In this document: in pieces, positions 1-31,844 of the stretch
Layout of the letters: each line of letters opens with the position of its first letter
How positions within the stretch are numbered: position 1 is the first letter of the stretch
Origin: a virus
IMG/VR virus record: IMGVR_UViG_3300010885_075204
Coordinates: 1 to 31,844 of that record
Strand: one strand, 5' to 3'
Length of the DNA: 31,844 bases
The notes under the pieces: model-generated
What the model was told of the DNA's origin: nothing
Databases searched by the model: none
Seen by the model: the letters and a program-made list of their open reading frames with translations, nothing else
Made by a program: the position numbers and the translations under genes

Positions 1-336
1 AGCACCAGTTGGACCAGTTGGACCATCAGAACCAGGAGCACCAGTTGGACCAGTTGGACCATCGGCACCAGGAGCACCATCATTACCATCGGCACCAGGA
101 GCACCAGTTGGACCGGTTGGACCATCCGCGCCAGGAGCACCATCATTACCATCGGCACCAGGAGCACCAGTTGGACCAGTTGGACCAGTTGGACCATCCG
201 CGCCAGGAGCACCATCATTACCATCGGCACCAGGAGCACCAGTTGGACCAGTCGGACCATCCGCACCAGGAGCACCATCGTTACCATCAGCACCAGGAGC
301 ACCATCGTTACCATCAGCACCTGCTGTACCTTGAAT
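1..336 (-). repeat. Collagen Gly-X-Y coding repeats, block 2
   Basis: Near-identical 9-base units (ggaccagtt, ggagcacca, ggaccatcc and similar) are arranged in higher-order units of about 27-45 bases. Read on the minus strand they encode uninterrupted Gly-X-Y triplets rich in Pro, Ala, Asp, Asn and Thr, up to the window edge. The near-identity of the units suggests recent expansion by slippage or recombination. Confidence 0.9.
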
Positions 337-2328
337 ACCGCTTGGTTCGTAAAGTTCGAAATGCGAGCCGTTAGTTGTTCCCCAGACTCTTTGTGGACTT
401 CCGGTTACCTGATTGCTATGAAATGTTAGCGCAGATCCACTACCATTACCGGTACCAGTCACTGCTCCATTCCCTATTGCAGGTTGCGATAAAACCGAAT
501 ATGCAAGATGACCATTTCCGGAACCTGCCGCAAAAATATTAAATGTACCCGCAAGAGTATTCATATCTCCCGGTGCGACCAAGTTTGTAAGAACCGGTCT
601 ACCATTAGCTGAAAGCGTAGAAACTGCTCCGGTGGCGGATTCAATAAAGCCCGTAAGATTTGCAAAACCACCTTGAATACCTTGAGCACCAGTAATACCT
701 TGAATACCTTGAGCACCAGTAATACCTTGAATACCCTGGATACCCTGTACGCCTTGAGCGCCTTGAGCACCGCTTCCTCCGCTACCGGTTCCCGATGCAC
801 CTTGAGTACCTTGAGTTCCGGTACCAGTAGCACCTTGAGTTCCGGCACCAGTAGTACCTTGAGTTCCGGTATTCCCTTGAATACCTTGTTCACCTTGTGT
901 ACCTTGAGTACCTTGAGCTCCGCCGCCGGGTCCTATTTGCCCTTGAATACCTTGAATACCTTGAGTACCCTGAGTTCCAGCGCCAGTAGAACCTTGAATA
1001 CCCTGAGAACCAAGTGTACCTTGGATGCCTTGAGTTCCGGTACCAGTAGTACCTTGTGTGCCTTGGATGCCTTGAATACCTTGGATGCCTTGAGCTCCGC
1101 TGCCTGCTCCGCCGCTTCCCGATGCACCTTGAATACCTTGGATACCCTGAGAACCAACTGTACCTTGAACACCTTGGACGCCTTGAGTTCCGGTACCAGT
1201 AGTACCTTGTGTGCCTTGGATACCCTGGATACCCTGGACGCCTTGCAACGGTGTTGTTTCTGTTCCAGTCGAATAATTAATAACGTGTCCGTAGGTATCA
1301 AAACCAAGAGCCGTAACGTAAGTGCGACTCACCGCAGTTAAATTTGCAACAGAAGATGTATCAGAATGCTCAACAGTTACTGCTGCAGTTTCTGTTCCAG
1401 ATCCTGATACTGAAATACCGCCTCCAGCAGTAACAGTTGCCACATAATTTCCGCTTGTTTGGGTATCAAGTGGAATAGGAGTATCAAATGTAACATCGCC
1501 GGTTACTCTTAGAGTTCCTTGAACATGAAGAGTTTTTGTGGGAGTAAGTGTTCCAATACCAACTCTATTATTTGTCGAATCAACAAACAATGTATTTGTA
1601 TCAACGGTAAGATTATCATTGATCGTAACATTATCCTGAAAAATTGCATCATCGGCAAATGTTTTAATGCCATTAAATGTTGTGTCTCCGTCCTTAATCT
1701 CGCTCAATGCAGTAATTACATCATGATTAAAACGAACAATTTCTTTTGAAACACTCACCGATTGAACAATATTTTCTCCATTATCGGATGCATCATTTAA
1801 AACAATTTGTTTTAAAAGAAATCTAGTCGACCCTTGACTGATGTAATCCGTTCCTGGTTTAAACGATCCAGTAATATCATATACAACTAATTTAATAAAG
1901 GTACCTGTAACAACGGTACACGAAAATACCTTTGCTGTTGCTCCGGATGCGCCATTGCCGCTTGTACCAGATGAATCAGTACCCGTAATAAGGCCACCAA
2001 CACCCAATGCAACGGGAGTGTATACACTGGAAGAACCCGAAAGCTCGATTATTAGAGTTGATTTTTGAACGCTTCGATCAATGAAATTACCCGATACATT
2101 TTTAACTGTAAGAACAGTACCATCAATCGAAACAACGGTCGCAGTCGATCCGGAATGTGAACCTGTAACGGTTTGAGTTGCTGTGTAGTTACCAGTTTCA
2201 GCAAGGGTGATCGTTTTCAGGACCAGGTCGGAAGGCAACTGGGCAGTCGTGCCAAGGTCAGCAGAAATGGCATTACTCTTTTGGCGCCATGTTTCAAATG
2301 TATCTGTACGTTCGACTTCGGTAGGCAT
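1..2328 (-). CDS. Collagen-like tail fibre protein, C-terminus outside window
   Basis: This frame starts at ATG 2328 and stays open for 776 codons to the window edge, so the C-terminal end is missing. The N-terminus (MPTEVERTDTFETWRQKSN) looks like the attachment region of T4-like marine phage fibres. Residues of about 250-290 carry a fibre-type NRVGIGTLTPTKTLHV motif. Two collagen-like blocks follow. Residues about 362-553 are Gly-X-Gln-rich (GIQGIQGTQG type). Residues about 664-776 are classical Gly-X-Y (GADGNDGAPGADGPTGPTG type). A globular segment of about 110 residues separates them. Such blocks form trimeric rods, so the protein is probably a trimeric fibre or whisker with its host-binding tip beyond the left edge. 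It is the last gene of the baseplate operon seen here, 12 bases after the 72-residue gene. The fibre role is inferred from composition and context. Confidence 0.88.
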   Translation of the reverse strand, partial: MPTEVERTDTFETWRQKSNAISADLGTTAQLPSDLVLKTITLAETGNYTATQTVTGSHSGSTATVVSIDGTVLTVKNVSGNFIDRSVQKSTLIIELSGSSSVYTPVALGVGGLITGTDSSGTSGNGASGATAKVFSCTVVTGTFIKLVVYDITGSFKPGTDYISQGSTRFLLKQIVLNDASDNGENIVQSVSVSKEIVRFNHDVITALSEIKDGDTTFNGIKTFADDAIFQDNVTINDNLTVDTNTLFVDSTNNRVGIGTLTPTKTLHVQGTLRVTGDVTFDTPIPLDTQTSGNYVATVTAGGGISVSGSGTETAAVTVEHSDTSSVANLTAVSRTYVTALGFDTYGHVINYSTGTETTPLQGVQGIQGIQGTQGTTGTGTQGVQGVQGTVGSQGIQGIQGASGSGGAGSGAQGIQGIQGIQGTQGTTGTGTQGIQGTLGSQGIQGSTGAGTQGTQGIQGIQGQIGPGGGAQGTQGTQGEQGIQGNTGTQGTTGAGTQGATGTGTQGTQGASGTGSGGSGAQGAQGVQGIQGIQGITGAQGIQGITGAQGIQGGFANLTGFIESATGAVSTLSANGRPVLTNLVAPGDMNTLAGTFNIFAAGSGNGHLAYSVLSQPAIGNGAVTGTGNGSGSALTFHSNQVTGSPQRVWGTTNGSHFELYEPSGIQGTAGADGNDGAPGADGNDGAPGADGPTGPTGAPGADGNDGAPGADGPTGPTGPTGAPGADGNDGAPGADGPTGPTGAPGADGNDGAPGADGPTGPTGAPGSDGPTGPTGA
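670..1247 (-). repeat. Collagen-like Gly-X-Gln coding repeats, block 1
   Basis: Tandem 9-base units (ttgaatacc, ttgagtacc, ttggatacc and similar) encode G-[I/T/V/A]-Q triplets on the minus strand. They are interrupted by short Gly/Ser/Thr-rich patches such as TGTGTQG and SGSGGAG. The codon set and composition differ from block 2, which suggests a separate origin or separate expansion. Confidence 0.88.
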
Positions 2329-2340
2329 ATTAAAATTATT

Positions 2341-2559
2341 TTATCGAGAAGCTATAAGAGATTGAACAAGTTCTTTCAAATTTGCTACTTCTCCTTTTAG
2401 ATCTTCTAGTTCTTTTTTTCTTTTGGCAGTTAAATTTTTAAAAGCAATTCTTTTTTCGTATTCAGTGTTATTCTTATTTATTATGGCCTTTGATGACATA
2501 TCCCGTTCAAGTGTGGGATTGTCGATAACTGCGGCTTTTATTGAAGGAGATATTTGCAT
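2341..2559 (-). CDS. Small coiled-coil protein of unknown function (72 aa)
   Basis: I do not recognise a function. The 72-residue product begins MQISPSIKAAVIDNPTLERD. Its C-terminal half is strongly charged with heptad-like leucines (KRKKELEDLKGEVANLKELVQSLI), so a short coiled coil is likely. Its start codon overlaps the stop of the 2016-residue structural gene by one base (TAATG), which suggests translational coupling. The fibre gene follows 12 bases after its stop. The context suggests a small structural or fibre-attachment component, but that is inference only. Confidence 0.75.
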   Translation of the reverse strand: MQISPSIKAAVIDNPTLERDMSSKAIINKNNTEYEKRIAFKNLTAKRKKELEDLKGEVANLKELVQSLIASR

Positions 2560-5500
2560 TAGGTAACAGCAATCGCTCTAAATTCGCGGATCGTTGGTAC
2601 CCGAGCTGAATTCGACGCGGTAAATACAATTTTAATTGCAAATGCACGGAAATTATCAGTTGTTATATCGGTCTCGGTGACATCATATTCGATTTCACTG
2701 TAATCGTTTACATTGTCGTTGATTGGAATAGGGCTTATAGGTTCGGCTTTTACCCAACCAAGTGCCTCGAAATCAACGTCGGTTCCTTGATCCTGAACCT
2801 TATAATATAGTTCAATATCCGTACCGGAAGGACGATTTGCCAGGAAGAAAACTCTGAGTGAATTTGCATCATTGTTTAATTCCACTTTGCGAGTAATGTA
2901 TTTTGCAAGTGCCGAACCTCCTGTTGCCGATGTTTCTGCTACATAATTGCGAACAACATTATGATTAGTTTCAGTTGAAGCAACTGGATTGTCGATTCGG
3001 TTTGAAACAGTAATAAGCGACAAACGGTCGAGATCGATGACTGGCGAAAGGTTGTTTCTCAGACTTACAAATTCTCCGGTTAAACTAAAACTTGGGTTTG
3101 CCGATGAATTAAGTCTTGTTTTTTCTGTGTTAGAAAGAATGACCTGAGGTGAATTAAAGAATGTAGCATCATTTGGTTGAATAAATGATTCTCCAGAAAT
3201 TGTACCAAATGTTTCAGAACCAGCAAGTGATTTGCCGCTAGTTGTTTTAACCTTCCAGTATAAATCGGTGCCCGGAAGAACAACAGATTGAATGATTGGA
3301 TTTAAAACATCGAACATCTTATTTCCGGAAGCAGTAACCGCCGCGCCGCCTCCGATAAGAGTTGCGGTCGCGTTAGTTGCCATTGTAATTCTGTAACTAT
3401 CAGCTTCAACATCGGAAACGACATGAGTAGCGTTTAACACCGTCGCCGTAAATCCACCAACAGCGGTCGCTCCGGAAATTAAAACATTGGAACCATTTAC
3501 ATGGCCGTGGTTTCTATGAGATACAATTACGTTTGGAGAACCCGATGTTGTGAACAATGGATTTTCATTTAATTCTTCTGAAGGAAGTGGTACCTCATTT
3601 AATTCAACCTTACCGGAAGAATAAAATACTGCACGATTTAGATTAAATTTAATGTCCTTTGTCTGATCCGGAGTCCAGGTAGAAGCATTCTGTGATTTAA
3701 ACAAGACACCGATGTAAGGTTGGCTTGTAATACGGAACGCTGGATTTGTAACATCGAAACCTCCGATTTCTGATACCCAAACTTCGTATTGGTCCGAATT
3801 TGAAATAAGGACGAAGCAGTATTCAACATTCTGAAGAAGATAGACTGGAGCCTCAAAGTTAAATCGAGTAGCAGCAGTTGCATTTCCAGAGATTGAAATA
3901 TCTGCTGGATACGCTTTTACTGTTGAAAATGGTACAACACGAGGTGTAGGAATACCATTTTCCATTACGCGCATTTCAAGCGTAATAGGAACATTTCCAT
4001 CCTTGGATTTAAAGTATAGATCCAGAGATGTGATAAAGGCTCCGCCCGGCATATCAATAATGAAGCTCTGTGCCAGAGGATCTTTCCAACAAACCTCAGG
4101 TCTAAATCCTTGTTCAACGCTCCACTGCCACGGATCTTCTGCTGCTTCAATCGTGATTGGCGCATCAGGTTCTCCTGTTTGAACATATTCATCGTCGACA
4201 AGACTTTCTTCTGGTGCAGTTTCAACAATAATTGGATCCGGAGGTGTAATTTCACTTATGTATTCCTCTGGCAATTCTACCCATTCTTCTTGTACTGAAG
4301 CAGGAATTGGACCGATATCAACAACTGGATCGACGACTTGATCCGGAGCACCAACTCCATATTTTATCCATGGCCATTGGTTAATTGGATACCAGCCACC
4401 GGGCGGCTGTACAACAGGATCGGGTCCGCATGAAACAATTTCCGGATCGATTATGGTAGGTTCAACATACGGAACACCAGTTAATCTAAAAATAGCGGTA
4501 ATTACATTTAAACCAGCACTTTGAATTCTTACTACTGTATTCGCGACATATTTGTCGGATTCTAGACCACTACCAATCTGTATGTTTCCAGAATTAACTT
4601 GCCAATACCAAAATTCATAGGGACCATTTGGATGTTGGATCGGTGAACTTGCGTCCATCGGTACCGCAACAATTGGAAATGATATTCCACCATTAAAAGA
4701 TATATCTCTAATAATGTTGCCGCTTGAATCACCATTAAAACTTACACTTAAACCTCCAGTGCTGTTATGTGCTTGAAAATCAGCTTTAAAAACACCAGTC
4801 GGTGGTATCGAAGGTATAATTAATGGAGGTAAGGTCGGCTTTACAATTGTAGTTGGCGGTAATGGCGGTCTTGGAAGGTTTGCTTCAGCTGCTGAAGTTT
4901 CCTTTGAAGAGTCCACAATTGTACGGTTCTCACCAGTTTCTTCGCGGCGAATGCGTGGAACGCGAGTTGAAACAACTAAATTTTCCTTTGTTTCAATTAC
5001 ACCGCGGGCATCATAGGCAGCCTGTGCGCCGGTTGACTGTTTTAATTTATTGTTCGTTGAATCATCGCTCAACGAAAACATACGGACACCAGTTTTAAAT
5101 TTAATGGAATTATTAACCGGAATAACAAAGGAACCCGATACTCTTCCAGATGCATCGGTCATTAAAACATCAGTCGTTACATAATCTGGATGATTAGTTT
5201 TATTTGAATAATCCGTTGAATCCGTACGTTCAGAATAAAATTGAAATGCCTCGGATTTAACGAACTGGTTGACCGGAGTGTTATCGAAAAATGCGTGTAA
5301 GCGTGTAAGAGGTTTTAGTCCTTCGGCCTTAAAGAAAATTTTACGAGAACGAATAAAGGGTACAAAATTAATTTCTACCGTACGGTCTCCTAACTGAGTG
5401 GTTACCGTATCTGGAACCACCGATGTACGAATACCAGTGCGAGCTTGTTCTTTTCTGGTTGTCGTAGTAAGGGTCGTCGTTGAAGTTTGCTTGTACGAAT

Positions 5501-8500
5501 TATAATCATTATCAACATTGGTTACAGCCGATTGATCCACTACGCCGGTCCAATTTGTTTGCCAATCATTCCATACGGTTCCAATGACGGAACTTTCGTC
5601 CAAACCAAATTTAAGCGAGTCGTATGTTCCCGATTGATCAATAACAACCTCGGGGCGACGTTTCGTCTCTTTCCATTCGTCCGATTCCGGTGAAAGAGTC
5701 ATATCGCCGATCCACGTGAAAACATTATATGGATTTACGTTTTCCGCAATGGATGCATACGGCTGTTGAATAATTGCCTGTTGAGTGTAATCAAGAGTAA
5801 TTAGCGAACTTGACTGTCTGACGTGATATGTTGATTGGCTAGTTTTATTCCATTTAAGACGAACATTATCTTGTTTAAATGAAGGGCGCAGACGACCATT
5901 GGCCTTATCAATTGAGCAACGGTAATCGGGATGCGTTACTGCACCAATACTATGACCATGGAAAGCATCAACAATAAAACCGTTCTTAAATCTTGAGACG
6001 CCATTGTCGTCTCGAATATCACGGTCATTAGTATCTTTTTCAAGAAGAGAAAGTGCTGTGTAATACTCAAGCTTGGCAACACGCTTTTCGATCTTACCAA
6101 TATCACGCATTGTGTAGCGTTTATTGTCGATCATCGTCGGAATAATATCGTCGCTATTAAATGTAAATGCATTTAAACGAACCGTGTAAAGGACCATAGC
6201 GTCCTTTGGATCTTCAGGAAGAACCGGAGAAATTGATGAAATGCCTTCGACGTAACCAAAATTTCCATTCTTATCGACATAGATTTTATCTGCGCGCGAA
6301 AGATAGTATCTAATGTCGGCAGTAATTAAGCTATTCGGATCGATCATCTTTCCGGTAAAAGTGGTCGGAGTTAATACATTTAAAGATGGACGGAAATCAA
6401 TTGCATCGCGAAGCTGAATTAATCCCTTTGTCGATTGAAAGACTGGAATTTGTGAATATCCGTCAAAACCTAAACCAACATTTGCTGAATATGAATTACG
6501 AGTAAAGAACGATCCCGACCCGTGAGCAAAGTATTGGAATTTAATAGCCAAAGGTCCAACCGGTAGATTTGCTGTACGTTTAAGGCGAATTTTTGCCTCA
6601 TCATAAAAATTATCTCTCTGACCATTATCAACAATAAAATCGTTCGTTATGTCTTTAGTCGATGTAAGCGATATTGTTTCCTCAATACTAATAATTTTAA
6701 ATAAATCAGTTTGTCCCAGTGGGATATTTTGATCCCTATTACCAGAATTAAATGTAAATGTCGCTAAAGATAATGATTTAGTTACCTCAGTAAGAGTTTT
6801 TGTTTTGGCAGTGGCATTTGCCGAACTGTTTGTTACTCGGGTTTTTGCGTAGACCTGGTAAGTATTGCTATCAGGTGTAGTAGTAAGAGTAATTGTTTTC
6901 GACGATGCATTAGTAGTAAAATCATCAACACTTACTGCGGCTCCACTTCCATCAATAACAATCGGATCATCTTCAAAATCCAAAGTCTCACCGACATCCG
7001 TAGTAAGAGTTAGGACATTGACAGAACGAACCGGAGAATACTGTTTTAAAATACTGTGAGAAACATCTTCAACATGATCAACAACATCAAATGGTAATTT
7101 AAATACCAGCGAATTATTTGTTACATCGTTAAAAGTTAAGGCAGTGCTGGTTGTTGCAAAGTCTCCAAACTTTCTTACATTTTCAAAGAAAGAACCTGCT
7201 ACCATTTTAACATTAAAAAGGTACAAACGATAATTGCTACCGTCTCTTTCAATAGCACGTGCACTAGCAGTACCAATTGTAACCGATGAAGAGTTTTTAA
7301 GATTAAATTCAGTAAACGTCTTGATGTCAGGATATCCAGTACCAGTAAGCTGAACAGTTACATAATTTCCAACGACGGCGTTGAATCCGGCATCTTGAAA
7401 GGTAGCTGTCTCACGCGCCTTCGGAATTTCAACATATTTTGTATCTAATAGCTCAACACGATAACCGTTTACATATGCGGTTGATGGCTCAAGACCAAAT
7501 GCCAATCTCTTTTCTCCGTAAGCGGCCGCCGACAATGATCCACGATTAAACGCAGGAACAAGAGATTGAATTTGTTCTGCGGTGTAAAGACCGCCATTAT
7601 TATTGGCATTTAAGTATTGCCGAATAGCGGCTTGAAACGGACGAACGGTATAGTTACCAGACTCTTCAAATGTTCTTTGTGCCAGAACGTCTGCAAGGAC
7701 GGAATATTCCGTGCGCGCCTTTGAAATAACTCTGCCGTCCTTTACTACCATTAACTGAATAATGTTGTTTTCGGTACGATCCTTGAATTGGTAGTCCTGT
7801 ACCTGAAGGTCAAGAGAAATTTGATAACGATCTGCTCCGGGAGCAGCTTCATTCGGTGTACCCTGAGAATTATCGAATAACGAGTTATTTGCTCCGGATC
7901 CTGCTGTTACAATACCTTCGGTGACAGAATATACAATACGTCCAGATCCAAACGAATTGTATCGAGAAAGAATAACAGAATTTTGTGGAGTATGAACAAA
8001 ATTACCAGAAACAAAAAATACGCCTTCTGTAACAGTAACACGAGTTCCTTTTCCGATTGGATTCGTATTTGCGGGTTTAACCTTAATTAAATCTTGAACT
8101 TCACCTACTTCGGACGGTGTTTGTCCTACTTCGATTATTTCTCCGGCGTAAAACGTTTTATCAACGCCAACAGCATTACCGGTAGCATTAGTATTCGACG
8201 TCTTGTAATGAACGTAAAGTGTGAGTGGATTGCTATCGTCGACATAAGGTGCAGAATCAATAACAACCGCCGTAATGCCAGTATATTTTCCCGTTAGTGT
8301 ACGACCAACAAAGTTTTTGTTTGCCGATCTCTCCTCTGAATTATAGGTATCAGAACCGAGTTGAAAATCGGATTCAATCTTAATAAAGGCAAAAGAACTA
8401 TCTAAAGACGCTTCGCCTCCAATAACCGAAGACCCTTCCTTAAACACATGGCGGCCGAAACGGTCGATCTGTGCTTGAATCGAAGTTTGTAATTGCGTTA

Positions 8501-8609
8501 GTTCGCGTGCCTGTACAGAATATCCTGGTTTAAAAAGAATTCTTTGATAATTCTTTTCTTGATTAAAATCATCATAATACGGAGCAAGAGGAAATACTTT
8601 AAGAGGCAT
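2559..8609 (-). CDS. Giant baseplate/virion structural protein, DUF4815-type (2016 aa)
   Basis: The N-terminus (LAPYYDDFNQEKNYQRILFK, then YSVQARELTQLQTSIQAQID) matches my recollection of the DUF4815 structural proteins of T4-like marine phages. Visible regions in order: the N-terminal conserved domain; a module at about 425-491 (FNLKNSS ... VRKFGDF) that also occurs in the gp7-like protein; a proline-rich hinge near residue 1250 (PRPPLPPTT); a beta-rich segment; an acidic linker at about 1433-1500; then a conserved C-terminal part beginning near CWKDPLAQSF. It lies directly after gp8 in the late operon, where T4 has gp9-gp12. It may therefore be the wedge extension or fibre-connector component that replaces those proteins. 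Family assignment is from memory of the N-terminus. The position-based role is inference. Confidence 0.85.
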   Translation of the reverse strand: MPLKVFPLAPYYDDFNQEKNYQRILFKPGYSVQARELTQLQTSIQAQIDRFGRHVFKEGSSVIGGEASLDSSFAFIKIESDFQLGSDTYNSEERSANKNFVGRTLTGKYTGITAVVIDSAPYVDDSNPLTLYVHYKTSNTNATGNAVGVDKTFYAGEIIEVGQTPSEVGEVQDLIKVKPANTNPIGKGTRVTVTEGVFFVSGNFVHTPQNSVILSRYNSFGSGRIVYSVTEGIVTAGSGANNSLFDNSQGTPNEAAPGADRYQISLDLQVQDYQFKDRTENNIIQLMVVKDGRVISKARTEYSVLADVLAQRTFEESGNYTVRPFQAAIRQYLNANNNGGLYTAEQIQSLVPAFNRGSLSAAAYGEKRLAFGLEPSTAYVNGYRVELLDTKYVEIPKARETATFQDAGFNAVVGNYVTVQLTGTGYPDIKTFTEFNLKNSSSVTIGTASARAIERDGSNYRLYLFNVKMVAGSFFENVRKFGDFATTSTALTFNDVTNNSLVFKLPFDVVDHVEDVSHSILKQYSPVRSVNVLTLTTDVGETLDFEDDPIVIDGSGAAVSVDDFTTNASSKTITLTTTPDSNTYQVYAKTRVTNSSANATAKTKTLTEVTKSLSLATFTFNSGNRDQNIPLGQTDLFKIISIEETISLTSTKDITNDFIVDNGQRDNFYDEAKIRLKRTANLPVGPLAIKFQYFAHGSGSFFTRNSYSANVGLGFDGYSQIPVFQSTKGLIQLRDAIDFRPSLNVLTPTTFTGKMIDPNSLITADIRYYLSRADKIYVDKNGNFGYVEGISSISPVLPEDPKDAMVLYTVRLNAFTFNSDDIIPTMIDNKRYTMRDIGKIEKRVAKLEYYTALSLLEKDTNDRDIRDDNGVSRFKNGFIVDAFHGHSIGAVTHPDYRCSIDKANGRLRPSFKQDNVRLKWNKTSQSTYHVRQSSSLITLDYTQQAIIQQPYASIAENVNPYNVFTWIGDMTLSPESDEWKETKRRPEVVIDQSGTYDSLKFGLDESSVIGTVWNDWQTNWTGVVDQSAVTNVDNDYNSYKQTSTTTLTTTTRKEQARTGIRTSVVPDTVTTQLGDRTVEINFVPFIRSRKIFFKAEGLKPLTRLHAFFDNTPVNQFVKSEAFQFYSERTDSTDYSNKTNHPDYVTTDVLMTDASGRVSGSFVIPVNNSIKFKTGVRMFSLSDDSTNNKLKQSTGAQAAYDARGVIETKENLVVSTRVPRIRREETGENRTIVDSSKETSAAEANLPRPPLPPTTIVKPTLPPLIIPSIPPTGVFKADFQAHNSTGGLSVSFNGDSSGNIIRDISFNGGISFPIVAVPMDASSPIQHPNGPYEFWYWQVNSGNIQIGSGLESDKYVANTVVRIQSAGLNVITAIFRLTGVPYVEPTIIDPEIVSCGPDPVVQPPGGWYPINQWPWIKYGVGAPDQVVDPVVDIGPIPASVQEEWVELPEEYISEITPPDPIIVETAPEESLVDDEYVQTGEPDAPITIEAAEDPWQWSVEQGFRPEVCWKDPLAQSFIIDMPGGAFITSLDLYFKSKDGNVPITLEMRVMENGIPTPRVVPFSTVKAYPADISISGNATAATRFNFEAPVYLLQNVEYCFVLISNSDQYEVWVSEIGGFDVTNPAFRITSQPYIGVLFKSQNASTWTPDQTKDIKFNLNRAVFYSSGKVELNEVPLPSEELNENPLFTTSGSPNVIVSHRNHGHVNGSNVLISGATAVGGFTATVLNATHVVSDVEADSYRITMATNATATLIGGGAAVTASGNKMFDVLNPIIQSVVLPGTDLYWKVKTTSGKSLAGSETFGTISGESFIQPNDATFFNSPQVILSNTEKTRLNSSANPSFSLTGEFVSLRNNLSPVIDLDRLSLITVSNRIDNPVASTETNHNVVRNYVAETSATGGSALAKYITRKVELNNDANSLRVFFLANRPSGTDIELYYKVQDQGTDVDFEALGWVKAEPISPIPINDNVNDYSEIEYDVTETDITTDNFRAFAIKIVFTASNSARVPTIREFRAIAVT

Positions 8610-8634
8610 ATAATTAGGTAAATTTATTAATCAA

Positions 8635-10398
8635 TTAAAATTCAATAACGATCTTAATATCTTCAACTTGAGACAATGTTCGGTTAATTACTCTTCGGTT
8701 TTCAATAAAGAGGATTTCTCCAGTAAATTTAACTACTTCGGCAGGTCTTAATCCAGTACCTGAAGGAACACCCGTTGTTAAAATTTTAGTGACTCCGCCT
8801 GTTTTTCCTCTAACAGATACACCATTAGCAAGGAATGGAGCATATCCCGTTTTATCATTTTGATGGTATTTAATGTATGGAGGACTTGCATCAAGATCTA
8901 TATCATCAACAAAAGCAACAGCATCGCCTGGTAATGGAACTGGAAAATCGTTTACTAGATTCGTGGTTTGTGTAATGTAATCGCCGATTTGAATCACGCC
9001 GGTTGTAGCACCAGCAGTTACCGTATCTATTTGTAACTGTTGTAATGCCGAGTAGGTTCTTTGATCGGCTGTTGCATTGCTTGCAAGAGTCGGGTTTTGA
9101 ATAAGACCGATTTGTCTAAAGCTGCCTTCGACAATAAAATCTTTTACTGCATCGGCTTCAGTATTTTCAAGAGTAGTGTATATTCCAGCAAAAAATGCAC
9201 CGAGTTCGCTTACTGGATCGGTACCGTGTCCGTTATCAGGAGAAAGTATAGGCTCGACAACAGCTCCAGAACCTCCGCCACCCGTGATTTCGGTAAATGC
9301 AACGGAGTAGCCTGAACCGGATCCTACCGTAATAAATGTTCCACTTCCGTCAGCCGTTATATTAATGACGGCAGATGCTCCTGTTTCTCTATTGTATGTT
9401 TCCGATAATTTAAATGTACTAGATGTTTTCTCAATAACATAATATGTTCTCGATAGAGAAAGACCGCTGGCGGAAGGTACAGAAGTAAAAACAATTTCAT
9501 TACCATTTGAAAATCCGTGATCTGTTAAGGTTACTAACTCAGATGAAGCAGTAAATGTAACAGTTTTTGTAGTTTGTTTTGGTACTACACTTACGATTTT
9601 TCCTTCGTTTAATGATCCAATAGCACCCAAAGTCGCAACGGCTTCGGCACTTGTTCCATTTCCGTATACAGTTACAACTGGAGTTGTAGTATAAGCACTA
9701 CCTACTTTATTACCATAGCCAGTTCCACCATTTGTAACTTTATATCTGTAAATCTTACCAGCGAGAGTTTTGTTTGCTTCCTGATTGTCCAGTTTAATTT
9801 CATCATCATCATTTAGTAGACCATCGTTACTATTTTCAACAGGTTCCACGACTGTCTTTACTGGAATGTAGTAATTAGTAAGGAATTTAGAACCATCCGA
9901 AAGGGAAACTGTAAACATATATTTCCACAAATAACCGTCGGCTCCGGCGAATGGCTCGGTCGACGTATGAGTTGGTTTACTGGTTGTTCCTAAGGAACTA
10001 GATCCGGCTACAATACATTTGTAGACCTTGAATTCATCGGTCATTACATAGTATTTCTTTTGGTAAATTTCCCCTTCTTGGTCGATCATATTATCGTCCC
10101 AAGCAACAACCGATGTATCGCCTGCAATCCAATTATGTCTTGGTGCAAGGTTTATGCATTCTGTTACTTTCTTGAGCGCGATCATATTTTGCCAAGCATC
10201 ACGAGCACTTACAAGTGTATCCTTAGGCTGATCGGGTACCGTATCACTGTTATCATCCTTATTCAACGACCATGCGTCTGACTTACCGATAAAAACAAAA
10301 AACTTTTCGGCCGCCGTTGATGAAGCGGATTCTTTAACCAAAGAGATAAAATTATTTGCGTTTCTTAAACGAAATTGTGAAGTGATGATTGCGGACAT
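8635..10398 (-). CDS. 8: Baseplate wedge protein gp8
   Basis: Both ends match T4 gp8. The N-terminus has ITSQFRLRNANNF, FFVFIGKSDAWS, DAWQNMIALKKV and PRHNWIAGD. The C-terminal part has FRQIGLIQNPTL (about 426-437) and the terminal GEILFIENRRVINRT (about 560-574). gp8 forms a dimer within each baseplate wedge, next to gp7 and gp6. At 587 residues it is much longer than T4 gp8 (about 334). The excess lies mainly in the middle, including a roughly 75-residue domain at 280-355 (LVTLTDHGFSNGN ... TYYVIEKTSSTFKLS) that also occurs in the gp7-like and gp53 proteins. It starts 6 bases after the gp7-like stop and precedes the DUF4815-type gene, which is the T4 order 6-7-8. Confidence 0.9.
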   Translation of the reverse strand: MSAIITSQFRLRNANNFISLVKESASSTAAEKFFVFIGKSDAWSLNKDDNSDTVPDQPKDTLVSARDAWQNMIALKKVTECINLAPRHNWIAGDTSVVAWDDNMIDQEGEIYQKKYYVMTDEFKVYKCIVAGSSSLGTTSKPTHTSTEPFAGADGYLWKYMFTVSLSDGSKFLTNYYIPVKTVVEPVENSNDGLLNDDDEIKLDNQEANKTLAGKIYRYKVTNGGTGYGNKVGSAYTTTPVVTVYGNGTSAEAVATLGAIGSLNEGKIVSVVPKQTTKTVTFTASSELVTLTDHGFSNGNEIVFTSVPSASGLSLSRTYYVIEKTSSTFKLSETYNRETGASAVINITADGSGTFITVGSGSGYSVAFTEITGGGGSGAVVEPILSPDNGHGTDPVSELGAFFAGIYTTLENTEADAVKDFIVEGSFRQIGLIQNPTLASNATADQRTYSALQQLQIDTVTAGATTGVIQIGDYITQTTNLVNDFPVPLPGDAVAFVDDIDLDASPPYIKYHQNDKTGYAPFLANGVSVRGKTGGVTKILTTGVPSGTGLRPAEVVKFTGEILFIENRRVINRTLSQVEDIKIVIEF

Positions 10399-10404
10399 AT
10401 GAAA

Positions 10405-13400
10405 TTAATAGGTAGTTATAAAGGTTCCGACGTTATTCCATGGTATGTCATTATTTATATCATTTTCAATGACATAATGGGAATAATCGGATATTGGGGT
10501 ATTGTCAAAAAATTTAAGTTGTTTCGAGTATTGTGATTTTAAACGATTCAGATGGTTTGAGTTTTCGGCTACAAGACCTAAAAGAATGGTACTAATGAGT
10601 TTTCGGTCCCATGCTGCCTTACCGCTTCGTGGGATACGATATGCTCCCTTAGTAACTGACGTAATCGAGCGTGCTGCTCTTGTAAATTCGCCGGTAATGG
10701 TTGTTGCCGTTTGAACAATGCCTTGTAATTTATGAAGTGCAATTCTCGCAGTTGAGTGATTGTACGCCAGCACTTCGGCTGTTCCAACCGCTAAACCTCC
10801 AGAATCTCTGATTGTTACGGTTTCACCTAGTTTATAAGGTACCGGGTTATTTCCACTAGAAAGATTGCCTAGATCAAGGAACCGAATTTGTCCAGAATTA
10901 TCCTCGTATTGAATATCGGAAGTAATCACCTTTTGAGTTCCAGAACTTAGACCTGTAAGTGTTTCTCCTTCGAAGAAATTCTTAACGCCAAGCGATGAAG
11001 ATCCAATTGTAGGTAATTTTAGTTTGTGTAGAACTGTATGACCGTATTTCTTTTGAACATATTCAATATTCGCTAATCCTGTACCGGACGAAAGGAATTC
11101 AATTGGAAATCCTCTTAGAGTCTTCGATATTTTTATGGTATAATCCGTCACTCCGACTACATAATAAGGTATTTTTTCAAGAAGAGTAGTTGTAACAAAG
11201 CTATCAGTACCGCTAATGTTTTCTCGAACGCTAATAGTACTCGATGAGAGAGATGAAAAGACAACGGTGTCTTCAAGCCAAAGACGGTGTGGTTGCAAAG
11301 AAGTGAATCTAACTAAGTTGTTCGCTCCGCCTTGTACAAATTCAAAATTGCAGGATTGGTCGGATTGTTCACCTCCGTTATTTCCGGGGTTCGTACCGAT
11401 TCCTTCTGTTCCGAGTCTTTGTGTATCCTGAGCACTCGTATAGTACTTAATACTATCATATGTCTGGACTTCTGCTTGTATTCCAGATACACTGCCTTCT
11501 ACAATTTCACCAGGAATAAAATAAGAATTATCCGCAAAATTATCGGTAAGTGTTTCATCTGTAATAATGTAGTGCGTATCAATAACAGCCTGACTTAAAA
11601 CTAATAGATGAATATCCTCAAGCCGGATCATACCCGGTTGGTACCCAGTCATTTTCGAGGCAAGCCACTTTGTTAAACCCGCCTTTAAAGGATCGTATTC
11701 GCTTCTTGTTAGCAATTCGGTATCCTCTGGAAATCTATTAGAGATGCGATTCTGTTTTGTAACCTGACCTGTTAAACCATCGTCCAAAAGTTTTAACAAA
11801 ATAAGCATATCGGAAAAGAAAATAAAACCAGCAGGGTGAACAAGGCGGTTAAACTCGTTTTTCCATGATTTTAATTCCAAACCAGTTTTAACAACATAAG
11901 AGAATTGCTGATAATAATAAGAATCCTGAATTTTTTTATCATCCGAAAGAAAACCGTTGTTGTCAATGTAATTTCCTGGAACATACATTGCAATGATTGT
12001 TGATATGTCGCTGATCTGTTCGCCCGTTATTTGTTCGTTTATTTTAAATTTCTTGGATGGATTTACAACTTTTAAAATTTTATTTTGTAGATTACTAACG
12101 TCATATGAAAGAACCGTAGCAAATGCGCCCGATACTGATCCAGTCACTCTTTCACCAGGACTGTAAACGGCGCTTGTTCTCCCTAACTCGAAAACGAAAC
12201 TCGTTACATTATCCAGATAAATCGAACGAACCAAACTTTCATTTGTTCGAATGCCATAATTTGAATTAACAGCATTTGAATTAATAGAGCGAATCGCTCC
12301 CGGTGATATGGTTCGATCAATTGTTCCGGTTCCGTCTATTGTTAAATTTATTGCAGGACCGCCTGAAACAAGCGACAGACTAAATGTATTCGTTCCAGAA
12401 TTAATTACATAGTAAAATGTATTCGCAACAATTGCCGTTGTACTGTTAATTGTTTTAAACCTTACTTGGTCTCCATTTAAAAATCCATGAGAAGTCATGG
12501 TTACTAAATCGCTCGATGCAGTAAAGCTGCACTTTTTAAAGGCGGATCCAATACCGTTTTTTAATAAAGCAATCGCGCTTCCTCCCGATGTAAGAGATAA
12601 CTTAAAAGTATTGTCTGTTTTGTTAATGATGTAATACAGCGTATTAATTTGAATACCAGTAGTGTTCGTAATTAATGAAAAACTAATTTGGTCTCCATTC
12701 ACAAAACCGTGGTTTGCAAATGTAACGGTATTTGTGTCTTCTTTAAAAGTGCACGTGAAAGCAAAAGATTTATCTTCATTCGAAACAACTCGTTTTGCAA
12801 GAGATGCGTCGGAAAGAGAACCTCTTACTATTTTACATACAAGTTTACTGTCGGCATTCGAAAAATTTAAAACCTCGCATGCTGCTATTTCTGCATTACT
12901 TTCATTCTCAATTGAAACTATTTCATTCGTACGATAGATTTTAGTATTATTTAAATCTGGAACTAGATTAATTTCAATAAAACTGCTTGTTACTTTTTCG
13001 CCCAAGACGAAACCATTATATGTGGCTGGAACGTTTTCCTGTTTTATGATTGCAGCAGTTGCATTCGGTGTTTCTGCAAAATTACCGTATTTTCTAACAT
13101 TTGAAAAAACATAAGAATCTTCTATATTAATATCAAAAAGATACAATTTTGTCGGTTCAAGTGCTCTTGCTTGAGCGGTACCAATTACAACGTCGCTAGC
13201 ATTTTTTAGATTAAATTTTGAAAAGGTATCATATTCCGGCAGTTTAACCACACTACCGCTTATATTTCCTCCAACGGAAGAAGCTATAATATCGACGGGC
13301 GAACCCGAAAGAGTTAAAGACAGAGAAAAATAATTTGTGCTTACGTTAATTACGAAATACACACTATTTAAGATAATACCGGTTGTGCCCGAGATTACGC

Positions 13401-14160
13401 CCGAATCAACTGATGAAAAACTTACACGATCACCAACTGAAAAACCATGAGCGGATAAGGTAACCCTATTGTTACTTGTATCGAAACTACAAGTCTGATA
13501 ACCTAACAATTCAATATCAACAAAATTAGTTTTTGATGGGATTTTAATGCCTGTCAATGTTAGAACATCTTCGACTTGAGAACTAACAGTTGCAGTTGTA
13601 CCGAGCGTATTTGAAATACTCTCACCAGGTTTAAAGATAACGTCAGGTTCAACAACCATTTTAAAACTAATTGGTTGTCTTTGATCAAATAAAGGAACGC
13701 GTGCTGGTTTTCTTGATTGAAGATCCCATCTTCCCGATGAAGGGATCAATATGTCTTCTCTGGGATAATAGACCTCGACATTATCCTGAAAAATGATTTT
13801 AAAGAATAACTCAATCGAGTCCGAGGACCCTCGAAGTCTATAATATTGAACTAAATTTTTGTATAATTTAACCTTATCTGCAACAATTATACCAGGCAAT
13901 GCGGCTGCAATTTCTTTTTGAATTTCATCCAGATAATCGTGATAGGGTGTATCAATATCGCGGACATTATTAATCGAATCTATTTCATAACTCGGATTAT
14001 CATGCTTGTTCATGTAATCATAATAATCCCTAAGAAGCTCGATTAGAACAGCCGAACTCTCTCTTAGTTGGCTAGGGATTAAGGACTCGACTCGAACGTT
14101 TTCTTTAGTTCTTTTTCTTGATCCGGAAATACTGACGATACTGGTATTAATTACTGACAT
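10405..14160 (-). CDS. 7: Baseplate wedge initiator, gp7-like (1251 aa)
   Basis: It sits between gp6 and gp8, the T4 position of gp7. Local matches to the C-terminal half of T4 gp7 support the call. One is a helical region at about 27-135 (LLRDYYDYMN, VQYYRLRGSSDSIELFFKII, DNVEVYYPRE), comparable to the T4 segment RFFESRSYDFYSTKGIEASY followed by KFLFKVLYNEEVEIE. The other is residues about 746-790 (DSYYYQQFSYVVKTGLELKS followed by WKNEFNRLVHPAGF), comparable to T4 RSRSYYVMKIKSNLPSSRWK and FVHPVGFGF. gp7 nucleates wedge assembly with gp10 in T4. The N-terminal portion of T4 gp7 has no visible counterpart. Instead the protein is enlarged by copies of a domain at about 225-298, 468-540 and 544-612, with a divergent one at 938-1025. 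Its start overlaps the gp6 gene by 14 bases. Confidence 0.82.
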   Translation of the reverse strand: MSVINTSIVSISGSRKRTKENVRVESLIPSQLRESSAVLIELLRDYYDYMNKHDNPSYEIDSINNVRDIDTPYHDYLDEIQKEIAAALPGIIVADKVKLYKNLVQYYRLRGSSDSIELFFKIIFQDNVEVYYPREDILIPSSGRWDLQSRKPARVPLFDQRQPISFKMVVEPDVIFKPGESISNTLGTTATVSSQVEDVLTLTGIKIPSKTNFVDIELLGYQTCSFDTSNNRVTLSAHGFSVGDRVSFSSVDSGVISGTTGIILNSVYFVINVSTNYFSLSLTLSGSPVDIIASSVGGNISGSVVKLPEYDTFSKFNLKNASDVVIGTAQARALEPTKLYLFDINIEDSYVFSNVRKYGNFAETPNATAAIIKQENVPATYNGFVLGEKVTSSFIEINLVPDLNNTKIYRTNEIVSIENESNAEIAACEVLNFSNADSKLVCKIVRGSLSDASLAKRVVSNEDKSFAFTCTFKEDTNTVTFANHGFVNGDQISFSLITNTTGIQINTLYYIINKTDNTFKLSLTSGGSAIALLKNGIGSAFKKCSFTASSDLVTMTSHGFLNGDQVRFKTINSTTAIVANTFYYVINSGTNTFSLSLVSGGPAINLTIDGTGTIDRTISPGAIRSINSNAVNSNYGIRTNESLVRSIYLDNVTSFVFELGRTSAVYSPGERVTGSVSGAFATVLSYDVSNLQNKILKVVNPSKKFKINEQITGEQISDISTIIAMYVPGNYIDNNGFLSDDKKIQDSYYYQQFSYVVKTGLELKSWKNEFNRLVHPAGFIFFSDMLILLKLLDDGLTGQVTKQNRISNRFPEDTELLTRSEYDPLKAGLTKWLASKMTGYQPGMIRLEDIHLLVLSQAVIDTHYIITDETLTDNFADNSYFIPGEIVEGSVSGIQAEVQTYDSIKYYTSAQDTQRLGTEGIGTNPGNNGGEQSDQSCNFEFVQGGANNLVRFTSLQPHRLWLEDTVVFSSLSSSTISVRENISGTDSFVTTTLLEKIPYYVVGVTDYTIKISKTLRGFPIEFLSSGTGLANIEYVQKKYGHTVLHKLKLPTIGSSSLGVKNFFEGETLTGLSSGTQKVITSDIQYEDNSGQIRFLDLGNLSSGNNPVPYKLGETVTIRDSGGLAVGTAEVLAYNHSTARIALHKLQGIVQTATTITGEFTRAARSITSVTKGAYRIPRSGKAAWDRKLISTILLGLVAENSNHLNRLKSQYSKQLKFFDNTPISDYSHYVIENDINNDIPWNNVGTFITTY

Positions 14161-16063
14161 TGCGCGGAATTGTTTGATAATTAATTGAGCCTGATGTACC
14201 TGCTACTGAAATAGTGTCAATTTCACCAGTAACGGAAAGCAATTCATCCGATATTTTTAACAGCTGATTTCGTTTAGGAGCAATATCATTCGAGGATGGT
14301 TGTACCACAATACGAATTTTAGTGCTATCATCTGTAACAAAGTTTTCAAGAATGACTTGTCCTTCACTTAAAAATATTTTTCCTACATCACGAATTCGGA
14401 CTCTTCTATTTGAAACAATACGGTAGAGATAAACCGTTCGATCTCCAAAGGTTTCTCTTCTTGTTATATCGGTATTTACTGTTGGAGAATCGCCGAAATA
14501 GTGTTCGACACCTCTTATTAAGAGTTTCGTCGATGTAATCGTATCGCTCGTTGAAAGTAAAGAACCTTCAATGCCATTCGGAAACCTTAGAGTCACAGAA
14601 TTGAGTGTGTTTGCGACCGGAGTAATTTCCTTAAACATGAAGACTCGAACGAATGAATTCAATATCGAAGGATTCGCAGAATCTATTTGTTTCAGCAATT
14701 GAGAATATCTGAAGACACCGTCAAATTTATTTAGATTGTCATTATCGAAATCGTCAATTTTATTGCTTACAACGGCTTGTAATTGAATTCTTGTAAGATC
14801 CGTTAAATTTGGATTAAATTTAAAAAATGCTTCAAGTTTTAGGAATGTGTATTCGTGATCCACAATCACCGGCGTAATTGAAACAACATTTTTTCCTTTT
14901 AAAATCACAGAAGTTACTTGATTCTTTTGAGAATCATTCATGAAAAGTTCGTCGGCGCCTTCAAGCTTAATTGAAATAAAAACCTTTCCATAGTTTGGAA
15001 TAATGTTATCTTCTCCACCCCAAACAGAAATGGATTTAACATTAGGGAACTCTCTTAAAATGATTGCTCTGTAATCATCGGCTGTAACAGCTCTGTTCTG
15101 AGAAATAAAGGAAAGAGGTGCATTAAATTTAATTGAATCAATAGATTCCTTACTCGTTCCGCCAAATGAAAGAAATTCTTGTACGGCATTTGCATTAACC
15201 ACAGAAGAATTAGAAGCCGACATTACAACGCTTATCGAACTCGGAGCGTAACCTCCAATTAAGTCGGCAATCTGAAATCTTGAAGCATTGTTTGCAGCTG
15301 CACCATTTGTTATTACATATTCAATTTCTACAATTTCATTCGTGGCTGGTTTATCTCCTAGAACATCATCTCCAAAATAAATCTCGTATTTCCCCAATGC
15401 ATTTTCTTGAACAAAATAGATGAGAGAATTTGAATCAATATTAGTAAATGTCGTAAATTTATTGTAGGTTCTGTATTCATTGGATTGAACATTCGATTTA
15501 ACACGAACCTGAAGAATTGACGTATCTACATCCAAATCTGGGATTTCAAATTTTTGATCCAAGATTGAATTGTCGATTCGATAAATCATTCTCTTAATTG
15601 CACCTTCTTTTAAAACAACATTTGAAAACGAATAGACATTATTTATGAGAGGTGCGCTTAGTGGAACCATATTCACAAAATAATATGTTACAGAATCGAC
15701 GATCGTAGCAAATCGCGATCCACGCGGTAAAAATACCGATGGATCGGGCGATGTATTTCTTGCAAGAATGCTGATATCCACAGTCGCGGTCGACGCGATG
15801 GTCGATCTTGGTATGTAACCCAAGAGTTTTGCGTGAGACACTACATTACCTCGAATCTGAGCACTATCGAGAAATGTTTCATTCAACGAAAAGTGAGCTA
15901 GCATCGCGTTGTAGTGCGTATTATATGCTAATACGTCTAAAAACATTGAAAGACCCGAACCATCAAAATTCCAGTCACGGTATTTTGATTGAGATTTAAA
16001 ATGGTCCTTAATGTTTGTTTTGATTGTATCAAAATCAAGGTCTGTTACGTTAAATTGTGACAT
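14147..16063 (-). CDS. 6: Baseplate wedge protein gp6
   Basis: The 638-residue product is close in length to T4 gp6 (about 660). It has the expected N-terminal pattern: MSQFNVTDLDFDTIKTNIKD, then YRDWNFDGSGLSMFLDVLAY and NTHYNAMLAHFSLNETFLDS. The middle carries NRAVTADDYRAIILREFPNV, typical of the J-like baseplate family to which gp6 belongs. gp6 dimers link the wedges into the inner ring of the baseplate around the hub. The start is 10 bases downstream of the gp25 stop, and the 3' end overlaps the gp7-like gene by 14 bases. The order 25-6-7-8 is compact and suggests one transcript. Confidence 0.95.
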   Translation of the reverse strand: MSQFNVTDLDFDTIKTNIKDHFKSQSKYRDWNFDGSGLSMFLDVLAYNTHYNAMLAHFSLNETFLDSAQIRGNVVSHAKLLGYIPRSTIASTATVDISILARNTSPDPSVFLPRGSRFATIVDSVTYYFVNMVPLSAPLINNVYSFSNVVLKEGAIKRMIYRIDNSILDQKFEIPDLDVDTSILQVRVKSNVQSNEYRTYNKFTTFTNIDSNSLIYFVQENALGKYEIYFGDDVLGDKPATNEIVEIEYVITNGAAANNASRFQIADLIGGYAPSSISVVMSASNSSVVNANAVQEFLSFGGTSKESIDSIKFNAPLSFISQNRAVTADDYRAIILREFPNVKSISVWGGEDNIIPNYGKVFISIKLEGADELFMNDSQKNQVTSVILKGKNVVSITPVIVDHEYTFLKLEAFFKFNPNLTDLTRIQLQAVVSNKIDDFDNDNLNKFDGVFRYSQLLKQIDSANPSILNSFVRVFMFKEITPVANTLNSVTLRFPNGIEGSLLSTSDTITSTKLLIRGVEHYFGDSPTVNTDITRRETFGDRTVYLYRIVSNRRVRIRDVGKIFLSEGQVILENFVTDDSTKIRIVVQPSSNDIAPKRNQLLKISDELLSVTGEIDTISVAGTSGSINYQTIPRNVSN

Positions 16064-16073
16064 GGGAAAGATA

Positions 16074-16589
16074 TTAACGGATGCGTGTAAGATAAATGGT
16101 AAAGTCGACTTCTGTATCTATATTAATAATTCGGAAGTATATTGTAACATCGTAACGATTTCGGTCGGAATCATCTATTACATCTACAATAACTGAATCA
16201 ACTCGAGGTTCACTGCGTTGAATGATCCTTTTAATTGATTCTTGAATGGCTACTACGGTAAGACGATTTACTGGTTCAAACAGATAATTTATAAGGTTGG
16301 ATCCAATTTTTGGTTGAAAAGGACGCTCATTGTAATTTGTAAGAATAAGATTCTTGACCGATGCTTTTACTGCATCTATATCAAACAATGGAACAATATC
16401 ACCAAGTTCTTGATCTTGTCGAAGACCTGTAACAACACCCTGACTATTTCGTATTTCTTGAATACTCGTTCTTCGAACGATTGGGTATAGCTGCATCGAC
16501 AAGTCCAAATCGGAGTACTGTTTATCACGGGAAACAACGGAAATATCTCTTAAATTGGATACAGATATATCGGAAAATTGGTTTGACAT
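16074..16589 (-). CDS. 25: Baseplate wedge protein gp25
   Basis: The product is 171 residues and belongs to the gp25/gpW-type lysozyme-like baseplate family. It shows YSDLDLSMQLYP near residues 26-37, the core NYNERPFQPKIGSNLINYLF and the hallmark EPR motif in QRSEPRVDSVIVDVI. gp25 sits at the sheath-proximal face of the wedge and primes sheath polymerisation. It is longer than T4 gp25 (132) because of an N-terminal extension of about 25 residues and a short insertion. The upstream start is supported by a perfect T4-type late promoter TATAAATA at 16605-16598, whose expected start site lies about 3 bases before this ATG. Confidence 0.95.
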   Translation of the reverse strand: MSNQFSDISVSNLRDISVVSRDKQYSDLDLSMQLYPIVRRTSIQEIRNSQGVVTGLRQDQELGDIVPLFDIDAVKASVKNLILTNYNERPFQPKIGSNLINYLFEPVNRLTVVAIQESIKRIIQRSEPRVDSVIVDVIDDSDRNRYDVTIYFRIINIDTEVDFTIYLTRIR

Positions 16590-16597
16590 TCTACTAG

Positions 16598-16605
16598 TAT
16601 TTATA
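16598..16605 (-). promoter_or_regulatory. Late promoter (TATAAATA) before gp25
   Basis: On the minus strand this is a perfect match to the T4 late promoter TATAAATA. Transcription from such elements starts about 6 bases past the last A, which here is near 16592. The gp25 ATG is at 16589, giving a leader of about 3 bases. It would re-initiate transcription inside the baseplate operon. Confidence 0.8.
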
Positions 16606-16638
16606 TGTTATCCAAGAAAACCGTTACTGGAACCATCA

Positions 16639-17796
16639 TTAAACACGACCTCTGGTATTCGTGGGGCGAGCAACCGTATTAATATGAATCGGTGGTTCCT
16701 GAAGAGCCACTAGATTCTCACCTGCTTTAATTGCTAGTTTAATATCCGCCGGTGTTGAAGCATTTAAATGAGCGACATAATCTGCGATTAACTCCTTATT
16801 GGCTTGTGCAATTTCATCGATTGTATCCAGACTTGTATTAAACTTTAGGATAAAATTTGCGTCTTCAGAATCTATTCTTTCTAAATCGTAAGAGGCATTT
16901 TCATCATTATTTTTAGCATTCATTGTCTCTGGAAACGCGCTTAAGGCAAGAACCTGTGTTTTTATCGTATAGAGTTCTGAATTTTTTCTTGCCTCATTCG
17001 CTCGATCTACCTTCTGTATTTCATCCAAAGTTAAAAAGCCGAGGGATTGAAGTTCCTCTGGTGTTTTTCCATATGTCTTTGTTTTAACAAAAATGCCAGA
17101 TGTTTCAAGTATTTTTACTTGCTTTAAATACTCATCGATTGCCGTTTCTTCTTCCTTTAAACTTGGATCTAAGACTTGTTTCTTAATTTCCGCCGATACC
17201 TTTAATTCATATTCCTCCAGTCTAGCATGACTAATTCCGGAAGGACTCTTTGATGTATCGTTAAAAAAGTCTTTTACCGTAGAAACTAAGGGAATCGCAT
17301 CAAGAGGACTTTGGTTTGGAGTAATCGAATCTTTAGCATCAACCGAAACCAATCCCGTTTCAATATCAATTTTAATGTTTGGTATGGCCGAGCAAATGTC
17401 TAATTCCGTTGTATTTGTAATGTCCGATGCTAATTGAATATAACGATCGAGTTCCGGAATTTTACCTTTGTAGCGTTGTAGAACTTGAGCAATGTTTGCT
17501 GGAGATGGATCATTTTTGATCGAATTAATGTCATCCTGAAAAGAATAAGCCTCGTTTATCTTCTCTTGGACTTTCGATAAAGCATCCTGACCCTTTTGAA
17601 TTAAAGTTCCCAACTCTCCAAGGGCACCTTTACCGCTTGCAAGTTTAGTCTTGATTTGATCCTGCACATCTCTTAATGTATTCAGTGCGATATTTTCACC
17701 GCACGGTATCTTGGTACTTATAAAATTCGTTGGAATCTCCGGTATTTCGCCCAAGGCGGAAATCGAAGTAATGTTGATATTTCTTAATGTAGCCAT
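16639..17796 (-). CDS. Unknown structural protein between gp5 and gp25 (385 aa)
   Basis: I do not recognise a specific family. The 385-residue product begins MATLRNINITSISALGEIPE. Residues about 40-130 are predicted to be mostly helical (VQDQIKTKLASGKGALGELG, then LIQKGQDALSKVQEKINEAY). A second charged helical part lies in the C-terminal half (SAEIKKQVLDPSLKEEETAI). There is no signal peptide or obvious enzyme motif. Its place inside the baseplate operon, directly after the gp5 spike gene and before gp25, argues for a virion or assembly protein. A degenerate late-promoter element precedes it. Confidence 0.75.
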   Translation of the reverse strand: MATLRNINITSISALGEIPEIPTNFISTKIPCGENIALNTLRDVQDQIKTKLASGKGALGELGTLIQKGQDALSKVQEKINEAYSFQDDINSIKNDPSPANIAQVLQRYKGKIPELDRYIQLASDITNTTELDICSAIPNIKIDIETGLVSVDAKDSITPNQSPLDAIPLVSTVKDFFNDTSKSPSGISHARLEEYELKVSAEIKKQVLDPSLKEEETAIDEYLKQVKILETSGIFVKTKTYGKTPEELQSLGFLTLDEIQKVDRANEARKNSELYTIKTQVLALSAFPETMNAKNNDENASYDLERIDSEDANFILKFNTSLDTIDEIAQANKELIADYVAHLNASTPADIKLAIKAGENLVALQEPPIHINTVARPTNTRGRV

Positions 17797-17807
17797 ATAA
17801 CCTTAAG

Positions 17808-17815
17808 TATTTTTA
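17808..17815 (-). promoter_or_regulatory. Possible late promoter (TAAAAATA)
   Basis: This has one mismatch to TATAAATA on the minus strand. The expected start would be near 17802, about 6 bases before the ATG at 17796, the same spacing as the perfect promoters nearby. A single-mismatch site in AT-rich DNA is weak evidence by itself. Confidence 0.45.
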
Positions 17816-17831
17816 GCAAGGTAAAATATCT

Positions 17832-19226
17832 TTAAGAAACACTCGGTGGTCCAGTAACTATTAAGCCGCCGGGTCTGTGTAAATGCGTTGTAAGCGAAAT
17901 CGCCGGTGTACCCGCGGTTACTTGAGTTGTTGCCGTTAGAGTACCAGTTACATCTACATTATTTCTAACGAATGTCTTCGATGCAGTAATTGTTTGTTCG
18001 CCGCTTACAGTAAGTGCGTGCGTCGATCCAAATGTTTCAGTTACGGCGCCATCAATGTTTGTTACAAGTGTTTCAGGAGATTCAATTTTAATTTGCTTAC
18101 CAGTTAAAAACAACAGACCGTTCGTCGTCGAACTATTATTATCGCCGGTAAATTCATTGCGCTTACCTAAAACGATATGACCGTCATTTTTATTAACAAA
18201 AAGATCGTTGTTCTCGGCAATGGTTTCATTTTTGTTACCGTTGACGAGAATGGTTGAATCTCTGCCGACACGTAAAACTGAATTAGATTTTATGTTTGCC
18301 GCAAACTCTTGACCAATTTCAATCTGTTCCGACTTACCGATCTTTGATTGGCGAGATCCTTTAACGTATTCGGTCTTATTGCCTTCGACCTCGAGGTGAT
18401 AGTTACCCTTTACAAGATGTCTAAAATCGCCATCGACTGTTAGATTTGCGGATCCCTTGATGTAGATGTTATCTCCGCCGATGATCACTGTGTAATTATT
18501 ACCCACAATCGTCGTCGTCTTATCTCCTTTGTTATTAATTTCACAATAGGTTCCAGACTTATGCATTTCAAAAAGTCTTTCCGCACCTGGAGTATCATCC
18601 ATTTCCTTTACGTGCCCAGATTCGCTATGAATTGAGTGGTTGTTGGGATAAATTGGATTTACTACGTCTCCAGTTTTTAAGTTACTCCATGTATTCCGTT
18701 TGTAATAAGTGCTTGGTTCCGATATGGCAACAGATACTAATTCACCAGGAATCGCTGTTTCAACGTTTTCTTGTCTTAGTTGTTCTCTGGCTACGTATGC
18801 TGTTGAATTAAAGTAATCGCTTCTCGATTCAATAGGAAGATCAACGGAAGATGATTTTCTTGGATGTTTACCGCTTGGATCGGAAAACCCCTTTGATTTA
18901 TCTCCGCCCGTAGTTATGGACGGAATTGTTCCCATTATAATTGGATCCTGGGCCGAACGACCATCTCTAAAAAAACCGACAACCCAAGACCCTTGAAGCA
19001 ATCCGGTCGCAGATTGTCCAATGCCACTCATTCCGGCAGAGGTAACAGGAGTCATCACAAAGGCCCATGGCAAAGATTCAGTAGGGATTTGTTCTTTATC
19101 ATCCGTGTGATAACCATAACAACGAACCCTAACGCGTCCCATTTGCATAGGATCCAGAACATCTTCGACGACGCCAGTAAACCAGCAAAAATTACTTCCA
19201 ATAAATTGATCAACGTTGTTTATCAT
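17832..19226 (-). CDS. 5: Baseplate hub/tail spike gp5 without lysozyme domain
   Basis: Residues about 10-105 form the gp5 OB-fold domain (CWFTGVVEDVLDPMQMGRVR, LPWAFVMTPVTSAGMSGIG, PIIMGTIP), which sits on the hub. The lysozyme domain that T4 gp5 carries next is absent: a linker of about 90 residues leads straight to HSIHSESGHVKEMDDTPGAE and the beta-helix. The helix shows T4-like octads at about 250-306 (DNIYIKGS, ANLTVDGD, FRHLVKGN, YHLEVEGN, KTEYVKGS). The C-terminus has H448-L-H450 (TTHLHRPGG) and ends TGPPSVS. An HxH pair at a spike tip is typical of metal-binding central spikes. The ATG overlaps the hub gene stop by 4 bases, and AGGA lies about 8-12 bases upstream. The protein is the membrane-piercing needle. 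Confidence 0.93.
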   Translation of the reverse strand: MINNVDQFIGSNFCWFTGVVEDVLDPMQMGRVRVRCYGYHTDDKEQIPTESLPWAFVMTPVTSAGMSGIGQSATGLLQGSWVVGFFRDGRSAQDPIIMGTIPSITTGGDKSKGFSDPSGKHPRKSSSVDLPIESRSDYFNSTAYVAREQLRQENVETAIPGELVSVAISEPSTYYKRNTWSNLKTGDVVNPIYPNNHSIHSESGHVKEMDDTPGAERLFEMHKSGTYCEINNKGDKTTTIVGNNYTVIIGGDNIYIKGSANLTVDGDFRHLVKGNYHLEVEGNKTEYVKGSRQSKIGKSEQIEIGQEFAANIKSNSVLRVGRDSTILVNGNKNETIAENNDLFVNKNDGHIVLGKRNEFTGDNNSSTTNGLLFLTGKQIKIESPETLVTNIDGAVTETFGSTHALTVSGEQTITASKTFVRNNVDVTGTLTATTQVTAGTPAISLTTHLHRPGGLIVTGPPSVS

Positions 19227-20614
19227 ATAGTTTTTCCTGAAGTCGGGCTTTTCACGAATGTAAATGGAAGAGAATCTTTTTTCAATTTTATATCCACAGT
19301 GTATTCATATTCAAATTTATGCACTGCCGCCGTTACAAGGTATCTGCCGGAAAAGAATTGGTCTTTAATGACATCTCCTTCACTTTCTCCTGTTTTTACA
19401 CCAACCTGAGGATCGATCGAGGGAGAAAGTTTTAAATCGACCATAACACCGGAATTTACTTTAAAATCTCCGCATAAAGAAACATCATGAATTAAGGTGT
19501 CTAAATTTTCTGTATGAGCTTGAGCCTTATTAATTGCACCATTTAAAGTCGGAGAATGATAATTTTTTTTATTACCATTAAATGCTTTAGAATTTGTCGA
19601 TATAAAATTAACATTTGAGTCTGGATAATTCGACATTGTATCCTTTAAATTATCCTTTTCAGGATGAAAAAACGGCGATATAACATTATTCTTTTCAATG
19701 AAGGTCATTTTTTTAAAATCCCTTTCATAATGAAAAATGTTACGCGACATTGTTTTCGTCGAAAGATCCAAATAATTAGTGGTTGATGCGTATGCTCCAT
19801 TCGCACCAGCAAGATACTTCGACATACGAAAATCAGATGTAATACTTAAAATTCTTCTCGCTCTTTCCTTGTAATCGGCTATCTTATCGGCTTCGGTTGC
19901 TCGAGTTGATTTAAAAAACTTACCTTCATCAAACTGTTTGTAGGTTTCTTTTGTTACCATATCTCCTTGAGAAGCAATATGAATGTCACCGTTTAAGGTT
20001 TGATAACAGTAAAAAGGACTACCGTTTTGATCATAGGACCTTCTAAGTGCCCAAGAAATTGCGTCCAGTGGTGCTAAATTAGGAACGATAAACTTGCAAG
20101 AAGGAGTTACTGATTTCGAAAGAATGATTTTTTTAGGATCGACATTTAAATCCTTTTCTAAAACACTCTTTATAAATTCTCCAAGAGTTCCAGAGTATGC
20201 ACGAGAGATGCGTTTTAATTTAGATAAAAAAGCATAAGGTGAAATTGCAGAAATACTAAAGACTTGTAGACGATTGGTTAATTTACCCAACAACGGGTAT
20301 TCTGAAATAAGAAAATCTAAATTAATAATTTGCTCATCCGTGGAACCATAATCTTTACGAGCAATGACCACATTAATTACTTCTTGCCCCGTGAGTTTAT
20401 ATTCTTCAATAATGTTAACTGTGTCTTTGACGTTTAGATTTAAAATTAAGGAGGTGCGATAGATACTTTCTGTGATTGTAAAGTCTGTAACAAAGGTTTT
20501 TATGTCGACCTTATCGCCCTTATGATTCGACAGTACAACGGCCTGCAACGAATAGCGTGTAGGCAATTCCGACTCGGACGTACCAGAAAGAACACTTATG
20601 TTATTATTAAGCAT
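19223..20614 (-). CDS. 27: Baseplate hub protein, gp27-like
   Basis: The 463-residue product shows the phage hub (gp27/gpD) pattern. It has an N-terminal beta-barrel region with TDFTITESIYRTSLILNLNV. A middle portion reads PSCKFIVPNLAPLDAISWAL, then YDQNGSPFYCYQTLNGDIHI. The C-terminal portion has GDFKVNSGVMVDLKLSPSID and a final barrel strand region (SGRYLVTAAVHKFEYEYTVD). In T4, gp27 trimers form the cylinder that holds the gp5 spike. Here the hub gene lies immediately before gp5 and overlaps it by 4 bases, which supports the pairing. It also overlaps the gp53 gene by 8 bases. Sequence similarity to T4 gp27 is weak by eye, so the symbol rests on both pattern and position. Confidence 0.8.
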   Translation of the reverse strand: MLNNNISVLSGTSESELPTRYSLQAVVLSNHKGDKVDIKTFVTDFTITESIYRTSLILNLNVKDTVNIIEEYKLTGQEVINVVIARKDYGSTDEQIINLDFLISEYPLLGKLTNRLQVFSISAISPYAFLSKLKRISRAYSGTLGEFIKSVLEKDLNVDPKKIILSKSVTPSCKFIVPNLAPLDAISWALRRSYDQNGSPFYCYQTLNGDIHIASQGDMVTKETYKQFDEGKFFKSTRATEADKIADYKERARRILSITSDFRMSKYLAGANGAYASTTNYLDLSTKTMSRNIFHYERDFKKMTFIEKNNVISPFFHPEKDNLKDTMSNYPDSNVNFISTNSKAFNGNKKNYHSPTLNGAINKAQAHTENLDTLIHDVSLCGDFKVNSGVMVDLKLSPSIDPQVGVKTGESEGDVIKDQFFSGRYLVTAAVHKFEYEYTVDIKLKKDSLPFTFVKSPTSGKTI

Positions 20615-21692
20615 TTAGTATCTTTTTATAAGTTTGAGCAAACCTATAAATTGCATTTGGGTTCACAACCTTGATTCTCTCCCTTGCATCATTTAAACGA
20701 ATTTCTTCTTCAAGATTAGTAACAAGTTTTAAGTTGGCACGATTGTATTCGGGTTGTAGTTCTGGAATACTTCTAGGATCGTAAATTGTCTTTCCATCGA
20801 ATGTTTCATAGTGATGCGGAGCCAAACGCCGTTCGAAAATTTTATCAATTCTTACTTTATTTCCCGATGTCTGACCAACGATCTCTTCTGGCGGAAGTTC
20901 TCTAAATGTTCCAATTGTATTTCTCAATATTAATTGAGAAAGTTGTACGTTCTTTCCAGCTAAAAACGCTTCGGCTCCAGAAGTAGTTCCTTTAATAATT
21001 TCTCCATCAACATAAACAGATTTTCTTTTAATGTCTTGAAACTGCACACTTGCTTTTGCGGTTCCATCTAATCCTGTAAAATTAACCACCGCGCCGCCTT
21101 CAATTAATGAAATCTGGAAAGTATTAGTTTGTGCATTGATCACGTAATACGTTTTCGAAGAAATAACACCCGTTGTACCGACGATTGATTGAAAATTGAC
21201 ACGAGTTCCATTAATTAAACCGTGAGAAATTAAAGTGACTAAATCGTTACTAACGGTCAATGTGCAATCTCGATTTTCGGTAGGTACAAAACGATCGAAA
21301 AGGTTAAATTTTCCGGCAAGTGAAGTATCCTCGAATGAATCCAGTGTTGATGTAAGTTGAATTTGAGGTGCCGTTTGAATTACAATACCGGTGTATTCCG
21401 TATCCATATACGTTTCAAATTCGCTTTGACTCATCGGCCAGCTAGAGAGCCCATTCTTTAAATCATCGTTACAAAGAAAAAAGGTCCAATAGTATTCTGG
21501 AGTACCGTAAAGAATATTAGAAACAATATCCGGACGATCACCAGATTGAATATTGTAGTACTGATATGTTGAAATATCATCGAATAACGTTTTGTCAATT
21601 TTGATATATCTAAATATATCTGTAATTGTTGTACCAATGTTTAGCGAATTAAAATCGTATTGGGTTTTCGGAAACTGTTTAAAAAATGCCAT
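20607..21692 (-). CDS. 53: Baseplate wedge protein gp53 with inserted domain
   Basis: The N-terminal 100 residues match the gp53 family: TDIFRYIKIDKTLFDDISTY, then YYNIQSGDRPDIVSNILYGT, then PEYYWTFFLCNDDLKNGLSS. The C-terminus (LVTNLEEEIRLNDARERIKV, then NPNAIYRFAQTYKKIL) parallels the T4 gp53 C-terminal helix. gp53 clamps adjacent gp6 rings in the baseplate. T4 gp53 is 196 residues. This one has 361 because of a central insertion: residues 143-212 are the shared domain (SNDLVTLISHGLINGTRVNF ... TYYVINAQTNTFQISL), followed by a short DGEIIKGTTSGAEAFLAG motif. The gene begins 4 bases after the preceding stop and overlaps the hub gene at its end. Confidence 0.92.
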   Translation of the reverse strand: MAFFKQFPKTQYDFNSLNIGTTITDIFRYIKIDKTLFDDISTYQYYNIQSGDRPDIVSNILYGTPEYYWTFFLCNDDLKNGLSSWPMSQSEFETYMDTEYTGIVIQTAPQIQLTSTLDSFEDTSLAGKFNLFDRFVPTENRDCTLTVSNDLVTLISHGLINGTRVNFQSIVGTTGVISSKTYYVINAQTNTFQISLIEGGAVVNFTGLDGTAKASVQFQDIKRKSVYVDGEIIKGTTSGAEAFLAGKNVQLSQLILRNTIGTFRELPPEEIVGQTSGNKVRIDKIFERRLAPHHYETFDGKTIYDPRSIPELQPEYNRANLKLVTNLEEEIRLNDARERIKVVNPNAIYRFAQTYKKILNA

Positions 21693-21696
21693 GGTA

Positions 21697-22491
21697 TTAA
21701 ATAAAAGAATCTGCAGTCTGAATTTGTTTTGATTCTCTACGACTTAATGCAACAATTTCTTTTCTGGTCAGGGCTTTAATTTCTTGGAATGTAAGTTGAA
21801 CATCCGATTCGAGTGGGCTTCCATCATTATGGAATATGTTTGTTGATCCGTTATATACAGCAGACATTCCTGTAAGATATGATTCGAAGATTGCAGGAAT
21901 AAATTTGTTTTCCTTACCAGAACCATTAAAAAATTTAATTGTAAATGTAGGAGGATATTTTAAAATCAATTCGTCGCCTTCCGGATACATTTTTGCCTGA
22001 AAAAGGTCAATGATATTCTTAATACTTTCTGCTTCCTTTTGTTTTCGGCTTACTAGTTTAAATGCGAAACTAAAGTTTCTTATGGTTGAATTTTGAAATG
22101 TTGTATTAGTATTAGGAGAAACGACCTGTCTATTGGCAAAGTCGATAACCTCTGCTCCAACTCCAGGTATTGCCAAACCTCTTTTTGCAGCAATACTTGC
22201 TACTGCTGCCGCATTCGTATCTTTTACCTTATTTAAAAGTGCATTTGCACCAGCGGATACTTTTCCTTTTTCTGCTACTATTGCCTTGGCAGCAATATCA
22301 CCAATAATGCCAAGGTCAATGCTACCGTAACTCATATTATCTCCAAAGGCAAGACCTTGCGGAATCGGAAGACACACAGTATTTTCTTCTTGATCGTTTA
22401 CAGTAAACGTCATAAAAGGCCAATTATTTTTTTCGTTCGCTAATTCTTGTGGAAACGAATAAATAGAGCTTGGTTTGTTCTTTTTGAGCAT
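21697..22491 (-). CDS. Baseplate tail-tube cap/initiator (gp48/gp54-like)
   Basis: The 264-residue product begins MLKKNKPSSIYSFPQELANE. Residues about 135-262 have the tail-tube-like fold pattern of gp48/gp54: FKLVSRKQKEAESIKNIIDL, then FIPAIFESYLTGMSAVYNGS, then DGSPLESDVQLTFQEIKALT. These proteins cap the hub and start tube polymerisation. Between them is an alanine-rich helical stretch at about 65-125 (AAKAIVAEKGKVSAGANALL). It is shorter than T4 gp48 (364) or gp54 (320), and I cannot decide between the two. It is the first gene of the minus-strand baseplate operon, with a perfect late promoter at 22512-22504. Confidence 0.75.
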   Translation of the reverse strand: MLKKNKPSSIYSFPQELANEKNNWPFMTFTVNDQEENTVCLPIPQGLAFGDNMSYGSIDLGIIGDIAAKAIVAEKGKVSAGANALLNKVKDTNAAAVASIAAKRGLAIPGVGAEVIDFANRQVVSPNTNTTFQNSTIRNFSFAFKLVSRKQKEAESIKNIIDLFQAKMYPEGDELILKYPPTFTIKFFNGSGKENKFIPAIFESYLTGMSAVYNGSTNIFHNDGSPLESDVQLTFQEIKALTRKEIVALSRRESKQIQTADSFI

Positions 22492-22494
22492 TGG

Positions 22495-22512
22495 AATAAA
22501 TAGCTATTTATA
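22495..22512. promoter_or_regulatory. Divergent overlapping late promoters in a 16-bp palindrome
   Basis: The 16 bases at 22496-22511 (ATAAATAGCTATTTAT) are a perfect inverted repeat. On the minus strand 22512-22504 reads TATAAATAG, a perfect T4-type late element for the baseplate operon (ATG at 22491, leader about 8 bases). On the plus strand 22495-22502 reads AATAAATA, one mismatch, for gp4 (ATG at 22512, leader about 4 bases). The two elements share DNA, so polymerases starting each way should exclude one another. Confidence 0.8.
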
Positions 22513-22952
22513 TGACATACAAGGGTACCTTCACGCCTAAGAATACATCCAAATACCGTGGCAATGCATCGAACATTGTTTATCGCTCTCTTTGGGAGCG
22601 GCAGCTTTTTAAATGGTTGGACGAACAATCATTTGTTGCTTCATGGAGTTCGGAAGAGGTTGTTGTGCCTTATCGATGCAAGACGGACGGCAGGATGCAT
22701 CGGTATTTCGTTGATGTCAAGTTTGAATTTACGGATGGCCGAATCATGTTAATTGAGGTAAAACCCAAGAAAGAAGTAAGCCCACCGAAGAACCCCGGTA
22801 AAAAAACTAAAAGATACATTACAGAGGTTATGACCTATGCAAAAAACATTTCGAAGTGGGAGGCGGCAACCGAGTACGCCAGCGACCGCGGGTGGGTTTT
22901 TGAGATTTGGGACGAGGACATGCTTCGAAGGCTTGGCATTAAAATACTGTAG
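22512..22952 (+). CDS. 4: Head completion nuclease gp4
   Basis: The 146-residue product is the size of T4 gp4 (150). It carries a TnsA-like/PD-(D/E)xK nuclease pattern: E29 in SLWERQLFKWLDEQ, D68 in HRYFVDVKFEF, and E82-V-K84 in IMLIEVKPKKE. These are plausible metal and catalytic residues. gp4 acts late in head maturation, after packaging, allowing tails to join. It is the first gene of the plus-strand operon and diverges from the tail-tube cap gene across 20 bases that hold both promoters. Membership of the gp4 family is clear from motif, length and phage context. The catalytic assignment is by pattern. Confidence 0.93.
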   Translation: MTYKGTFTPKNTSKYRGNASNIVYRSLWERQLFKWLDEQSFVASWSSEEVVVPYRCKTDGRMHRYFVDVKFEFTDGRIMLIEVKPKKEVSPPKNPGKKTKRYITEVMTYAKNISKWEAATEYASDRGWVFEIWDEDMLRRLGIKIL

Positions 22953-22957
22953 TTTGT

Positions 22958-22966
22958 TATAAATAG
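22958..22966 (+). promoter_or_regulatory. Late promoter (TATAAATAG) before the 199-residue gene
   Basis: This is a perfect TATAAATAG. Six bases past its last core A (22965) is 22971, exactly the A of the downstream ATG. If the T4 spacing holds, the transcript is leaderless. No upstream Shine-Dalgarno sequence could be present on such an mRNA. Confidence 0.8.
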
Positions 22967-22970
22967 TAGG

Positions 22971-23570
22971 ATGCCAGTATCACTTTTCAGCAAATTAGAG
23001 ACTCAATTCAATTCCACAGGATTTGAAAAACGTTCTGCTGAGGCAAAGGCTTGGTTCATGTTAAAAGTAAAAGAACTCAACGGCAGAATCAACCGCCGCG
23101 AACTTCTTCGTGATACAAAGTTACAGCAAAGATCGACAGCCATCTTGGGCAATATGTATATGTTTGCCTATGATCCGAAACTAAAAGCTGAACTTCCATA
23201 TTACGACCGATTTCCTTTAGTTATTGTCATCGGGCCCGCGCCCGGAGGTTTTCTAGGATTAAACCTACATTACCTTCATCCTAAGATTCGAGCAAGGTTT
23301 TTGGATAAATTACTTGAAACCATATCCGCCGATGTTCTTACAGAAAAAACAAGACTCAAGGTCAGGTACAAGCTATTAGCCGGAGCAAAGAAATATCGTG
23401 AATTCGCTCCTTGCTTAAAACACTATTTAAAGGATCATATGATGACAAGAGCATCGCAGGTATTTGCTCCGGACTGGGAAACAGCGATCTTCTTGCCAAC
23501 GGAACACTTTAAAAATGCAAAGAACGCTGAGGTTTGGCGCGATTCACGTAAACAATATCTGTCGACATAA
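22971..23570 (+). CDS. Conserved T4-like phage protein (199 aa), possibly gp2 DNA end protector
   Basis: The 199-residue product has a central block ILGNMYMFAYDPKLKAELPY, then YDRFPLVIVIG and GFLGLNLHYLHPKIRARFLD. The C-terminal part reads YREFAPCLKHYLKDHMMTRA and WETAIFLPTEHFKNA. I recall this pattern as common in T4-like phages but cannot firmly name it. Because gp4 and gp2 are neighbours in T4, the packaged-DNA end protector gp2 is one candidate. T4 gp2 is longer (274) and I cannot confirm similarity. The protein is basic in its first 60 residues and has no signal peptide or membrane segment. It begins 18 bases after gp4, at its own late promoter. Confidence 0.75.
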   Translation: MPVSLFSKLETQFNSTGFEKRSAEAKAWFMLKVKELNGRINRRELLRDTKLQQRSTAILGNMYMFAYDPKLKAELPYYDRFPLVIVIGPAPGGFLGLNLHYLHPKIRARFLDKLLETISADVLTEKTRLKVRYKLLAGAKKYREFAPCLKHYLKDHMMTRASQVFAPDWETAIFLPTEHFKNAKNAEVWRDSRKQYLST

Positions 23571-23573
23571 AGA
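23566..23573 (+). promoter_or_regulatory. Possible degenerate late promoter (CATAAAGA)
   Basis: Two mismatches to TATAAATA, but the spacing fits the other sites: the expected start near 23579 is 3 bases before the ATG at 23582. Weak on its own. Confidence 0.3.
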
Positions 23574-23581
23574 ATACTCGC

Positions 23582-24154
23582 ATGTCAAATATCCAAGAAC
23601 TTAAAGGTTTAGTAAATAGACGATCGGGTCTTGCTCATCAAAACAGATTCTTAGTGCGAATTACTCCTCCGCAAAAAATTTCAGTGAATGGATCGGATTT
23701 TAACATTCTATGTGAAAATTGTACTCTTCCGGGTAGACAAATTACAACCTTTGACTATCAACTATTGCGCCAATCAATCAAGGTTCCGAATGGCTACATA
23801 AACGAAGAAGTCGCTTTTTCGTTTTTATTGACCAATGATTTTTATGTTAAAAAGATATTCGATTCTTGGTCGACATCGGTGATTAATTTTGACAATTATC
23901 GAGCAAATTATCTTGAAGATTACAAAGGTACGATTCAAATATATCAGTTAGACAAACATGAAAATAAGGTTTACGGCGTGGAACTAATGAATGCATTTCC
24001 AACGTCACTAAATAGTATTCCTTTAGACAATAATTCAGAAAATACAGTTCAACGATTTGCAGTATCAATGGCATACGAAGATTTCTTCGTCTTGCCACTA
24101 AATTATAAACCAGCTCCCGAGTCACTTTCGAACGCGAAGCCGCTCGAAGAATAA
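23582..24154 (+). CDS. Tail-tube-fold protein (gp19/gp54-like)
   Basis: The 190-residue product begins with SGLAHQNRFLVRITPP, then DFNILCENCTLPGRQITTFD, then IKVPNGYINEEVAFSFLLTN. The rest carries DFYVKKIFDSWSTSVINFDN and DYKGTIQIYQL. This order is the tail-tube/tube-initiator pattern of myoviruses: a membrane- and solvent-facing beta sandwich with an NRF start and a LPG loop. T4 gp19 is 163 and gp54 is 320 residues. It may be a second tube-like protein at the baseplate or a tail-terminating ring rather than the main tube, since it sits with gp26 and the tape measure. No Shine-Dalgarno sequence is seen. Confidence 0.7.
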   Translation: MSNIQELKGLVNRRSGLAHQNRFLVRITPPQKISVNGSDFNILCENCTLPGRQITTFDYQLLRQSIKVPNGYINEEVAFSFLLTNDFYVKKIFDSWSTSVINFDNYRANYLEDYKGTIQIYQLDKHENKVYGVELMNAFPTSLNSIPLDNNSENTVQRFAVSMAYEDFFVLPLNYKPAPESLSNAKPLEE

Positions 24155-24185
24155 GAAAATTTCCGCTTGAATGATAACCACAACA

Positions 24186-24193
24186 CATAATTA
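24186..24193 (+). promoter_or_regulatory. Possible degenerate late promoter (CATAATTA)
   Basis: Two mismatches to TATAAATA. With T4 spacing the start would fall on the gp26 ATG at 24199. The stretch between genes (24155-24198) holds no other visible signal and no Shine-Dalgarno sequence. Confidence 0.3.
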
Positions 24194-24198
24194 ATCAC

Positions 24199-24906
24199 AT
24201 GCCACTACCAATCCTAGAAACACCGAAATATGAAATGACTCTTCCGTCTACCGGAAAAAAGTTAACATATCGTCCCTACCTCGTAAAAGAAGAAAAACTT
24301 TTAATGATTGCAATCGAATCTGAAGACCAGAAGCAGATCATGCAGGCAATGAAAGATACTGTTGCTTCCTGCACATTTAATAAAATTGATCCAAATTCAT
24401 TGGCTATTTTTGATCTGGAATACATCTTTCTGAAACTAAGAGCCAAGTCTGTTGGCGAAATTGCAAAGATCGGTGTTAAATGCTCAAGTTGTGAAAAAAC
24501 AACATCCTGCGAGGTAAACATCGACGACATTAAAATGGATGTTGAAGAAAAACCATCGAACAAGATTAAACTGAGCGATAAAATCGGAGTGATTATGCGC
24601 TGGCCAAGCGTTGAATTCGTAACCGACATGGGAGCCAAGTCAAAAACCGATCAGAAATCCGCAGCATTCGATGTTGTGGTTCATTGCATCGAAGCAATTT
24701 TTGATGAAAAAAAGATTTATCCAGCATCAGAGCAATCGCAAGAAGAAATGTTAGAATTCATTGAATCATTGAATCAGTTACAATTCCAACAGATCCAAGA
24801 GTTTATCGAAAAAATGCCAAAACTTGAAAAGGAAATATCCTTTACATGCAAGCATTGCCAGAAAGATAACAAAGTTGTTCTAAAAGGACTCCAGAATTTT
24901 TTCTAA
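24199..24906 (+). CDS. 26: Baseplate hub assembly protein gp26
   Basis: The 235-residue product begins ILETPKYEMTLPSTGKKLTY and continues RPYLVKEEKLLMIAIES, then SCTFNKIDPNSLAIFDLEYI and FLKLRAKSVGE. This is the gp26 family pattern of T4-like phages (T4 gp26 is 208). Two CxxC pairs, C95/C98 (CSSC) and C217/C220 (CKHC), flank the helical middle and look like a zinc ribbon. It ends LKGLQNFF with TTT-TTC-TAA-TAG. The last two sense codons with the base before them form a -1 slippery heptamer (24897-24903), so a fraction of ribosomes may continue into the overlapping downstream frame. In T4, gp26 acts in building the hub rather than as a major virion part. Confidence 0.88.
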   Translation: MPLPILETPKYEMTLPSTGKKLTYRPYLVKEEKLLMIAIESEDQKQIMQAMKDTVASCTFNKIDPNSLAIFDLEYIFLKLRAKSVGEIAKIGVKCSSCEKTTSCEVNIDDIKMDVEEKPSNKIKLSDKIGVIMRWPSVEFVTDMGAKSKTDQKSAAFDVVVHCIEAIFDEKKIYPASEQSQEEMLEFIESLNQLQFQQIQEFIEKMPKLEKEISFTCKHCQKDNKVVLKGLQNFF

Positions 24907-25091
24907 TAGCCCTCTCGCATGATACACTCGTGAATCATTACCAAACAAATTTTGCAATGATGCAGCATCACAAATACAGTCTAACAGAACTTGATAGCAT
25001 GATGCCATGGGAGAGGGAGATATACGTTTCTCTTTTAGTTGACCATATTAAAGAAGAAAACGAAAGAGCCAAGAAGAAATTTCAAAAATAA
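24870..25091 (+). CDS. gp26 -1 frame extension (tail/hub assembly, gp51-like position)
   Basis: From the slippery site this frame reads LIALSHDTLVNHYQTNFAMM, then QHHKYSLTELDSMMPWEREI and YVSLLVDHIKEENERAKKKF, ending QK at TAA 25089. The 62 codons after the shift would extend gp26 to about 297 residues. The text is protein-like along its whole length, including the part before the only internal ATGs (24957 and 24960), which have no ribosome binding site. Independent initiation would give just 44 residues. Its position between gp26 and the tape-measure gene mirrors the second half of the G/GT tail chaperones of other phages. A separate gp51-type product from ATG 24957 is the alternative. Confidence 0.72.
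   Translation, partial: QSCSKRTPEFFLIALSHDTLVNHYQTNFAMMQHHKYSLTELDSMMPWEREIYVSLLVDHIKEENERAKKKFQK
24897..24903 (+). promoter_or_regulatory. Putative -1 ribosomal frameshift site T_TTT_TTC
   Basis: The heptamer is in the X-XXY-YYZ register relative to gp26 and is followed at once by TAA TAG. Slipping back one base moves ribosomes into a frame open to 25088. That frame opens only at 24870, after a TAA at 24867-24869, so the overlap is about 30 bases, as expected for programmed frameshifting. I see no strong stem-loop just downstream; the small cac/gtg pairing near 24925-24932 is unconvincing. Confidence 0.68.
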
Positions 25092-25097
25092 ACGACC

Positions 25098-27740
25098 ATG
25101 CCTGAAAAAGACAAAACATTTCAAGATATTTTATCGGAACTTCAAATTTCGAACAAAGGTAGTTTTAACCAAGTATTTCAGCTTGAAGGTATCCAAAAGT
25201 CGTTGCTTATTACTGAACAAGCTACGACAGCAAGCAGCGATGCCAATAAAACACAGAATAGTGAAATGGTTGCTCGTTTAAATGAGTTGGTAAATAATTC
25301 GGAAAAAAGCTTGAATTGTTTAACTAAGATTCTTGCGAACACGCCTAAAAAAGGATCGCAAAAACCTACAGCAAACGATAAGGAAATTGTGGCTGGGTTA
25401 TCCTTTATTTCAAATTATGCAGAATCAAATGGTATTAGTTTAATTGCAATTGAAGAATATTTGAAGAATATTGAAATTTCAAATGAAGAAATTATGGTAC
25501 GCGTTGGCTCCTTAGTTGATGCCGCAAACAGAGGTAGTTCTCTGAAAGATTTAGAAAATAACAAGGAGATGCTTGAAATATTTGAAAAAATTCGAGAGGC
25601 TCTAGAAAACAAGAAAAAAGAAGAGGAGGAAAAGAACGAAAAACCGGAAAAACCAGAAATGAGTTGGGGTGCATGGGCGGTTGCGGTGGGTGCAGCTCTA
25701 TTGGGTTTTGTTACAAGCTTTGTTGCAGAATTGGCAATCCAAGCCAAAGAGGTATTCAAAAGCCTCACTAAACTTTTAGACTTTCGTCCATTACTAGCAA
25801 AAATTAAAGGTTCAAAGTTTGTTGCTGAAATAACAAAAGCATTTAAAAGTATTGTTGAAATTGGAGAACGTCTTTCTTCTAAAACTAAAGCATTGTATCA
25901 AACAATTAAACAATCAAAATTTGGTACGTTTATAACTAAATCATTCGATGATATAATTGGAATTGTTGAGCGTTTTGGTTCTAAGGTTAGAGCATTGTAT
26001 CAAATAATAAAACGATCTGCATTGATTGGTTACATTACAGAATTGTTTCAAGGTTTTACGAATTTAGGAAAGGGTATTTCCGAAGCATTTGAGCCGGTCA
26101 TAAAAAAATTCAATCTTATAAAAAGAGTATTATCTATCGGTACTGAATCTACTAGTATTGTAGGAAAATTAATTAATTCTTTTAAAGGTATTAGTTCTTT
26201 TTTCGGTAAAATGAAACTTGTTACAGCTGTAATGTTTAGATTTGGTAAAGCATTAGGTTCGTTTATTGGTAAATTAAATGTTCCGTTTCAGGTGATCATG
26301 GGTATATTCGATTCGATTACTGGCTTCATTGATGGTTTTGCAAAAACTGAAGGCAATTTCATAGATAAACTTTTGGGAGGGCTCAGAGGCGGTGTTAAAA
26401 AATTCCTTGATGGTCTTATTGGTGGTATCTTTAATATCATGAAGAGTATTGTTTCATGGGCTGCCGGAGCATTGGGTTTTAAAGATTTAGAAAAAATGCT
26501 TGACAGTTTTAATTTTGGCGACATCGTTGATAAAATAGGTATTGGGCTGGGTTTTGTAATGAAAGCAGCCGGAGGCATATTTAAGGCACTCGGAAATGTT
26601 AGTGGTATCTTTGGTAAATTTGCCGGTGCATTTGGTAGTATTCTTGGCAAAATAGCTTGGCCAATTACCGCAATCATTGGTTTATTTGATTTAGTTACGG
26701 GGTTTATCGATGGTTTTCAGAAAACTGAAGGCAGTTTTATTGATAAAATTATAGGAGGGCTTAAAAATGGGCTTTCAAACCTAGTTGACGGTCTTATTGG
26801 AGGACTCCTTAATATGCTGAAGGGCGGAGTTTCATGGATCGCGGGAGCATTAGGTTTCGACGGTATTGCTGCAGCTTTGGATAGTTTTAGTTTCACTGAT
26901 ATTATCAAGAATGCAATTAATGGAGTAATCGATACTGTTGTAACATTTTTTACGGATCAATTCGCCTTTATTAGTTCAATATTCTACGGGCTAAAAGACC
27001 TTTTTAGCGGAGAAAAGGATCTTAAATCCATATTTTTAGATGTTATGGGTGGTTTAGTTAAAACGCTTTTATCTCCGTTAAATGCAATCTCAGGATTATT
27101 TGGATTCGATCTTACAAAGAAGGCGCTCGATCTACTTGGTCTGCCTTCAAGCGGAAGCAGTGGTGCAGCAGGTGCAGCAGGTGCAGCAGGTGCAGCCGGT
27201 GAGTCTTCGCCGATTACTGCTGCTCCATTAGGTGCATCTGAAGATCCATTAGGACTTAAACCAAGTAAAATTACTGCTGCTCCATTAGGTGCATCTGAAG
27301 ATCCATTTGGTCTTAAATCTCTCGATGGACTAAAGTCTGCGGTTAATACGATTGCTGAAGAATCACCTCTTAGATCGACAAGAGTGACGGATGCTGATAT
27401 GTTAGACGCATACGAGCAGACGGCGTTGCTCGATGAAACACAAAAAGCTGTGTTAAACTCCGATGAAGAGTTGCTTAACACTTATGCCAGAACAGCGCAA
27501 CTTGAACGAAGTGATTCGCCGATTGTTGGCGCCGAAATGAATGCACTTGAAACCGATACTGCTCGTACCGAAGACGCTTACACAAATGCAGCAAATGCAG
27601 CAATGATTAGTGCATCTTCGGGTGGTGGAGGTGGTGGTTCTTCAAGCCGAACCATCAACAACGACAATAAATCTGTTACATATAATTCGAACAACATTCC
27701 CGACCGTACCTCCTGGATGTTGACTCCACAATTTTACTAA
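25098..27740 (+). CDS. Putative tail tape measure / large tail structural protein (880 aa)
   Basis: The 880-residue product has the build of a tape measure. Residues 1-185 are polar and coiled-coil-like, ending in a charged stretch (ENKKKEEEEKNEKPEKPE). A hydrophobic segment lies at about 189-212 (WAVAVGAALLGFVTSFVAEL). Then come helical repeats: three units of about 34 residues at 236-327 and two of 126 residues starting near 402 and 528 (TGFIDGFAKTEGNFIDKLLG against TGFIDGFQKTEGSFIDKIIG). An Ala-Gly linker (689-702) and a duplicated ITAAPLGASEDPxGLK lead to a polar C-terminus with a Gly6 run. It follows the gp26 frameshift gene, as tape measures follow tail chaperones. At about 0.15 nm per residue it would span roughly 130 nm. 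T4's equivalent is gp29; no direct match was recognised. Confidence 0.72.
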   Translation: MPEKDKTFQDILSELQISNKGSFNQVFQLEGIQKSLLITEQATTASSDANKTQNSEMVARLNELVNNSEKSLNCLTKILANTPKKGSQKPTANDKEIVAGLSFISNYAESNGISLIAIEEYLKNIEISNEEIMVRVGSLVDAANRGSSLKDLENNKEMLEIFEKIREALENKKKEEEEKNEKPEKPEMSWGAWAVAVGAALLGFVTSFVAELAIQAKEVFKSLTKLLDFRPLLAKIKGSKFVAEITKAFKSIVEIGERLSSKTKALYQTIKQSKFGTFITKSFDDIIGIVERFGSKVRALYQIIKRSALIGYITELFQGFTNLGKGISEAFEPVIKKFNLIKRVLSIGTESTSIVGKLINSFKGISSFFGKMKLVTAVMFRFGKALGSFIGKLNVPFQVIMGIFDSITGFIDGFAKTEGNFIDKLLGGLRGGVKKFLDGLIGGIFNIMKSIVSWAAGALGFKDLEKMLDSFNFGDIVDKIGIGLGFVMKAAGGIFKALGNVSGIFGKFAGAFGSILGKIAWPITAIIGLFDLVTGFIDGFQKTEGSFIDKIIGGLKNGLSNLVDGLIGGLLNMLKGGVSWIAGALGFDGIAAALDSFSFTDIIKNAINGVIDTVVTFFTDQFAFISSIFYGLKDLFSGEKDLKSIFLDVMGGLVKTLLSPLNAISGLFGFDLTKKALDLLGLPSSGSSGAAGAAGAAGAAGESSPITAAPLGASEDPLGLKPSKITAAPLGASEDPFGLKSLDGLKSAVNTIAEESPLRSTRVTDADMLDAYEQTALLDETQKAVLNSDEELLNTYARTAQLERSDSPIVGAEMNALETDTARTEDAYTNAANAAMISASSGGGGGGSSSRTINNDNKSVTYNSNNIPDRTSWMLTPQFY
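25803..26006 (+). repeat. Tandem 34-residue helical repeats in the tape measure
   Basis: Two full units align without gaps: IKGSKFVAEITKAF ... SSKTKALYQT and IKQSKFGTFITKSF ... GSKVRALYQI. A third partial unit (IKRSALIGYITELF) follows to about 26078. The regular length fits an elongated helical ruler. Confidence 0.75.
26301..26915 (+). repeat. Two 126-residue repeats in the tape measure
   Basis: Residues from about 402 and about 528 align at a constant offset of 126 residues (378 bases). Shared blocks are FDxxTGFIDGFxKTEGxFID, the G-L-x-G-L/V-rich stretch, DGLIGGxxNxxK, SWxAGALGF and LDSFxFxDI. The DNA is clearly diverged, so this is an old duplication. Confidence 0.8.
27162..27200 (+). repeat. 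9-base microsatellite encoding Gly-Ala-Ala
   Basis: Four copies of ggtgcagca, the last with a c change, encode (GAA)4 in a flexible linker of the tape measure. Copy number may vary by slippage. The neighbouring DNA holds a second short duplication (gctgctccattaggtgcatc at about 27218 and 27276). Confidence 0.8.
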
Positions 27741-27770
27741 AAAAGAGGGTCCCCTTTCGAGGACCCTCTT
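27739..27770. terminator. Hairpin terminator between convergent operons
   Basis: Arms aagagggtcc (27743-27752) and ggaccctctt (27761-27770) pair perfectly over 10 bases with an 8-base loop. Read on the minus strand the stem runs into TTTTTT (27744-27739), a classical intrinsic terminator for the gp32 transcript. On the plus strand only TT then ATCATG follows, so it should terminate the tape-measure transcript less well but would protect its 3' end. It starts at the tape-measure stop codon. The remaining bases to 27800 hold nothing else visible. Confidence 0.88.
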
Positions 27771-27800
27771 ATCATGATATAGAGATTAAGCCGATACGGA

Positions 27801-28730
27801 TTAGTCTTCCTTTGCTAGCTTGGCAAAGTAACTAAGGGTGTCTCCGGTATCTTCTTCATCGTCGCTGCCTGTCTCGACAGGCTTAAATGCTTCTCTTGGA
27901 GCAGCCGCCTCAACAGTGGCTTTTCTTGGAGCTGGTTGTGATTCGCTCAGTTCAACCGCTTCCGCAGTTGTAAGAACCTGACCTTCTTCACCGAGAACTT
28001 CATACAACTTACGTTTCAGTTCGGCGTATGACTTGTAGTTCTTCGGATCGACGAAGTCCTTGAGAGCGTGCATTGAGTTGTAGATGGTTTCCAACTTAGC
28101 TTCATCTCCACCAAAGAGAGGAGCCACAGGAGCAAACTCCGACTTATCGTAGTTGCGGTAACCCTCAACATTACGAATCTTGAGCTTGAAATCGGCACCG
28201 GTCCAGAAGTCGAATGGATTCACTGGCTTCTCATCTTGAAAGGCTGGCTGCATTACGTCCAGCATCTTATCAAAGATTTTCTTGCCGTATTTGTAAAGGA
28301 ACACTTTGCCTTCGTTGGCTGGATTTGCCGGATCGGAAACAACAAGAATGTTTGAAACATAGTGAAGGCGGCGTTTCTGAGTACGAGCGACTTCCTTATC
28401 CTTCTCATCACCAGAATTCCAGAGCTTGGAATTGAGTTCACCAACGGGGTCTTGCTGACCAATTGAACTGAGAGAGTTCTCGATGTACCAACGTCCGGTT
28501 GGACCCTTGAAGCCATGGTCCCAGTAACGGACCCATGGGAGTTCCTCACCAGCCTTAGCCGGAAGGAAACGAATAACGGCATAACCGTTACCAGCTTTAT
28601 CTACGATGGGAGCCCAGAGGCGGTCGTCCGTGTAGGATTTCTTCTCGCCGCCACCGGCGACTTTTTGAGCAGCCGCTGTAAGGCTACTGATTGCAGTATT
28701 GCGATTATTTTTTAGATCTGCGAATGACAT
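27801..28730 (-). CDS. 32: Single-stranded DNA-binding protein gp32
   Basis: The 309-residue product is a clear gp32 (T4: 301). It has the N-terminal cooperativity region (MSFADLKNNRNTAISSL), an OB core (YAVIRFLPAKAGEELPWVRY, WDHGFKGPTGRWYIENSLSS, RTQKRRLHYVSNILVVSDPA, NEGKVFLYKYGKKIFDKMLD, NPFDFWTGADFKLKIRNVEG) and an acidic C-terminal tail (VETGSDDEEDTGDTLSYFAK) that recruits partner proteins such as gp59. It coats ssDNA at forks and in recombination. The T4 zinc site uses His and three Cys between the VRY- and NSL-like motifs. Here the region keeps the His of DHGFK but the whole protein has no cysteine, so zinc binding of the T4 type cannot occur. A hairpin terminator lies downstream. Confidence 0.96.
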   Translation of the reverse strand: MSFADLKNNRNTAISSLTAAAQKVAGGGEKKSYTDDRLWAPIVDKAGNGYAVIRFLPAKAGEELPWVRYWDHGFKGPTGRWYIENSLSSIGQQDPVGELNSKLWNSGDEKDKEVARTQKRRLHYVSNILVVSDPANPANEGKVFLYKYGKKIFDKMLDVMQPAFQDEKPVNPFDFWTGADFKLKIRNVEGYRNYDKSEFAPVAPLFGGDEAKLETIYNSMHALKDFVDPKNYKSYAELKRKLYEVLGEEGQVLTTAEAVELSESQPAPRKATVEAAAPREAFKPVETGSDDEEDTGDTLSYFAKLAKED

Positions 28731-28777
28731 AGTATTTTAGTATGGTTGTGTATGACTAACATGTATGATAATATCCT

Positions 28778-29398
28778 TTATTCCCTATTTGTAAACCCTA
28801 AAAGCACAATCTGACGTAACTTTTTTATGTCTACTTTCTGTTTGAGGAATGGCTTGAACTTTATAACTTTCTTGGAAAACTCAGGCCATAGAATGGTCTC
28901 CGTAATCTTCGAGCGTTTCATAAAGCCCACCATAATGTCGAGAACTACCAAGGTTTCAAGCTCAATAGTTTTGTCCATCACCAATGTCGCAATTCGTGGA
29001 TGAGCTCCATTCTCTGACTTGAATAAGTCATCAAATGAAATCCCACTACCCTTACAGTGCTCCACCAGTCTGTCTACTTGATCGTCAAAGAAATAACTCA
29101 TTGATTCTATTCTTTTTAGATAGAACTTGTAGTTATCATCTGCCGATTGTTCAACTAGATTGCCTGCCCAGCACTTACCCGTATCCAAGGATGCAAAGTT
29201 CGCAACCAGGAAGTCAATCAAAATTTGTTTGTCGGAATACTTCTTGGCCAATTTAGCAAAGAAATATTTGTCCTTACGTTGAAAGAACGACTTCTGGGTC
29301 GCAGAAGTTTTAAAACTGTATTTAATTGCGTCGTAAGAGTCACTCTCGAAATGCAGTTTAACACTATTATATATTAGGTAGGCGTCCCAGGGCTGCAT
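28778..29398 (-). CDS. 59: Replicative helicase loader gp59
   Basis: The 206-residue product resembles T4 gp59 (217). The best block is the N-terminal part: DAYLIYNSVKLHFESDSYDA, then IKYSFKTSATQKSFFQRKDK and YFFAKLAKKYSDKQILIDFL. The C-terminal half has ETLVVLDIMVGFMKRSKITE and LWPEFSKKVIKFKPF. gp59 loads the gp41 helicase onto gp32-coated forks. It lies 47 bases upstream of gp32 on the same strand, as in T4 (59-32 neighbours). It overlaps the upstream 132-residue gene by 25 bases. The 47-base gap to gp32 shows no clear promoter or hairpin. Confidence 0.92.
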   Translation of the reverse strand: MQPWDAYLIYNSVKLHFESDSYDAIKYSFKTSATQKSFFQRKDKYFFAKLAKKYSDKQILIDFLVANFASLDTGKCWAGNLVEQSADDNYKFYLKRIESMSYFFDDQVDRLVEHCKGSGISFDDLFKSENGAHPRIATLVMDKTIELETLVVLDIMVGFMKRSKITETILWPEFSKKVIKFKPFLKQKVDIKKLRQIVLLGFTNRE

Positions 29399-29772
29399 TT
29401 TAGTTTGTCAATTTCCTGTCTGATATGATCTTTTATTTTAAATTCAAGGTCAATCATTTTGCAATCAAAGTATTGTTTGAGAGTGGTTTCATATGAAACA
29501 CTGGTTTCCTTAACCTTCATCTGATCAAGAACTGTAATAGGTGGTGTCGTTACGGCACCCCAAGTAGGAGGAAAGTTAATGCCCGCATTTGTGGACTGAA
29601 TGGCGTAACCACCACTGGCGTAACTACCACTGTATGTACTACTACCGGATGTAATAGTATAGTCGGTAACCGATTGTTTTACTGCAACGGGTTCTTCCTT
29701 TACAGGCTCGGGCTTCGGCTTAGGATATAACTCCTCAAGTTTTTCAATGAGGCTGTCACTGATGGTATTCAT
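29374..29772 (-). CDS. Unknown protein with low-complexity middle (132 aa)
   Basis: I do not recognise a function. The 132-residue product starts with MNTISDSLIEKLEELYPKPK, followed by a Pro/Lys/Glu stretch. A Ser/Gly/Tyr/Thr-rich low-complexity segment follows at about 40-65 (TITSGSSTYSGSYASGGYAI). The end is a helical C-terminal part (SYETTLKQYFDCKMIDLEFK, then IKDHIRQEIDKLK). It occupies the place between gp59 and the unknown 188-residue gene, near where T4 has gp33. The gp33 homologue here is the next-but-one gene upstream, so this is not gp33. The start overlaps the upstream stop by 4 bases and the 3' end overlaps gp59 by 25. Confidence 0.72.
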   Translation of the reverse strand: MNTISDSLIEKLEELYPKPKPEPVKEEPVAVKQSVTDYTITSGSSTYSGSYASGGYAIQSTNAGINFPPTWGAVTTPPITVLDQMKVKETSVSYETTLKQYFDCKMIDLEFKIKDHIRQEIDKLKCSPGTPT

Positions 29773-30335
29773 ATAGAATAATTTGATGGATTGCTTTCGA
29801 CGCTATAACTTTTACTTGGGCTTTTCCACTTAAAATTTACTTCTGGCTTAATCCAGCTATTATCGAGCCAAACTGTTTTATTGTTAGGATAGGCCACCCA
29901 TTGACCGGTATTTAAACTGATAATATGATGATTTTTATGCTGGTCCGGTATTTCCGACCAGCCATCCTTTGCCCAGTCAATTGTAAATATGTAATTGCCC
30001 CTACGAGTTATTTTATCTCTTCCATAACAATCAACAGGCATGTTTTTTAGAAAGTTAAACTGATGGACGGTACTGCACCTACTAAAACCATCCCACCATA
30101 CACATATATCCAGCGGTAATGGGTCGCATGGTTTACTGCAGATCATATGCACCGGTATCCGTGCCCATTGCGCTCCGTTTTCGAGCATAACCTGAAACAC
30201 TGGTACACCGTGCGGCTCCGCTCTAAAACCAAAAACAAAACCATGGGTAAATTCACCATGACCTTCTTGTTCATCGAAAAGGAATTCATTTCTTATAAGG
30301 CACGGTGTGTAAGGCGTGTCTAATAGAAAAGACAT
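29769..30335 (-). CDS. Conserved T4-like phage protein of unknown function (188 aa)
   Basis: The 188-residue product reads MSFLLDTPYTPCLIRNEFLF, then GEFTHGFVFGFRAEPHGVPV, then PVHMICSKPCDPLPLDICVW and WDGFSRCSTVHQFNFL. The C-terminal half has FTIDWAKDGWSEIPDQHKNH. The Trp-, Cys- and His-rich pattern is one I recall from hypothetical proteins of T4-like marine phages near gp33 and gp59, without known function. There is no signal peptide. Its ATG shares a base with the gp33 stop (TAATG), and its stop overlaps the next ATG, so the three genes are probably translationally coupled. Confidence 0.8.
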   Translation of the reverse strand: MSFLLDTPYTPCLIRNEFLFDEQEGHGEFTHGFVFGFRAEPHGVPVFQVMLENGAQWARIPVHMICSKPCDPLPLDICVWWDGFSRCSTVHQFNFLKNMPVDCYGRDKITRRGNYIFTIDWAKDGWSEIPDQHKNHHIISLNTGQWVAYPNNKTVWLDNSWIKPEVNFKWKSPSKSYSVESNPSNYSI

Positions 30336-30568
30336 TATTTAATAAAACTTGAAAGCGAATTGCCCTTCGGTAATAGATTGCGTGTCATTGCTTCGGCTTC
30401 GATTTTAGATTTAATGACAGGAGAGATAAGTTTACCAACGTCCAATGGGTCAATTTGTAGTTCTGCACAATAGTGAAGAGCGGCTTCAATATAGGACATT
30501 CCTTCTTTAGAAACTAAACTTTCAATCGTTTGAGTAAGACTCTGCTTTGTTGGAATATCCTTTAACAT
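30335..30568 (-). CDS. 33: Late transcription co-activator gp33
   Basis: The 77-residue product from ATG 30568 matches T4 gp33 in its core: SLVSKEGMSYIEAALHYCAE, then PVIKSKIEAEAMTRNLLPKG. The T4 counterparts are MVEEFGMSYLEATTAFLEEN and IIEKIQSEAIDENLL. gp33 bridges host RNA polymerase, the late sigma factor gp55 and the sliding clamp. It ends GNSLSSFIK, in the place where T4 gp33 has its hydrophobic/acidic clamp-binding tail, here without acidic residues. The frame is open further upstream to 30814, but that part overlaps the glycine-zipper gene in another frame. The chosen start lies 4 bases after that gene's stop. At 77 residues it is shorter than T4 gp33 (112). Confidence 0.82.
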   Translation of the reverse strand: MLKDIPTKQSLTQTIESLVSKEGMSYIEAALHYCAELQIDPLDVGKLISPVIKSKIEAEAMTRNLLPKGNSLSSFIK

Positions 30569-30572
30569 AATT

Positions 30573-31007
30573 TTAGTTTCTTCTGCCAAACATTTTATTT
30601 GGACTGTGATAGTGCTTCTGAATAATAACCGTTGTTGGCTGTGGTCGATAATGACAGATGGAGTGTGGTACATTTTCCAGATGAAAAACTCGGCAATGTG
30701 GTCCGTGCTGTCTTTGAAGAACAACCGAGTGATGAACGACTTCATCGTGGTAATAAATTGGTTCTTGCTGATAAACAATAGTTCGCTCGTTTGTTCTGCC
30801 AACAATGCTGCCAATAATTAATCCCGCGCCGGCGCCATACGCCGCTCCGCGGAGTGAATTATGTCCAAGACTGCCGCTATTGTTGCCAATAATTGCACCA
30901 GCAATGGCACCAATGATGGTACCGTTGACAGTTTCCGGACGAAGATTTTGAGAATAGGCTGGCGTTAAAAATGATAACATTAAGCCGAGTGTAAGAATAG
31001 TTTTCAT
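30573..31007 (-). CDS. Secreted glycine-zipper protein with His-rich C-terminus
   Basis: The 144-residue product begins with a Sec-type signal peptide (MKTILTLGLMLSFLTPAYSQ; cleavage likely near residue 18-20). A glycine-zipper segment follows at about 29-75 (NGTIIGAIAGAIIGNNSGSL, then RGAAYGAGAGLIIGSIVG), of the type seen in bacterial envelope proteins. The C-terminal 65 residues are rich in His, Gln and Tyr (YYHDEVVHHSVVLQRQHGPH, then HSICHYRPQPTTVIIQKHYH), which suggests metal binding or an envelope-facing role. It sits inside a replication/transcription cluster, 8 bases after the upstream stop. Candidate roles are envelope modification or superinfection exclusion during infection, which is inference from the signal peptide only. 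The similarity is to bacterial glycine-zipper proteins, so host origin is possible. Confidence 0.78.
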   Translation of the reverse strand: MKTILTLGLMLSFLTPAYSQNLRPETVNGTIIGAIAGAIIGNNSGSLGHNSLRGAAYGAGAGLIIGSIVGRTNERTIVYQQEPIYYHDEVVHHSVVLQRQHGPHCRVFHLENVPHSICHYRPQPTTVIIQKHYHSPNKMFGRRN

Positions 31008-31015
31008 AGGTTTAA

Positions 31016-31363
31016 TTAACGGTGGAGTTCTACGCGTTGAATACGATAGTTAATAACCGTTTCAGGAAGGTTCATGTCCTTTACAATTTTGGCACGTTCG
31101 GGAGAATTGTCAGTTTCATAGTAGTACATGATACCATATACGAAATGGCTGTTCTTGTATTTATTAAAGTTAAGGAGCTTTTCAATCTGTGCCTCAAACG
31201 GCATGTCCGAATAGAATTTCGGTGACGGATTCGTGTCGCTCTTGACTTCAAGAGGATACAATTCATTCAGTTTTTCCAAGACTGATTTTTTGCTTCCGAT
31301 GATGACTGTACTCATCCGAGCAATCGTCATTACATCTATTGGTTCTTTTTCAAGAGTGTCCAT
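31016..31363 (-). CDS. Unknown protein (115 aa)
   Basis: I do not recognise a family. The 115-residue product begins MDTLEKEPIDVMTIARMSTV, continues GSKKSVLEKLNELYPLEVKS, and has a C-terminal part NSHFVYGIMYYYETDN and ETVINYRIQRVELHR. It shares a short EKLxELYP motif with the 132-residue gene at 29374-29772. It is mostly charged, with no signal peptide or membrane segment. It starts 3 bases after the upstream stop. Starts at Met12 or Met17 are also possible. Confidence 0.68.
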   Translation of the reverse strand: MDTLEKEPIDVMTIARMSTVIIGSKKSVLEKLNELYPLEVKSDTNPSPKFYSDMPFEAQIEKLLNFNKYKNSHFVYGIMYYYETDNSPERAKIVKDMNLPETVINYRIQRVELHR

Positions 31364-31366
31364 AGT

Positions 31367-31844
31367 TTATAGAATTCTGAGGAGCACAATGTCACCATTA
31401 ATGCGCCCATTTGGTTTTGCAATCTTAGTAGTGAGTTTTACCCACGCCTTTTCAAGTTGTTTCTCTGTGCTTCCTACGGCAATAGGAATAAATTCATCGG
31501 GCTTACGGAGACGGATGCAGCGGGAAGCCACCTCATCAAAGTTCTGGATAGTGGTACCCTTGATAGTAAACCCAGTGGTTACCGTGCAAACATAATCAAA
31601 CAGTACCCGGGTCTTCACATTGAAGGCAAGGAGACGATAGGCTCCCACAACCCGAATAGGATTGATGGAGGTAATCTTAAACTCCTCACTGTGCTTGAGG
31701 TACTGGAGCTTTGCAATCTGCTTTGTGGCAGCCGTGGGCTTCTTCTCACGCGGTGCTTTGGCAGCCTTGACGCTCGTCTTAAACATGGTGAGATCATCAA
31801 TCATTGCCGACAGAGCATCAATGCGCATGAGCAGCTGCTTCTTG
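31367..31844 (-). CDS. Conserved unknown protein, N-terminus outside window
   Basis: The frame is open from the right window edge (KKQLL precedes the first Met at 31828), so the true start may lie beyond 31844. Visible residues include IDDLTMFKTSVKAAKAPREK, then IAKLQYLKHSEEFKITSINP, RVVGAYRLLAFNVKTRVLFD and GFTIKGTTIQNFDEVASRCI. The C-terminus runs RLRKPDEFIPIAVG to the end. Codons are somewhat more G/C-rich than in the structural genes. No enzyme motif is clear. The context (upstream of gp33, gp59 and gp32) suggests an early or middle gene of DNA metabolism, but I cannot name it. Confidence 0.75.
   Translation of the reverse strand, partial: KKQLLMRIDALSAMIDDLTMFKTSVKAAKAPREKKPTAATKQIAKLQYLKHSEEFKITSINPIRVVGAYRLLAFNVKTRVLFDYVCTVTTGFTIKGTTIQNFDEVASRCIRLRKPDEFIPIAVGSTEKQLEKAWVKLTTKIAKPNGRINGDIVLLRIL

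Follow-up and report, generated by a model that had tools for sequence, protein, structure and literature searches.

The gp26 gene of a T4-like virus record very probably encodes a tail assembly chaperone in two forms, the long one made through a −1 frameshift, as in a G/GT-type pair. The window analyzed here is the whole 31,844-base record, a fragment of a genome with T4-like tail genes. Our reading is built on sequence anatomy, conservation, homology and a predicted fold, from which we infer frameshifting, its efficiency, the effect of the stimulator and the binding partners. In the proposed mechanism, most ribosomes would halt at TAA 24904 and yield the short form (TAC-N), while a minority, held back at an internal SD-like site, would slip with two Phe tRNAs from T_TTT_TTC to TTT_TTT. 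Continuing in the −1 frame, these ribosomes would add 62 residues to the short form and so yield TAC-NC, the counterpart of gpGT. If lambda is a guide, the N-part may coat the tape-measure protein and the C-part may recruit the tail tube subunit, with both parts departing before tail completion. The −1 frameshift had been proposed in a preliminary description of this DNA, and the sequence checks reported below support it, with the fusion protein as a prediction.

Anatomy of the gp26 junction

The features of the locus, with the evidence on which each assignment is based, are as follows.
23582..24154, + strand: tail tube protein gene, directly 5′ of gp26 (phrog_45 tail tube, E 2.3e-33)
24199..24906, + strand: gp26, putative short tail assembly chaperone (TAC-N, G analogue), 235 aa (PF12322, phrog_150, AF2 model)
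24882..24888, + strand: SD-like element AAAAGGA, 8-9 nt 5′ of the heptamer, probable frameshift stimulator (anti-SD duplex)
24897..24903, + strand: slippery heptamer T TTT TTC in the gp26 register
24904..24909, + strand: tandem 0-frame stops TAA TAG, end of the short form
24903..25091, + strand: −1 frame extension, 62 codons plus stop (putative TAC-C, T analogue; the "gp51" of cyanophages and kin; phrog_634)
25098..27740, + strand: probable tape measure gene, 880 aa (mainly position and length)

In the ORF reading of the window, gp26 ends with the codons CAG AAT TTT TTC, followed by TAA TAG. The first T of the heptamer is codon position 3 and is followed by TTT and TTC, a register that suits tandem tRNA slippage. 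The −1 frame, closed upstream by a stop at 24867-24869, is open from 24870, which is 27 nt 5′ of the heptamer, through 25088; its TAA (25089-25091) is close to the start of the probable tape-measure gene, which the end of the extension adjoins. There are 62 post-slip codons (24903-25088), 18 of which are ahead of ATG 24957. The preliminary description had given the heptamer, the stops, the −1 frame and both codon counts, and every coordinate proved right. GTG 24930 is an earlier candidate start codon in the −1 frame, and the conserved LIALSHD residues of the extension stand 5′ of this GTG as well.

Conservation of the heptamer among relatives

Retention of the heptamer in relatives, which the preliminary description had named as a check, was seen in every locus fetched from viral contigs. 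All 98 of these loci had T_TTT_TTN in this position and the extension in the −1 frame; 80 of them were found via the extension (the best 80 of 598 candidates encoding a relative) and 18 via gp26, none being picked on the heptamer. One of the 98 (L082) is a copy of the window's own stretch and two (L002 and L091) are one contig. Among named phages, 18 of 21 had the heptamer in register. These comprised 16 of the 17 phages in the first set (P-SSM2, ValKK3, AS-zj, phage 65, phiM7, RHph_Y68, RHph_I1_18, S-N03, Mosig, Melnitz, Cr30, YB07, Milchi, S-CRM01, P-HM1 and OLIVR6) and, among four further phages, Aeh1 (L131), where the −1 extension is present, and ACP17; the other two, phiA8-29 and SP-15, were without it. 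T_TTT_TTN was thus absent in three of the 21, VPALA, phiA8-29 and SP-15. VPALA (L118 3214) and phiA8-29 (L136) carry CTT TTC near the end of the gp26-like ORF together with an extension-like −1 frame, and slippage there may use CTT TTC instead. What follows the gp26-like ORF of SP-15 in the −1 frame looks unlike the extension.

At the protein level the extension is conserved, as seen from its match to phrog_634 (gp51, "baseplate hub assembly catalyst"; E 1e-28). With a cut-off of E<=1, tblastn found extension-like sequence in 643 of the 50,697 phage records. The occurrence of an in-register heptamer with an open −1 frame is not due to chance.

None of the gp26 or gp51 features in 17 annotated records is a joined CDS. 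In 14 of the 17 named phages sharing the layout, the extension has a CDS of its own; in the record of phage 65 (L122) it appears only as a hypothetical fragment of 26 residues, and those of AS-zj (L104) and VPALA list nothing there, although AS-zj does have the extension. Such annotation favors a different reading, in which the extension is a separate small gene (annotated gp51) that starts at GTG 24930 or ATG 24957 and is coupled to the gp26 stop, and the SD-like site could hold ribosomes for such a restart. The preliminary description had pointed to the lack of a ribosome binding site before ATG 24957, which is a weak argument. An SD-like site at <= −4 kcal/mol was present at only 2 of the 19 window gene starts tested (24199, 25098 and 22971 being among those surveyed), versus 54 of 64 gp26 starts in relatives, so a missing SD site in this window says little against a start codon.

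Selection on the junction nucleotides

The junction nucleotides themselves speak against a separate start. We compared 83 junctions under 85% identity, a set to which 16 named phages were admitted only for having the heptamer and from which VPALA was omitted. From the upstream stop to extension residue 8, the −1 frame was devoid of ATG, GTG and TTG in 68 of the 83, so that, as the preliminary description had anticipated, the frame is kept 5′ of any start codon in most relatives, and the conserved extension residues start right at the heptamer. In 14 of the 83 junctions, a stop directly precedes the heptamer and the −1 frame opens only there. A start codon was present in the remaining 15 junctions, which taken alone are compatible with a separate start.

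The synonymous sites of the heptamer are also frozen. The codon before TTT ended in T in 83/83 junctions (AGT 32, GAT 28, AAT 20, TCT 2 and GCT 1), and the first Phe codon was TTT in 83/83, compared with 481 TTT and 209 TTC among the 690 Phe codons in gp26 bodies. The odds of this by chance are ~10^-18 for the T-ending codon and ~10^-13 for TTT, with the sequences treated as independent though they are related. A 0-frame stop followed within 0-2 codons of the heptamer in 75 of the 83 junctions and after 8-9 codons in the other 8. Together with the in-frame gp51 proteins described below, which carry the N-part, these features make a separately started extension very improbable.

The same frame outcome would arise if RNA polymerase, rather than the ribosome, slipped on the T6 run and the mRNA lost one base, and a conserved homopolymer run is what such slippage would use. 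The base after the T run was C in 50 junctions, T in 21, A in 10 and G in 2, indicating that the run is not lengthened in most relatives. Efficient polymerase slippage calls for a longer run than these six bases or little more. The ribosome is favored by the conserved SD-like element, whose spacing is about right, and we regard the transcriptional explanation as, if anything, slightly less probable still than the separate gene. Ribosomal −1 frameshifting is the reading adopted below.

An SD-like element upstream of the heptamer

The AAAAGGA element of the window forms an anti-SD duplex of −5.3 kcal/mol. Across the 83 junctions, anti-SD complementarity was strongest in 9-nt windows whose first base stood 18 to 11 nt ahead of the heptamer, with a mean peak of −5.8 kcal/mol versus an upstream background of −0.78, the lowest of 190 positions. 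Synonymous resampling gave −4.69 +/- 0.16 against the observed −5.97, with none of 400 trials as low, and 69 of the 83 single junctions were stronger than their own resampled mean. The SD-like element is therefore conserved and stronger than codon choice accounts for. A spacing of 9-14 nt is quoted for −1 stimulators (PMC5009743), and the 8-9 nt found here reaches the lower limit of that range or falls just short of it.

The scarcity of SD sites at gene starts bears on this element in a further way. Because few gene starts in the window's phage have an SD, the host ribosomes may respond little to an internal one. Of 8 gp26 starts inspected in relatives, several of which are near ones, 6 had the same lack. 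Such scarcity may indicate a host that makes little use of the SD in initiation, for instance a member of the Bacteroidota. A slip-site SD at <= −4 occurred in 43 of 54 junctions with a gp26-start SD and in 8 of 11 without, which is no clear difference.

Stimulatory RNA structure was not evident in the window in three folding tests (z +0.73, +0.34 and −0.57). In the relatives, 60-nt windows downstream of the heptamer had a mean z of −0.95 at +0 and −1.68 at +5, compared with −0.58, −0.33 and +0.29 for controls, and cruder shuffles gave −1.75 versus −0.54 for the control; the relatives are somewhat more structured 3′ of the heptamer than at control places. Among 76 of the 83 junctions, which share the same register, no convincing common covarying helix was found. 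When the best 15 helices were each compared with 200 shuffles, one six-pair helix was narrowly above all of them (0.137 versus a maximum of 0.132, with 59% of cells paired), a result to be weighed against the large number of candidates and the relatedness of the sequences. The other 14 did not exceed the shuffles.

Identity of the genes

Profile searches placed gp26 in PF12322 (E 1.2e-62) and in phrog_150 "baseplate hub" (E 6.5e-65), and the extension, besides its phrog_634 match, also matched the last 50 positions of phrog_150 (E 1.1e-6). The short form thus bears the gp26 profile and the extension the gp51 C-terminal profile of the T4 gp26/gp51 family. NCBIfam gave weak matches only with gp26, far under the curated cut-offs, and a PDB sequence search with the gp26 profile returned only two matches, weak and unrelated.

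Tail genes usually follow the order tube, chaperone, tape measure. gp26 lies between the tail tube gene, which also matched Phage_TTP_2 at an E of 1.7e-5, under the Pfam cut-off, and the probable tape-measure gene, the downstream half of this placement being given mainly by position and length. The 880-aa ORF matched tape-measure PHROGs only weakly (E 0.0012 and 0.0027) and scored better with phrog_27688 (unknown; 1.8e-15) and phrog_315 (called endolysin; 1e-7), and because of this its tape-measure role is taken mainly from its position and length. By blastp, it matched the ValKK3 and Cr30 counterparts at E 0.02-0.03 only and had no useful match to T4 gp29 (E 2.8).

At the other end of the window (1-2340, minus strand), a frame of 780 codons that is still open where the contig ends encodes long GXY repeats of the collagen type (GPTGPTGAPGADGNDGAPGADG...) and is probably part of a fiber or adhesin.

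Predicted fold of gp26

An AF2 model of the window's gp26 (65 sequences, pLDDT 91) was compared with the PDB. With 720 chains aligned by VIA-align, the top rows were 2ob9 (Z 7.8; 83 residues, 4.0 A), 3fgx (7.7) and YqbN 3klu (6.9), followed by a next row at 2.9; by VIA-align's own note, a Z under 8 may mean only a common arrangement. All three matches fell inside gp26 residues 1-95, with 83-85 residues aligned at 6-12% sequence identity. Foldseek against the PDB was not significant alone, listing 2ob9 second and third (E 0.98, prob 0.57). Of the three, only 2ob9, the HK97 tail assembly chaperone, is titled as a tail assembly chaperone; 3fgx and 3klu we take to be phage chaperone relatives. The Z gap to the next rows, combined with the gene position, makes a persuasive case for a predicted TAC-N fold of the gp26 N-domain, and the best match of this domain agrees with the chaperone assignment in the preliminary description. 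At 235 aa, gp26 is about twice the length of the HK97 chaperone, and its further part bears cysteine pairs.

Relationship to T4 gp26 and gp51

In T4, genes 26 and 51 are separate and divergent, as they are in Aes012, Thanatos-2 and Phi1. We aligned 17 predicted fusions by hhalign with six in-frame gp51-type proteins (T4, Aes012, Thanatos-2, Phi1, CP220 and TDDLMA), and the two groups matched end to end over 245 columns (prob 99.7%, E 2e-25). With four T4-type gp26 proteins, the fusions aligned in the N-part only (prob 99.7%, E 5e-26), and T4-type gp26 and the gp51 N-part were themselves mutually related (prob 98.8%). Controls gave 0.2% for reversed gp51, 0.0% for tail tube and 0.1-0.9% for mismatched domains. 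T4 gp51 matched phrog_150 with residues 3-248 of its 249 (E 2.6e-84), and therefore this family includes both parts, gp26 and the extension. Since the fusion aligns with gp51 end to end and with gp26 only in the N-part, T4 gp51 corresponds to the long form, with an in-frame gene of its own, and T4 gp26 to the short one. The preliminary description had tied gp26 and gp51 to the G/GT paradigm; our alignments bear out this link, which had already been published. The window, itself a genome fragment, differs from the T4-style arrangement, the C-part after gp26 being found only in the −1 frame.

This reading accounts for two earlier reports. In one paper (PMC3037559), cyanophage and marine vibriophage gp51 is described as being without about 200 residues, and Aeh1 as being without gp51. 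On the fused-form reading, the missing part of gp51 would be gp26 itself, joined via frameshifting, and in Aeh1 the extension is present as well. A T4 review (PMC3004832) refers to genetic studies that put gp26 in the finished hub, reports gp51 to be absent from the particle, and in its table gives both as hub assembly chaperones. Such a place for gp26 would speak against a pure chaperone that leaves.

Gene pairs in place of frameshifting

Other phages appear to encode the two forms as two genes. In Vibrio phage TDDLMA, a probable tape-measure gene is preceded by two gp26-like genes in head-to-tail order, an arrangement in which a frameshift is unneeded. By profile matches, the pair is as follows.
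L113 1311-1961: short gene (E 2.1e-7)
L113 1964-2653: long gene with the gp51 end (E 1.4e-6)

In phiKT1024 (L129 1848-3190), the long form is preceded by an adjacent hypothetical gene that resembles the short gene in size and order. The long form was present in 6 Vibrio phage records, and a viral-contig scan with it confirmed no relative. In Campylobacter phage CP220, too, the short form (1.7e-10) and the long form (0.0024) each had a match of their own.

A 29-row tree united both forms from the T4 group (97/95) and, in a different place, both forms from TDDLMA and CP220 (90/85). Several branches of this tree are weak, and the end branches or some rows are very long; the well-supported branches alone force two changes per label. 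This suggests at least two switches between chaperone encodings.

Discussion

Frameshifting is reportedly kept in several T4-like groups, with T4 using genes 26 and 51, as the abstract of a 2022 study by Vladimirov et al. is said to state. That study, on the tail assembly chaperones of T4-like phages (Vladimirov, Gautam and Davidson 2022, Virology 566:9-15), appears to concern the same system as the window's, and it is the reference given in the Adele paper (PMC12846349) for −1 slippage at poly-T sites in the short-form genes of T4-like phages. An excerpt on PRFect adds that some T4-like phages have a short and a fused long gene in place of frameshifting. The principle of a frameshifted chaperone in T4-like phages is already published, and the window's locus fits this known system, whereas T4 and its near kin differ in having two separate genes. 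In our literature search, where the 2022 paper is known via citations, no title or abstract start reported the window's slip site. What may go beyond the published work is the SD-like element, together with the extension in Aeh1 and the tandem pair of the Vibrio phages.

Among other systems, the predicted short/long chaperone pair resembles lambda G/GT in its −1 shift, and the heptamer T_TTT_TTN is unlike lambda's G_GGA_AAG. The portion of a lambda G/GT account that we drew on describes a short and a long chaperone, made via a low-level −1 shift, as needed in tail assembly (PMC5009743). In Vandenendeviridae and Andersonviridae, which are other phage families, a poly-T −1 site is described near the end of the short-form gene, as here, with the motif GTTTTT (PMC12846349, in part).

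We tentatively propose, at somewhat below even probability, that the chaperone pair of T4-like phages is switchable between a frameshift, with its poly-T heptamer and conserved internal SD, and duplicated genes. The gene pair would then have arisen at least twice, in the T4 group with its divergent 26 and 51 and in a group of Vibrio and Campylobacter phages, where the Vibrio tandem looks like a frozen step after duplication. Such a mix of frameshift and gene-pair solutions would allow the purpose of the frameshift to be tested, for example whether it serves a fixed short:long ratio.
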